From assembly GCA_937862865.1 (NCBI GenBank), contig CALMFJ010000015.1:1-48416 (forward strand): 48,416 bases of DNA, read 5' to 3'. How positions within the stretch are numbered: position 1 is the stretch's first letter; each line of letters starts with the position of its first letter. Origin of the DNA: an uncultured Pseudomonadota bacterium. Lineage in GTDB: Bacteria > Desulfobacterota > Syntrophorhabdia > Syntrophorhabdales > Syntrophorhabdaceae. Position numbers and translations under genes: made by a program. This document shows positions 1-48,416 of the stretch, one piece after another. The notes below the pieces were generated by a model. It did no database searches. It was not told the DNA's origin and saw nothing but the letters and a program-made list of their open reading frames with translations.

Positions 1-1850
1 CCGACCACGAGCGCCCTCTTGTCGACGGGAAGGTCGAACTCCTGGAGGGGCTCGAGCTTGCACGCCCGGGCCACGGACATCCTGATGATATCGTGGGCCT
101 TATCTGTCGCCTCTTCCTTTTCCTTCTGGTGGACCCACGAGTTATGCTCGCGGATGTTCGCCATCTCGTAATAGTACTGGTTGATGCCGGCCTCGCGCAG
201 GGTGTCGCGGAAAAGCGGCTCCAGGGTCCTCGGGGAGCACGCGGCGACAACCACGCGGTTCAAACCTTCTTCCTTTATCTTGTCCGTTATCTCGCGGGCG
301 GAGTTCGTCGCACAGGAGAAAAGCTGCTCCTGGGAGTAGACGACGTTGGGGAGTGTCTTGCAGTACTCCACCGTGCCCGGAACGTCGACGATGCGGCCGA
401 TGTTCGCGCCGCAGTGGCAGACGAAAACGCCGATCCGGGGCTCTTCCTGGGAGACGTCCTTCTCTTCGGGGTAGACCCTCTCCTTCGAGAGGTTGCCGCG
501 CCGGTACTGCAGCATTTCGCCGATCTGGCTTCCGGCTCCGGAGGCGGAGAAGACCGACTCCGGGATGTCGATCGGGCCCTGGAGGGCGCCCGAGACGAAG
601 ATGCCCCTGCGGTTCGTCAGCATGGGGTTTCTCGGGTCGATGTTGCAGAAGTTGTGCTCTTCGAGCTCGATGCCGAACTTCTGCGCGATCTCCTGCACAT
701 TCTTCGGCGGGTTCATGCCGATCGAGAGGACGACCATGTCGAACTCTTCCTCGACGACCCCGGCCTCGGGTGTCGTGTATTTGATGGTGACGTTATGGGT
801 CACCGGGTCTTCTTTGACTATGGAGGGGTAGCTCCTGAAGAAGCGGATGCCGGGGAGCGCCTCCGTCCTCTCGTAGTAGCGTTCGAAGTCCTTGCCGTAG
901 GCGCGCACGTCGTTGTGGAAGATCGTGCACTTCGCGTCCGCATCGTGGTCCTTCGTCAGGATGACCTGCTTCTGGGTGTATGTGCAGCATACCGCCGAGC
1001 AGTAAGAGTTACCGCCCTCGATCACCTGGCGCGATCCGATACACTGGATCCAGGCGACGTTGTGGGGGTGCTTGAGGTCCGACTTGCGCAGGATCTCGCC
1101 CGCGTACGGGCCGGTCGAGCACAGAAGGCGCTCGTAGTCCATGCTGGTGACGACGTTCTGAAACTCGCCGTAGCGGTACTCTTCCCTCACCTTCGGGTCG
1201 AAGGGCTCGAAACCCGGGGCAAGGATGATGGCGCCGACGTTGATCTGCTTCTTCTCGGCCTTCATCGTCAGGTCGATCGCGTTCTGCTTGCAGACGGCCT
1301 CGCAGATGCGGCACTTCTTCTCCTTCAGGTACAGGCAGCTCTCGTCGATGTACGTGATGAGCGGGATGGCCTGCGCGAAGTAGACATGGACCGCCTTATT
1401 GAGCGATATGTCCTGGTTATACTCGTCCGGGTACTTCACCGGGCAGTATTCCACGCACACCGTACAGCCCGTGCACAGGTCTTCCTTGATGTAACGGGGC
1501 TTGCGGTTCAGTGTTACGTTAAAATCTCCTGCATCTCCCTCTACGCTGTCGACTTCCGTGTAGGTGAGAACTTCGATGTTGGGGTGCCGGCCGACCTCGA
1601 CCAGCTTCGGTGCGAGAATTCACATCGAGCAGTCGTTCGTCGGGAAGGTCTTGTCGAGCTGGGCCATGTGGCCGCCGATCGAGGGCGCCTTCTCGACGAG
1701 GTAGACCCGGAAGCCCGCCGTCGCGAGATCGAGCGATGCCTGGATGCCGCTGATGCCGCCGCCGACGACCATGACATCGCCGAAGTCGCCGTTCGGCCCC
1801 TGATTGCACAGGTTCTTAATGTTCTCGTTGAGCGATATTACGTTTTCCAC
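1..1850 (-). CDS. bamE: BamE-like HdrA-type FAD/Fe-S subunit, probable selenoprotein (partial, runs off left edge)
   Basis: The reading frame starts at ATG 1850 and stays open to base 1 (about 617 residues) if the TGA at 1622-1620 is decoded. Residues 25-50 carry a GGGISG FAD-binding fold followed by the HdrA signature [20 protein letters not shown], then TGA, then [16 protein letters not shown]. HdrA homologues have Cys at this point (DCSxC-IL), so TGA probably encodes selenocysteine. A ferredoxin motif [12 protein letters not shown] follows. Further on are CSAVCC, and at about residue 490 the segment IGVFVCHCG, which normally begins canonical HdrA. The window ends at RALVVG, the start of a second flavin fold, so the full protein should be a double-module HdrA of about 1000 residues. 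It lies 38 bp after bamD and is last of four genes. By family, it should couple benzoyl-CoA reductase to a low-potential donor or to electron bifurcation; that role is inferred. Confidence 0.85.
1591..1622 (-). promoter_or_regulatory. Candidate selenocysteine UGA codon with SECIS-like hairpin
   Basis: The in-frame TGA is at 1622-1620. Seventeen nucleotides further along the transcript is an apical GGTC within CCGAAGCTGGTCGAGGTCGG (1610-1591), whose outer CCGA/TCGG arms pair. Bacterial SECIS elements need a guanine pair in the apical loop about 16-37 nt after UGA, which this meets. The internal part of the stem is imperfect. An alternative hairpin (1616-1596, CTCG/CGAG plus ACC/GGT) puts its loop closer to UGA. 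No folding calculation was run. Confidence 0.5.
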
Positions 1851-1888
1851 TGTGTATCACCTCATCGTGGTTAGTCTTTTATAGAACC

Positions 1889-3055
1889 TTACTCTATCAC
1901 CTCGGCGATGACCTCGGTGATGTCCTTTATCGTTATGTCGTCCTCGTGGCCCGTGACAAGGCGCGAGTCCTCGAGCGCCGTTATGCAGTAAGGGCACGCC
2001 GTAACCAGTTCCTGTGCACCCTCGCCGAGCGCCTGGTCGACGCGGATGTTCGAGAAGCGCTCGTGCTTCTCGGTCTCCGCCCACACCCTGCCGCCGCCCA
2101 TGCCGCAGCAAGTGGAGTCCATGCGGGCCTCGGGGAGCTCTGTGAGCTCGACGCCGGGAACGGCCTTCAGGGCCTCTCTCGGCTCGTCGAAGATCCCGTT
2201 GTGGCGGCCTAAGTAGCACGGGTCATGATAGGCGACCTTTTTCTGGTATTCCTTCGCGATGGTGAGCTTGCCCTCTTTTATAAGCCGGGGGATGAGCTCC
2301 GAGATATGAACGACCTCGAAGTCCACCTTGAACTCGGGGTACTCGTTCTTGAAGGTGTGGTAGCAGTGGGGCGAAGAAACGAGTATCTTTTTCACACCAG
2401 CATCGATGAAAGCTTTGATGTTCTCTTTCGCCAGCTTTTTGAAGAGTTCCTCATTGCCGGTCTTGCGTATCGACTCCCCGCAGCAGACCTCCTTCTCGCC
2501 CAGTATACCGAACGTGACGCCCGCTTTCTTCAGGACCTTCGCGGTCGCCTGGGCGACCTTCTTGAGCCTGGGGTCGTAGCTGCAGTAACAGCACGGGAAG
2601 TAAAGGTACTCCATGTCTTCTTTGAAAGGCTTGACGCCAAGCCCCTGGGCCCACTCGGCGCGGGTCTTCCTGTCTTCGTTGAAGGGGTTCCCCTGGCCCG
2701 AAAGGCCTGATGCGATCGTGCGGTAGGACTTGACAGGGCCGGCGAAGACGCCGTATCCCGTCGCCATGCGGCGGATCGCGACGATATCGTCGATCTGCTT
2801 CACATCCCGGGGGCAGCGCTGCGGGCACTTGCCGCAGGTCGTGCATCGCCATATCTCTTCCTTCTCGATCTCGGACAGTCCGAAGACGGCCTCACGGACG
2901 AGTTTTCTCATCGAGTACTGGCGCACCTTGTTCCAGGGACAGACGGTGTCGCATTTTCCGCACTGGTAGCAGTACTTTATCGCGTCGCCGCCCTTCTCCT
3001 TTATCTCGTCTATTACCTCTTGAAAAGGAGCTATGATCTCCATCTTCTTTGCCAT
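1889..3055 (-). CDS. bamD: BamD-like Fe-S protein with two CCG (HdrB/HdrD-type) domains
   Basis: Predicted electron-transfer subunit of the class II benzoyl-CoA reductase complex, 388 residues. The N-terminal third has two [4Fe-4S] motifs, CYQCGKCDTVCPW and CTTCGKCPQRCPRD, as in HdrC. The remainder has two CCG domains: the first with CCYC, EVCCGES and PHCYH, the second with DPCYLGRHN, STCCGMGGG and CPYC, as in HdrB/HdrD and succinate dehydrogenase C-type proteins. The start at 3055 (MAKKMEI) is preferred over an upstream Met at 3112 because GAGGATCTTACC precedes it. It begins 25 bp after bamC and is followed by bamE. BamD is the Fe-S protein expected between BamC and the HdrA-like BamE. The family assignment is firm; physiological direction and partners are inferred from gene order. 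Confidence 0.85.
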   Translation of the reverse strand: MAKKMEIIAPFQEVIDEIKEKGGDAIKYCYQCGKCDTVCPWNKVRQYSMRKLVREAVFGLSEIEKEEIWRCTTCGKCPQRCPRDVKQIDDIVAIRRMATGYGVFAGPVKSYRTIASGLSGQGNPFNEDRKTRAEWAQGLGVKPFKEDMEYLYFPCCYCSYDPRLKKVAQATAKVLKKAGVTFGILGEKEVCCGESIRKTGNEELFKKLAKENIKAFIDAGVKKILVSSPHCYHTFKNEYPEFKVDFEVVHISELIPRLIKEGKLTIAKEYQKKVAYHDPCYLGRHNGIFDEPREALKAVPGVELTELPEARMDSTCCGMGGGRVWAETEKHERFSNIRVDQALGEGAQELVTACPYCITALEDSRLVTGHEDDITIKDITEVIAEVIE

Positions 3056-3080
3056 GGTAAGATCCTCGTTAGTAGTCTTT

Positions 3081-3626
3081 TTACTGCTGGCCTTTCTGGG
3101 CCATGCGGGCAAGAGCGTCCGCTATCTTGTCGGGTCCGTACTTGTCCATCATTGCCTTGAGGCCGATCTCGACATCCTGCGCTTCCTGGCTCTCTTCGAC
3201 TTCCTCTTCCCTTTCCTCGTACGTCAAAACTTCATTGAGGCACCATTCTACGCACATCGGCTTTTCCCGGGGAGGGTCATCCTCGCACATGTCGCACTTG
3301 AGCGGAAGGCCTGAGTCGGGTTCCTTGAATATGTCACGTGACGGGCACGTCGCGCGGCAAAATGTACATTCATCGTATTCTTTGCCGTCGATAATATACG
3401 TCTCCCTGCCCATACACTCGGCCGGGGTGTATTCGCCCGCAAAGACCGGGAGCCAGATGTCCTTCAACGGGTGCCGGATTATCTGGATGCGGGACCTGGC
3501 CGGATTAATGCCGCTGTACCTCGGCGTGGAATGGAATGCGGAACATACGATCTCGCACCCACGGCAGCCGTTGCATTTGTCGGCATCAACTTTGATCGTC
3601 TTTACTATTTTCTTGATTTTAGCCAT
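3081..3626 (-). CDS. bamC: BamC-like multi-cluster ferredoxin subunit
   Basis: A 181-residue polyferredoxin-type protein. The N-terminal KCNGCRGCEIVCSAFH is followed by CTFCRATCPSRDIF, KCDMCEDDP and MCVEWCLNEVLTY, giving cysteines for about three [4Fe-4S] clusters. The C-terminal 50 residues are acidic and lack cysteines. In the Geobacter enzyme BamC binds BamB and carries electrons to its active site; the same role is inferred here from sequence and position. Its ATG (3626) lies inside the end of bamB, giving an 8-nt overlap (AATGGCTAAA), so translation of the two is probably coupled, as expected for a tight BamBC pair. The length fits the family. A ferredoxin subunit of another AOR-type oxidoreductase would look similar, but the adjacent BamB residues favour this identity. 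Confidence 0.85.
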   Translation of the reverse strand: MAKIKKIVKTIKVDADKCNGCRGCEIVCSAFHSTPRYSGINPARSRIQIIRHPLKDIWLPVFAGEYTPAECMGRETYIIDGKEYDECTFCRATCPSRDIFKEPDSGLPLKCDMCEDDPPREKPMCVEWCLNEVLTYEEREEEVEESQEAQDVEIGLKAMMDKYGPDKIADALARMAQKGQQ

Positions 3627-5601
3627 TTTTCAAAATCCCCCTCTGTTCCAGGTCATCGGCAACGTAATCGAGATCCAGCTCGTGCAGCCTTTCTCTCGTC
3701 GGTATACCATCGTCGTTCCAGCCCTTGAACTTGTAATAGGTAGACAGGAGGTTCTCCTCAAGCTCGGGCCATCTTCTCTTCCAGTGGTCCGCGGGCGGCT
3801 TCTCGTCTTTTCTGCTCATACCGCGCCTGTTGTTCAGGGCCCTGTGAAGGTTTCGACTGCGGTTCACTATCTTCTTGAGGCCGGCTTCATCGACATCAAG
3901 TCCTGTGGCAGCCCTGATTATTTTCGGGTAATTGTGGATGTGGTACGGCGGCTTGAGGCAGAATGACGACATGCCCGCGCATACGCAGCATGCGTCGTCG
4001 ATGTTGTGGAGCATTTCCATCCAGTCGACGATCACGCTGCAGATATCCGCCGTCGGGAAGAACGGTATCCCCTTTTCGCCGCGCGGTTCCCACTCGAGGA
4101 GCCACTGTTTCCAGCTCGGGTCGGGAAGCTGCGGCCAGTCCTCGACGAACTTTTCCCTCTGTTCCATGGTGGGGAAAGCTCCCTGCGGCCAGTTTCCTTC
4201 AATCTGTGTGATACTGATCTTCTCATTGGTTGCGTACATCAGGTAGTATAGAGGATCGAGCGTGCCAAGCTTAAGCGGCAGCTGCTCGTGTTTCTTTATC
4301 GTATTGTGGTCGAACGCCTCGGCACCGTTCCCGATCCTTCTGGCCGCCTGGTAAACACCATCCGCAAGGACATCGCCGATGCCTTCGCGGTGTGCGACCC
4401 TGTCCATGAGCCACAGGAACCTTCCTTCGTTGTCCGAAGGACATGCCGGGTAATTGGGCCCGGCCGCAAAATCCTTGTCGGTCAGGATGCCGGCTTCGTA
4501 AAGCTCCACTGCGAATGCAAGTATCTGCGGGGTCGAGAACGAGTCAAAACCGTATTCCGTGGCGCGCTGCAGTGCCCTCCATGCGAAGTCCATGTTGTCG
4601 ACGTAGGCGGCCATTGCGTATGTCAGCTTTCCGAAACATTTCGCCATGTATCTCGGCGTGTCCCTGTATGATATCAAAGCGCCGCAGTGCTGAGGGCAGT
4701 TCATACAGCTGATCAGCCTCTTGATGCCTTCAAGCTGGCCTCTCGGCCATTCCACGGCGACCTTTTCGTCCCAGAACCCTCTTCTGCGCGTACGGGCGTT
4801 GCCCCACATGAAATTCTCTGTATGCCAGCTCTCGTCGGTATGGACCATTTCCTGGGGTGAGCCTATACCGGAAAGGATCGTCATGACGTCGGGAATGGGG
4901 TTCGTGTTCCGGAAATTGATGTAGGCCATCATCTCCTTCATTTCCTTCATGAACGCTTCGCCGTCGAAGAGGTTGATGTCCTTCGAGCCCCGCACCGCTA
5001 CGGCCTTGACCTTTTTGTCGCCCATAACGGCGCCGCCGCCGAGGCGGCTTGCACTGGAGCGGCCCTGCTCTATCGAAGCGGTGAAGCACCTGTGCTCGCC
5101 CGCGGGGCCGATGGCCGCCACCTGCGCATTCGGCTGGTTCAATTCCCTGCGTATGGCGTCCTGGGTCTCGAGCGCTCCCTTGCCGACAAGGTGAGACGCG
5201 TCACGCAGTTCGACCTTGTCGTTGTTGATCCAGATGTAGACCCATTTTGGCGACTTGTTGTTGAGGATGACCTTGTCGTATCCCGCATACTTGAGCTCCG
5301 CCGACCAGAACCCGCCCATCATCGGGTACGCGAGCAGACCGGACTCCGGGGACATGAACGTGACAACCGTCCTGTTGGCGCTGAAAGCCGGGGTGGCATT
5401 GAGAACACCGGAACTGAATATAAGCATGTTCTCGTCGTCAAATGGCCCCACATTCGCCGGGACCCTGTCCCAGTGGAGCTTCACACTTGTTCCCAGACCT
5501 CCGAGGTGGGTTTCCAAAATCTTCGGATCTGTCTCCACCCTTTCGATGTTTCCCGTGGCCAGATCAATTTCCAGGTTATACCCTACTTCTCCATATCTCA
5601 T
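3619..5601 (-). CDS. bamB: Benzoyl-CoA reductase class II active-site subunit BamB (tungsten AOR family)
   Basis: A 660-residue protein of the aldehyde:ferredoxin oxidoreductase family, expected to bind tungsten bis-pyranopterin and one [4Fe-4S] cluster and to reduce benzoyl-CoA to the dienoyl-CoA without ATP. Cluster cysteines are C299, C302 and C306 (CMNCPQHC), with a likely fourth in the C-terminal DACCVCAG segment. Cys322 (MAKCFGKLTY) sits at the number and context I recall for the tungsten ligand of Geobacter metallireducens BamB. Glu251, Glu257 and His260 (QEMVHTDESWHTENF) match residues I recall as active-site residues there. Ordinary AORs lack that Cys ligand. First gene of bamBCDE, about 60 nt from a strong promoter; moeA is divergent upstream. 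Deltaproteobacteria often carry several BamB paralogues, some acting on related ring-CoA substrates, so the exact substrate is not settled by sequence. Confidence 0.87.
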   Translation of the reverse strand: MRYGEVGYNLEIDLATGNIERVETDPKILETHLGGLGTSVKLHWDRVPANVGPFDDENMLIFSSGVLNATPAFSANRTVVTFMSPESGLLAYPMMGGFWSAELKYAGYDKVILNNKSPKWVYIWINNDKVELRDASHLVGKGALETQDAIRRELNQPNAQVAAIGPAGEHRCFTASIEQGRSSASRLGGGAVMGDKKVKAVAVRGSKDINLFDGEAFMKEMKEMMAYINFRNTNPIPDVMTILSGIGSPQEMVHTDESWHTENFMWGNARTRRRGFWDEKVAVEWPRGQLEGIKRLISCMNCPQHCGALISYRDTPRYMAKCFGKLTYAMAAYVDNMDFAWRALQRATEYGFDSFSTPQILAFAVELYEAGILTDKDFAAGPNYPACPSDNEGRFLWLMDRVAHREGIGDVLADGVYQAARRIGNGAEAFDHNTIKKHEQLPLKLGTLDPLYYLMYATNEKISITQIEGNWPQGAFPTMEQREKFVEDWPQLPDPSWKQWLLEWEPRGEKGIPFFPTADICSVIVDWMEMLHNIDDACCVCAGMSSFCLKPPYHIHNYPKIIRAATGLDVDEAGLKKIVNRSRNLHRALNNRRGMSRKDEKPPADHWKRRWPELEENLLSTYYKFKGWNDDGIPTRERLHELDLDYVADDLEQRGILKNG

Positions 5602-5663
5602 ATTAAGCTCCTAGATCCTCTGGTATCCTTTCACAGCCACAGCTTCGGCTGCTTTCGGTAAGT

Positions 5664-5692
5664 CTTGTGTATTATATCACAAGCCCTTGTCG
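5664..5692. promoter_or_regulatory. Candidate operator: inverted CTTGTG/CACAAG half-sites over the bam -10
   Basis: CTTGTG (5664-5669), 8 bp, then CACAAG (5678-5683) form an inverted repeat straddling the -10 hexamer. A further ACAAG-CC-CTTGT symmetry continues to 5692 in the spacer. A repressor bound here would occlude the promoter. Which regulator binds is unknown; no regulator gene is adjacent. Confidence 0.4.
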
Positions 5693-5698
5693 TGTCAA
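5671..5698 (-). promoter_or_regulatory. Strong sigma70 promoter of the bamBCDE operon
   Basis: On the minus strand TTGACA (5698-5693), a 16-bp spacer and TATAAT (5676-5671) are both exact consensus hexamers. The predicted start near 5664 gives a 5' leader of about 60 nt before bamB. Confidence 0.75.
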
Positions 5699-5861
5699 GA
5701 AAAATGGTGGTAGAAATGACTAATAATAGCCCCTCTGAACGATTACTACCTACCCCATAGTAATTATTGACAATTCCAAGCCGTGCAGCTCAAACTGCGC
5801 TCATCTCCTGTCACACGGGCAAACATCCTGTGGACAATGCTGTGCAAATTCCCTATGATAT

Positions 5862-7142
5862 ATGACAAATGCCGACTTTCTTCACATCCCATCCGGACCG
5901 TTTAGCATGATTGCCCGGGATCTGACCGTATCCGTTACCGACGCCCTCAAAATAGTACTTGACAACGTAACGCCGCTGGGGCCCGAAGACGTATCGATAC
6001 TGGATTTGCCCGGCCGGGTGCTGTTCGATCCGATAATAGCCGATCACATGGTCCCCCCTTGGAACAATTCGGCCATGGACGGCTATGCGATGATAGCCGC
6101 GGACTCGAAGGGCTCATCCCGTAATAGCCCGCTGAGGCTCCGGATCGCCGGCGAAGTCCAGGCCGGCAGCGTCTGGCAGGCCGCCATGGAAAATGGAACG
6201 GCGGTCCGGATCATGACCGGAGCGCCAATCCCTGCCAATGCCGACTGCGTGATCCCGATCGAGGATACCGAGGAAGACGGAGGATATGTCGCACTATTCC
6301 GCGAGGTATCGCCGTTTGAAAATTACAGGTTTGCCGGAGAGAGCATTAAAAAGGGGGATGTCGTCCTCAACAGGGGTGAACGCCTGGGCTCGGCCCACAT
6401 GGGCACTCTCGCATCACTCAACTGCGGCGGCGCGAGGGTCTATGCAAGGCCCAGGGTTTCCATAATAGCCACCGGGAATGAGGTGGTCGAACCGGGCCAG
6501 AACATTGCGGACGGTCAGATAAGGAATATCAACGCCTACACCTTGATGGCCGAGGCGAAAAAATACGGTGCGCTGCCCTCATACCTTGGAATAGCCAGGG
6601 ACATATATGAAGATTCGAGGAAGCTTTTTGAGAAGGCCCTCGACGCAGACGTCGTGATCTCAACGGGCGGCGTCTCCATGGGTAAATATGACCTGGTCAG
6701 GGACGTCTACGCCGACCTTGGGATCGATATCAAATTCGGATGGGTAAAGGTAAAACCGGGGAGGCCCCTGACCTTCGGAACGAAGGCCGGCAAGCTTGTC
6801 TTCGGTCTTCCGGGCAACCCCGTGTCCACCCTCACATCCTTTATACAATTTGTGAGGCCTGCCCTGCTCTCTTTAATGGGGGCGCGCCGTATTCATAAAC
6901 CCGTGGTCAACGCCATCCTCCTGGAAAACATAGCGAAACCGCCGGGCAAGGCGCATTATTTGCGAGGCCGGTTCACGATCAAGGACAACAACCTTTACGT
7001 GACGACGACGGGAAACCAGAACTCATCGATAATCCGGTCGATGAGCGACGCGAACTGCCTGATAATCATGCCCGAGGAGACAACGGACGTGAGATCGGGC
7101 GAGCAGGTCAGGATCCAGCTTATACACCACGAAGAGATATAG
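5862..7142 (+). CDS. moeA: Molybdopterin molybdenumtransferase MoeA
   Basis: A 426-residue MoeA, which inserts molybdate or tungstate into adenylylated molybdopterin (cytoplasm, Mo/W cofactor biosynthesis). Family signatures in order: VPPWNNSAMDGYAM near residue 65, MTGAPIPANADCVIPIEDTEE near 120, GNEVVEPGQ near 205, STGGVSMGKYDLV near 270, and GRPLTFG...VFGLPGNPVSTLTSF near 305-325. An internal Met at about residue 17 (MIARDLTVSV) aligns better with the usual family start, so the first residues may not be translated. It is divergent from bamBCDE, whose BamB needs a tungsten pterin cofactor; a dedicated supply role is a reasonable inference. No clear promoter was found in the 260-bp gap for this direction. 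It ends 8 bp from the convergent radical SAM gene. Confidence 0.93.
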   Translation: MTNADFLHIPSGPFSMIARDLTVSVTDALKIVLDNVTPLGPEDVSILDLPGRVLFDPIIADHMVPPWNNSAMDGYAMIAADSKGSSRNSPLRLRIAGEVQAGSVWQAAMENGTAVRIMTGAPIPANADCVIPIEDTEEDGGYVALFREVSPFENYRFAGESIKKGDVVLNRGERLGSAHMGTLASLNCGGARVYARPRVSIIATGNEVVEPGQNIADGQIRNINAYTLMAEAKKYGALPSYLGIARDIYEDSRKLFEKALDADVVISTGGVSMGKYDLVRDVYADLGIDIKFGWVKVKPGRPLTFGTKAGKLVFGLPGNPVSTLTSFIQFVRPALLSLMGARRIHKPVVNAILLENIAKPPGKAHYLRGRFTIKDNNLYVTTTGNQNSSIIRSMSDANCLIIMPEETTDVRSGEQVRIQLIHHEEI

Positions 7143-7149
7143 GCCCGCC

Positions 7150-8253
7150 TCAGGGAGCAGAACTTTTTTTTAATGCCTCGATATGCCGCAGCCTGGGAAT
7201 TATCTCCCTGTGCACATCGCAAACGATCGACTTCCCCGTAGTTATATCACGAAAGGTCCTCTTGTCGTTGGGACATCCGGCATGGCACGCGGTCCGGGAT
7301 TCGCAGGCCTTGCACTCTTTGGGCAGGTCCGGCCTCCTGATATCGTAATGAAAATCGTACACCTGAAGTTTTGCCAGAGGGTCGGGGTCATATAACGTGC
7401 CGGATTTGAAGGTGTGGTTCCTGACGCACGGGCCAATGCCTCCGTCCGGAAATACGACGGCCATTCTTTTTCCGCACGGGTAAAGGGAAGCCGCGCCATC
7501 CCACGCAGGGATCAAAAAATCGAGCAGAAACGTTGTATTCACGTCATACCCGCGCCCGGCGTATTCCTCGAGCAGGTCGCAAAGCTCGTGATACCTTTTC
7601 AAAAGCATCTCTCTATAGCGCGGGTCCATGCTCCAGTACGAATTCCGGTAAAATCTCAGCCGGTAGCCGTTCTCGACCCCGAACCGGGCTATGTCGAGCA
7701 TCCGTTCCAGGTTCCATTCATCAAGCGCCGCGATAATGGTCTGGTTGATCACATTCGATCGCTCGCCGATTATTTTCATTCTCCGGGCCAATTCATCCAG
7801 AGGGATGTCCGTGATGTTCGTCGAGATCCATTGGATATCCCTGAGGTCGTCCCAGTTGACCGAATCAATGACGTCCCCGTTCGTGCACAGGGCCCCCTGC
7901 ATGCCGTCCGTGTTGTCATGGACCGCATCCATTACCTTTTTGATCCTGTCCGTTCGAAGGAGCGGTTCACCTCCGAGGAAAACCACGGTGTTCACCTTGA
8001 CCCTGTTGACCTTCCATACCTCCGGGACCCACTCGAGGAGACGCGAGAAGGTGTTATTGTCCATCTCGAGCGCGTCATCGTAGCCGACCTGATTGAAGAC
8101 GTAACAATACTCACACATCCGGGTGCATTTATACGAGAGGAACAAAAGGAACCAGAAAAGGGGGAATTTCTCCCACCCCGGGCCCCCCGTCAGCCTGTCA
8201 TCCTCCTTCCTGTACAGCTCATAAAGTCTTTCCCTGTATCTGCAGGTATCCAT
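7150..8253 (-). CDS. Radical SAM protein with SPASM-type C-terminal Fe-S region
   Basis: 367 residues from ATG 8253, chosen because GAGGTGAT lies just upstream; a Met 21 codons earlier has no such site. The radical SAM cluster motif is CTRMCEYC (C43, C47, C50), followed by VFLGGEPLLR, the GGE SAM-contact motif. The C-terminal part has CGKRMAVVFPDGGIGPCVRN and CKACESRTACHAGCPNDKR, a cysteine pattern typical of SPASM/auxiliary-cluster proteins such as anaerobic sulfatase-maturing enzymes and peptide-modifying enzymes. No recognisable precursor peptide, sulfatase or other substrate gene is adjacent, so the reaction cannot be named. It is convergent with moeA and divergent from the porin gene. 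SPASM enzymes often act on ribosomal peptides, which would make small ORFs nearby worth inspecting. Confidence 0.82.
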   Translation of the reverse strand: MDTCRYRERLYELYRKEDDRLTGGPGWEKFPLFWFLLFLSYKCTRMCEYCYVFNQVGYDDALEMDNNTFSRLLEWVPEVWKVNRVKVNTVVFLGGEPLLRTDRIKKVMDAVHDNTDGMQGALCTNGDVIDSVNWDDLRDIQWISTNITDIPLDELARRMKIIGERSNVINQTIIAALDEWNLERMLDIARFGVENGYRLRFYRNSYWSMDPRYREMLLKRYHELCDLLEEYAGRGYDVNTTFLLDFLIPAWDGAASLYPCGKRMAVVFPDGGIGPCVRNHTFKSGTLYDPDPLAKLQVYDFHYDIRRPDLPKECKACESRTACHAGCPNDKRTFRDITTGKSIVCDVHREIIPRLRHIEALKKSSAP

Positions 8254-8402
8254 TTCATCACCTCGGGCGGTCAAAAACGCACACATACTTTTAAAAGAAT
8301 CGATTCGCGAAGTCAATGCTTACAACGCTCATGCGAATTTTCCGCCAACAGAGGTCCTCCCCGGCCCCTCGAAACTATTTTATTAATGAATGTTAATTTT
8401 CC

Positions 8403-8432
8403 TTGATTTCTCGTTATGCTTGGCTGTATACT
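8403..8432 (+). promoter_or_regulatory. Sigma70-like promoter of the porin gene
   Basis: TTGATT (8403-8408), an 18-bp spacer and TATACT (8427-8432). The predicted leader to the ATG at 8525 is about 85 nt, with GGAGG at 8514-8518. Confidence 0.55.
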
Positions 8433-8524
8433 ACGAACCGTTATTTCTATTTGGATACTACGAAAGCCATATTGACAGGCACACGGATGTGGATGTGCAA
8501 AGATCCCAACATTGGAGGTATTTC

Positions 8525-9850
8525 ATGAAGAAGCTGCTGTTATGTCTGTTCCTACTCTCATTGATGCTCCCTTTCCTCGCAAATGCAGGCACCGTATCGA
8601 GCCGCTACGACGTCACCTTCGGCGGATTTGTGAAGTATGATCTCGGGTGGATGTCACAGAACGGCAACGCGGACACCCCGGTAGCTGCACGATCGAGCTC
8701 AGGCGCCATGGCCGTCCTCGCCGACGAATACAGCAACACATTTCAGACTGCCGGCGAGACCCGTCTCAATTTCCTTGTCAAAGGCCCTGGCCTGTGGGGG
8801 GCAAAGACATCGGCCTTTATCGAGGGTGATTTCAGGGGCGTCGCTACGGGCAACGGGTACGGCGGATTTGAACTCAGGCATGCGTTCATGACGCTCAAGT
8901 GGAGTTCCGCCGAGCTCATGATCGGCCAGAACTGGCAGCAGTGGGGCATGCCCTATTACGGCGCGTGGATCGGATGTAATGATTTCCGGGCATTTCTGCG
9001 CGGCTGGCGGATGCCCCAGATGGCCTTCAGATATTTCTTCACCAAAGAATTGAATGCAATGATCGGTATTACATCGGCAACCGAGTGGTCAGGCACAGGT
9101 ACATTCCCGTACGTACGTCAGTTCAACGACGGTTACGCCCGGAGCAACTGGCCCGGGCTCATGGGTGAGATCGCATACTGGAGCGATCGCGCCGGCAAGA
9201 TCGGCTCCAACAACCTCAAGTTCGGACTTGGCGCATACTTCGGCAAGGAAAAGAAGGTATACGACACAGCTGCGGGCACAGCCGCCGCCCTTCCGGCAAC
9301 AACGGCCGGAGGTTACCAGGACGACATGATCAATGCATGGATCGCGGCGTTCCGGTACAGTGTACCGATCATACCGGAGAAACAGGGCAACAAGGCTATG
9401 GCCCTTCTCCTCAACGGAAATTTCTTTATCGGCCAGAACATCCAGGGCCCCGGCTGGATGGGCCTGAACCAGAATGTCAGCCAGGGCTCTTACTGGGGGC
9501 CAAACAATGAAGCGTCAGCGCCTACGATGTATGGGCTTTTCTCCCAGCTGTCGTTCTGGTTTACCGATAAACTGTCGATCAACGGCCTTTATGGTTATCT
9601 GAAATACAATTACAGCTCATGGGGCCGTGGCGCCGCCAATGATGCCGCAGCACAGGCACGGCGCGACCTTCCCAACATGCTCCAGCAGTACGGCGTAACC
9701 TTGCTCTGGGATGCGAACCAGGCAATCAGGTTCGGCCTTGGATGGTCAAACCTCTTCACCAGCTATAACGGCAACGGTCCGGCCGCGCCTTATGCGGGCA
9801 GAAGCGGAAGTTTCGACGAGTACAGGCTGGCAGTCTATTATTTCTTCTAG
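8525..9850 (+). CDS. Outer-membrane beta-barrel porin
   Basis: 441 residues from ATG 8525; GGAGGT seven bases upstream fixes the start. The signal peptide is MKKLLLCLFLLSLMLPFLANA, cleaved after ANA. The mature protein is rich in Gly, Tyr, Trp and Asn, has alternating short hydrophobic stretches and ends in LAVYYFF, the aromatic C-terminal signal used by the BAM machinery. This fits a trimeric-porin-like barrel resembling DcaP or other porin families; I cannot assign a specific family. It probably passes small solutes, perhaps aromatic acids given the setting, but that is inference. It is monocistronic, with its own promoter and a long perfect terminator hairpin. Confidence 0.8.
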   Translation: MKKLLLCLFLLSLMLPFLANAGTVSSRYDVTFGGFVKYDLGWMSQNGNADTPVAARSSSGAMAVLADEYSNTFQTAGETRLNFLVKGPGLWGAKTSAFIEGDFRGVATGNGYGGFELRHAFMTLKWSSAELMIGQNWQQWGMPYYGAWIGCNDFRAFLRGWRMPQMAFRYFFTKELNAMIGITSATEWSGTGTFPYVRQFNDGYARSNWPGLMGEIAYWSDRAGKIGSNNLKFGLGAYFGKEKKVYDTAAGTAAALPATTAGGYQDDMINAWIAAFRYSVPIIPEKQGNKAMALLLNGNFFIGQNIQGPGWMGLNQNVSQGSYWGPNNEASAPTMYGLFSQLSFWFTDKLSINGLYGYLKYNYSSWGRGAANDAAAQARRDLPNMLQQYGVTLLWDANQAIRFGLGWSNLFTSYNGNGPAAPYAGRSGSFDEYRLAVYYFF

Positions 9851-9866
9851 GAACCCCGCATGTTCA

Positions 9867-9906
9867 GGCGCAAGAGGGGCCCGGAACAGGCCCCTCTTGC
9901 GCCTTT
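9867..9906 (+). terminator. Rho-independent terminator after the porin gene
   Basis: A perfect 15-bp stem, GGCGCAAGAGGGGCC (9867-9881) and its complement (9889-9903), a 7-nt loop and then TTT. Confidence 0.85.
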
Positions 9907-9929
9907 CCCGATTATTTCCCCGGTCCCTC

Positions 9930-10547
9930 TTAATTCACTTCGGGAAGGTCCAATCCCATCGAAAGAAATACTGTTACCATCTTCCCCATTGTCGCGTCGA
10001 GGTCGAGGCCGTTAAGGTCGACCGCAGTGTTGACGAGCGATTCATAATGTATGAATATCATCTGTGCGAATGACCGGTGCCATTCGATCACGGACGCGGG
10101 CGCACGGGCGCCGAGCTCTTTCCAGTACTGGATGCCGATCCTGACGAGCCCTGCCTCATTCTCCCCGCCATAGGGGGCAAACAACACCGCCCCTAACCGG
10201 TCCGACAGTCTCGCAATGTCCATCGCATTACCTTCTGCCTCGAGCCGCGGGACCACGGTCGTGAAAAACCATATGGCACAGACAAAGGCCAACAGCCTGT
10301 CCTTCGGGAAAGACCCGTTCGCTTTATCAAGTTCCTGCACGGCGTCGAGCGGCGGCAGCAGAAGGGACAGCACATCCGCGACGACCGCCGCATCTATCAT
10401 GCTTTCCAGGGAGTCCCCGCAATCGAGGGTGAACCCGCAGCCGCGCTCGATCATCTCGATATTCTCCGGCGCCCTGCCGATCAGCGCCCCGGTCAGCGGC
10501 CTGTTCTCAAGGTTGACCTGCTTCACCCTATCCTTCCATTTGCTCAC
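9930..10547 (-). CDS. Conserved-looking cytoplasmic protein of unknown function
   Basis: 205 residues starting at GTG 10547 (MSKWKDRVKQ), six bases after a good GGGAGGAAAG site. I do not recognise the family. The sequence has no signal peptide and looks mainly alpha-helical. A moderately hydrophobic stretch lies near residues 85-98 (LLAFVCAIWFFTTVV), possibly one buried or membrane-associated helix. There are two cysteines near residues 37 and 43 (GCGFTLDCGDS). No catalytic motif is visible. It lies between the porin terminator and a hairpin at 10637, so it is probably a single-gene transcript. Confidence 0.6.
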   Translation of the reverse strand: MSKWKDRVKQVNLENRPLTGALIGRAPENIEMIERGCGFTLDCGDSLESMIDAAVVADVLSLLLPPLDAVQELDKANGSFPKDRLLAFVCAIWFFTTVVPRLEAEGNAMDIARLSDRLGAVLFAPYGGENEAGLVRIGIQYWKELGARAPASVIEWHRSFAQMIFIHYESLVNTAVDLNGLDLDATMGKMVTVFLSMGLDLPEVN

Positions 10548-10636
10548 TCTTTCCTCCCGCTTTACAGTGGCCCTGCGGGCCCTTTCAGGTTTGAAGATTC
10601 ATGCTTCGAGCGAAGAGGGCGTTTTCCCATGAATGA

Positions 10637-10659
10637 AGCCCCCGTTGAAAACGGGGGCT
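10637..10659. terminator. Strong symmetric hairpin, probable bidirectional terminator
   Basis: AGCCCCCGTT (10637-10646), GAA, AACGGGGGCT (10650-10659) is a perfect 10-bp stem. The T-run is poor in both directions. The stem is nearly the same as the terminator at 12274-12300, and the sequences after both continue similarly to a CCTGAAAC element, suggesting duplication. Confidence 0.55.
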
Positions 10660-10680
10660 GTGATGGTCCTTGCCTTTGCC

Positions 10681-10701
10681 TGAAACATGAAATTTGAAAC
10701 A
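10681..10701 (+). repeat. Heptanucleotide repeat, TGAAACN family (3 units)
   Basis: TGAAACA, TGAAATT and TGAAACA are tandem 7-base units, 13 bp beyond the stop codon of the minus-strand gene ending at 10714. A related two-unit copy is at 12323-12336. Confidence 0.6.
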
Positions 10702-10713
10702 GGTATTTTCCCG

Positions 10714-11949
10714 TTAAAAACCGAAAATACCCTTAAGCACCTTCCCGGGCGTTATCCCTTCTTTCTTTTCGGGCGGCGCTTCGCGGTCCTGCGGCGCTTC
10801 GCGCCCCGGGCGCGAGTCCCTGGCGGACGCTTCCATGAGCGGGAGCATCGATGTCGATTTCCGGCGCACCTTGACCGCCCATATCGGGTCCTTCGGTTTC
10901 TGCGGGTACGCGATATTCAATTCGTCCCCGTATGCGATAAACTGGACCATCGCACCCTGCGCATCTTTGAAGATGCCCCGGGGGATGACACACTGGGTTG
11001 TCGACGGCGGCAGGACAACCCTGTCCCTGACAAGCTGCCGGACCTCTTCGTTCGAAAGATAGTTCATCAGCGACCAGCCGGCCTCACGCACGTCGCTTGA
11101 GCTCCAGATGATCATCGTCTCTGTATTCCGGTCCTGCCCCATTGCCGTCGCAAAATAGCCCGTTGCGGTAGGAATGGAATTCCACTGGAAATAAAAACTA
11201 TCGGCAGGGGTCCCTTTTGTTGACGTAAACTCGACAGGCGCCATGAAATCATGGTTTGGATCGATCGCAAAACGGATATCCGGCACGTAATTACCGTGAA
11301 CGAAATGGCTCCCGACAAGCGAGCTGTTGGCCGGTACCTGTTTCCCGTCTTTTTTGTTGGGCCAATCGGCGTAGGACGTACCGGAGCGGGGTGAAAGGCT
11401 ATGCTGCCCCACGGCCCGTCCCTGGAACATCCTGCCAAAATCGGCCGGGCCAGACTTTGCCGTGTCGATGACGTACGGCTGACCGGGCCTGACCGTCTCT
11501 GAGCAACCCCAGTAGATCAGCATGCGCATCTTCTGCTTTTCAAATTTTTCCGGCCTTTCGCCGGGACGCCCCTGATGCGTCTGGCCGGGATCAGGCGGGA
11601 CAAGGGGAAGTGTGGGCCCCATGTTCTGCGACGGAGGGATATCGTGCGTCGCCTGGGGGTCAGCGGGCAGAGGTTTAGGGGAACTCACTTCAAGATGGAG
11701 CCGCTTCCCCGACGAACCTTCACCTCCTCCCATGCCGAAGAGGCTGCCGATGCCCGGCATCCCCCCGGGCCCGCCCATGCCCGACGGCATCCCCGGGAAA
11801 CCGCTCTTCTCTGTCGATACGCTCACCCAGTACCGCACTGCCGGCGTCTTCTCCGCCGAAAACACCTGCGGAACGACGATCGTCATGCATATGACGACAA
11901 TACAGGACAATATCAGGCAACCGGAAATAAACTTTATTTTTCCCAACAT
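10714..11949 (-). CDS. Exported protein of unknown function with Gly/Met/Pro-rich segment
   Basis: 411 residues from ATG 11949, supported by GGAGGCGAGAGG directly upstream. The N-terminus (MLGKIKFISGCLILSCIVVICMTIVVPQVFSAE) is a signal peptide, probably cleaved after FSA. Residues about 50-80 are low-complexity Gly/Pro/Met/Ser (FPGMPSGMGGPGGMPGIGSLFGMGGG). A Pro-rich linker follows, then a globular region (about 140-370) with many Trp/Tyr/Asp and no recognisable catalytic motif, then a charged Arg/Glu/Pro tail ending GKVLKGIFGF. The globular part (TATGYFATAMG, then ETMIIWSSSDV) resembles extracellular fibronectin-like folds in spacing only. The family is unknown to me. It is likely periplasmic or surface exposed and monocistronic. 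Confidence 0.7.
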   Translation of the reverse strand: MLGKIKFISGCLILSCIVVICMTIVVPQVFSAEKTPAVRYWVSVSTEKSGFPGMPSGMGGPGGMPGIGSLFGMGGGEGSSGKRLHLEVSSPKPLPADPQATHDIPPSQNMGPTLPLVPPDPGQTHQGRPGERPEKFEKQKMRMLIYWGCSETVRPGQPYVIDTAKSGPADFGRMFQGRAVGQHSLSPRSGTSYADWPNKKDGKQVPANSSLVGSHFVHGNYVPDIRFAIDPNHDFMAPVEFTSTKGTPADSFYFQWNSIPTATGYFATAMGQDRNTETMIIWSSSDVREAGWSLMNYLSNEEVRQLVRDRVVLPPSTTQCVIPRGIFKDAQGAMVQFIAYGDELNIAYPQKPKDPIWAVKVRRKSTSMLPLMEASARDSRPGREAPQDREAPPEKKEGITPGKVLKGIFGF

Positions 11950-12144
11950 CCTCTCGCCTCCTGTTTGTTCGCTTAAATTACGGAAACATCGCAAGTCCCT
12001 TTCATAGCGGGTACATTCCGAAAAGGTATGACGAGATTATAGAAAGCCGCCGACGGCCCTGTCAAGAAAATTACGGACCGCCCGGACCGCCCGCTGAAAA
12101 TGGTGATATTGCAAGAATCTATATCTCTCAGGCCTGACTTGTGC

Positions 12145-12300
12145 TATAATACCAGCGTGCCCGGCATGAAAATGGCCGGGCACCCTTAAGCCACCGGATT
12201 CAATCCCCCCCGACTGTTATTCCGGTGGCTCCTTAATATAGAAGACCTGGTCCCAGGCTTCAGGCAAAGAACGGCCTCCGTTTTCAACGGGGGCTTTTTT
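12145..12300 (+). ncRNA. Predicted free-standing small RNA with C-rich loop
   Basis: An exact extended -10 (TGCTATAAT; TATAAT at 12145-12150, weak -35) precedes three hairpins and no open frame. Hairpin 1: GTGCCCGGC (12157-12165) pairs with 12175-12183. Hairpin 2: AGCCACCGGA (12189-12198) pairs with 12221-12230; its 22-nt loop holds seven consecutive C (12205-12211). Hairpin 3: GCCTCCGTT/AACGGGGGC (12274-12294) followed by TTTTTT, a terminator. The predicted transcript is about 12157-12300 (around 145 nt). No plus-strand gene follows, so it is not a leader. A C-rich loop could pair with Shine-Dalgarno (GGAGG) sequences. It recalls the actinobacterial 6C RNA in having a poly-C loop, but that is only an analogy. 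Confidence 0.6.
12274..12300 (+). terminator. Rho-independent terminator of the predicted small RNA
   Basis: A 9-bp stem, GCCTCCGTT (12274-12282) with AACGGGGGC (12286-12294) and one G-T wobble, loop TTC, followed by six T. Confidence 0.8.
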
Positions 12301-12322
12301 ATAGGACCATGTGCTTTTGGCC

Positions 12323-12379
12323 TGAAACTTGAGACAAGGCAGCATAGGCCGGCCCTGCGGCCGCTTATGCTGCCTTGTC
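12323..12379. repeat. TGAAACN heptamers plus 14-bp stem at the cheV 3' end
   Basis: TGAAACT and TGAGACA (12323-12336) run into a perfect 14-bp inverted repeat (12333-12346 with 12366-12379, GACAAGGCAGCATA) that includes the last codons and most of the stop codon of cheV. The 19-bp loop is itself GC-rich and self-complementary (GGCCG/CGGCC). It may act as the cheV terminator, though no T-run follows. Confidence 0.55.
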
Positions 12380-13330
12380 CTTTCTGTGTACGAGGTCGCG
12401 AATGAAGCCGATGAGGCTGAGGTCTGGCTTTGAGAATTGGCCGTCAGCGCCGACGGATTGGCCTTTATGGATGAGCTTATCGGTTATCAGGGATGAGAAC
12501 AATATCACGGGGATCCCACGGAGTTCGGCTGATTCCTTTATTTTTTTACAGAGATGATAGCCGTCCATGACGGGCATCTCGATATCGGTGAGCACAACGT
12601 CCGCATAGTCCGAGACCGGCCGTCCCGCCGAGAGGGCCCGGGCACTCGCCGCTACCAGCCAGTTCCATGCCTCATCACCGTTACCTGCAGAAATGACGGC
12701 AATATCGCCCTGCTCTTCCAGACGCGCTTTCACGTTGCGCCGGATTACGTTCGAATCGTCGACGTGGAGGATCCTGATCGGCCTTCCGGTGTCGGCTGCG
12801 GCCGCCGAAACCCTTTCTTCCCCGGACGGTGCTTTGAGCGCGAGATTGGGGTCAAGCTCGGCTATTGCCTTTTCGAGGTCGAGCATGAAGACGAGGTTGT
12901 TGTCCAGTTCTACGACGCCCGTCACCGCATCGCTCATATCCTCCATGTAACCGTCGAGGGGTTTTATGTTCTGCCACGTGACCCGGTGGATCCTCGTTAC
13001 CCCCGACACGAGAAAGGCCGTTACGACGTTATTGAACTCCGTGATCAGCACGTTGCACGGCTTGTTCTCCACCCGGTTCTTCCCGAGCCATACTGCGAGG
13101 TCGACCAGCACCACCACCTTATTGCGATGATTGAAGAGCCCTGAGACCATGCCTCTTCTGGAATCCGGCGGGCTTATTTTCGTCTTCGGGACCGGTATGA
13201 TCTCGATCACCTTGGCAACGTTGACCGCATAGTAGCCGCGGTATCCTTCCTCGTCGATATAAAGCTCGAGGATCTCGACTTCGTTCGTTCCCGATTCTAA
13301 AAGAATGTTCGACGTGTTCCCCTGGCCCAT
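12365..13330 (-). CDS. cheV: Chemotaxis protein CheV (CheW domain + response-regulator receiver)
   Basis: 321 residues from ATG 13330, with GGAGGACGT upstream. The N-terminal half (about 15-165) is a CheW-like coupling domain (VEILELYIDEEGYRGYYAVNVAKVIEII, LFNHRNKVVVLVDLAVWLG). The C-terminal half is a receiver domain (HVDDSNVIRR near 190; phospho-acceptor Asp in LTDIEMPVMDGYHLCKKIKE; VILFSSLITDK with the conserved Ser/Thr). The usual Lys appears as FSKPD near the end. CheV links chemoreceptors to CheA and tunes the array by phosphorylation. No cheA, receptor or cheR/B is nearby; CheX and CheY occur 32 kb away. The last codons form part of a long hairpin. Confidence 0.9.
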   Translation of the reverse strand: MGQGNTSNILLESGTNEVEILELYIDEEGYRGYYAVNVAKVIEIIPVPKTKISPPDSRRGMVSGLFNHRNKVVVLVDLAVWLGKNRVENKPCNVLITEFNNVVTAFLVSGVTRIHRVTWQNIKPLDGYMEDMSDAVTGVVELDNNLVFMLDLEKAIAELDPNLALKAPSGEERVSAAAADTGRPIRILHVDDSNVIRRNVKARLEEQGDIAVISAGNGDEAWNWLVAASARALSAGRPVSDYADVVLTDIEMPVMDGYHLCKKIKESAELRGIPVILFSSLITDKLIHKGQSVGADGQFSKPDLSLIGFIRDLVHRKDKAA

Positions 13331-13373
13331 ACGTCCTCCTCGTCCCGGCAAGATAAGAAAACCCTTAAACAAC

Positions 13374-13580
13374 TTATCGGATATCGGGGCCGGGGCTTAA
13401 ATGAGGAAAATCGATGGTTATTGCCCCGACGGGGCAATCGGCGGCGCAAAAACCGCATTCTTCGCAGAGGTCGGCGGCAATGGAGGCAGCGTCGTTCTCG
13501 ATGGTTATTGCCCCCGGGGGGCAAATATCGGCGCAGCTCCCGCAGGCGGTGCATTTTTCTTTATCAACGATCGGTATCAT
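13374..13580 (-). CDS. Small 2[4Fe-4S] ferredoxin coupled to the flavin oxidoreductase
   Basis: A 68-residue bacterial-type ferredoxin with two classical motifs, CTACGSCADICPPGAI and CEECGFCAADCPVGAI, enough for two [4Fe-4S] clusters. Its ATG overlaps the stop of the upstream flavoenzyme gene (TGATG at 13582-13578), indicating translational coupling, so it is probably the electron donor or acceptor of that enzyme. The C-terminus (FPHLSPGPDIR) is a short tail. It is followed 44 bp later by cheV, which has its own ribosome-binding site. Confidence 0.9.
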   Translation of the reverse strand: MIPIVDKEKCTACGSCADICPPGAITIENDAASIAADLCEECGFCAADCPVGAITIDFPHLSPGPDIR

Positions 13581-15517
13581 CAGATCACCATTCCCAGACG
13601 GTACCCGTCATGAATTGCATTAAGGAGGCGCCGTGGCTTCTTAGCGTCCCCGATAAAATAGACCTCATCCGCCAGTGATCCCGCAGACTCCCTCCAGACA
13701 CCCTCTTCCGGGTACATGATCGCCATGACGACCGTGTCGAACTCCGAAGACCCCTCACCCGACGCACCGGTAAAACGGACGCCATTGCCCTTTATCTCAT
13801 TGACGGAGGTCCGCATCATGAAATTGACCTTTTTCTTTTTCATGAGTGCCATGTATTGCCAGAAGTAGAACGGGTTCACATCACGGCCCGGTTTTGGGGC
13901 CTCGTCGAGGACCGTGATCTCGTAATCCCCTTTTCTGAGCAGATAGACCGCGACGCCGAGCCCGACGCCGCCGGCCCCTATTATCGCGATCCTGCGGCCG
14001 GGCCTCACCGTTTCCATCATAACGTCCCGGGGAAGAAGGACGCCTGCAGGGACCGGCTTCGCCCCGGGGCCCGACGCGATGACGACGACATCGGGACTAT
14101 CTTTACGTACCGTCGACGGACCGCAATCGACCCCGGTCTTTACTGTCACCCCCGTCTTCCGGCAGAGCTCTTCCAAAGTATGCACAGGCCGCAGGAGCTC
14201 GACCGCCCCCGGATCGACCCGGGACGCGATGAGGATATTCCCGCCGACCGTCTCGTTCTTCTCAAACACCGTCACGTTATGCCCCTTCTGCCGGGCAGTG
14301 ACGGCGCACTGCAGGCCAGCCGGCCCGGCGCCCACGATCGCCACGTTCTTCTTCGTTTTCGGCCGCTCGAACCCGTAATATCCCCAGTTCGGCTCGCCTT
14401 CATGGCCGAGGCTCGGGCGTACCGAGCACATTATCGGCTGATGGTAATACAACCGTGAAAAACAGACGTTGCACGCTATACAGGGAATGATCTCTTTCTC
14501 CCTGCCTTCCCGTACCTTGTTCGGGAACTCCGGGTCGGCGATCATCGGGCGGCACATCTCCACAAAATCTATCTGCCCCTGCGATATCGCCTTTTCCGGG
14601 ACGTGGGGAAGGAACTGGCGGAAGGCCATCATAACAGGTACGTTGACAGCTTTTCTTACCGCCTCGGCAATGTACAGCCAGTGCCCCATGGGAACATCGC
14701 GCGTTATGACAGATTGGGATGATTCATGCCAGCCGACGGTGACGCTCAAATAATCAGCGCCTGCTTTTTCAGCTATCCTGAAGCTCTCGACGCTTTCCTC
14801 AAAGGTGTTGCCGCCCCTGTCGTCGAGCAATTCATGCCCGCAAAGGCGAATGCCAACGGGCATGTCCCCCACTTCGGCCTTGACCGACCCGATGACCTCG
14901 ACCATGAGCCTGCACCGGTCGGCAATATCGTCACCGCCGTATTCGTCCGTCCTTTTATTGGTATAACGCGATAGAAAGGTCGAGATGAGATACCCCACGA
15001 TCCCGGACAGCTCGATCATGTCGAAACCGGCCTCTCGTGCGCGCCGGGCCGCATCGACATGGTCACGCACGGCCTGCTTTATCTCTTCGGGTGTGATCTC
15101 GCGCGGGGGTTTGAAGTACGATAATTTCTGGGGGACTATCGACGGCATGAGGCAGTAATCGAGCTCGATGCCGCCTTCCCTGCCGCAGTGGAGTATCTGG
15201 ATGCTCGACAGGGCCCCGTTCGCGCGTATGACGTCCGCAAGACGCTTGAGCCCCGGGATGTACCGGTCGTCATTGATCGACATCATCCCCTTGAAGCCCT
15301 TCCCCTCGCCTTTTTTATCAGGGTACGCCCCCTGGGTCGTGACAATGCCGGCGCCGCCCTTTGCCTGTGCCTCCATGTAGGCCACCTCTCTGTCGCTCAC
15401 GTAACCGTCCCCATAGGGGAAGTTCGTTTCGGTGGCGGCATATTTGATCCTGTTCTTCACGACGAGCTTGCCGATCGATCCCGGTTGAAAAATATGCGGA
15501 TATCCTTCCATGATCAT
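13580..15517 (-). CDS. FMN/FAD/Fe-S oxidoreductase of the 2,4-dienoyl-CoA reductase / TMADH family
   Basis: 645 residues. Residues 1-350 form the old-yellow-enzyme TIM barrel (FMN). The [4Fe-4S] motif CIACNVC...C (11 residues between third and fourth Cys) has the CxxCxxC spacing of trimethylamine dehydrogenase rather than the CxxCxxxC of E. coli FadH. Residues 385-645 form the FAD/NAD(P) module (VAIVGAGPAGLQCAVTARQKGHNVTVFEKNETVGG, then IAIIGAGGVGLGVAVYLL). Such enzymes reduce enoyl- or dienoyl-CoA double bonds, or act as enoate reductases. The coupled ferredoxin gene suggests ferredoxin exchange. In this organism a ring-derived dienoyl-CoA is a plausible substrate, but that is not shown by sequence. 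A second ATG at 15511 has the better-spaced AGGA site. Confidence 0.85.
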   Translation of the reverse strand: MIMEGYPHIFQPGSIGKLVVKNRIKYAATETNFPYGDGYVSDREVAYMEAQAKGGAGIVTTQGAYPDKKGEGKGFKGMMSINDDRYIPGLKRLADVIRANGALSSIQILHCGREGGIELDYCLMPSIVPQKLSYFKPPREITPEEIKQAVRDHVDAARRAREAGFDMIELSGIVGYLISTFLSRYTNKRTDEYGGDDIADRCRLMVEVIGSVKAEVGDMPVGIRLCGHELLDDRGGNTFEESVESFRIAEKAGADYLSVTVGWHESSQSVITRDVPMGHWLYIAEAVRKAVNVPVMMAFRQFLPHVPEKAISQGQIDFVEMCRPMIADPEFPNKVREGREKEIIPCIACNVCFSRLYYHQPIMCSVRPSLGHEGEPNWGYYGFERPKTKKNVAIVGAGPAGLQCAVTARQKGHNVTVFEKNETVGGNILIASRVDPGAVELLRPVHTLEELCRKTGVTVKTGVDCGPSTVRKDSPDVVVIASGPGAKPVPAGVLLPRDVMMETVRPGRRIAIIGAGGVGLGVAVYLLRKGDYEITVLDEAPKPGRDVNPFYFWQYMALMKKKKVNFMMRTSVNEIKGNGVRFTGASGEGSSEFDTVVMAIMYPEEGVWRESAGSLADEVYFIGDAKKPRRLLNAIHDGYRLGMVI

Positions 15518-15610
15518 CCTGTGCTCTTTGGATTTGGCAACAATGAAAAATGATTACATACGGCCCGAGAGCAAGTCAATACGTTAATATTCAGGATTTG
15601 TATTGAGACC

Positions 15611-15624
15611 TTACGGCTTACGGC
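15611..15624 (-). repeat. Heptanucleotide repeat at the glgP stop codon (GCCGTAA x2)
   Basis: Two tandem TTACGGC units on the plus strand. On the minus strand the first GCCGTAA (15624-15618) supplies the TAA stop of glgP (15620-15618). It is related to the NAACGGC family at 41.7 and 47.8 kb. Confidence 0.55.
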
Positions 15625-18029
15625 TCACGATCGACAGGCGAAATGTTCCAGATGTTCCGCGCATACTCCTGTATTGCGCGATCACTGGAGAATTTGCCTG
15701 ACCGCGCCGTATTGCGGATCGCCATCCTGGTCCATTCATCGCGATCGTTGTATGCCGCCCTGACCTTCTCCTGGCATTCAATATAAAGGGCATAGTCGGC
15801 AAGAACGCAATACGGGTCGCTGTCCATCAATGATTGAACGATCGGCTGAAAAAGCCCCGGGTCCTCAGGCGAGAAGAACCCGGATTGAAGCTGGTTCATG
15901 ACCTGTGCGAGCTCCGTGTTCGATTCGGTGAACTGACGGGGGTTGTAGTTCTTCCTTAATTCAAATATCTCTTCCGCTTTGTGCCCGAACAGGAAGAAAT
16001 TCTCTTCGCCCACCTCTTCCCTGATCTCTATGTTGGCCCCGTCGTACGTGCCGATCGTGAGCGCCCCGTTCAGGGCGAATTTCATGTTCCCGGTCCCCGA
16101 CGCTTCGAAACCGGCCGTGGATATCTGCTCCGACAGGTCCGCCGCAGGTATCGTCACCTCCGCTATGGTCACACCATAATTCGGGACAAACACGACCTGC
16201 AGTTTGTCCTTTACGTAGGGATGGGCGGCGATGATCTCGGACACGTTGTGTATCAGCTTTATGATGAGCTTGCACATGAGGTAACCCGGGGCGGATTTCC
16301 CTGAGAAGAGAACGATTCTCGGAACGAACCCATCGGGGACATTCCCGTCCTTGAGCCTGTTGTAAAGCGTAATAACGTGGAAAATATTGAGGAGCTGCCT
16401 CTTGTATTCATGAAATCGCTTTACCTGGCAGTCGAGCATGAACTCCGGCTCCATGGTGCAGCAGAAGACCCGTTCCATAGCCGCGCGGAGCCGGTGTTTG
16501 TTCTCTCTCTTGATGGCGGCGAACTTCTCCCGAAATGACGCGTCCTCGGCAAACGGCTCGATCTTCCGGATCTCTGCCAGGTCGCGCATCCAGCCATCCC
16601 CGATAGCCTCCGTGACAAGGCCGGCAAGGCCCGGGTTCGCATTCAAGAGCCAGCGTCTGTGCGTTATCCCGTTTGTCACGTTCGTGAACTTCTCGGGGTA
16701 CATCAGATAAAAGTCTTTGAAAACATAGCTTTTCAAGAGATCGCTGTGCAGCCGCGACACACCGTTCACGGCATGGCTGCCCACGATCGCCAGACGCGCC
16801 ATGTTGACGACCTTCCCTGAGTCCCCCGTAATGATCCCCATTTGCCAGGCCTTGTCGAAGGCATCGGGAAAGCGCCGGGCCACCTGAACACGAAACTTCC
16901 TGTCCATCTCCTGTATGATCTGAAGGTGCCGGGGAAGCATGTGGCCCAAAAGGTCCTCAGACCACGTTTCAAGGGCTTCAGGAAGGATCGTATGGTTCGT
17001 GTAGGCAAAGGTTTCCTTTGTCAGTTTTGCCGCGGTGTCCCAGGACACCTTTTGCTCGTCGACCAGGACCCTCATCATCTCCGGGATCGCTATCGAGGGA
17101 TGCGTGTCATTGAGTTGAATGGCTACTTTCTCGGGCAGCATGCCGAGGTCGCCATACGACTTGTTGAACCTGCGGAGTATATCCGCCACCGTTGCCGCAA
17201 CAAAAAAATACTGCTGCTTGAGCCTCAATTCCTTGCCCGCGAGGGAAAGGTCGTTCGGATAAAGGACCTTCGATATATTCTCACTGCTGTTCTTATTCTC
17301 GACTGCCTTCACATAATCGCCGCTGTTGAAGTATTCAAAATCAAAATCCCGTGTCGATTTTGCCGCCCACAGGCGCAGCGTGTTGACCGTGTTCGTCCGG
17401 AAACCGGGTACAGGATAATCGTATGCCATGGCATAGATCTCGTCCGTATCGATCCATTCGGTGGCCCTGTTATGCGTCTCCACCCTCCCATAGAAACGGA
17501 CCGGGTATATCAGCTCAGGTCTCGGAAACTCCCAGGGATTCCCGTACCGCAGCCAGTTGTCGGGCGCCTCTTTCTGATATCCGTCGACGATCCTCTGGGT
17601 AAATATCCCGTACTCATACCGTATTCCATACCCGTAGCAAGGGTAATTGAGCGTCGCCATCGAGTCCAGAAAACAGGCAGCGAGCCTTCCTAAACCGCCG
17701 TTGCCGAGGCCTGCGTCCCACTCAAACTCGAATATGTCCTCCAGCTTGATACCGAACACATCGACAGCCTCACGGTATTCTTCGAGGAGGTCGATATCGA
17801 GAAGGTAATTCCTCAGCAGCCTGCCCATGAGAAATTCCAGAGAAAGGTAATACAGCCGCTTTGCGTCCGTCCTGTAGTAGCTCTGCTGCGAATCTATCCA
17901 GTTCTTCGCAAGACGCGCCCGAACCGATAGCGCTGTTGCCATGTACTTGTCTCGCTGCGTGGCCGAGTACATGTCCTTGGAAAGCGAATACAAGAGCTGG
18001 TTAGTTAATACCCTGCGAAAAGAATCCAT
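15618..18029 (-). CDS. glgP: Glycogen/starch phosphorylase
   Basis: 803 residues, the normal family length. A PLP-dependent GT35 phosphorylase releasing glucose 1-phosphate from alpha-1,4-glucans. Signatures: YYLSLEFLMGRLLRNYL near residue 62, DAGLGNGGLGRLAACFLDSMATL near 105-130, QLNDTHPSIAIPE near 310, and the PLP-lysine motif EASGTGNMKFALNGALTIGTYDGAN near 645. All expected catalytic stretches are intact. It is probably monocistronic: a 200-bp gap separates it from the gene to the right, and the next minus-strand gene to the left begins 100 bp beyond. The TAA stop lies inside a heptanucleotide repeat. Its product would feed glycolysis (long-form GAPDH at 19.7 kb) or the UDPGP-type nucleotidyltransferase at 46.4 kb. 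Confidence 0.95.
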   Translation of the reverse strand: MDSFRRVLTNQLLYSLSKDMYSATQRDKYMATALSVRARLAKNWIDSQQSYYRTDAKRLYYLSLEFLMGRLLRNYLLDIDLLEEYREAVDVFGIKLEDIFEFEWDAGLGNGGLGRLAACFLDSMATLNYPCYGYGIRYEYGIFTQRIVDGYQKEAPDNWLRYGNPWEFPRPELIYPVRFYGRVETHNRATEWIDTDEIYAMAYDYPVPGFRTNTVNTLRLWAAKSTRDFDFEYFNSGDYVKAVENKNSSENISKVLYPNDLSLAGKELRLKQQYFFVAATVADILRRFNKSYGDLGMLPEKVAIQLNDTHPSIAIPEMMRVLVDEQKVSWDTAAKLTKETFAYTNHTILPEALETWSEDLLGHMLPRHLQIIQEMDRKFRVQVARRFPDAFDKAWQMGIITGDSGKVVNMARLAIVGSHAVNGVSRLHSDLLKSYVFKDFYLMYPEKFTNVTNGITHRRWLLNANPGLAGLVTEAIGDGWMRDLAEIRKIEPFAEDASFREKFAAIKRENKHRLRAAMERVFCCTMEPEFMLDCQVKRFHEYKRQLLNIFHVITLYNRLKDGNVPDGFVPRIVLFSGKSAPGYLMCKLIIKLIHNVSEIIAAHPYVKDKLQVVFVPNYGVTIAEVTIPAADLSEQISTAGFEASGTGNMKFALNGALTIGTYDGANIEIREEVGEENFFLFGHKAEEIFELRKNYNPRQFTESNTELAQVMNQLQSGFFSPEDPGLFQPIVQSLMDSDPYCVLADYALYIECQEKVRAAYNDRDEWTRMAIRNTARSGKFSSDRAIQEYARNIWNISPVDREP

Positions 18030-18238
18030 AGTCAGACCGCCTTCATTATAAAAAACGGATCAAAATATTGCATCAGAAAAACCAGTACCTCTGTAATTAT
18101 AAGCTATTAAATGGTTTACTTGATGCTTTTTATGATGGAACAACCAAAAGTGCAGAACAATAAACGAAATATCAACTGTCTTAGAAATATTGTGCTGGCG
18201 ACGCACCGGCCGGAACAAGCTCTGCCCCGATCAGATTC

Positions 18239-18583
18239 TTAGCGGTCCAGGTACTCCTGGGGCGGAAAAACCTCACCGAGCGGGCGAATAAAAGTAAAAC
18301 CAACGGGTTCACCCAGTAAGGCATCGCCGGCCTCCCGGGTATAATTCCCCGAAATAGACCAGGGCAACCCGACAATGGTCGCGGCGAAGCCGACAGTGGT
18401 GGCAGCAAAGCCGATAGGCCTTAAAAGGATCAGGTCAAAAAGCATCGCATCGCCCTTACTGGTCGACCAGTAATTGGGTTTCTCAACATATGCGTCCTTG
18501 CTTTCATCCATCGAAAATGCCGGAATTATAAAAAAACCAAGGGTAAGGACAGCTATCATAAGAAATATTGCTGTTTTTTTCAT
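18239..18583 (-). CDS. Small exported/membrane protein of unknown function
   Basis: 114 residues from ATG 18583; AAGGGGGC lies upstream and MKKTAIFLMIAVLTLGFFIIPAFS is a signal peptide. The mature part has a hydrophobic stretch (LILLRPIGFAATTVGFAATIVGLPWSIS) with an internal near-duplication, GFAATTV/GFAATIV, then EPVGFTFIRPLGE. Similar short proteins with an RPLG ending occur in deltaproteobacteria, as I recall, but I know no function. It is likely an inner-membrane or periplasmic protein. Confidence 0.65.
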   Translation of the reverse strand: MKKTAIFLMIAVLTLGFFIIPAFSMDESKDAYVEKPNYWSTSKGDAMLFDLILLRPIGFAATTVGFAATIVGLPWSISGNYTREAGDALLGEPVGFTFIRPLGEVFPPQEYLDR

Positions 18584-18764
18584 ATGTTGCCCCCTTTTCT
18601 TAAGACCTTTTCTTTTTATAGCACAGCATTTTAGTGAATTCAATTATTTTTAACAAACTTTTTTAAAAATTCGTTCGCCCGCGGCCAGCCGCACCCGCAT
18701 CGCCCCGGGGAGAGGCCAACGGGTCAATATTAATTTCAACATCTGGATATTATTGAGGCTTTCT

Positions 18765-18911
18765 ATGAATGTCAGCGATAAAAACAAGGCGCAGCAGACC
18801 CTTCAGGCCCTTGCCGTGCACGTAAGCGCACAAACCCCGCTCTCATCCGCCGCGGGACCTGCGATAGACGAAATGGTCTCAGGGTTGAAAATTGATGCCG
18901 TTCTTAAATAA
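18765..18911 (+). CDS. Possible small protein, 48 residues
   Basis: An open frame, MNVSDKNKAQQTLQALAVHV and onward, ending in GLKIDAVLK, with GAGG about 7 bases before the ATG. It has a plausible helical composition and no known motif. It stops 17 bp before the end of the convergent 66-residue gene. Coding status is uncertain. Confidence 0.35.
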   Translation: MNVSDKNKAQQTLQALAVHVSAQTPLSSAAGPAIDEMVSGLKIDAVLK

Positions 18912-18927
18912 CTCCGGCCTGTGATCT

Positions 18928-19128
18928 TTAGTTCTTTGGAGCGATCGCGTCAAGCGCACTTACAACATCAAGCCCGCACAACCTGGTTTCCTTTTTAAAA
19001 ACGGTTCCCGGAGGGATCCTTACGATCCTTCCTGTCTTCGTCGTTATATCTGAGTTTTTGATAGACACCCAGGAACCATCAGGTTTTTTCTCGTATTCTT
19101 CGATAGCGATTTTGACAATTTCTTCCAT
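18928..19128 (-). CDS. Small hypothetical protein, 66 residues
   Basis: Starts at ATG 19128 with CAGGAGTGACAC directly upstream. The sequence MEEIVKIAIEEYEKKPDGSW continues to a basic, beta-rich middle (TTKTGRIVRIPPGTVFKKETRL) and a short C-terminal helix. No known domain is recognised. It is compact, probably soluble and cytoplasmic. It lies between the tRNA-Arg gene and the convergent 48-codon frame. The good ribosome-binding site and protein-like composition favour a real gene. Confidence 0.6.
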   Translation of the reverse strand: MEEIVKIAIEEYEKKPDGSWVSIKNSDITTKTGRIVRIPPGTVFKKETRLCGLDVVSALDAIAPKN

Positions 19129-19355
19129 GTGTCACTCCTGCTCAGCGTTAGTAAGTTATCTTTATATATTAAAAAATGACGCCGGATGTCAAGAGACAAA
19201 GTCAGTTTTTGCGGCACATTAATGTCCTGCCTGTCTGAAATTTTTCTCTTTTCCATCCAGCCGGAACATAATTGCAACCTATCATGTGAATGACTCCGGG
19301 CGAAAAAAAACACTGTCAAACCGGCCTGCCCGAATGATGGCGCGCAAAAACTATA

Positions 19356-19429
19356 TGCCCCCGGCATGACTCGAACATGCGGCACATGGATTAGGAATCC
19401 ATTGCTCTATCCACCTGAGCTACGGGGGC
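19356..19429 (-). tRNA. tRNA-Arg (anticodon CCT)
   Basis: Complete cloverleaf: acceptor GCCCCCG (19429-19423) with CGGGGGC (19363-19357) and discriminator A at 19356; D arm GCTC/GAGC; anticodon arm ATGGA-TTCCTAA-TCCAT with anticodon CCT, reading AGG; 5-nt variable loop; T arm GCATG-TTCGAGT-CATGC. No CCA is encoded. 74 nt. Confidence 0.95.
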
Positions 19430-19566
19430 AAGGTTTTTGATTATAAACATTTCCTGGTGTGATTTCAATAGAAACTCCGGGGCGGCGCATCCGTTTTCGC
19501 GTCATCGGAACGATGAATGCGCGTGGCCCAACTCATTGATAGAAGCCATGAAAGCCTATCATTGCT

Positions 19567-19595
19567 TTGACTTATGCGTCAACTTCTGGTAAGAT
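19567..19595 (+). promoter_or_regulatory. Sigma70-like promoter of the GAPDH gene
   Basis: TTGACT (19567-19572), a 17-bp spacer and TAAGAT (19590-19595). The leader to the ATG at 19744 is about 140 nt, with CAGGAGGT just upstream of the start. Nothing else is recognised in the 19430-19743 gap. Confidence 0.45.
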
Positions 19596-19743
19596 AGATA
19601 ATCTCAAAGAGGCATGTATGCCTTATCATTTATTCCGACCCGATACAAGCCTCTTCGGTTAATACAGGAGCATAGTATTCGGCATTGAACATATTAAACC
19701 TCAATTCGATCCAGGTTGTGAACTACATACAGGAGGTAACACC

Positions 19744-21021
19744 ATGGGTAAAGTAGAAGTGTTCGAGAACAAGCGCCCCGTACTCGGTATCAACAGTCTT
19801 GGAAGGATCGGAAAATTGACGCTCTGGCATCATGTCGCGCGGAAATATTTCCAGGAGATCGTCGTTAACCTGGGCCGTGATGTCGGCAACGGTATTCCGG
19901 CCATAGCCCAGATCATTGAAAAAGATGCAACGTATGGAAGCATCCATAAGTTCCTTTACGGTATTAATTCGAAGCGGATAATCGAGATCGTCGACGAGAA
20001 GAAAGGGAAGCTCCTGATAGACGGCATCCCCGTCACGGTCCTGCGCGAGAAACGGAACCCCGCCGAGATAGGATGGCGGGACCACGCCGTGGACCTCGTG
20101 ATCGAGGCGACCGGGAAATTCCAGGACCCGACAATCGCGGCGGACGATAAGGGAGGCAGCATAAAAGGCCACCTTGCCAGCGGCGCAAAGGCGGTCATCA
20201 ACTCATCGGCATTCAAGATCAAGAACAAGGCGCTGTCCACCCCGGATGACGCCGTAACGCTGATCTACGGCATAAACCACACCGCCTTCGACTATAAGAA
20301 ACACAAGGTGCTGTCCGCGGCATCGTGCACGACGACCGGCCTTGCGCACATGATCAAACCGCTCCTCAACAACGCGGCGACAAGCAAGATACTGACGGCA
20401 TCGATGTCGACAGTGCATGCCGTCACGAATTCACAGAGCATCCTCGACAAGACGCCGAAGGCCGGTGAAAAGGACCTGAGGAAGAACCGCAGCACGCTCA
20501 ACAATATCATCCTCACATCGACCAATGCGGCCGCAGCGCTCATCCAGGTCATTCCCGAAGTGAAGGACATTGGCTTCATGGCCGATTCCATCCGCGTCCC
20601 GACGAACACCGAATCGCTGATCGTCCTGAACCTGACGTTCCAGACACGCGCCGGCGCCGATGGCAAAAAGGAACCCGTCACAACGAAGGTCCTCAACGAC
20701 CTGTACCAGAAGGCAGCCGATAACGATCCCGAGCATCTCCTCATTTTCTCGACGGAGCAGAACGTTTCAACCGACCTGATAGGCACCGACGCAGCGATAG
20801 TCATCGAAGGCCAGTTCAACCACACAAGGACCGCACACATCGATGTCGATGTCGCAGGGATCCCCAATGTGCCGGAAGAATTATTGAAAGCCGTGCCGGA
20901 GGGAAGCATGAAGGTGCCCGTCGTCCACGCCAAGGTCTTCGGCTGGTACGACAACGAATACGGCAGCTACACCAACCGCATGGGCGACCTGGCGGTATAC
21001 GTCCACAAAAGCATGGCCTGA
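19744..21021 (+). CDS. gap: Long-form glyceraldehyde-3-phosphate dehydrogenase
   Basis: 425 residues, about 90 longer than classical GapA, matching the extended bacterial GAPDH type. The NAD fold is GINSLGRIGKLTLWHH near residue 18. The catalytic Cys lies in SAASCTTTGLAH (classical ASCTTNCLAP) near residue 198. The downstream SMSTVHAVTNSQSILDK holds the His expected in catalysis, followed by DSIRVPTNTESLIVLNLTF and, near the C-terminus, WYDNEYGSYTNRM. It oxidises glyceraldehyde 3-phosphate to 1,3-bisphosphoglycerate in glycolysis, or the reverse in gluconeogenesis; a syntroph making sugars from acetyl-CoA would use the latter. It is monocistronic, with its own promoter, a GGAGGT site and a terminator. 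Confidence 0.9.
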   Translation: MGKVEVFENKRPVLGINSLGRIGKLTLWHHVARKYFQEIVVNLGRDVGNGIPAIAQIIEKDATYGSIHKFLYGINSKRIIEIVDEKKGKLLIDGIPVTVLREKRNPAEIGWRDHAVDLVIEATGKFQDPTIAADDKGGSIKGHLASGAKAVINSSAFKIKNKALSTPDDAVTLIYGINHTAFDYKKHKVLSAASCTTTGLAHMIKPLLNNAATSKILTASMSTVHAVTNSQSILDKTPKAGEKDLRKNRSTLNNIILTSTNAAAALIQVIPEVKDIGFMADSIRVPTNTESLIVLNLTFQTRAGADGKKEPVTTKVLNDLYQKAADNDPEHLLIFSTEQNVSTDLIGTDAAIVIEGQFNHTRTAHIDVDVAGIPNVPEELLKAVPEGSMKVPVVHAKVFGWYDNEYGSYTNRMGDLAVYVHKSMA

Positions 21022-21046
21022 TCTTTGCCGCAGGCAAAAATCAGCC

Positions 21047-21071
21047 GGGCGATAGGCTATAGGCTATTAGG
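21047..21071 (+). repeat. Heptanucleotide repeat, RGGCNAT family, left arm
   Basis: GGGCGAT, AGGCTAT, AGGCTAT and TAGG are 7-base tandem units 26 bp after the gap stop codon. Their reverse complement appears as the facing arm at 21143-21170; the gap terminator lies between the arms. Confidence 0.8.
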
Positions 21072-21086
21072 AAATACAAAAAGAAC

Positions 21087-21112
21087 GGCCCCGGAAATTC
21101 CGGGGCCTTTTT
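21087..21112 (+). terminator. Rho-independent terminator after gap
   Basis: GGCCCCGG (21087-21094), AAATT, CCGGGGCC (21100-21107), TTTTT. Confidence 0.85.
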
Positions 21113-21142
21113 ATTCGGAATGACGCTACGGGAAATGACCCC

Positions 21143-21170
21143 ATGGCCTATCGCCCATAGCCTATCGCCT
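21143..21170 (-). repeat. Heptanucleotide repeat, RGGCNAT family, right arm over a stop codon
   Basis: On the minus strand AGGCGAT, AGGCTAT, GGGCGAT and AGGCCAT follow one another. The TAG stop (21171-21169) of the dikinase-like gene overlaps the first unit (TAGGCGAT). Confidence 0.8.
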
Positions 21171-24100
21171 ACAATGTTATTTTATACGATTCCTCTTTCT
21201 CTATTTCATGTTTTCCGAAGTAGACCGCACCCGTCCAGCCGTCTATGCTGATGTGGTCGCCGCCGCGGATGATGCGGTCTTCGCACTGGCTGAACGCCTC
21301 ATTCTCATACACGTGCAGCTTGCTGAAACCAACCACCCCTACCTTGTTGAGCTGCGGTATCGTCACGGCTGCGTGGGATGTCCCTCCGCCGCGCGCGGTC
21401 AATATGCCTTCGACCTTGAGAATGATGCCGACGTCATCGGGGACCGTATCCGGCCTGATGAGGATGAGGGGTTCCTTCATGTTCTCCTTGCGGTACTTCT
21501 TTATCTCTTCCTCGGAATAGACCACCCGGCCTGTCAACGCGCCGCCGCTTACCCCGATCCCGATGCCCATAAGCGATTCCTCGAGCTCGGGGGCGTCCTT
21601 GAACGTCAGCACCTTCCCGGCCCCGCGCTGCACCATGTCGCGGGTCTGCAGGACATAGAGGCCTTTCGGGTATTTGCTTTCGAACGTAAATTCGATCTCC
21701 TGGTGGTTGAACCTCTTCTCATACACGAGGAATTCTGCCACCCTGACAAGCTCCGCGTATATGTCGGGAAAGCGCTTTTCAAGGGAGATTATTGACTGCC
21801 GCATCTCGGAGACACGCTGTTTTTCTGATATCGGGTAGGTTTCAACGAGGCCTGACACGATATCGTCCCCCTGCACGCCGAATATAAAATCCCCATACAG
21901 TGAGACGTTCTGTGACGACCCCCGCGGGTCGCGCGTGAAAATAACCCCTGATCCCGAGTTCTCATTGAGATTGCCGAAAACCATGGCCTGAACGACAACC
22001 GCCGTGCCCCACTCGTCGGAGACGTGCATCTGGTGACGGTATATCTTGGCCTGCTGAGAATCCCACGACGCGAATACGAGCATGATGGCGTCCTGGAGCT
22101 GTTTCTGCGGATCGTTGCTGATAAAGATGCCGCGGTCCTCCATCGCCTGTTTGTACGACAGGGCCAGCTGTCTCATTTCGTCGGGCCGGAACTGGATCTT
22201 CTTCGTCACTCCGTACTTGAGCTTGAAGCTGTTCATGATCTCGTCGAAGATATTCCTTTCCAGGCCCTGGAACATCCCCCACGTCTGCAGGAACCTCCGG
22301 TACGAATCCCATGCCGCCCACCGGTACTGCGGGTTCCGGCTCAAACCCTCGGCGATGGTCTCGTTGAGCCCCACGTTCAGGAACGAATGCATCATCCCGG
22401 GAAGAGATATCGTGGCGCCGCTCCTGACGGACAGCAGCAGCGGGTTCCGCGGGTTCCCGTATTTCTTGCCCGTTGCATGCTCCAGGGACTGGATCTCGCT
22501 GAAGATCCGGGCGCTTAAGTCCTTGAACATGTACTTGTACCCTACGATCGCCTCATACCCCCTGAAAACCTCGGTCGTAATTATGAAACCGGGAGGTACG
22601 GGAAAACCGAGCGAGGCCATCTCCTTGAGGAAATATCCCTTGTTGCCCAGCAGCACCTGGTTGTCGATGTCCTTTTTCTTCTTGTATATCGGGGAGATCG
22701 TCAGCTCGGGAATATAGGCCATGACAAGGTTGAGTATCTGTTTATTGTCCTTGAACTTCTCCGCTTCCTTTCCGAGTGCGCGGATTATCGAGTTGATAAA
22801 ATTGTCAAAGATCTGCAGGGCGAAGGCGGTCGCGATGATCGACCGGACAAAATTCTCCGAATGCCTGTAGATGGTCTCCTGGACAGATTTGCCCTCCCGG
22901 CCGTCGCCCTTCGCCGCCATCATCTGGCCGACTATTATCGGCAGGTTCTGGGCGTGCGCATCTATGTAGTACTCGCGGATAATACCCTGGATCTGTTTCG
23001 AGATGAACTGGAAGATATCGATATACTGATCGATGGAGAACTGCCGTATCTGGAGTGCCGAGGTAATGTACCGCATCTTCGACACGAGGCCTTCGGTCGC
23101 GATCCCATCGACATCGAGCGCCTTCACGTAGAGCCAGAGATACTTGTGGATCGTCATCAGCGTGCTCTTCGTGATGAACTTGAGGTTCAAGGACTGGATG
23201 AGCTTGTCGAAAAGCATCGTGGCAAGGCTTTCAAGGCGGAAGGTAAGGCCCATGGCCTCGAATTTCTCTTCCCTGTATGTCCCGTACATCGACGGAATGC
23301 CGGCCGCTATGTGCCTTTTATGGTAGATATTCTCGAAATACTCTGTCTTGACGGGGGAAAGTATCTTCTCTTTGAGTGCCGCCAGCATGTCGAGGGTCGT
23401 CGTGAGCGCGGCATAATGGTCCTTCTTCTGCAGCGCCCTCTTGAGAGAGCGGATCTTTGGAATCTCCAGCATACATGATATTTCAAGGTCCCGCAGGAGG
23501 TCGATATGCTGGTGATTATATTTTTTGTATATCAGCTGGTAGTAGCGGAGGATGAGCCGGGCCCTCTCCCTCTCCCTTTCGCTGATCTTGCGTATGCCCT
23601 TGACCTCCTTCAGTATGCGCGCAGAGTCCCATTCCAGGAAATTCCTCGGGTCCTCTTTGGCCCGCATCAGGAGGTTTTTGAACGCTATATGAAGCTCGTC
23701 GAACCATTCGCCGCGGTTCTCAACCTGGTCGAACACCTCCGGGGGCAGGTGGGGCTTTATATACGATTTGTCGCCGGTTGCCCAGTAGCGGAAGATATCC
23801 TCGGTAAAGGGAACGAGAAGGCTGTTGCTTTCGACATGCGACTGCTTCCTGAGATAAAAAACGAGCCTGTCGTTCCGCGCCGAAAGTTCATCGACGTTTG
23901 TCGAGGTTTCGCGCAGCTCACCTTCGGCCCCTATCTCTGTGAAGAATATTGGAAATAAGCGAAGAAGCTGCTTCGCCAGGTTGTAGGCCGGCGTGATATC
24001 CGAGTTCAAAAACCCGGATATCTCCTTCTGGAACAGGTCGGTATCCTTGACGAAAACGCCTTTGCGTTCAAGGTTGATTATGAGGGCCGATAGAAGCCTC

Positions 24101-25380
24101 TTCGTCCACCTCGGCCTGAAACCTATTATCCTGAGCCACGACCGGACATTCTCGATATGCGACGGGTTTGACTTGATCTGCCATTCCTCGGTCGAACCCT
24201 CGATATCAGGATACTGGAAGCCGAAGGCGATCAGTTCGTCGATAAAGGAATCGACGAGGGGATGGTTGTTCTGGTCGAAAATGCCTCGCGCGAGCGTGGT
24301 GATGCAGTCTATGATCTTCGACTGATGCTGGCCTCCCCGGCCCGTACGCTTCATCGACGCAAAGACCTTTTTGACAAATTCTTGAAGGTCCTGGTCCGCC
24401 GTCTGGCTGAACACCTTTCCCAGGCACCTGTTGATCTCTATAAGCGCCGAGGCGTGGATATCTATGAGACCGGGCACATTGAGGACCCGGAACAGAAAAT
24501 CGAGCTTGACGAGGAACCGTCTGTCAGAGAATGCCTCCGACCTTTCCAGGTCATCGGCGATGAGCATGTACCCGTTCACGATCTGAAAATAATCCGGTAT
24601 GTCGAGATATCCCCATATCCGTGAGCCAGCTTCTGACCGGACAGCCTCGTGCAGGGCCTCGAGCCGGCCGGTGAGCTCCCGGATATGACCGTGGCCCAGC
24701 GGTTCGACAATCCTTGCGAACTGTTCCTGCACTTCCGCCTCATTGCCTTCCGGATCGAACCATTCGATCGGGTCGGGCTGCGTCAACCAGAAATCATACG
24801 TTCCCCGGAACATGCCGTAGAGGAGACCTCCCAGCGCCCCGTCATCAAAACCTCGCCCCAGTTCTTTGAACAGACCCAACGTCGTTTTGAGGTACGTGGA
24901 CGATTTTCTCAAGAAGGGGTGCTCCCCTCTTCTCGCATATTCGAGGAGCGACGAAAAAATGGCGGAGATAAGCTCCACGTTCCTGTCGAGTTTGTCCTGG
25001 CTCTTCCCCAGCATCGTGTTGATGAACTCAAACAGATACCTGACGGCGCTGTCCTGTACGCCTTCGTCCCGCGCACCCAGAATGGTGCTCATGTAAATGT
25101 CGGAAAGAAGGTGCAGGGCCTCGAGCCCGTTCTCATGACGGTTGAAATCATAGAAATCGCCTATCGAAAGGCTCTTTACATGCGTCAGCACGTAATCCCA
25201 GTTGACGAACGGGTGATTGAGCTCGATAAGCAGGTCTTCGAGACGCCGCAGGATGCCGTAATGCCCCTGCATCATGTCCATGAGGACCCTGTACTTCTCC
25301 GGTATCTCGACGATCGCCTTCGTCCTCTCGAGGTTGATCTCGAGCGCACTTGATTTAAAAGGGGCCTCTATATTTTCCAT
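21169..25380 (-). CDS. Large PPDK-like phosphotransferase lacking the PEP/pyruvate barrel
   Basis: 1403 residues. Residues about 905-1255 are the PPDK/PEP-synthase ATP-grasp domain (NKGYFLKEMASLGFPVPPGFIITTE, LLLSVRSGATISLPGMM, GSGVIFTRDPRG, VLQTRDM). Residues about 1275-1385 are the swivelling phosphohistidine domain, with predicted catalytic His1336 in ARGGGTSHAAV. The protein then stops: the C-terminal PEP/pyruvate TIM barrel of PPDK, present in both PpsA and PpdK, is absent. Residues 1-900 are helical, charged and without a domain I recognise. Enzymes with only ATP and His domains plus another module, such as rifampicin phosphotransferase or glucan water dikinase, phosphorylate other substrates. 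A role on a glucan is conceivable near glgP but unproven. It has no clear partner; gap is convergent and etfA is downstream of its 5' end. Confidence 0.8.
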   Translation of the reverse strand: MENIEAPFKSSALEINLERTKAIVEIPEKYRVLMDMMQGHYGILRRLEDLLIELNHPFVNWDYVLTHVKSLSIGDFYDFNRHENGLEALHLLSDIYMSTILGARDEGVQDSAVRYLFEFINTMLGKSQDKLDRNVELISAIFSSLLEYARRGEHPFLRKSSTYLKTTLGLFKELGRGFDDGALGGLLYGMFRGTYDFWLTQPDPIEWFDPEGNEAEVQEQFARIVEPLGHGHIRELTGRLEALHEAVRSEAGSRIWGYLDIPDYFQIVNGYMLIADDLERSEAFSDRRFLVKLDFLFRVLNVPGLIDIHASALIEINRCLGKVFSQTADQDLQEFVKKVFASMKRTGRGGQHQSKIIDCITTLARGIFDQNNHPLVDSFIDELIAFGFQYPDIEGSTEEWQIKSNPSHIENVRSWLRIIGFRPRWTKRLLSALIINLERKGVFVKDTDLFQKEISGFLNSDITPAYNLAKQLLRLFPIFFTEIGAEGELRETSTNVDELSARNDRLVFYLRKQSHVESNSLLVPFTEDIFRYWATGDKSYIKPHLPPEVFDQVENRGEWFDELHIAFKNLLMRAKEDPRNFLEWDSARILKEVKGIRKISERERERARLILRYYQLIYKKYNHQHIDLLRDLEISCMLEIPKIRSLKRALQKKDHYAALTTTLDMLAALKEKILSPVKTEYFENIYHKRHIAAGIPSMYGTYREEKFEAMGLTFRLESLATMLFDKLIQSLNLKFITKSTLMTIHKYLWLYVKALDVDGIATEGLVSKMRYITSALQIRQFSIDQYIDIFQFISKQIQGIIREYYIDAHAQNLPIIVGQMMAAKGDGREGKSVQETIYRHSENFVRSIIATAFALQIFDNFINSIIRALGKEAEKFKDNKQILNLVMAYIPELTISPIYKKKKDIDNQVLLGNKGYFLKEMASLGFPVPPGFIITTEVFRGYEAIVGYKYMFKDLSARIFSEIQSLEHATGKKYGNPRNPLLLSVRSGATISLPGMMHSFLNVGLNETIAEGLSRNPQYRWAAWDSYRRFLQTWGMFQGLERNIFDEIMNSFKLKYGVTKKIQFRPDEMRQLALSYKQAMEDRGIFISNDPQKQLQDAIMLVFASWDSQQAKIYRHQMHVSDEWGTAVVVQAMVFGNLNENSGSGVIFTRDPRGSSQNVSLYGDFIFGVQGDDIVSGLVETYPISEKQRVSEMRQSIISLEKRFPDIYAELVRVAEFLVYEKRFNHQEIEFTFESKYPKGLYVLQTRDMVQRGAGKVLTFKDAPELEESLMGIGIGVSGGALTGRVVYSEEEIKKYRKENMKEPLILIRPDTVPDDVGIILKVEGILTARGGGTSHAAVTIPQLNKVGVVGFSKLHVYENEAFSQCEDRIIRGGDHISIDGWTGAVYFGKHEIEKEESYKITL

Positions 25381-25405
25381 CCAGATAGATTAGCGGAAAA
25401 AAACT

Positions 25406-25508
25406 GAAGAGTAAACAGTTATGGATGCAGTAAACAGTGAAGAGTGAACAGTCAGGGGTAAAGACCTCGCTTTCACCAAAATTAGCTCTCTGTTCTCTGT
25501 TTACTGCT
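25406..25508. repeat. Heptanucleotide repeat, RAACAGT family, paired arms
   Basis: Left arm 25406-25452: GAAGAGT, AAACAGT, TATGGAT, a 5-base GCAGT, then AAACAGT, GAAGAGT, GAACAGT. Right arm 25488-25508 in inverse orientation: CTCTGTT, CTCTGTT, TACTGCT. About 35 unique bases separate them. This fills the gap between the start of the dikinase-like gene and the etfA terminator. Confidence 0.7.
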
Positions 25509-25515
25509 TACAAAA

Positions 25516-25543
25516 GAAAGGGAGAGCATATGCTCTCCCTTTC
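25516..25543 (-). terminator. Terminator of the thiolase-crt-etfBA operon
   Basis: A perfect 28-bp palindrome, GAAAGGGAGAGCAT and its complement, followed on the minus strand by TTTTG; 18 bp after the etfA stop. Confidence 0.75.
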
Positions 25544-25560
25544 CTGGAACGTTCTCTAAA

Positions 25561-26544
25561 TTACCTGCCGAGTTTGCCTTTGAACTTCTCTATCATCTTG
25601 GGGACGACTTCTTTGTAGTCGCCGACGATACCGAATGTGGCTGCCTTGAAGATCGGGGCATCCGGATCTTTGTTGATCGCGACGATACAGTCGGATGTCC
25701 TCATGCCGGCAAGGTGCTGGATTGCGCCGGAGATACCGCACGCGATGTAGATTTTCGGTTTTACGGTCTTGCCGGTCTGGCCCACCTGGTGCTCGTAGGG
25801 GATCCATTCGGAGTCGACTGCCGCGCGGGATGCGCCCACTGCGCCGCCGAGCATGTCGGCCAACTGCTGAAGCATTGCAAAACCTGCTTCGTTTCCGAGG
25901 CCGCGGCCGCCGGACACAATGATGTCGGCTTCGACGAGGTTGACTGCCGATGCTGATGCGAGGAACTCAACAACTTTCGTTGCGACGTCGGCGTCTGCCA
26001 GCGCGAAGGATTCCTTGACAACTTCGGCTGTCCCTGCGCCCTTTTCCGGCATGGCGTATGCTTTCGGCCTGACGGTTGCGATCTGGGGTGCCGCCTTCTC
26101 GTTGACAACAGACACGGAAAAGTTGCCGCCGAATGCTGCGCGGGCCATTTTGACCTTGCCGCCGTCGATGGCGAGACCGATCGTGTCGGTGCAAAGGCCG
26201 AAACCGAGCTGCGCTGCTGCCGCCGCTGCAACGTCGGTACCCATGGTCGTCGCCCTGAAGAGGGCAACTTCCGGTTTGTATTTGTCGAGGAGGAATGCCG
26301 CTGCCTTGGCATATGCCTCGCCACGGAAATCCTTGAAAACATCGCCTTCGACCGCGTAAACCTTGGCTGCTCCATAGGCGCCCGCTTCTTTTGCAAGGTC
26401 GTCTACGCCCGCGCCGATGACAAACGCGCAGAGATTGGAGCCAAAACCGGCGGCCAGCTCTTTGCCAATGCCGAGAAGCTCAAAAGACATGGGCGAAATC
26501 GCGCCTTCTTTATGTTCTATATATACCCAAACATCGTTAGCCAT
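25561..26544 (-). CDS. etfA: Electron transfer flavoprotein alpha subunit
   Basis: 327 residues. ETF-alpha carries the FAD that receives electrons from acyl-CoA dehydrogenases. The N-terminal domain resembles ETF beta. The C-terminal FAD domain has [72 protein letters not shown], then [36 protein letters not shown], the complete family signature. GGAGGAGGG precedes the ATG at 26544. It is last gene of thiolase, crt, etfB, etfA, 20 bp after etfB. No acyl-CoA dehydrogenase or ETF:quinone oxidoreductase gene is in the window. Whether this ETF bifurcates cannot be told safely from sequence. Confidence 0.96.
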
Positions 26545-26564
26545 TGTATTTTCCCTCCTCCAAG

Positions 26565-27362
26565 TTATTTTATAACTTTCAAGTCAATGAGCTTGTCGGT
26601 GATCATGTTGGCAACTTCTTCCAACTCGCCTTTGAGGATCTCACCTGCGCCGCGCGGAGGCGGCACGGCGATCTCGACCACTTTCGTGCTTGCGCCTGCT
26701 GCCCCTACTTTGCCGGTATCCACACCCAGATCGCCTGCGCTCCACTGGGGAATGTCGATCTTGGATGCTTTCCTGATGCCCATGAGGTTCGGAAGCCGCG
26801 GCTCATTGATACCCTTGATGACGGATACAACGGCGGGCAATTTTGCTTCGACTACTTCGATTCCGCCTTCGACGGCCCTTTCAACAACGATCTTCTTGGC
26901 CCCTGCGTCGATGGAGCGGACCTTGCCAACCTGTGTCAGCTGGCTGAATCCGAGGATCGCGGCAAGCTCTGCGCCGACGACGCCGGTATTGCCGTCGGTC
27001 GACTGTTTGCCGCAGAAAACGACGTCCACATCGCCTGCTTTCTTGATCGCTGACGCGAGAACGTATGCGGTGGCATATGTATCGGAACCGGCAAACGCGT
27101 CATCGCAGCAGAGTGCCGTTTCGTCAACTGTCAGAGCAAGTGCATTGCGCAGCACATCCTTGGCGCCTTCCGGCCCCATGGAAATGGCAATGATCTCACC
27201 ATCATAGTTCTCTTTGGTGAGAAGCGCTTCTTCAAGAGCAAATTCGTCAAAAGGATTCGTGATGGAATCCATGCCGTCCCTGCTCAGGGTCCCTTTGGGG
27301 ATGTCCCATTTAACTTCTGCTTCGGTATCAGGAACCTGTTTTAAACAAACCGCTATCTTCAC
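26565..27362 (-). CDS. etfB: Electron transfer flavoprotein beta subunit
   Basis: 265 residues from GTG 27362 (VKIAVCLKQVPDTEAEVKWD); AAGGAGG lies six bases upstream. An ATG nine codons earlier overlaps the crotonase stop and has no such site. Family signatures: LKQVPDTEAEV, NPFDEFALEEAL, ISMGPEGAKDVLRNALA, CGKQSTDGNTGVVGAELAAILG, the nucleotide-binding stretch in the middle, and INEPRLPNLMGIRKASK. ETF beta holds AMP in classical ETF and a second FAD in bifurcating ETF. It pairs with etfA downstream. It is co-transcribed with thiolase and crotonase, which places electron transfer at the end of the beta-oxidation operon. Confidence 0.95.
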   Translation of the reverse strand: MKIAVCLKQVPDTEAEVKWDIPKGTLSRDGMDSITNPFDEFALEEALLTKENYDGEIIAISMGPEGAKDVLRNALALTVDETALCCDDAFAGSDTYATAYVLASAIKKAGDVDVVFCGKQSTDGNTGVVGAELAAILGFSQLTQVGKVRSIDAGAKKIVVERAVEGGIEVVEAKLPAVVSVIKGINEPRLPNLMGIRKASKIDIPQWSAGDLGVDTGKVGAAGASTKVVEIAVPPPRGAGEILKGELEEVANMITDKLIDLKVIK

Positions 27363-27381
27363 AGTGTCCTCCTTATATGTT

Positions 27382-28164
27382 TTATTCACCCGTAAAGGTG
27401 GCTTTCCTTTTTTCTACGAAGGCTGTCATGCCTTCCTTCTGGTCCTTCGTTGCGAAGCAAAGACCGAAGTCCTTTGCCTCGAGTGCGAGCCCTTCCTTAT
27501 TGTCAAGGGACAGGCTCTTGTTCACGCACTCCTTTGCCAGACGCACGGCAAAGGGGCCGTTTGCCGCTATCTTGCCGGCCAGCGCCATGACTGAGGCCAT
27601 CAACTGATCATCGGGGACAACCTTGTTGAGGAGGCCCATTTCATACGCCTCTGCGGCACCGATCGTTTTACCGGAAAAGATCAGCTCCTTCGCCTTTGCG
27701 AGACCTGCCAGTTTTGCCGTGCGCTGCGTTCCCCCGAACCCCGGATGAATTCCGAGTGTCGTTTCGGGGAACCCGACCTTCGCCCTGTCCGATGCATAAA
27801 TGATGTCACATGCAAGGGCGACCTCGAAACCGCCGCCAAGCGCAAAACCGTTCACAGCGGCGATCACGGGTTTTTCCATGTTCTCCAGGGTGGCGAACGC
27901 CTCGTGTCCCCGCGCGGAGAATGCCATGCCTTCGAGGGCCGTCAGGTCCTTCATCTCGAGGATGTCCGCACCCGCGACGAATGCCTTTCCCTCGCCTGTT
28001 ACAACAACAACCTTGATCGTTTTATCCGCATTCAGGGCCTCTCCCGCAGCTTTCAGCTCGATAAGGGTCTCGGAGTTAAGAGCATTCAGGGCCTTGGGGC
28101 GGTTGAATTTCAGTATTGCTATACCATCTTTCTTATCGACGATAAGGTTTTTAAATTCCATCAT
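27382..28164 (-). CDS. crt: Enoyl-CoA hydratase / 3-hydroxybutyryl-CoA dehydratase (crotonase)
   Basis: 260 residues, the typical crotonase length. The oxyanion-hole segment AFVAGADILEM and the signature GFALGGGFEVALACDIIYAS hold the first catalytic Glu; the second lies in FPETTLGIHPGFGGTQR. Both Glu of classical hydratases are present, so it is expected to hydrate short trans-2-enoyl-CoA such as crotonyl-CoA. The start codon overlaps the thiolase stop (TAATG), so translation is coupled. Substrate preference within the family cannot be read from sequence. Confidence 0.93.
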   Translation of the reverse strand: MMEFKNLIVDKKDGIAILKFNRPKALNALNSETLIELKAAGEALNADKTIKVVVVTGEGKAFVAGADILEMKDLTALEGMAFSARGHEAFATLENMEKPVIAAVNGFALGGGFEVALACDIIYASDRAKVGFPETTLGIHPGFGGTQRTAKLAGLAKAKELIFSGKTIGAAEAYEMGLLNKVVPDDQLMASVMALAGKIAANGPFAVRLAKECVNKSLSLDNKEGLALEAKDFGLCFATKDQKEGMTAFVEKRKATFTGE

Positions 28165-29444
28165 TATGCCTCACACTCGAGAATCGCTGCGAGTCCCATA
28201 CCGCCGCCGATACACATTGAAGCAAGACCGTATTTGAGCCCGAGCCGTTTCATCTGGTAGAGTGCCGTTGTCACAAGCCGTGCGCCCGTGCATCCGATCG
28301 GGTGGCCAAGGGATATGCCGCCGCCGAACATGTTGCATTTGTCCGTGTTTACCCCGAGTTCCCTGATGCATGCGATCGACTGCGATGCGAATGCTTCGTT
28401 CAATTCTATGTAATCGATGTCGCCTATGGTCATGTTGACCTTCTTGAGGGCTTTCTGAATGGCCGGGATGGGGCCGAGGCCCATGTATGCCGGGTCGAGG
28501 CCGCCGTTGGCCCAGGAAATGATCTTGCCCATCGGCTTGAGACCGAGTTCGTTTGCCTTCTCACGTGACATCATAACGGCTGCCGCCGCGGCATCGTTGA
28601 GACCTGATGCGTTGCCTGCCGTGACCGTACCGTCTTTCTTGAAAGCCGGTTTAAGGGCCGACATTTTCTCGATCGAGGTGTCCATAGGCCTTTCATCTGT
28701 ATCGAACATGACCACACCTTTTTTCGACTTGACCGGGACGGGGATTATCTCGTCCTTGAAAAGGCCGCCCTTGATGGCTGCCATGGCCCTCTGGTGGCTC
28801 AGAAGGCCGAACTCGTCCTGCTCCAGCCGCGAAATGCCGTACTTCGCCGCGATATTCTCCGCGGTATTGCCCATATGGTAATTATAGAAAATCTCCCAGA
28901 TGCCATCGAGGACCATGAGGTCGACCGCCTTGGTATCGAACATCCGGGCACCGAACCTGAGGCCCGGGATCGCGAACGGGGCGATGCTCATGTTTTCCAT
29001 GCCGCCCGCGACGACGATCTCATTATCGCCGACCTGTATCGACTGCTGGGCCAGGAGAATTGCACGCAAACCTGATGAACATACCTTGTTTATCGTAAAA
29101 GCAGCTGTTTCTTTGGGGATGCCGCCGTGGATGCTCGCCTGGCGGCCCGGGTTCTGCCCCTGGCATCCCTGGAGGACATTACCCATGATGACCTCGTCAA
29201 CCACGACCTCTTTCAGTCCGGGGTCATAGTCATAGTACTTTGCTTCCAGCTCTGTATCTGTCTTTCCCTCAAAGATCTTCGGGGCAACGTCTTTATCTTT
29301 GCTCTTCGAAGGCCTTAAACCTGCCCTTTTCATCGCTTCCTTAATGACTAACCCGCCAAGCTCTACGGCCGGGACATCCTTAAGCGTCTGACTGAACTGC
29401 CCTATAGCAGTCCTGGCGCACGAAACAATAACTGCCTCTTTCAT
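28164..29444 (-). CDS. Acetyl-CoA acetyltransferase (thiolase) with insertion
   Basis: 426 residues. Nucleophile Cys122 is in INKVCSSGLRA, His in GGGISLGHPIGCTGARLV and the second Cys in SMCIGGGMGLA, so the thiolase triad is intact. Between AGLRP (about residue 45) and VDEVIMGNV (about 80) there is a 30-35-residue charged insertion (SKSKDKDVAPKIFEGKTDTE and following) absent from classical PhaA/FadA thiolases. It condenses or cleaves acetoacetyl-CoA or 3-ketoacyl-CoA. First gene of the operon, 40-65 bp after a promoter with exact TTGACA. In aromatic degraders such a thiolase finishes conversion of ring-derived acyl-CoA to acetyl-CoA. Confidence 0.93.
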   Translation of the reverse strand: MKEAVIVSCARTAIGQFSQTLKDVPAVELGGLVIKEAMKRAGLRPSKSKDKDVAPKIFEGKTDTELEAKYYDYDPGLKEVVVDEVIMGNVLQGCQGQNPGRQASIHGGIPKETAAFTINKVCSSGLRAILLAQQSIQVGDNEIVVAGGMENMSIAPFAIPGLRFGARMFDTKAVDLMVLDGIWEIFYNYHMGNTAENIAAKYGISRLEQDEFGLLSHQRAMAAIKGGLFKDEIIPVPVKSKKGVVMFDTDERPMDTSIEKMSALKPAFKKDGTVTAGNASGLNDAAAAAVMMSREKANELGLKPMGKIISWANGGLDPAYMGLGPIPAIQKALKKVNMTIGDIDYIELNEAFASQSIACIRELGVNTDKCNMFGGGISLGHPIGCTGARLVTTALYQMKRLGLKYGLASMCIGGGMGLAAILECEA

Positions 29445-29483
29445 ACAGGTCTCCTTTCTTAAGTTGAAAAAAATTTCACAATG

Positions 29484-29512
29484 TTTTTATCGCAATTTCC
29501 TGTAATTGTCAA
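29484..29512 (-). promoter_or_regulatory. Promoter of the thiolase-crt-etfBA operon
   Basis: On the minus strand TTGACA (29512-29507), a 17-bp spacer and TAAAAA (29489-29484). The -35 is exact and the -10 weak. Confidence 0.5.
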
Positions 29513-29697
29513 CGATTTTAATGACTGGCATACCGCGTACGAAGCCCCCTCCGGGCCTTCATCGCCGGACGCAAAAATGACAGCATCCACAAGCCATGCC
29601 CGCCGTACACGAAAAACCGAAAGGAAGTGTTGTGTTGATTTTGGGGAATGTGTTAACATACACCGACTCCAGACATAAATCTAAACGGAAGGACACG

Positions 29698-30843
29698 ATG
29701 TCGATGAATATACCGCCTATCAACCTGAAGGCCCAGTTCAAAGGTGTGAAGCAAGACGTAATGAAAGGCGTTCGGGAGATACTGGATGAACAAAAGCTGA
29801 TCCTGGGACAGTACTGCCTTAAGCTCGAGGAGCAGGTGGCGGCCATGACGGGCATCCCCCATGCTGTCTCATGTGCCAACGGCACGGATGCCCTTATACT
29901 GTCGCTGATGGCACTCGGGATCGGTCACGGGGACGAGGTCGTCACAACCCCGTACACTTTTTTTTCCACTGCCAGTTCCATTGCGCTCGTCGGCGCACGC
30001 CCGGTATTCGCCGACATCCAGGAAAGCGACATGAACATCGACCCCGGGGCCATCGAGAAGGCGATCACCCCGAAAACGAAGGCGATAATCGTTGTCCATC
30101 TTTTCGGGAAGATATGTGATATGAATAGGATAACCGCGATCGCCGGGAAGCACGGCATCCCGGTCGTTGAAGATATGGCGCAGGCCCTCGGGGCCCGCAG
30201 GGGAAACGTGAGCGCCGGTAATTTCGGCGACATTGCCGCGACCAGTTTTTACCCTACAAAAAATCTTGGCGGCATCGGCGAGGGTGGGATGGTCCTGACG
30301 AAACGGGACGACCTCGGGGAGAAGGTACGGAAACTGCGCGTCCACGGCATGGGAGGCACACCGTACATCCATGAGATGATAGGCTTCAACAGCCGCCTTG
30401 ATGAGATCAAGGCGATGGCCCTGACGGTCAAATTCCCGAAACTGGCCTTATGGAATAAGACCCGGTTGGAAACCGCGGGTTACTACAACATGCACCTGCG
30501 AGACATCGCGGTCACGCTCCCTATCATCGAGGACGAAACGTCGCACATCTTCCATCACTACGTGCTTCGAACGGACAAGCGTGACGCCTTCCAGGCGTAC
30601 CTCAAGGACAACGGGATCATGACGGGGATATACTACCCGGTACCCCTGCACCTCCAGCCCTGTTTCTCTTACCTGGGATACAGGGAAGGGTCCTTTCCCG
30701 GAGCTGAGAAAGCGGCAAAAACGAGCCTCGCGATCCCCGTCTTTCCGGAACTAATGAAATCAGAAAAGAACTATATTATCAAAGTAATACGTTCATTCTT
30801 TGACTCTCAGGTTGAAGAAAACAGTATAACTGAAGAATTGTAA
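29698..30843 (+). CDS. DegT/DnrJ/EryC1/StrS-family PLP aminotransferase
   Basis: 381 residues from ATG 29698, with CGGAAGGA just upstream. Fold-type-I PLP enzyme of the sugar aminotransferase family. Visible: NGTDALILSLMALGIGHGDEVVTTPYTFFSTASSIALVGARPVFADI near the N-terminus, VEDMAQALGARRG with the PLP-contact Asp, SFYPTKNLGGIGEGGMV with the Schiff-base Lys, and RVHGMGGTPYIHEMIGFNSRLDEIKAMAL. Such enzymes transfer an amino group from glutamate to a keto-sugar nucleotide for cell-surface glycans. No glycosyltransferase or other sugar-nucleotide gene adjoins it, so it is an orphan here. Its only neighbour in this direction is the convergent M16 protease gene. Confidence 0.88.
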   Translation: MSMNIPPINLKAQFKGVKQDVMKGVREILDEQKLILGQYCLKLEEQVAAMTGIPHAVSCANGTDALILSLMALGIGHGDEVVTTPYTFFSTASSIALVGARPVFADIQESDMNIDPGAIEKAITPKTKAIIVVHLFGKICDMNRITAIAGKHGIPVVEDMAQALGARRGNVSAGNFGDIAATSFYPTKNLGGIGEGGMVLTKRDDLGEKVRKLRVHGMGGTPYIHEMIGFNSRLDEIKAMALTVKFPKLALWNKTRLETAGYYNMHLRDIAVTLPIIEDETSHIFHHYVLRTDKRDAFQAYLKDNGIMTGIYYPVPLHLQPCFSYLGYREGSFPGAEKAAKTSLAIPVFPELMKSEKNYIIKVIRSFFDSQVEENSITEEL

Positions 30844-30882
30844 AAATATTTTGTAATTACACACGGCAGATTGCAGCGCTGG

Positions 30883-33480
30883 TCACTTCTTGCCCTTCTC
30901 GTCTGTCCCTACCCTGCCCATGCGGACCTCGACCAGCCAATCCATATTGAGATATTTCTTTGCGACCCGGTCCACGTCCTCTTTCGTCACCTTTGCGATA
31001 TGGCCGGGCAATGCTTTGAAAAGCCCCGGGTCAAGGCCGTACATGGTATCGAGGCACATGGATGACGCCTTCGCGCCATTCGACTGCATCCTGATGTAGT
31101 GATTGCCGATGACGTAATTCTTGCCGTCCTGAATCTCCTGTTCCGAAAAACCTTTTTCGACTATATTTTGTATCTCCCGCCGCGCTATACGTTCCACGTC
31201 TTTCACGAAAGCAGGGCTGGTACCGATATATATCCCCATGGCACCCGTTTCGTACGCCATCTGGTTGAAGAAGGTCACGGCGTACGCAAGGGGGTTCTCC
31301 TCTCTCAAAACTCTGTGTATCCTGCCGCCCATCCCGCTTAATACAGCATCGAGGACCTCCGCGGCATACCGGTCCCTGTCAATAAGCCCCGGGCCGGGAA
31401 AACCGAAGACGATGTGCACCTGTTCGATATCTTTATCAATAACGACCATTTGCTTTGACGGTTTCACGTATAGCGGCTTCAGAATCGTCTTTGTGCCTTC
31501 CCAATCCCGAAAGAGACCTTCCATCATCCTGAATATCTCTTTCTCGTCGACATCGCCTGAGAAGGCGATCACCGCTCCTCCCGGGGTAACATACTGCCGG
31601 TAGAGGCCGGTGACGTCGTTAAGCGAGAGCTTCTCAACATCCTTCTCAGTTCCCACCGGGTCATGGCTGTATGGGTGATCGGCAAACATCGCTTCGTTGA
31701 AACGCATGAAGGTGTACGAGACCGGGTCATCGTCCCTCTGGCGGATCTCCGACATGATTTCTCTCTTTACCCGGGTCAATTCTTTGTCGCTGAACCTTGA
31801 TTCCCGGAGGAGTTCCCCGAGAAGGGGGATCACGGTCTTGAGGTCCTTGCTCAGAAATTTTCCTGAGAGCCCGAAAACGTTCCTGCCGTTGTACGGGGAC
31901 AGCGACCCTGCAAGCATGTCTATCTGCTTCGCTATATCCGAAGAGCTCTTGTTCTTCGTGCCCTTGAGCAGCATCCGCGACAGAACGTTGAACTCCCCGT
32001 TCATCCCGGGCCTCTCCACTTTCAACCCTCCCACAAAACCGATCCTGATGGAAAATGTCGGGGACGTGTCATTTTTGTTAACGAGGACCGTGAGGCCGTT
32101 ATCGAGAAGTTTCCTGTAAGGGTTTGCCACCTTTTTCGGCTCCATCACGATCGTCCGGCGGTCCTTCGCCCCAAGGTACTTTCCCGCCACTCTTTTAACA
32201 TCGGCGGCCGTGACCCCATCCACCGCTTTGAGGTATTTATCGATAAAACGGGGGTCGCCGGTCATTGTCTTCGAATCGCCTATCTGGCGCGCCCTTCCCT
32301 GGGCCGACTCGGCATCATAGATAAAATATGCCCTGAGCATATTTTTGGCCTTTTCAAGTTCCCAGTCCTCAACATCTTCCTTCTGTATTCGGCGGATCTC
32401 GGCTTCGATCCCCCGCATGACATTCTGTGTGTCGCGGGTCGAATAATTCGCATATACGACAAAGAGCCCCTCTTCCTGCGGCGTAAAGACATATGTAGAT
32501 ATGCCGTTGACGACTGCCTTGCGTTTCTTGAGGACCTCCTGCAGCCGTGAGCTTTCCCCGTCCCCGAGTATCGTTCCCAGCACATCGATCGCCGGGACAT
32601 CCGGGTCCGTCCTCTTCGGGACCCCGTAGGCCAGGGCGATATAATTTTCCCTGACATCCTTATATACGATCTTTTCCGTTTCGCCATTCGCCTTGCTGAC
32701 AGCGGTTTTCCCGGGCCTGTCTCTCCTGCGGCCCTTCTCATCCGCAAGGTATCTTTCTATCAGACCGCGCGCGACTTCCCTGTCGAAATCCCCTGCAATA
32801 ACGATGGTCTGGTTCGCCGGGACGTAATGTGCCCGGAAATACCCGACGATGTCGTCACGCGTTATCTTCTCGACTGTTTCCCTGAAACCGATGATGGGTT
32901 TGCCATAGGCCTCGCCATGGTAGCTCAGCGAGAACAATTCCTTGAAAAGTTTCCTCTGCGGTTCGTCCTCGCCCATCTTTATCTCTTCGAGGACCACCTT
33001 GCGCTCTTTTGCTATCTCCTGGTCGGGAAAGGCCGGGCTCTTGACCGATTCTATGAGCAACTCGAACCCCTCCCGAAAGGCCCTGCTCGGGATAACGATA
33101 TGATAGACGGTATTATCGAATGAGGTGAACGCATTGACGGTACCGCCCATGGCCTCGATCCTCTTCGCGAAATCGTTCCCCTTGATCCTCTCTGTCCCTT
33201 TGAATATCAGGTGTTCGATGAAGTGTGTTATGCCGGCTTCTCTGTCATTCTCGTTCTTGCTGCCTACGTTCATCCAGACCTGGATGGCGACAACGCCGGT
33301 ATTTTTCCGTTCTTCGAAAATGTAGCTGAGCCCGTTCTTGAGAGTATGCACATCCATTGCAGTCACCTTTCCCGGCAATAAGAGACCTGTCAAAAAGAAC
33401 AAAAGACAGATTAAAAGGGTTACATAAACGAAAGGCCCCCGGAGGGGCCTTTCGTGCTTCTGCGAACAGACTGAAATCAT
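30883..33480 (-). CDS. Secreted M16 (pitrilysin-type) zinc protease, two tandem domains
   Basis: 865 residues from ATG 33480. This start adds a Lys/Arg-containing N-terminus and a hydrophobic core (VYVTLLICLLFFLTGLLLPG) with cleavage after VTA, a good signal peptide. The internal ATG at 33358 would lose it. The inverted zinc motif HFIEH is at residues 86-90, with the third ligand Glu in KVVLEEIKMGEDEP. The second half (from about 510) is an M16 repeat without HxxEH, as in two-domain pitrilysins. It should degrade peptides in the periplasm. A terminator-like hairpin (33429-33454) lies inside the signal-peptide codons. The ATG is 3 bp past the iorB stop, with only a weak AGAAG site. The family is secure; the start is less so. 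Confidence 0.85.
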   Translation of the reverse strand: MISVCSQKHERPLRGPFVYVTLLICLLFFLTGLLLPGKVTAMDVHTLKNGLSYIFEERKNTGVVAIQVWMNVGSKNENDREAGITHFIEHLIFKGTERIKGNDFAKRIEAMGGTVNAFTSFDNTVYHIVIPSRAFREGFELLIESVKSPAFPDQEIAKERKVVLEEIKMGEDEPQRKLFKELFSLSYHGEAYGKPIIGFRETVEKITRDDIVGYFRAHYVPANQTIVIAGDFDREVARGLIERYLADEKGRRRDRPGKTAVSKANGETEKIVYKDVRENYIALAYGVPKRTDPDVPAIDVLGTILGDGESSRLQEVLKKRKAVVNGISTYVFTPQEEGLFVVYANYSTRDTQNVMRGIEAEIRRIQKEDVEDWELEKAKNMLRAYFIYDAESAQGRARQIGDSKTMTGDPRFIDKYLKAVDGVTAADVKRVAGKYLGAKDRRTIVMEPKKVANPYRKLLDNGLTVLVNKNDTSPTFSIRIGFVGGLKVERPGMNGEFNVLSRMLLKGTKNKSSSDIAKQIDMLAGSLSPYNGRNVFGLSGKFLSKDLKTVIPLLGELLRESRFSDKELTRVKREIMSEIRQRDDDPVSYTFMRFNEAMFADHPYSHDPVGTEKDVEKLSLNDVTGLYRQYVTPGGAVIAFSGDVDEKEIFRMMEGLFRDWEGTKTILKPLYVKPSKQMVVIDKDIEQVHIVFGFPGPGLIDRDRYAAEVLDAVLSGMGGRIHRVLREENPLAYAVTFFNQMAYETGAMGIYIGTSPAFVKDVERIARREIQNIVEKGFSEQEIQDGKNYVIGNHYIRMQSNGAKASSMCLDTMYGLDPGLFKALPGHIAKVTKEDVDRVAKKYLNMDWLVEVRMGRVGTDEKGKK
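33429..33454 (-). terminator. Terminator-like hairpin after iorB, inside the M16 protease reading frame
   Basis: CGAAAGGCCCC, TCCG, GGGGCCTTTCG is a perfect 11-bp stem followed by TTT. It lies about 30 bp past the iorB stop and within codons 9-18 of the secreted protease as annotated. Confidence 0.6.
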
Positions 33481-33484
33481 GCTT

Positions 33485-34078
33485 CTACAATGCCTTTTTG
33501 CCAGCTTCAAATGCCTTGATGTTGAGGTCGTGAAGCTTCGGCGCGAGCAATTTCTTGATGGCGTCGATGAAGAAGCTTTCTTTGATCTTCGGGAAGAAAT
33601 TGGAGAATGCGCCCACGAGGACGACGTTCTGTGCCTGGAGGTTGCCAAGCTGTTTCGCTATCCCGAGCCCATCGACAACGTGGACGTTTTCCTTGAAAAA
33701 CTTTTTAAACGTCTCGGGCACACCCTGGGGATACTGCATCATGCCGAGGCTGACCGACGGGGGAAGTATTTCCTGGGTGTTGATGACGATCTTGCCGTCC
33801 GGCTTCACCCAGTTGATATAGCGGAGAGCTTCGAGGAGCTCAAAGGAAAGGAGGAAGTCGACATCACCGTATTTGATGATCGGTGAATAGACCTTCTTCC
33901 CGTAACGGAAATGGGTCGTGACGTCTCCGCCGCGCTGGGCCATACCGTGGACTTCCGCTTTCTTGACATCATACCCGGCCCTGATGAAGACTTCGCCGAG
34001 AATGTTGCTTGCGAGGATTGCACCCTGCCCGCCTACACCGGAAAGAAATATGTTAGTGGTTTTTTCGTCTTTTTTCAT
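33485..34078 (-). CDS. iorB: Indolepyruvate ferredoxin oxidoreductase beta subunit
   Basis: 197 residues. The gamma-type domain of 2-oxoacid:ferredoxin oxidoreductases, starting TTNIFLSGVGGQGAILASNILGEVFIRAGYDVKKAEVHGMAQRGGDVTTHFRYG, the family signature (GGQG near residue 18). It partners with IorA directly upstream (10-bp gap) to oxidise aryl-2-oxoacids such as indolepyruvate to aryl-CoA, reducing ferredoxin. In aromatic-degrading syntrophs IOR-like enzymes may also work with phenylpyruvate or other aromatic acids; the substrate is not evident from sequence. No extra domains are seen. Confidence 0.93.
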   Translation of the reverse strand: MKKDEKTTNIFLSGVGGQGAILASNILGEVFIRAGYDVKKAEVHGMAQRGGDVTTHFRYGKKVYSPIIKYGDVDFLLSFELLEALRYINWVKPDGKIVINTQEILPPSVSLGMMQYPQGVPETFKKFFKENVHVVDGLGIAKQLGNLQAQNVVLVGAFSNFFPKIKESFFIDAIKKLLAPKLHDLNIKAFEAGKKAL

Positions 34079-34088
34079 ATTCGCCTCC

Positions 34089-35903
34089 TCACTTCTTTGC
34101 CGGTTCTATGGCGTCGAATTTACATACCTGTACACAGACTTCGCATCCAACGCACTGATCGGGGTTAATGTAAGCGGTGCCTTTTCTCTTCTGGCCGTCT
34201 GCCGTCTGGCCCGCGCCTTCCTTCCAGCTTATTGCCGGGCAGTTGATCTCGAGGCACATCTTGCAGCCGCGGCACTTGTCCATATTGACCGCATAAAGCG
34301 GGTTTTTAAATTTTTTCAGAGGATTCGCCCTGCGAAGGAGCATACACGGGCTGTCCTTGCACAGAATGAGGGATGCCTCGTCCTTGTTCATCTCTTCCTT
34401 GACGACTTCCATCGTTTCCTTGATGTTGTACGGGTCGACATAGCGGATATTCGCTTCCTTGATGCCGACGGCCTTGCCGATCTCTTTATAGTCGACCTGG
34501 TTCGCCACTTCGCCGCGGACGGTGAAGCCGGTGCCCGCGTGTTCCTGGTGGCCGGTCATACCGGTGATCCTGTTGTCGAGGACGATGGTCGTCGTGTTGC
34601 CTTTATTATATGCGGCATTCATGAGAGGCAGAACGCCTGAATGGAGGAACGTGGAGTCGCCGAGGACGGCAACCACTTTCCCCAGGAAGTCCTTACCCAT
34701 TGCCTTGCTTGCGCCGTGGGCCATACCGCCGCCTGCACCCATACAGATAGTCGTGTGGAGAGCGGAGATCGGGGGCGCCACTGCCAGCGTGTAGCAGCCG
34801 ATGTCGCCGAATACGAACGCACCCGCCTTTTTAAGCGCGTAGAAGAGCGGCCTGTGAGAGCAGCCCGCGCAGAGGTTCGGCGGCCTTCTCGGAAGGTCTT
34901 CCGGTTTCACTCTCAGCTTCGGTGCCTTGTATGCCTTGCCTTTTACGGCAGCTTCGACGATCTCGGGTGACAGTTCGTACATGTTCGGGATGATGTCCTT
35001 GCCATGGAAAACCTTGTACCCCATCGCCCTGATCTCTGTTTCGAAGAAGGGGTCGAGCTCTTCGATGATGTAGACCTTCTTCACTGTTTTGAAGAACGTG
35101 TCGATCATTTTCTTCGGAAGCGGCCAGACCATGCCGAGCTTCAGGAAAGAATATTCGGGAAACACTTCTTTGGCGTACATGTAGGCGGAGCCGCTTGCGA
35201 TGATGCCGTATGTCTTGCTGTTGATCTCCATCTTGTTAAGCTTCGTCTTGTCGGCGAAGGCTTCCAGTTTCTTCATCCGTTCTTCGACGGCTTTCCTTCT
35301 CGGCCTTACGTGGGCCGGGACCATGACGTACTTGGGAGCTTCTTTCGGGTCGAGGCCAAGCGGCATCTTCGATTCGACCCTCTTGCCCGTCTGGACAAGT
35401 GAGTCGGCGTGCGCGATCCTGGTGACGGTCCTTAAGAACACAGGAGTGTCGAACTTCTCGCTGATGTCGTAGGCTGCCTTTGTGAAATCCAGGCATTCCT
35501 GCGCGTCTCCCGGTTCCAGCATCGGGACTTTGCCGAAGCGGGCCCAGTTGCGGCTGTCCTGCTCGTTCTGCGAGCTGTGGACGTTCGGGTCGTCTGCGAC
35601 GACGATCATGAAACCGCCCTTAATGCCCGTATAGGCCAGGGTCATCACTGCGTCGGCCGCGACGTTCATGCCGACATGCTTCATCGACGCCATTGCCCTT
35701 GCCCCGGCAACCGCCGCACCGGAAGCCACCTGCACTGCGATCATTTCATTGGGCGACCACTCAGCGTAAATCTCCGGGTAATTGTCAGCGACGTCTTTGA
35801 GAATTTCGCTACTCGGTGTTCCGGGGTATGCGGCCGCTACTCTAACTCCAGCTTCCCAGGCACCTCTTGCAATTGCTGCATTTCCTTGCATTATTTCTTT
35901 CAT
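34089..35903 (-). CDS. iorA: Indolepyruvate ferredoxin oxidoreductase alpha subunit
   Basis: 604 residues. N-terminal pyrimidine domain (GNAAIARGAWEAGVRVAAAYPGTPSSEI), central linker, then the TPP-binding domain (CAGCSHRPLFYALKK, GDIGCYTLAVAPPISALHTTICMGAGGGMAHG, LGDSTFLHSGVLPLMNAAYNKGNTTTIVLDNRITGMTGHQEHAGTG). The C-terminal ferredoxin domain has CRGCKMCLEINCP and CVGCEVCVQVCKF, holding two [4Fe-4S] clusters. All domains of family IorA are complete. With IorB it decarboxylates aryl-pyruvates to aryl-acetyl-CoA and reduces ferredoxin, which suits a ferredoxin-based economy. GGGGG precedes the ATG; an unused strong AAGGAGGTGA lies about 50 bp upstream. Confidence 0.95.
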   Translation of the reverse strand: MKEIMQGNAAIARGAWEAGVRVAAAYPGTPSSEILKDVADNYPEIYAEWSPNEMIAVQVASGAAVAGARAMASMKHVGMNVAADAVMTLAYTGIKGGFMIVVADDPNVHSSQNEQDSRNWARFGKVPMLEPGDAQECLDFTKAAYDISEKFDTPVFLRTVTRIAHADSLVQTGKRVESKMPLGLDPKEAPKYVMVPAHVRPRRKAVEERMKKLEAFADKTKLNKMEINSKTYGIIASGSAYMYAKEVFPEYSFLKLGMVWPLPKKMIDTFFKTVKKVYIIEELDPFFETEIRAMGYKVFHGKDIIPNMYELSPEIVEAAVKGKAYKAPKLRVKPEDLPRRPPNLCAGCSHRPLFYALKKAGAFVFGDIGCYTLAVAPPISALHTTICMGAGGGMAHGASKAMGKDFLGKVVAVLGDSTFLHSGVLPLMNAAYNKGNTTTIVLDNRITGMTGHQEHAGTGFTVRGEVANQVDYKEIGKAVGIKEANIRYVDPYNIKETMEVVKEEMNKDEASLILCKDSPCMLLRRANPLKKFKNPLYAVNMDKCRGCKMCLEINCPAISWKEGAGQTADGQKRKGTAYINPDQCVGCEVCVQVCKFDAIEPAKK

Positions 35904-36018
35904 ACTACCCCCATAATGGCGTATCGCCTGGATTTTGAGTGATTAATTACTTCACCTCCTTTAAGAACATGGAATTGTTTTATTATTTTTTTATGCTTGT
36001 TAATGAATTCACGTACTA

Positions 36019-36047
36019 TTTTCAACCGATTAACGTTTCTTTGTCAA
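36019..36047 (-). promoter_or_regulatory. Possible promoter of iorAB
   Basis: Exact TTGACA (36047-36042), a 17-bp spacer and a weak TGAAAA (36024-36019). The leader to iorA is about 115 nt. Confidence 0.35.
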
Positions 36048-36056
36048 GAAATATCG

Positions 36057-37370
36057 TTACGGAATTCTGTCAGACGCAAGGAATTTTGCAATTGCCCGGG
36101 ACCCTTCGAGGCCTTCGCTGATGCTGGCAAGAGATATCCTCTCATCCTTGCTGTGCATCCTCATGTGCTCATCCTTGGTCAGGGTGACCGGGAAAAAGCC
36201 GTACGCGGGTATGCCGAGGCCCCTGAAGTACCTCATATCCGTCGCCCCCGTCGTGACAAATGGCAAGACCGGAATATTGCCCTTCACAGACCGTATGGCT
36301 TCTTTAATTCCCTGAAAAAACAACGAATTGTAACGGGAAGGCGTCGGTGACGGGATATTTTCACCGATCCGCTCGATCACGACATCGTCGCCAGCGAGCT
36401 TTTTAACCCTTGCAAAAAACCTCGCATGCGTCTCGGACGGCAAAAGCCGCGCGTCGAAATATGCGCAGGACTCGGACGGAATGACATTCACCTTTTCGCC
36501 GCCTTTCAAAATTGTCAGCGTCACCGTGTTGCGGAGAATTGAATTATAGATCTCGTTGCGCTCCAGGCAATCTCTCCATTTCTTCGATTGAAGGGCTTTT
36601 TTCAATCCGGGGAATTGCGCATTTCCGAGAAACTGCTCTTTGAGCACTTCATCAAGATATGCCGATGTCACCGGCATGGCCTTGAGGGGCCACTTGTAAG
36701 ACAGGATGTTCCGGGAGGCCGCAACGATCTTTTCGTTGGCATTGTCGCCGTGAGGCGTCGATCCATGGCCTCCCCGCCCGGAGGCCTTCAGTATGAACTG
36801 GGCCAGCTTCTTTTCCGTAACGGAGATCTGGGCATGCACGGACCCGTTCTCTTCGAACATGCAGCCTCCTTCGCTCAGCACAAATGAGGCATCTTTGAGC
36901 CCGGGGACTCTATCGAGCATAAACTCGACCCCGTGACTTCCACCGACCTCCTCGTCGCACGTTGCAAGGAAAATGATGTCCCTTTTCGGGGCCACCCCTG
37001 ACCTGGCGAGTTCAATGAAAGAGACAAGCTGGCAAATGACCTGCGCCTTCATGTCTATCGTACCCCGGCCGTATATGAAGCCGTCTTTTATCTCGGCGGC
37101 AAACGGGTCGCACGCCCACTCCTCGCGCTTTGCCGGTACGACGTCTATATGGCCGAGAAGAATGACCGGCTTGCCGTCGAGCCTTCCTTTTATACGTGAA
37201 AGTACATTCGCACGGCCCGCCACGGCCTGGTAGACCTCCGCCGGGATCCCTTCCCGCCGGAGGATGTCCTGCAGGAAAAGTGCCGCCTTTTCCTCGTTGC
37301 CCGGTGGATTAGTCGTGTCAATTCTCAGGAAATTCCTCAGCAATTCGATCGTTTTATCGAGATCCATCAT
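36057..37370 (-). CDS. M20-family metallohydrolase (ArgE/DapE/carboxypeptidase G2 type)
   Basis: 437 residues from ATG 37370 (an adjacent ATG at 37367 is equivalent). Zinc-site residues: the His/Asp in LLGHIDVVP near residue 75, Asp in GRGTIDMKAQ near 107, the catalytic Glu-Glu pair in CDEEVGG near 140, a further ligand in the SEGG segment and a C-terminal His in MRMHSKDERI. The insert between them is the usual dimerisation domain. The family includes deacylases and di/tripeptidases; TTNPPGNEEKAA and the overall length resemble peptidase M20-type acyl hydrolases rather than DapE. The ATG lies 14 nt inside the diguanylate cyclase gene, so the two are likely co-transcribed and coupled. Substrate unknown. 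Confidence 0.87.
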   Translation of the reverse strand: MMDLDKTIELLRNFLRIDTTNPPGNEEKAALFLQDILRREGIPAEVYQAVAGRANVLSRIKGRLDGKPVILLGHIDVVPAKREEWACDPFAAEIKDGFIYGRGTIDMKAQVICQLVSFIELARSGVAPKRDIIFLATCDEEVGGSHGVEFMLDRVPGLKDASFVLSEGGCMFEENGSVHAQISVTEKKLAQFILKASGRGGHGSTPHGDNANEKIVAASRNILSYKWPLKAMPVTSAYLDEVLKEQFLGNAQFPGLKKALQSKKWRDCLERNEIYNSILRNTVTLTILKGGEKVNVIPSESCAYFDARLLPSETHARFFARVKKLAGDDVVIERIGENIPSPTPSRYNSLFFQGIKEAIRSVKGNIPVLPFVTTGATDMRYFRGLGIPAYGFFPVTLTKDEHMRMHSKDERISLASISEGLEGSRAIAKFLASDRIP

Positions 37371-38718
37371 AGTATATCCTGTTCTTCCCTTTGCCCTTCG
37401 CGCGATACAGATTGTCGTCGGCCTCCTTGATGAGGTCCTTGTCCTCACGGCCGTTCACGTAGGTCGCGACGCCTCCGCTCATCGTCACATGCACCTGGTT
37501 GCCGTCAAGCTCGAACGTGGCATTCTCGACCGCCGACCTGAGACGCTCTGCCACGAGGGCCGCCTTTTGTGCGTCCGTCTCCGGGAGAATAATGAGGAAT
37601 TCTTCCCCTCCGTACCTGCCCATCTTATCGATCGCCCTCAAATTATCTTTGCTTATCCGCGTTATCTCCCTGAGAACATGGTCCCCGACGAGGTGCCCGT
37701 ACCGGTCATTGACCAGCTTGAAATCATCGATATCAAACAATATCACCGAGAACGGCCCTTCGTAGCGGCGTGAACGCTGTATCTCCGCCGCCAGTTCCCC
37801 CACGATGCAGGCGTGATTGTAAGCCCCCGTTAGTCCATCGTGGCGGGACAGGTTCCGTATCTCCTCGAAAAGACTTATCTTTTCCAGCGTCAGGGCGATA
37901 TGTGAACAAAAACGGGAAAAAATCGAAGCTTCTTCAGTGTTGAAAGGGGCCTTCCTGTAGAGGGCAGCGTACCCGAAAAAGCGGTTGTTCGTCCTCAGTT
38001 CCGACACGGCGGATTCGATGGAAAACCCCGATGCAGTGTCTGCTCCCGTCCTTCCTCCCGCCAGCGCCGAGACCATCGCACGGTGCAGCAGCGGATCGCG
38101 TTCACCCTCCGGCAGGATGTGTATGTCGGCATCCTGGCTGCCCATCAGCATTGCACCGAAATACTCGAAATCGAGGAAACTGCGCAACAGCGTGTTTGCG
38201 TTCCTGAGGACAAAAACGGGATCGCCCGTCTCACCGATCATCCGCTGAAGGTCTTTCAAGAATTCGAGTTCGAGGATGTTGATCTTTTCGTGCCTGTACC
38301 GCTCTTCGACCTGCGCGGTCAATTCTTCCGTGCGCAGGATCTCCATGTAATGGTCCATGCTGTTATTGACGATATGGAACAGTTCCTCGAAGCTCTTGAA
38401 CGGTTTCGACAGGAGCGCGTATGCCCCGTTGCTCAACGAAGCAAGCCTTTCCGATTCCTCGGCGTATCCCGTCATCATGATAACGGGGATACGCCGGTCT
38501 ATCTTCTTTATGGCCTTGAGTATCTCTATCCCGGAGACACCGGGCAGGACTATATCGAGAAGAACCGCATGAGGCTTCTTTTCTGCAAGCTCCTTCCCGA
38601 GGTCCGGCATCCGTTCGTACGTAAAGACCTCGAGCCCGAATTGCTGCAGGAATTCCTGCAGGACGATCAGGAGGGTTTTCTCATCATCTATTATGAATAA
38701 ACGTTTCTCAGGAGACAT
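37354..38718 (-). CDS. Receiver-GGDEF diguanylate cyclase
   Basis: 454 residues from ATG 38718 (MSPEKRLFIIDDEKT); the more upstream Met is in unlikely Arg/Ser-rich sequence. Residues 1-125 are a receiver domain (FIIDDE acidic pair, phospho-Asp in VLLDIVLPGVSGIEILK, MMTGY, LLSKPFKS). The middle (about 150-300) resembles a GAF-type sensor. The C-terminal GGDEF domain has GGEEF, and RAID five residues before it is an intact RxxD inhibitory I-site. It should make cyclic di-GMP in response to phosphorylation, with product feedback. It is followed by an overlapping M20 hydrolase gene and preceded by nifU-like and hsp20 genes. No cognate histidine kinase is in the window. Confidence 0.9.
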   Translation of the reverse strand: MSPEKRLFIIDDEKTLLIVLQEFLQQFGLEVFTYERMPDLGKELAEKKPHAVLLDIVLPGVSGIEILKAIKKIDRRIPVIMMTGYAEESERLASLSNGAYALLSKPFKSFEELFHIVNNSMDHYMEILRTEELTAQVEERYRHEKINILELEFLKDLQRMIGETGDPVFVLRNANTLLRSFLDFEYFGAMLMGSQDADIHILPEGERDPLLHRAMVSALAGGRTGADTASGFSIESAVSELRTNNRFFGYAALYRKAPFNTEEASIFSRFCSHIALTLEKISLFEEIRNLSRHDGLTGAYNHACIVGELAAEIQRSRRYEGPFSVILFDIDDFKLVNDRYGHLVGDHVLREITRISKDNLRAIDKMGRYGGEEFLIILPETDAQKAALVAERLRSAVENATFELDGNQVHVTMSGGVATYVNGREDKDLIKEADDNLYRAKGKGKNRIYYDGSR

Positions 38719-38770
38719 TATAGGCCGTATCGACAAAGGCGCGTGCCCCTGCCGCGCAAAACGCCCCCTG

Positions 38771-38989
38771 CTACACGGAAACCACTTCTTTGATCTCCGG
38801 GATCTCCTGCTTGATCTGCTTCTCGACACCCATTTTCAGCGTCATTGCGCTCATGGGGCAGCTTCCGCACGCCCCCTGAAGCCTGACCTTCACGATACCG
38901 TCGACAACATCGACGAGCTGAATGTCGCCGCCATCCCTTTGCAGGAGTGGCCGTATCTTGTCGATCACCTGCTGGACCCTTTCTTTCAT
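38771..38989 (-). CDS. NifU C-terminal-domain Fe-S scaffold protein
   Basis: A 72-residue stand-alone NifU-C/NfuA-type protein. The CGSCP motif (CxxC near residue 41) with preceding [26 protein letters not shown] is the family signature. Such proteins hold a transient [4Fe-4S] cluster between subunits and deliver it to apoproteins. Its start overlaps the hsp20 stop (ATGA), so the two are translated together, an unusual but sensible pairing of a chaperone and a cluster carrier. High Fe-S demand here (Bam, Ior, ferredoxins, radical SAM) suits the role. Confidence 0.9.
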
Positions 38990-39489
38990 GATCTCCTCCG
39001 TTGCTTTGCCGTCCGTGCAGTTATCTTTGCGGGTTTGGCATTCTCTATGCTGATCTTTATTTCTTTCACGGTTTCCTTCACAGATTTCGGCAGCACGATG
39101 GTCAGGACCCCGTCCTTATATGATGCGGACGCCTTGTCCCCCAGGACGCTGCCCGGAAGAGAGACTGTCCGCGAAAAGAAGCCGTGCATCCTCTCAGACC
39201 GGTAATAATCCCGGTCCCTGAGTTCCAGCCGCTGCTTTCTCTCGCCTTCTATCGTCAGCGTGTCTTCCATCACCGTGACCGCAATATCCTCAGGGTTTAC
39301 TGCCGGCAGGTCCATCATAACCATAATGTTCCTGTCATTATCAATGATATCGACGGGGGGCAGCCAGTTCTTCCCGGCAAATGAAGTAAACCCGGTGTTG
39401 CCGAAAAAGTCCTCGAAAACCCTGTCCATCTCTTCCCGCAAAGAAGGGAACCGCGTATCCCACATGGATCTCCATGGCGTCAGGGGCAT
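38986..39489 (-). CDS. Hsp20/alpha-crystallin small heat-shock protein
   Basis: 167 residues. The alpha-crystallin core begins [44 protein letters not shown] and ends [32 protein letters not shown], the complete family signature. It has a short N-terminal arm ([25 protein letters not shown]) and a basic C-terminal tail. ATP-independent holdase in the cytoplasm. It shares 4 nt with the nifU-like gene downstream. Confidence 0.93.
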
Positions 39490-39508
39490 ATAGGTCCTCC
39501 CATATATA

Positions 39509-39766
39509 TCATGCTTTGACCGCTCTCTTCCAGAAAGTGACTATTCCTGAATGATGGAAAAACAGTTCGACAAGCTCCCAGCTTTCGCTTCCCATTTCGT
39601 TGAGCATCCCCGAAAGATTGTTGAGTTGCTCGATGCCGACAGCATGGATCTCGCATTCACCGTCAGACCTGCATGCGTAGACGATGTTGTTCTCTTCGTC
39701 GATGTCGACACCAGCATCCCTGAGCTGGTCCATCGAATAGGTCCTGATAGTGTATTCAAACTTCAT
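39509..39766 (-). CDS. Small protein, DUF4177-like, unknown function
   Basis: 85 residues, starting at 39766 with a GGGGGTACGGG upstream region. The order resembles DUF4177-type small proteins: an N-terminal beta strand (KFEYTIRTY), a middle with CRSDGECEIHAVGIEQLNNLSGMLNEMG, then SESWELVELFFHHSGIVTFWKRAVKA. This similarity is from memory and weak. No catalytic motif. It is upstream of the hsp20-nifU pair with a 19-bp gap, so it may be the first gene of that transcript. Confidence 0.6.
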   Translation of the reverse strand: MKFEYTIRTYSMDQLRDAGVDIDEENNIVYACRSDGECEIHAVGIEQLNNLSGMLNEMGSESWELVELFFHHSGIVTFWKRAVKA

Positions 39767-39792
39767 CCCGTACCCCCGCTAAAGACGCTTTA

Positions 39793-39801
39793 TGCTATAA
39801 T
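39793..39801 (+). promoter_or_regulatory. Extended -10 promoter of the PflX-like gene
   Basis: TGCTATAAT, an exact extended -10 (TATAAT at 39796-39801), with no good -35; about 25 nt leader to ATG 39835. The same motif precedes the predicted small RNA at 12.1 kb. Confidence 0.5.
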
Positions 39802-39834
39802 ACTAAACCATTATATGATAATTTTAAAGAGTTC

Positions 39835-40743
39835 ATGATCGATTTTCCCTCATATCTGAAATTATACGAAGAGGACGCCATCGCGGACCGGCTTGAAGAG
39901 CTTCTTACGAGAGCCGCGCCCTGCATGCTTTGCCCGAGGCAGTGCATGGCCGACAGGGCTGCCGGGGACCGGGGCTACTGCCAGGCGCCTTACGAGGCCT
40001 ACCTTTCATCCGCCGCACCCCATTTTGCGGAAGAGCCGCCCATCACCGGGACACGAGGTTCCGGCACGATATTCTTCACGCACTGCAGCCTCCGCTGCAG
40101 TTTCTGCCAGAACTACGAGATCAGCATCCGGGGTGAAGGGATAAGCTGCCCGACCGCCGCATTGTCGGAGGTTATGATAGACCTGCAGAACAAAGGGTGC
40201 CATAACATCAATTTCGTCACCCCGACCCATTATGTCCACCAGATACTGAAGGCCCTTCCCCTTGCCATAGAAAAAGGCCTCACTATCCCCCTCGTCTACA
40301 ACACGGGCGGATACGACTCCCCCGACACCATACGGCTGCTCGACGGTATATTCGACATATACATGCCGGACATCAAATTCCTGGACCCCGTGCTCGCTTC
40401 CCGGTACTGCCGTGCGGAGAATTATCCGGAGGTGGTACGGGAAGCCATACGTGAAATGCACCGGCAGGTGGGGGACCTCATCGTGGACGAGAGCGGAATA
40501 GCCATGAGGGGCCTCGTTATACGGCACCTCCAGATGCCCTCCGCAGTCGCCGACTCAAAGGCCGTGCTCGATTTTATCGCCGGCATATCGACAAATTCGT
40601 ACGTCAATATCATGTCACAGTACTACCCCTGTCACGTGGCGCGAGAGACGCCGGAGATCGCCCGGAGGATAACGGCTGAAGAGCATGGGGAAGTGGCCCG
40701 CTACGCGCGCTCTATCGGTCTTGTCCGCGCTGATCGTTACTGA
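39835..40743 (+). CDS. PflX-like radical SAM protein
   Basis: 302 residues of the uncharacterised PflX/COG1313 radical SAM family. Cluster motif CSLRCSFC (C84, C88, C91) followed by QNYEIS. The N-terminal cysteines CMLCPRQC (C30, C33, C37) and C49 (DRGYC) suggest an auxiliary Fe-S site, typical of the family. The middle has MPDIKFLDP and YYPCHVARETPEIARRI near the end. No confirmed substrate; some members are called pyruvate-formate-lyase activase-like, without proof. The last 32 nt overlap the 3' end of the convergent lipoprotein gene. Its nearest plus-strand neighbour is the GGQ protein gene. Confidence 0.85.
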   Translation: MIDFPSYLKLYEEDAIADRLEELLTRAAPCMLCPRQCMADRAAGDRGYCQAPYEAYLSSAAPHFAEEPPITGTRGSGTIFFTHCSLRCSFCQNYEISIRGEGISCPTAALSEVMIDLQNKGCHNINFVTPTHYVHQILKALPLAIEKGLTIPLVYNTGGYDSPDTIRLLDGIFDIYMPDIKFLDPVLASRYCRAENYPEVVREAIREMHRQVGDLIVDESGIAMRGLVIRHLQMPSAVADSKAVLDFIAGISTNSYVNIMSQYYPCHVARETPEIARRITAEEHGEVARYARSIGLVRADRY

Positions 40744-41017
40744 TCTTTTTGCTGAGAACACTATTCGTCTTAACGATCTCGTAGGGGTCCTTTCCGGAGA
40801 CCTCCCACGAATACGCGCCCTTACCGTCCCTTTTCAACCTGATCTTCACGTCACCCCGCATGCTCTTCCTGATCTCCTCCATTTCTTTCTGATAATGCGC
40901 ATCCTGAACAGGCCGCTCATGGACCGGCGCCGGCCGCGTACATCCGGAAAATACACAGGCCAAAAACAGCATTGCCACGCATAACATCACGGCACCAGGT
41001 CCTCGGTCAATTATCAT
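40712..41017 (-). CDS. Small lipoprotein of unknown function
   Basis: 101 residues from ATG 41017 with GGGGGAGGATAT before it. A hydrophobic core (GPGAVMLCVAMLFLACVFSGC) ends in a lipobox-like FSGC, so Cys is probably lipidated and the protein anchored in a membrane. The mature part has charged helical sequence (YQKEMEEIRKSMRGDVKIRLKRDGKGAYSWEVSGKDPYEIVKTNSVL). No family recognised. It is convergent with, and overlaps by 32 bp, the PflX-like gene. Confidence 0.65.
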   Translation of the reverse strand: MIIDRGPGAVMLCVAMLFLACVFSGCTRPAPVHERPVQDAHYQKEMEEIRKSMRGDVKIRLKRDGKGAYSWEVSGKDPYEIVKTNSVLSKKISNDQRGQDR

Positions 41018-41156
41018 ATATCCTCCCCCACATTCCTGAAAATTCCGGACAACCCGGTACCTGATATTACTTTTCAACCCGCAAATAATTCCCAAACCTC
41101 CGGCAACAAGCCACTTTTTGATTTCCCTGCGCAGAATGATGATATATGTTAATGAT

Positions 41157-41280
41157 AGGCAATGGGCTATGGGCGATAGGCTATGGGGAACCCAACGTCA
41201 ATCCCGGTGAACCCCCTCTATTACCTATCACCGGTTTCTTTTGGCTTTTCCTATTGCCCATTGCCTGTTGCCTGTAGCCG
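41157..41280. repeat. Heptanucleotide repeat, RGGCNAT family, paired arms
   Basis: Left arm 41157-41184: AGGCAAT, GGGCTAT, GGGCGAT, AGGCTAT. Right arm 41253-41280 in inverse orientation: ATTGCCC, ATTGCCT, GTTGCCT, GTAGCCG. The second locus of the family found at 21.0-21.2 kb. It occupies most of the gap before the GGQ gene. Confidence 0.8.
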
Positions 41281-41289
41281 GGGTTTATT

Positions 41290-41721
41290 ATGTCCGAACC
41301 GTTAAAATTTTCCGTCAGCCCCGAGAAAGAAAAGGCCCTCCGACAGAGGCTCGAGGACCTCGGGATAGATGAAAAGGACCTTATTGAGCGTTTTGTGCGT
41401 TCAGGCGGCCACGGGGGGCAGAATGTCAACAAGGTGTCGACCTGCGTCTACCTCAAGCATGTCCCGACCGGCATAGAGGTCAAGTGTCAGAGAGAGCGCT
41501 CCCAGGCCCTCAACCGCTTCATCGCCCGGCGAATACTCGCCGACAAGATCGAGAACGTCCTGCTCGGGAAGGAAAGCAGGGAACAGCAGGAACGCGAGCG
41601 CATACGCCGCCAGAAACGCCGGCGCTCCCGCAAGGCCAAAGAAAAGGTCCTCCGCCTCAAACACCACACGGCGGACAAGAAAAGGGCCCGGGCGTACAGG
41701 CCGGATGGGGACGACGGCTAA
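41290..41721 (+). CDS. Stand-alone GGQ release-factor-like protein (ArfB/C12orf65 type)
   Basis: 143 residues with the peptidyl-tRNA-hydrolysing GGQ loop (FVRSGGHGGQNVNKVSTCVYLKH, GGQ near residue 43), but no codon-recognition domain. The C-terminal 50 residues are strongly basic (KRRRSRKAKEKVLRLKHHTADKKRARAY), as in ArfB/YaeJ-type ribosome-rescue factors, where the tail enters the empty mRNA channel. It probably releases stalled ribosomes. The stop codon lies in a GGCTAA heptamer. No frameshift is needed; the length suits a rescue factor rather than a truncated RF2. Confidence 0.85.
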   Translation: MSEPLKFSVSPEKEKALRQRLEDLGIDEKDLIERFVRSGGHGGQNVNKVSTCVYLKHVPTGIEVKCQRERSQALNRFIARRILADKIENVLLGKESREQQERERIRRQKRRRSRKAKEKVLRLKHHTADKKRARAYRPDGDDG

Positions 41722-41843
41722 CAAAGCAAAGTTCTCTCTGCTTTTTCTGTCAACTGAAAAGTTTTTGTGGATGGGTTTTTTCCGTTAGCCTTTTGCCGTT
41801 AGCCGTTCTTTATTCTTTAGCCGTTTGCCGTTTTTGCCGATAA
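41715..41843. repeat. Heptanucleotide repeat, NAACGGC/CCGTTWG family
   Basis: CGGCTAA (41715-41721) supplies the stop of the GGQ gene. The facing arm 41782-41843 runs CCGTTAG, CCTTTTG, CCGTTAG, CCGTTCT, then CCGTTTG and a degenerate CCGATAA. The left arm is a single unit and the right arm is decayed. It ends 7 bp before the next gene. Confidence 0.65.
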
Positions 41844-41850
41844 CCATCTT

Positions 41851-44526
41851 GTGAGCCTTGACATTACATCCACGGAAAAGCCGGTCGGGAACTTCCTGTC
41901 CTCGCTCCTCGAGGCCTATCCCGACGCCACCATGCGGGATATTGCGGTCCTTTTCACCGATGTCGTCGGCTCGACAACGTTTTTCAAGACCCATGGCGAT
42001 ATCCGCGGCAGGGAGATGCTCAGGACCCATCACCGCATGGCAATGTCGATCATCGAGACCTATGGCGGACGGCTTATAAAAGAAGTCGGGGATTCGGTCC
42101 TCGTCTACTTTCCGGAAACGGTCGATGCACTGAATGCCTCCATAAAGATCCAGCAAAAGTTCTTCCTTCATAACATGGAAAGCATCGAAGAGGACCGTAT
42201 ACATGTCCGGGTCGGCCTCCACCACGGCCGGGTCATAGTGGAGGACACGGATATTTACGGTGACGTGGTCAATGTCGCCGCAAAATTGACCAACCTGGCG
42301 GGCAGCGACCAGATATTCGTTTCCCAGGAGATATTCGAGAGCACAAAGCAACTTCCGTCGATCCAGTTTGAAGGCATCGATTTCTGGAAAATGCAGAAAG
42401 TTCCCGACGGCCTCAAGATCTACAAGGTCATCTGGGAACATGCCTTCGCGGCGGCCCCGTCAAAGAAGGTCTTCGTCATCATGGCCCATGACGCTGCGCG
42501 TGTCTCTTTCAGGATCACTGAAGAGGACATCAATACCCCCGCCCCCGGAACGAACGGCAGCCCTCTGAAACCCTGCGTGTCTCTGAACCGGACGCCCGGA
42601 AACGACCTCGTTGCTGTGTATGATACGATTCACGGCGCGGTCAGCGCCTCGCAGGCCATATTTTCCCGTCTATTAAACCGTTACCCATCCGACAAGGGGC
42701 AGCTGCCTGTAAAAATATACGTCAGGTCCGCCTCCGTGCTCGACGAAAAAAAAGTCCTTTCCCACGGTGCAGGGAACGATCTCGACGGAGTGGCGTTCGG
42801 AGGCATCTATGTCAGCCCGGAAGTTTTCCATTATATGAGCAATTATTACCGGGTATCGGGTGAAGAGGCGGCCGGCTTCAAGGAGGCCGGCAATGTTTAT
42901 GCGCTGCTCGATATGGCAAACGAGGCGGAAGTCCCCTCTCAGCCGGCAGGGGACCCTGCAGCCGAACTATCCGCCATGATGTGCTTTTATTGCGGAAGCA
43001 GTCGTCATATGTCATCATCGTGCCCCTCAAAGGGCCTCGAAGAGACCGAAAGGCCCCTGGGTAAACTTGGCTACTTCTCCATCCAGGCCATCGAAGAGCT
43101 CGCCCGGTCGATCCAGAACCCTTCCGACGATATCAAGGCCTCTCCCCAGATGCTTTCCGCGGAATCGGAGCCCACAAAACAGGAGTTGATCGCACACGCC
43201 TTCTACGACCTCAAGAAGGTCTACCAGCTTCGCTTTCATCGGACGGTCTGGAACACAAATGCAAAATCCTGGGAGACGATGCTCTCCGGCATTATCGAGA
43301 ACCAGGGAGGGTTTGCATGGCTGGCACAAGATTCGCTCCGCGTGGGGAATTTCGATAAGGCGCGGTCCTTCGTCAACCTGGCGCTGGAACGAAAACCGAG
43401 GGATTACAAGGCGTGGTGCGTATCAGGGTTCCTCAATATAGAGAACGGCAACCCCGGGGCAGCACGCAACGACTTCGAGACGGCGCTCGAATGTGCCGAC
43501 GCGGGGATCCCGAAGACGTACGTCTCACTCATGCTCGCACGTCTCTACAAATTTAGCGGTGACCAGAAACGCTACAGGGAAATGATAAGCGCGATCCTGG
43601 CAGTCGACCCCACATGCAGGGAAGCCCGGTACGAGGACGTTCTCCAGAGGTTCACCGACAATAGCGAGAGGTCGGCGGTACAGCGCCTCATCGGGCTTGT
43701 CAGGGACCAGAGGGATTATTTTGTGATCGCGCTCATTGACCCGGAACTCAACGCATGGAGAAATGTCATCTATCCCCACGTGTTTGAAATACTCCTCGAG
43801 GTAAAGAAGGAAGCTGCCGGCCATTTCGAGGATGCAAAGAAGGAGATCGCAAAGGTACGCGCGCTGCTTGCCCGGGAAACACGTGAAACGATCGACCCGC
43901 TTCTCGTCGAGATAGAGCGGCTGGCCCTGTCCGAAAGCTATGCAGCCTGCCTCGATGTTCCATCGAAGTGCAGCAGTGTCAGGATCATGTGCAAGAATGC
44001 CCTCAACGAACAGGTCCACATGATAACCGACAATATACGGACGCTCAAACTCCGGATCGACAGAGTGAATGAGTTCCTCGCGTCATACCGTTATCCTCAT
44101 TTCATACAGAGGCACAGGCGACAGCTCGATCACCTCACGACATCGCTCAGGGGTATGGGGGACGTACGCATTTTTGCATCGTCCGCCGAATTTCAGAACT
44201 GCCACGATGCCTGCCAGGAGATATCACGTGAACTGTCATCAGTCGAAAACTCCGTGGAATACCTCGAAATATCCGCACAAATGATAACCGCGTGCTGGAA
44301 GTTCCTGAAGCACTCGTCGATCCTTTTTTCTATCGTCTTTTTCCTTGGGATCTTCATCTACCCCCTCGTCTCCGACCAGTTGAACGCTATCGTGTCCCGG
44401 TTCGACATTTCGCTCTTCCCGAACTCGTGGTCGCTGCAAAAATCCCTTCTGATCTTCGGCGGGATCCTGAGCCTCATCGCGTCTTTCTTTATCTCGGTCA
44501 AGGAAGCACTAAAAAGCAGAGAATAA
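41851..44526 (+). CDS. Class III adenylate cyclase with CCHC zinc knuckle and C-terminal membrane anchor
   Basis: 891 residues, starting at GTG 41851. Catalytic domain about 28-205: metal-binding Asp37 (VLFTDVVGST) and Asp81 (EVGDSV), adenine-specifying Lys77 and Asp134 (TDIYGDVVN), transition-state Asn141. The expected Arg four residues after Asn141 is Lys145 (VNVAAKL). Residues 378-391 read CFYCGSSRHMSSSC, exactly CX2CX4HX4C, the retroviral/CNBP-type zinc knuckle. A TPR-like helical region follows (WNTNAKSWETMLSGIIENQGG onward, about 470-640), then a coiled region, and two C-terminal membrane helices (about 821-841 and 866-884). It predicts a membrane-tethered cAMP-forming enzyme; input signal unknown. 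The ORF ends in a perfect palindrome. Confidence 0.88.
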   Translation: MSLDITSTEKPVGNFLSSLLEAYPDATMRDIAVLFTDVVGSTTFFKTHGDIRGREMLRTHHRMAMSIIETYGGRLIKEVGDSVLVYFPETVDALNASIKIQQKFFLHNMESIEEDRIHVRVGLHHGRVIVEDTDIYGDVVNVAAKLTNLAGSDQIFVSQEIFESTKQLPSIQFEGIDFWKMQKVPDGLKIYKVIWEHAFAAAPSKKVFVIMAHDAARVSFRITEEDINTPAPGTNGSPLKPCVSLNRTPGNDLVAVYDTIHGAVSASQAIFSRLLNRYPSDKGQLPVKIYVRSASVLDEKKVLSHGAGNDLDGVAFGGIYVSPEVFHYMSNYYRVSGEEAAGFKEAGNVYALLDMANEAEVPSQPAGDPAAELSAMMCFYCGSSRHMSSSCPSKGLEETERPLGKLGYFSIQAIEELARSIQNPSDDIKASPQMLSAESEPTKQELIAHAFYDLKKVYQLRFHRTVWNTNAKSWETMLSGIIENQGGFAWLAQDSLRVGNFDKARSFVNLALERKPRDYKAWCVSGFLNIENGNPGAARNDFETALECADAGIPKTYVSLMLARLYKFSGDQKRYREMISAILAVDPTCREARYEDVLQRFTDNSERSAVQRLIGLVRDQRDYFVIALIDPELNAWRNVIYPHVFEILLEVKKEAAGHFEDAKKEIAKVRALLARETRETIDPLLVEIERLALSESYAACLDVPSKCSSVRIMCKNALNEQVHMITDNIRTLKLRIDRVNEFLASYRYPHFIQRHRRQLDHLTTSLRGMGDVRIFASSAEFQNCHDACQEISRELSSVENSVEYLEISAQMITACWKFLKHSSILFSIVFFLGIFIYPLVSDQLNAIVSRFDISLFPNSWSLQKSLLIFGGILSLIASFFISVKEALKSRE

Positions 44527-44554
44527 ATAATGGGCTATAGCCCATTATTTATTC
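44521..44554. repeat. Perfect 34-bp palindrome at the adenylate-cyclase stop codon
   Basis: GAATAAATAATGGGCTA followed directly by its reverse complement, with no spacer. The TAA stop (44524-44526) is inside it. It contains one RGGCNAT-type heptamer (GGGCTAT). Confidence 0.75.
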
Positions 44555-44593
44555 TTTACACCCCACCCTCCAGCCGCTATAATAACGACGCAT

Positions 44594-45259
44594 ATGGAAC
44601 CCTTAAGCCTGAATGAACTGGCTGAATTGCTGCTCGTCGCCTCCTACGCGGAGACCGAGGCGCTCGGGCACCCGAACTTTTTCATCTCGCTCACCGAAGT
44701 GGCCGGAAATCTCGGCATCGAGGACCTGGGCCAGGTCGTCGATGCCTGCCACCTCCTCGAGGAAAAGGGCTATATCCTTCTCGTGTTCGATCACGCAACA
44801 GCGCTCAGCGCTACCATCACCCCCGAAGGAGAGGCCTGTGTGGCAAGCGGCGGGGAGACCGGGATCATTGGTGAATACCAGAGATTCGTCGCCTCCAGGG
44901 TTGGAAAGTCCGCCGGACCTTCCGGCATAGAATTCGAGACTTCGGACCAGCCGGTACCGAATTCCGGTTTTGCGCAGCCGCACGCGGGAGACGCGCCCGA
45001 TTTAACCACGCGCGTTCCCTCTGCCGGGCCCGCGCGCGAAGACCTCCATCACATTATCGCAAGCCTCGAAATGCTGGTAAACAATGATGCCTCATTGTCT
45101 GCGGAGCAAAAGTCCAATCTTGTTATCGACCTCAAGACCCTCGAACTGCAGGCTTCGAGGAGCACTCGAAAAAAACCCGTTATCGACGCCATTGCATCGG
45201 ACCTTAAGAAGCTTCCCGAGCTCGCCGCTCTCGTCGACCTCCTCATTGCGAAGGCCTGA
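44594..45259 (+). CDS. Protein of unknown function with possible winged-helix N-terminus
   Basis: 221 residues, starting at ATG 44594. Residues 1-80 look like a winged-helix fold (LNELAELLLVASYAETEALG, then LGIEDLGQVVDACHLLEEKGYILLVFDHATALSATITPEGEACV) similar in style to small transcriptional or phage-type proteins. A Pro/Ala/Gly linker (about 95-145) follows, then a charged C-terminal helical domain (EDLHHIIASLEMLVNNDASLSAEQKSNLVIDLKTLELQ). I do not recognise the family. It lies directly after the adenylate cyclase palindrome, with its own weak upstream region. Possibly a cAMP-pathway regulator, but only position suggests that. Confidence 0.6.
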   Translation: MEPLSLNELAELLLVASYAETEALGHPNFFISLTEVAGNLGIEDLGQVVDACHLLEEKGYILLVFDHATALSATITPEGEACVASGGETGIIGEYQRFVASRVGKSAGPSGIEFETSDQPVPNSGFAQPHAGDAPDLTTRVPSAGPAREDLHHIIASLEMLVNNDASLSAEQKSNLVIDLKTLELQASRSTRKKPVIDAIASDLKKLPELAALVDLLIAKA

Positions 45260-45303
45260 CATGGATGCGGTGCCTTCATGCCGCGAGCTGCAAGGGGCCT
45301 TTG

Positions 45304-45777
45304 CTATTCGAACGAGAAATCGAGGAACATTACCTCCTGCGTTCCGTTTCCGACTGAAAAATTGAAAGGCAGTTGAACGATCGGGAGCGTCGTGATGAAA
45401 TTGAGTTCGATCTCTTTTCCCACGATAACCATGGGGATCGCGGCCTTGAGGTTGATCCCGGCCTTTTCAAATTCTTTTCTGGCCTGTCCCGAGATTATGT
45501 TCGTTATCTCGCCAATGGCATCAACGACGTCCGAATTGACAGACTCTGATTCGTCACCGATCAGCGTCTTGTATATGAAAAGGGCGCCCTTGTCCTGAAA
45601 GCTGATCGTAATGGTACCTTTTTTATCACCGACCAGGCCCATGATACCCGTCACCTCACCGGAGGTGGTGCGGCTTGTCTTTATCACCGGCTTGCTCAGA
45701 GTGGCCTCTATTCCCAGCATGGTTTTGAAGACGGCCTGGGCTGCCATGATAAACGGGTTAATATATTTGACGTCCAT
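45304..45777 (-). CDS. cheX: CheX-type phosphatase (chemotaxis)
   Basis: 157 residues. CheX family: VKYINPFIMAAQAVFKTMLGIEA at the start and the catalytic ExxN motif in DAIGEITNIISGQARKEFE (Glu and Asn insert into the CheY phosphoryl site), followed by the usual beta-rich C-terminus (PMVIVGKEIELNF, ending FLDFSFE). Dephosphorylates CheY-P. It lies 18 bp after the cheY-like gene on the same strand, the natural partner pair. Confidence 0.92.
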   Translation of the reverse strand: MDVKYINPFIMAAQAVFKTMLGIEATLSKPVIKTSRTTSGEVTGIMGLVGDKKGTITISFQDKGALFIYKTLIGDESESVNSDVVDAIGEITNIISGQARKEFEKAGINLKAAIPMVIVGKEIELNFITTLPIVQLPFNFSVGNGTQEVMFLDFSFE

Positions 45778-45795
45778 CGATTCCCTCCGGCGTTG

Positions 45796-46170
45796 TTATT
45801 TTCCGACCTTGGCCTTTGCCTTGTCTATCGCTTCCCGCAGTTTGTCGGGGGTGAACGGTTTTACGATATAATTATCGACACCCGACTTTATCGCCTCCAT
45901 AATATTGTCCTTCTGTGCCTCGGCGGTGACCATGATAAAGGGGATCGTCTTGATGTTGTCATCGGCTTTGCAGGCCTTCAGGAACTCTATGCCCGTCATC
46001 TCGGGCATGATCCAATCGCTTATGATAAGGTCGACGCTGTCGCCGGCCAGGACGCCGAGGGCGTGTTTGCCATTTTCCGCCTCGACAACGTTCTCAATAT
46101 TGATCTGCTTCAAGACATTCTTGATGATCTTTCTCATCGTCGCAAAGTCGTCAACAACGAGTACCTTCAT
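45796..46170 (-). CDS. cheY: CheY-type response regulator
   Basis: A 124-residue single receiver domain. Acidic pair in VVDDFATMRKIIKNVLK, phospho-Asp in IISDWIMPEMTGIEFLK, switch Thr in IMVTAEAQ, Lys in IVKPFTPDKLREAI. All receiver residues intact. It is transcribed before cheX, whose product should switch it off. MRKIIKNVLK and WIMPEMTG resemble flagellar-motor CheY rather than generic regulators. Confidence 0.93.
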   Translation of the reverse strand: MKVLVVDDFATMRKIIKNVLKQINIENVVEAENGKHALGVLAGDSVDLIISDWIMPEMTGIEFLKACKADDNIKTIPFIMVTAEAQKDNIMEAIKSGVDNYIVKPFTPDKLREAIDKAKAKVGK

Positions 46171-46329
46171 AGAATAACCTCCATTATTCGGGGTTCAGGT
46201 TCCTGCCAAACTAAATATCTTATCGTGCAAAAGGAAATTAACTTAAATGCACACGGTGACCGTGTATTGCATATATTACGGTTTTCCGGCCTTCCGGCTC
46301 GAGCTCGACAGGATGTTGCAACCGGACGG

Positions 46330-46349
46330 TAAAATCTTGTAAGATTTTA
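46330..46349. promoter_or_regulatory. Candidate operator/hairpin upstream of the UDPGP gene
   Basis: TAAAATCTTGTAAGATTTTA, a 9-bp inverted repeat with a 2-nt centre, ending 14 bp before the ATG at 46364. As RNA it has too short a loop for a good terminator, so a protein-binding site is more likely. Confidence 0.4.
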
Positions 46350-46363
46350 TAGGGGACCCAAAC

Positions 46364-47755
46364 ATGACCGACCAGGAATTCCTAGGCACCCTGGAGCTCT
46401 TCGAACAGCTTCATATCCTTGATCATTACAGGTCACTTTCGTCGCATCACAAACGGTCCTTTCTCGATGCGAACAGGGACCTCGACCTGCACCTTGCCTT
46501 TCAACTCTACCGAAAATTCTGCGGGGCAAACCCCGGCGCAGTCGATCCTGCGATGATCAGCCCGCCCGATATCATCTGTGTCCCGAAGGGCGCACCTCAG
46601 AATACCGACGCATCGGCCGTGCTTGCAACAGGAGAAGCGCTCCTGCGCCAGCAAAAGGTGGCCGTTCTCATTGTGGCAGGGGGACAGGGCTCACGTCTGG
46701 GGTTCGAGGGCCCGAAAGGCACCTTCCCTCTATCACCCGTCAGGGGCAAGACGCTTTTCCAGTTGCTCTCGGAACAGGTCAGGGCGCTTTCCACACGGTA
46801 CCGGGTCCCTATTCCTCTCCTGATCATGACGAGCACGGACAATCACCAGGACACCGTCGGTTTCTTCAGGCAGAACGGGTTCTTCGGCCTCGGCCCCGAC
46901 GCCGTCCATTTTTTCCCTCAGGGGGTCCTTCCCGCCGTTTCGCCTGACGGCAGGCTGATCATGAAAGACAACATACACCTATACACGAGCCCCGACGGGC
47001 ACGGCGGCTCCCTCAAGGCCCTGTGGGATTCCGGGCTCCTGTTCAAAATGATCGATTCTGGCTATGAAGAACTCTTCTACTGCCAGGTCGACAATCCTTT
47101 AGTGAGGATCGCCGACCCGCTCTTTCTCGGGCACCACCGGCAGGCACTCTCGCAGGTTTCCACAAAGGTCGTAAGGCGCAGAAGCATCGAGGAAAAGGTC
47201 GGTGTGTATTTGAAGCTCAACGGAAAGGATGCTATCGCCGAATACAGCGACCTCGACGAGAGATACATGTCCGCTCTTGATGACGGGGGCGAGATCCTCT
47301 ACTGGGCCGGGAACACAGCCATTCACATCTTTTCCCTGTCCTTCATACGGGAACTGAACAAAAACGGCTTTGCCCTGCCGTACCATTGCGCAAAGAAGTC
47401 GGCCTACATCGTATCGTCCGACTGGGAACCGGCAACCATCGACGTCTGCAAATTCGAGACATTCGTATTCGACGCACTGCCCTTCGCCCAGAAGACATGC
47501 TGCATGGAGGTCACAAGGGAGGATGAGTTCGCGCCGGTCAAGAACAAGGAGGGCAACGACTCTCCGGACACAGCCCGGGCGGCATTGACGGCCCTGCATA
47601 GACGCTGGCTCACCCGCGCCGGCATTGATGTCCCCGAAGGGACGCGGCTCGAAATAAGCCCGCTCTATGCCCTCGGGCCTGAAGACGTCATTAAAAAGCA
47701 GAAAGGGAAGAAATTGACGAAACCGGCGATAAACGGGGATGTGTATTTGGAATAA
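46364..47755 (+). CDS. UDPGP-family nucleotidyltransferase (UTP-hexose-1-phosphate uridylyltransferase type)
   Basis: 463 residues of the eukaryote-like UDPGP/AGX family, distinct from bacterial GalU. Nucleotide-binding VLIVAGGQGSRLGFEGPKGTFPLSPVRGKTLFQLL near residue 102, PLLIMTSTDNHQDTVGFF near 150, and the metal/substrate segment LFYCQVDNPLVRIADPLFLGHH near 235. The C-terminal half includes the usual EYSDLDE segment and WAGNTAIHIFSLSF. It could make UDP-glucose or UDP-N-acetylglucosamine; sequence alone does not distinguish them here. It could serve the glucan genes. AGGGG upstream of the ATG; the stop TAA is inside a heptamer. Divergent from cheYX. Confidence 0.85.
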   Translation: MTDQEFLGTLELFEQLHILDHYRSLSSHHKRSFLDANRDLDLHLAFQLYRKFCGANPGAVDPAMISPPDIICVPKGAPQNTDASAVLATGEALLRQQKVAVLIVAGGQGSRLGFEGPKGTFPLSPVRGKTLFQLLSEQVRALSTRYRVPIPLLIMTSTDNHQDTVGFFRQNGFFGLGPDAVHFFPQGVLPAVSPDGRLIMKDNIHLYTSPDGHGGSLKALWDSGLLFKMIDSGYEELFYCQVDNPLVRIADPLFLGHHRQALSQVSTKVVRRRSIEEKVGVYLKLNGKDAIAEYSDLDERYMSALDDGGEILYWAGNTAIHIFSLSFIRELNKNGFALPYHCAKKSAYIVSSDWEPATIDVCKFETFVFDALPFAQKTCCMEVTREDEFAPVKNKEGNDSPDTARAALTALHRRWLTRAGIDVPEGTRLEISPLYALGPEDVIKKQKGKKLTKPAINGDVYLE

Positions 47756-47772
47756 CGGCTAACGGCTAACGG
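47753..47772 (+). repeat. Heptanucleotide repeat, NAACGGC family, left arm (stop codon inside)
   Basis: TAACGGC, TAACGGC, TAACGG follow each other from the stop codon of the UDPGP gene (TAA 47753-47755) onward. They face the five-unit arm at 47862-47896. Confidence 0.8.
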
Positions 47773-47861
47773 AAAAGAAAAAAGAAAGTCATTGAGGAGA
47801 TTTTGTAGACGTGAAAATCCTGTTATTTACTATTAAGGGGAAAAAGAAAAGTATCTGTTGT

Positions 47862-47896
47862 CCCGTTTGCCGTTGGCCGTACGCCGTTAGCCGTCC
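47862..47896 (-). repeat. Heptanucleotide repeat, NAACGGC family, right arm
   Basis: On the minus strand GGACGGC, TAACGGC, GTACGGC, CAACGGC, AAACGGG: five tandem units immediately after the TGA stop (47899-47897) of the next gene. About 89 bp between arms hold no gene. Confidence 0.8.
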
Positions 47897-48416
47897 TCAC
47901 ATTCTGTCCCCGGCCGTGAGGTCCCATTCGCCGATATACCGGGGGCTGCCGGGGTCGTAGAGATCAACCGGGGTGATCTTTCCGTCCGGGCATTCCCGAA
48001 AGACCGTTTTCAAGGCCCCCTCGTGTGCGATGAGGGCCGTTATGTATCCCGGTATCCGCTCAAAACCGATCTCGACAGCATAATCCTTGAGTGACGATGA
48101 TGTCGTGAAGAAGAAAAGGCGCCTGCTGTTGTTGAGCGCTTTTGCGCAGCATGCTTTCAAAACATCTTCGCGTGAGTGGTCTGCGTAGCCTCTAAATGCC
48201 AGCAGGCGGTCGAAGATCCCCTTCTTCTCGATCACGCCGACGCAGGTATCCTCGATGCAGGCGAATTCCACTATCTCGGTGCGATCAATGAACTGGGACC
48301 GCCACTCATCCGGGCTATAGACAAATCGGGCACACCCTGCGCCCCCTGCCGTCATTAGAAGGGAAACGTCGAGGGAACAACGCGTACTGTCCTGTGTTAC
48401 GGAGAACGGTACGGGG
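47897..48416 (-). CDS. Unknown protein, N-terminus beyond the right edge
   Basis: The frame is open to the edge of the window, so the ATG at 48355 may be internal; about 172 codons are visible (20 of them before that Met). No recognisable family. It is Cys-rich for a cytoplasmic protein (CARF, FACIEDTCVGV, KACCAKAL). IGFERIPGYITALIAHEGALKTVFRECP, then SSSLKDYAVEIGF and FFFTTSS, loosely resembles acyltransferase folds of the GNAT type, with no decisive motif. Convergent with the UDPGP gene, its stop codon adjoining heptamer repeats. Confidence 0.6.
   Translation of the reverse strand, partial: PVPFSVTQDSTRCSLDVSLLMTAGGAGCARFVYSPDEWRSQFIDRTEIVEFACIEDTCVGVIEKKGIFDRLLAFRGYADHSREDVLKACCAKALNNSRRLFFFTTSSSLKDYAVEIGFERIPGYITALIAHEGALKTVFRECPDGKITPVDLYDPGSPRYIGEWDLTAGDRM

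What the first reader, a model, noticed from the sequence alone, without database searches (positions are those of the whole stretch)
21169..25380. A PPDK-like phosphotransferase with 900 unknown residues and no PEP/pyruvate barrel
ATP-grasp and swivelling His domains (His1336 in GGGTSHAAV) end the protein, so PEP or pyruvate cannot be the partner in the usual way. The N-terminal 900 residues must hold or recruit the acceptor, as in other dikinases acting on drugs or glucans. Adjacent glgP and gap suggest a carbohydrate link.
Basis: partly seen in the sequence, partly recalled or inferred. Interest (0 to 1): 0.6.

Follow-up and report, generated by a model that had tools for sequence, protein, structure and literature searches.

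The report
Dikinase paired with unusual GAPDH
This gene encodes a large enzyme with the two ATP-driven phosphate-transfer domains of pyruvate phosphate dikinase but, instead of the pyruvate-binding part, about 900 residues of no known family; it is almost always inherited together with an unusual glyceraldehyde-3-phosphate dehydrogenase, which points to an undescribed energy-coupling step in the sugar-making and sugar-burning pathway of many anaerobic bacteria.

Summary
In detail: the ORF (minus strand, 25380..21169, 1403 aa) ends in a PPDK-type ATP-grasp plus His-swivel module, with His1336 and the mapped PPDK ATP-site residues conserved in 109 relatives. No PEP/pyruvate barrel and no Pfam match to residues 1-905. 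Residues 385-897 fold confidently (pLDDT 91.7, pTM 0.90) into a helical domain rich in invariant Lys/Arg/His/Glu, with no significant PDB match.

The protein is a widespread family, found in 84 of 297 sampled genomes of the window's phylum. The glycogen link is not supported; the link to the neighbouring "gap" is very strong. That gene (GAPX) is a distinct ~420-aa GAPDH clade. It lies next to the dikinase in several phyla, in two orientations, and co-occurs with it in 83 of 84 genomes, even when unlinked. In several genomes the operon reads gapA-dikinase-GAPX-pgk-tpiA. In three genomes rated 100% complete GAPX is the only GAPDH found.

Best reading: the dikinase phosphorylates a carboxylate, most likely 3-phosphoglycerate, which GAPX reduces (or the reverse): a PPDK-like ATP/AMP/PPi bypass of phosphoglycerate kinase. 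The module and partnership are well shown; the substrate is inferred, untested. I found no description of it.

The parts
21169..25380 (-). dikinase-like protein (DK), 1403 aa
24229..25380 (-). residues 1-384: helical solenoid-like region, least conserved part
   Evidence: AF2 model of 1-905; generic HEAT/importin-like matches only, Z below 10
22690..24228 (-). residues 385-897: candidate acceptor domain, all-helical with one beta-hairpin, many invariant charged residues
   Evidence: pLDDT 91.7, pTM 0.90; invariants; no PDB or BFVD match at E<=0.001
23272..23334 (-). residues 683-703: hairpin with invariant KRHxAxxIPSMYG motif
21631..22668 (-). residues 905-1250: PPDK-type ATP-grasp domain
   Evidence: PF01326, TIGR01828 and PDB matches; PPDK K22, R92, R135 = K914, R986, R1029, plus E1228, E1230, Q1245, R1247 conserved
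21193..21573 (-). residues 1270-1396: swivelling phosphohistidine domain
   Evidence: PF00391
21373..21375 (-). codon of His1336, expected phosphate carrier
   Evidence: conserved in 109 relatives
19744..21021 (+). GAPX, distinct GAPDH-like partner, 425 aa, convergent with DK, 147 bp apart

Best explanation
DK is a barrel-less dikinase working with GAPX at the 3-phosphoglycerate / 1,3-bisphosphoglycerate / glyceraldehyde-3-phosphate step. The ATP-grasp domain would move a phosphate from ATP (with Pi, giving AMP + PPi as in PPDK) to His1336; the His domain would swivel to the helical domain 385-897 and pass the phosphate to the carboxylate of the acceptor, most likely 3-phosphoglycerate; GAPX would reduce the acyl phosphate to the aldehyde. 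It would thus be to phosphoglycerate kinase what PPDK is to pyruvate kinase. The invariant NxGR motif at the end of GAPX's second strand suggests NADP(H), hence mainly the gluconeogenic direction; the reverse (AMP + PPi to ATP) is possible. Shown here: the dikinase half-site residues, the separate conserved domain, the GAPDH catalytic residues of GAPX, the near-obligate pairing and the link to the gap/pgk/tpi genes. Inferred: the acceptor, the nucleotide stoichiometry, the cofactor and the direction.
For: PPDK-type half-reaction residues conserved in 109 relatives. Presence/absence of DK and GAPX agrees in 83 genomes, with 3 mismatches, all in genomes under 80% complete; 73 against 73 among 245 good genomes. 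The match holds inside six families that contain both states (f1, f3, f11, f12, f34, f50) and where the two genes are unlinked (e.g. G014, G145, G208). Adjacent in 76 of 78 loci where both were read, convergent in 40 and co-directional in 36, so pairing survived rearrangement; distance matrices correlate, r 0.92. Operon gapA-DK-GAPX-pgk-tpiA in several loci, PGK and TIM confirmed by Pfam. GAPX keeps the GAPDH catalytic Cys, His and phosphate-site Arg and is one clade apart from canonical GAPDH. In G028, G065 and G227, rated 100% complete, GAPX is the only Gp_dh_C match, so it plausibly handles glyceraldehyde-3-phosphate. Kinase plus GAPDH-fold reductase is the standard logic for carboxylate-to-aldehyde reduction (PGK/GAPDH, aspartokinase/ASADH, NAGK/ArgC; established knowledge).
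Against: No substrate was tested. Every genome checked, including those with GAPX as sole GAPDH, also has PGK, and the own genome has canonical gap and pgk, so no step is left unfilled. In G065 the dikinase gene is split by a frameshift while GAPX is intact, though the near relatives G028 and G227 are intact. The acceptor domain has no recognisable relative that would confirm 3-phosphoglycerate binding. About 385 further residues are unexplained. The distance correlation partly reflects shared ancestry of the genomes.
Confidence: 0.4

Rival explanations
1. DK phosphorylates or otherwise regulates a protein, most simply GAPX itself (or GAPDH/PGK), using its solenoid region as a docking surface; no small-molecule acceptor is involved.
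For: Near-obligate pairing and correlated divergence with GAPX; HEAT-like N-terminal region typical of protein binding.
Against: The most conserved region is not the solenoid but 385-720, with invariant Lys/Arg/His/Glu like a small-molecule active site. PPDK-type dikinases are metabolic enzymes as a rule.
Confidence: 0.2
2. DK and GAPX act in another carboxylate/aldehyde conversion, or DK phosphorylates a different small molecule such as glycerate, and GAPX handles a related phospho-aldehyde.
For: GAPX is divergent from known GAPDHs; canonical gap and pgk are usually also present.
Against: Gene order with gapA, pgk and tpiA; GAPX as only GAPDH in three complete genomes.
Confidence: 0.25
3. DK is a glucan dikinase working on glycogen.
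For: glgP lies 3 kb away in this window; a weak genome-level association with true GlgP.
Against: glgP is not a recurrent neighbour; dikinase-bearing genomes without any phosphorylase match; no carbohydrate-binding module found by Pfam.
Confidence: 0.05

Closest known systems
Pyruvate, phosphate dikinase (PPDK; TIGR01828, PDB 1kbl)
   Same: ATP-grasp followed by His-swivel domain in the same order, with the mapped ATP-site residues and catalytic His
   Different: No C-terminal PEP/pyruvate barrel; about 900 extra N-terminal residues; 383 bits against a cut-off of 843
Small-molecule dikinases: rifampin phosphotransferase (PMC4844700), HpeHI / CreHI / phenylphosphate synthase PpsAB (PMC12167813)
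   Same: ATP-grasp and swivelling His domains kept, acceptor domain replaced
   Different: In those the acceptor domain lies between ATP-grasp and swivel or on a second subunit with the swivel; here it is N-terminal to both and unrelated by the searches done
Alpha-glucan water dikinase (GWD)
   Same: Barrel-less dikinase with a large N-terminal region
   Different: GWD has carbohydrate-binding modules and the His domain before the nucleotide domain (own knowledge); neither is seen here
Type I GAPDH (TIGR01534) for the partner GAPX
   Same: GAPDH family with catalytic Cys, His and phosphate-site Arg
   Different: Separate clade with insertions, about 420 aa, NxGR in place of the usual cofactor acid motif, below the family cut-off

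Membership tests
Pyruvate, phosphate dikinase | PPDK-type ATP-grasp with ATP/Pi site residues | tested here: met
Pyruvate, phosphate dikinase | swivelling domain with phosphorylatable His | tested here: met
   His1336
Pyruvate, phosphate dikinase | C-terminal PEP/pyruvate TIM barrel | tested here: not met
   protein ends at residue 1403 just after the His domain; no Pfam match to a barrel
Pyruvate, phosphate dikinase | NCBIfam TIGR01828 curated cut-off (843 bits) | tested here: not met
   383 bits
Rifampin phosphotransferase / small-molecule dikinases | acceptor domain between ATP-grasp and swivel (or fused to the swivel subunit) | tested here: not met
   extra region is N-terminal; ATP-grasp and His domain are contiguous as in PPDK; RPH model 35.8 bits against 999
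Glucan water dikinase | carbohydrate-binding modules | tested here: not met
   no such Pfam match
Glucan water dikinase | phosphorylates alpha-glucan | not testable with these tools
   needs an assay
Type I GAPDH (partner GAPX) | catalytic Cys and His, substrate-phosphate Arg | tested here: met
   C195, H225, R284 invariant in 25 sequences
Type I GAPDH (partner GAPX) | TIGR01534 curated cut-off (367 bits) | tested here: not met
   279 to 303 bits in three proteins

The most novel reading that the evidence does not exclude
A new reaction of central metabolism: 3-phosphoglycerate + ATP + Pi <-> 1,3-bisphosphoglycerate + AMP + PPi, run by a barrel-less dikinase with a new acceptor domain and coupled to a dedicated GAPDH, as an AMP/PPi-linked alternative to phosphoglycerate kinase in anaerobes.
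Probability: 0.3. Interest if true: 0.9.

Novelty: new variant of a known kind. Interest (0 to 1): 0.7.

Why it matters
A two-gene unit present in over a quarter of sampled genomes of one phylum, next to or inside the triose-phosphate operon, has no assigned role. If it is an AMP/PPi-linked bypass of phosphoglycerate kinase it would change how energy budgets and gluconeogenesis of syntrophs and other anaerobes are computed, extend the dikinase family to a carboxylate acceptor, and add a new acceptor domain. The pairing makes it directly testable.

Tried and rejected
Fold searches of residues 1-905 and 385-897 against PDB and of 385-897 against BFVD gave only generic helical matches; absence of a match does not show a new fold. 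PADLOC found nothing. Literature searches for the gene pair, for a phosphoglycerate dikinase and for related terms found no description; only open-licence papers were searched. N-terminal extensions of some relatives to about 1550 aa were looked at: L114 and L116 carry only the same two Pfam domains, and the extensions may be start-site artefacts. The dikinase is rare in Bacteroidota (1 of 296), so those copies look like transfers. The locus L110 was mis-called as an antisense ORF and is ignored. An early idea that the pair replaces gap and pgk outright was dropped because pgk is present in all ten genomes checked.

Full report
1. Observation. The ORF lies on the minus strand, 25380..21169, 1403 aa. 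Its C-terminal 500 residues match PPDK: PPDK_N and PEP-utilizers in Pfam, TIGR01828 at 383 bits, below its cut-off of 843, and residues 907-1394 against PPDK residues 14-512 in the PDB. The protein ends there, so the PEP/pyruvate barrel is absent. Residues 1-905 have no Pfam match. The genome also has a separate PPDK-like gene on another contig.

2. The catalytic half. Mapping through the PPDK alignment, PPDK K22, R92 and R135 correspond to K914, R986 and R1029; E1228, E1230, Q1245, R1247, T1334 and His1336 sit in the conserved motifs. All but T1334 (107) are conserved in at least 109 of 110 aligned rows; the likely odd row is an ORF mis-call, L110. The ATP-to-His half-reaction therefore looks intact. 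The roles of these residues in PPDK are from established knowledge.

3. The unknown part. AlphaFold2 on a 51-sequence alignment gives a helical model for 1-905 (pLDDT 85.5); residues 1-384 resemble HEAT-type solenoids only in a generic way. Residues 385-897 alone, with 72 sequences, fold with pLDDT 91.7 and pTM 0.90: helices plus one beta-hairpin that carries the KRHxAxxIPSMYG motif. Invariant columns across 72 sequences include many charged residues (E486, R490, D497, E498, R511, K512, H515, K688, R689, H690, K706, window numbering). No PDB or BFVD match reaches E 0.001.

4. The family. 79 loci came from one genome scan, in several phyla. In a sample of 297 genomes of the window's phylum, 84 carry the N-terminal profile, nearly always once and in full length.

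5. The partner. Clustering the neighbours shows one recurrent gene, the GAPDH-like gene at 19744-21021, here called GAPX. It is about 420 aa, under the cut-off of every GAPDH model it matches, and forms one clade apart from canonical GAPDHs of the same loci (SH-aLRT 100). It keeps Cys195, His225, Thr228 and Arg284, i.e. the GAPDH catalytic pair and substrate-phosphate site, and has an invariant NxGR motif where canonical enzymes have an acidic cofactor-binding residue, which suggests NADP(H).

6. Pairing. GAPX is found in 85 of the same 297 genomes, 83 of them shared with DK. The three mismatches (G113, G005, G078) are genomes at 76, 79 and 62% completeness. Fisher's test is extreme but does not correct for relatedness; the better argument is that six families contain both states and the two genes agree in each, apart from the incomplete G113. 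In several genomes the genes are far apart yet both present. Among 78 loci with both, 40 are convergent and 36 co-directional, and the pairwise distances correlate with r 0.92. In G028 the two genes overlap by 4 bases.

7. Pathway. In several loci the order is gapA, DK, GAPX, pgk, tpiA (PGK and TIM confirmed). In others DK sits beside gapA without GAPX next to it. Three genomes rated 100% complete (G028, G065, G227) have a single Gp_dh_C match, GAPX, and one PGK. So GAPX probably works on glyceraldehyde-3-phosphate, and DK acts at the same step or on its product.

8. Mechanism. A kinase that makes an acyl phosphate, next to a GAPDH-fold enzyme that reduces it, is a known pattern. With the gene context the simplest acceptor is 3-phosphoglycerate. 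By textbook free energies, ATP + Pi to AMP + PPi would bring 1,3-bisphosphoglycerate formation much nearer to equilibrium than PGK does. This part is inference; I give it 0.4. Protein phosphorylation and another small-molecule acceptor remain open.

9. The glycogen idea. glgP is not a conserved neighbour, five dikinase-bearing genomes have no phosphorylase match, and the association with true GlgP is weak.

10. Known relatives. Rifampin phosphotransferase (PMC4844700) and the HpeHI/CreHI/PpsAB group (PMC12167813) show that ATP-grasp and swivel domains can be recombined with new acceptor domains. The present family does the same with a different, N-terminal domain, and its substrate seems to lie in central metabolism. 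I found no paper that describes it; subscription journals and preprints were not searched.

Noticed in passing
G065 contig C1 (locus L155, 2983-7150): The dikinase gene is split by a frameshift in this complete genome while GAPX next to it is intact; close relatives G028 and G227 are intact.
   Followed up: partly
L107, L112, L124 and similar loci: In many relatives the gapA-DK-GAPX-pgk-tpiA block follows genes that look like a hibernation factor, PTS-type EIIA proteins and RapZ, i.e. a phosphotransfer-regulation cluster; any link to the dikinase is untested.
   Followed up: no
window 41851-44526: An 891-aa ORF whose start looks like a class III nucleotide cyclase and whose end looks like membrane helices; judged by eye only.
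   Followed up: no
window 13580-15517: Old-yellow-enzyme family reductase, best NCBIfam match to the mycofactocin-associated FadH/OYE model but well under its cut-off.
   Followed up: no
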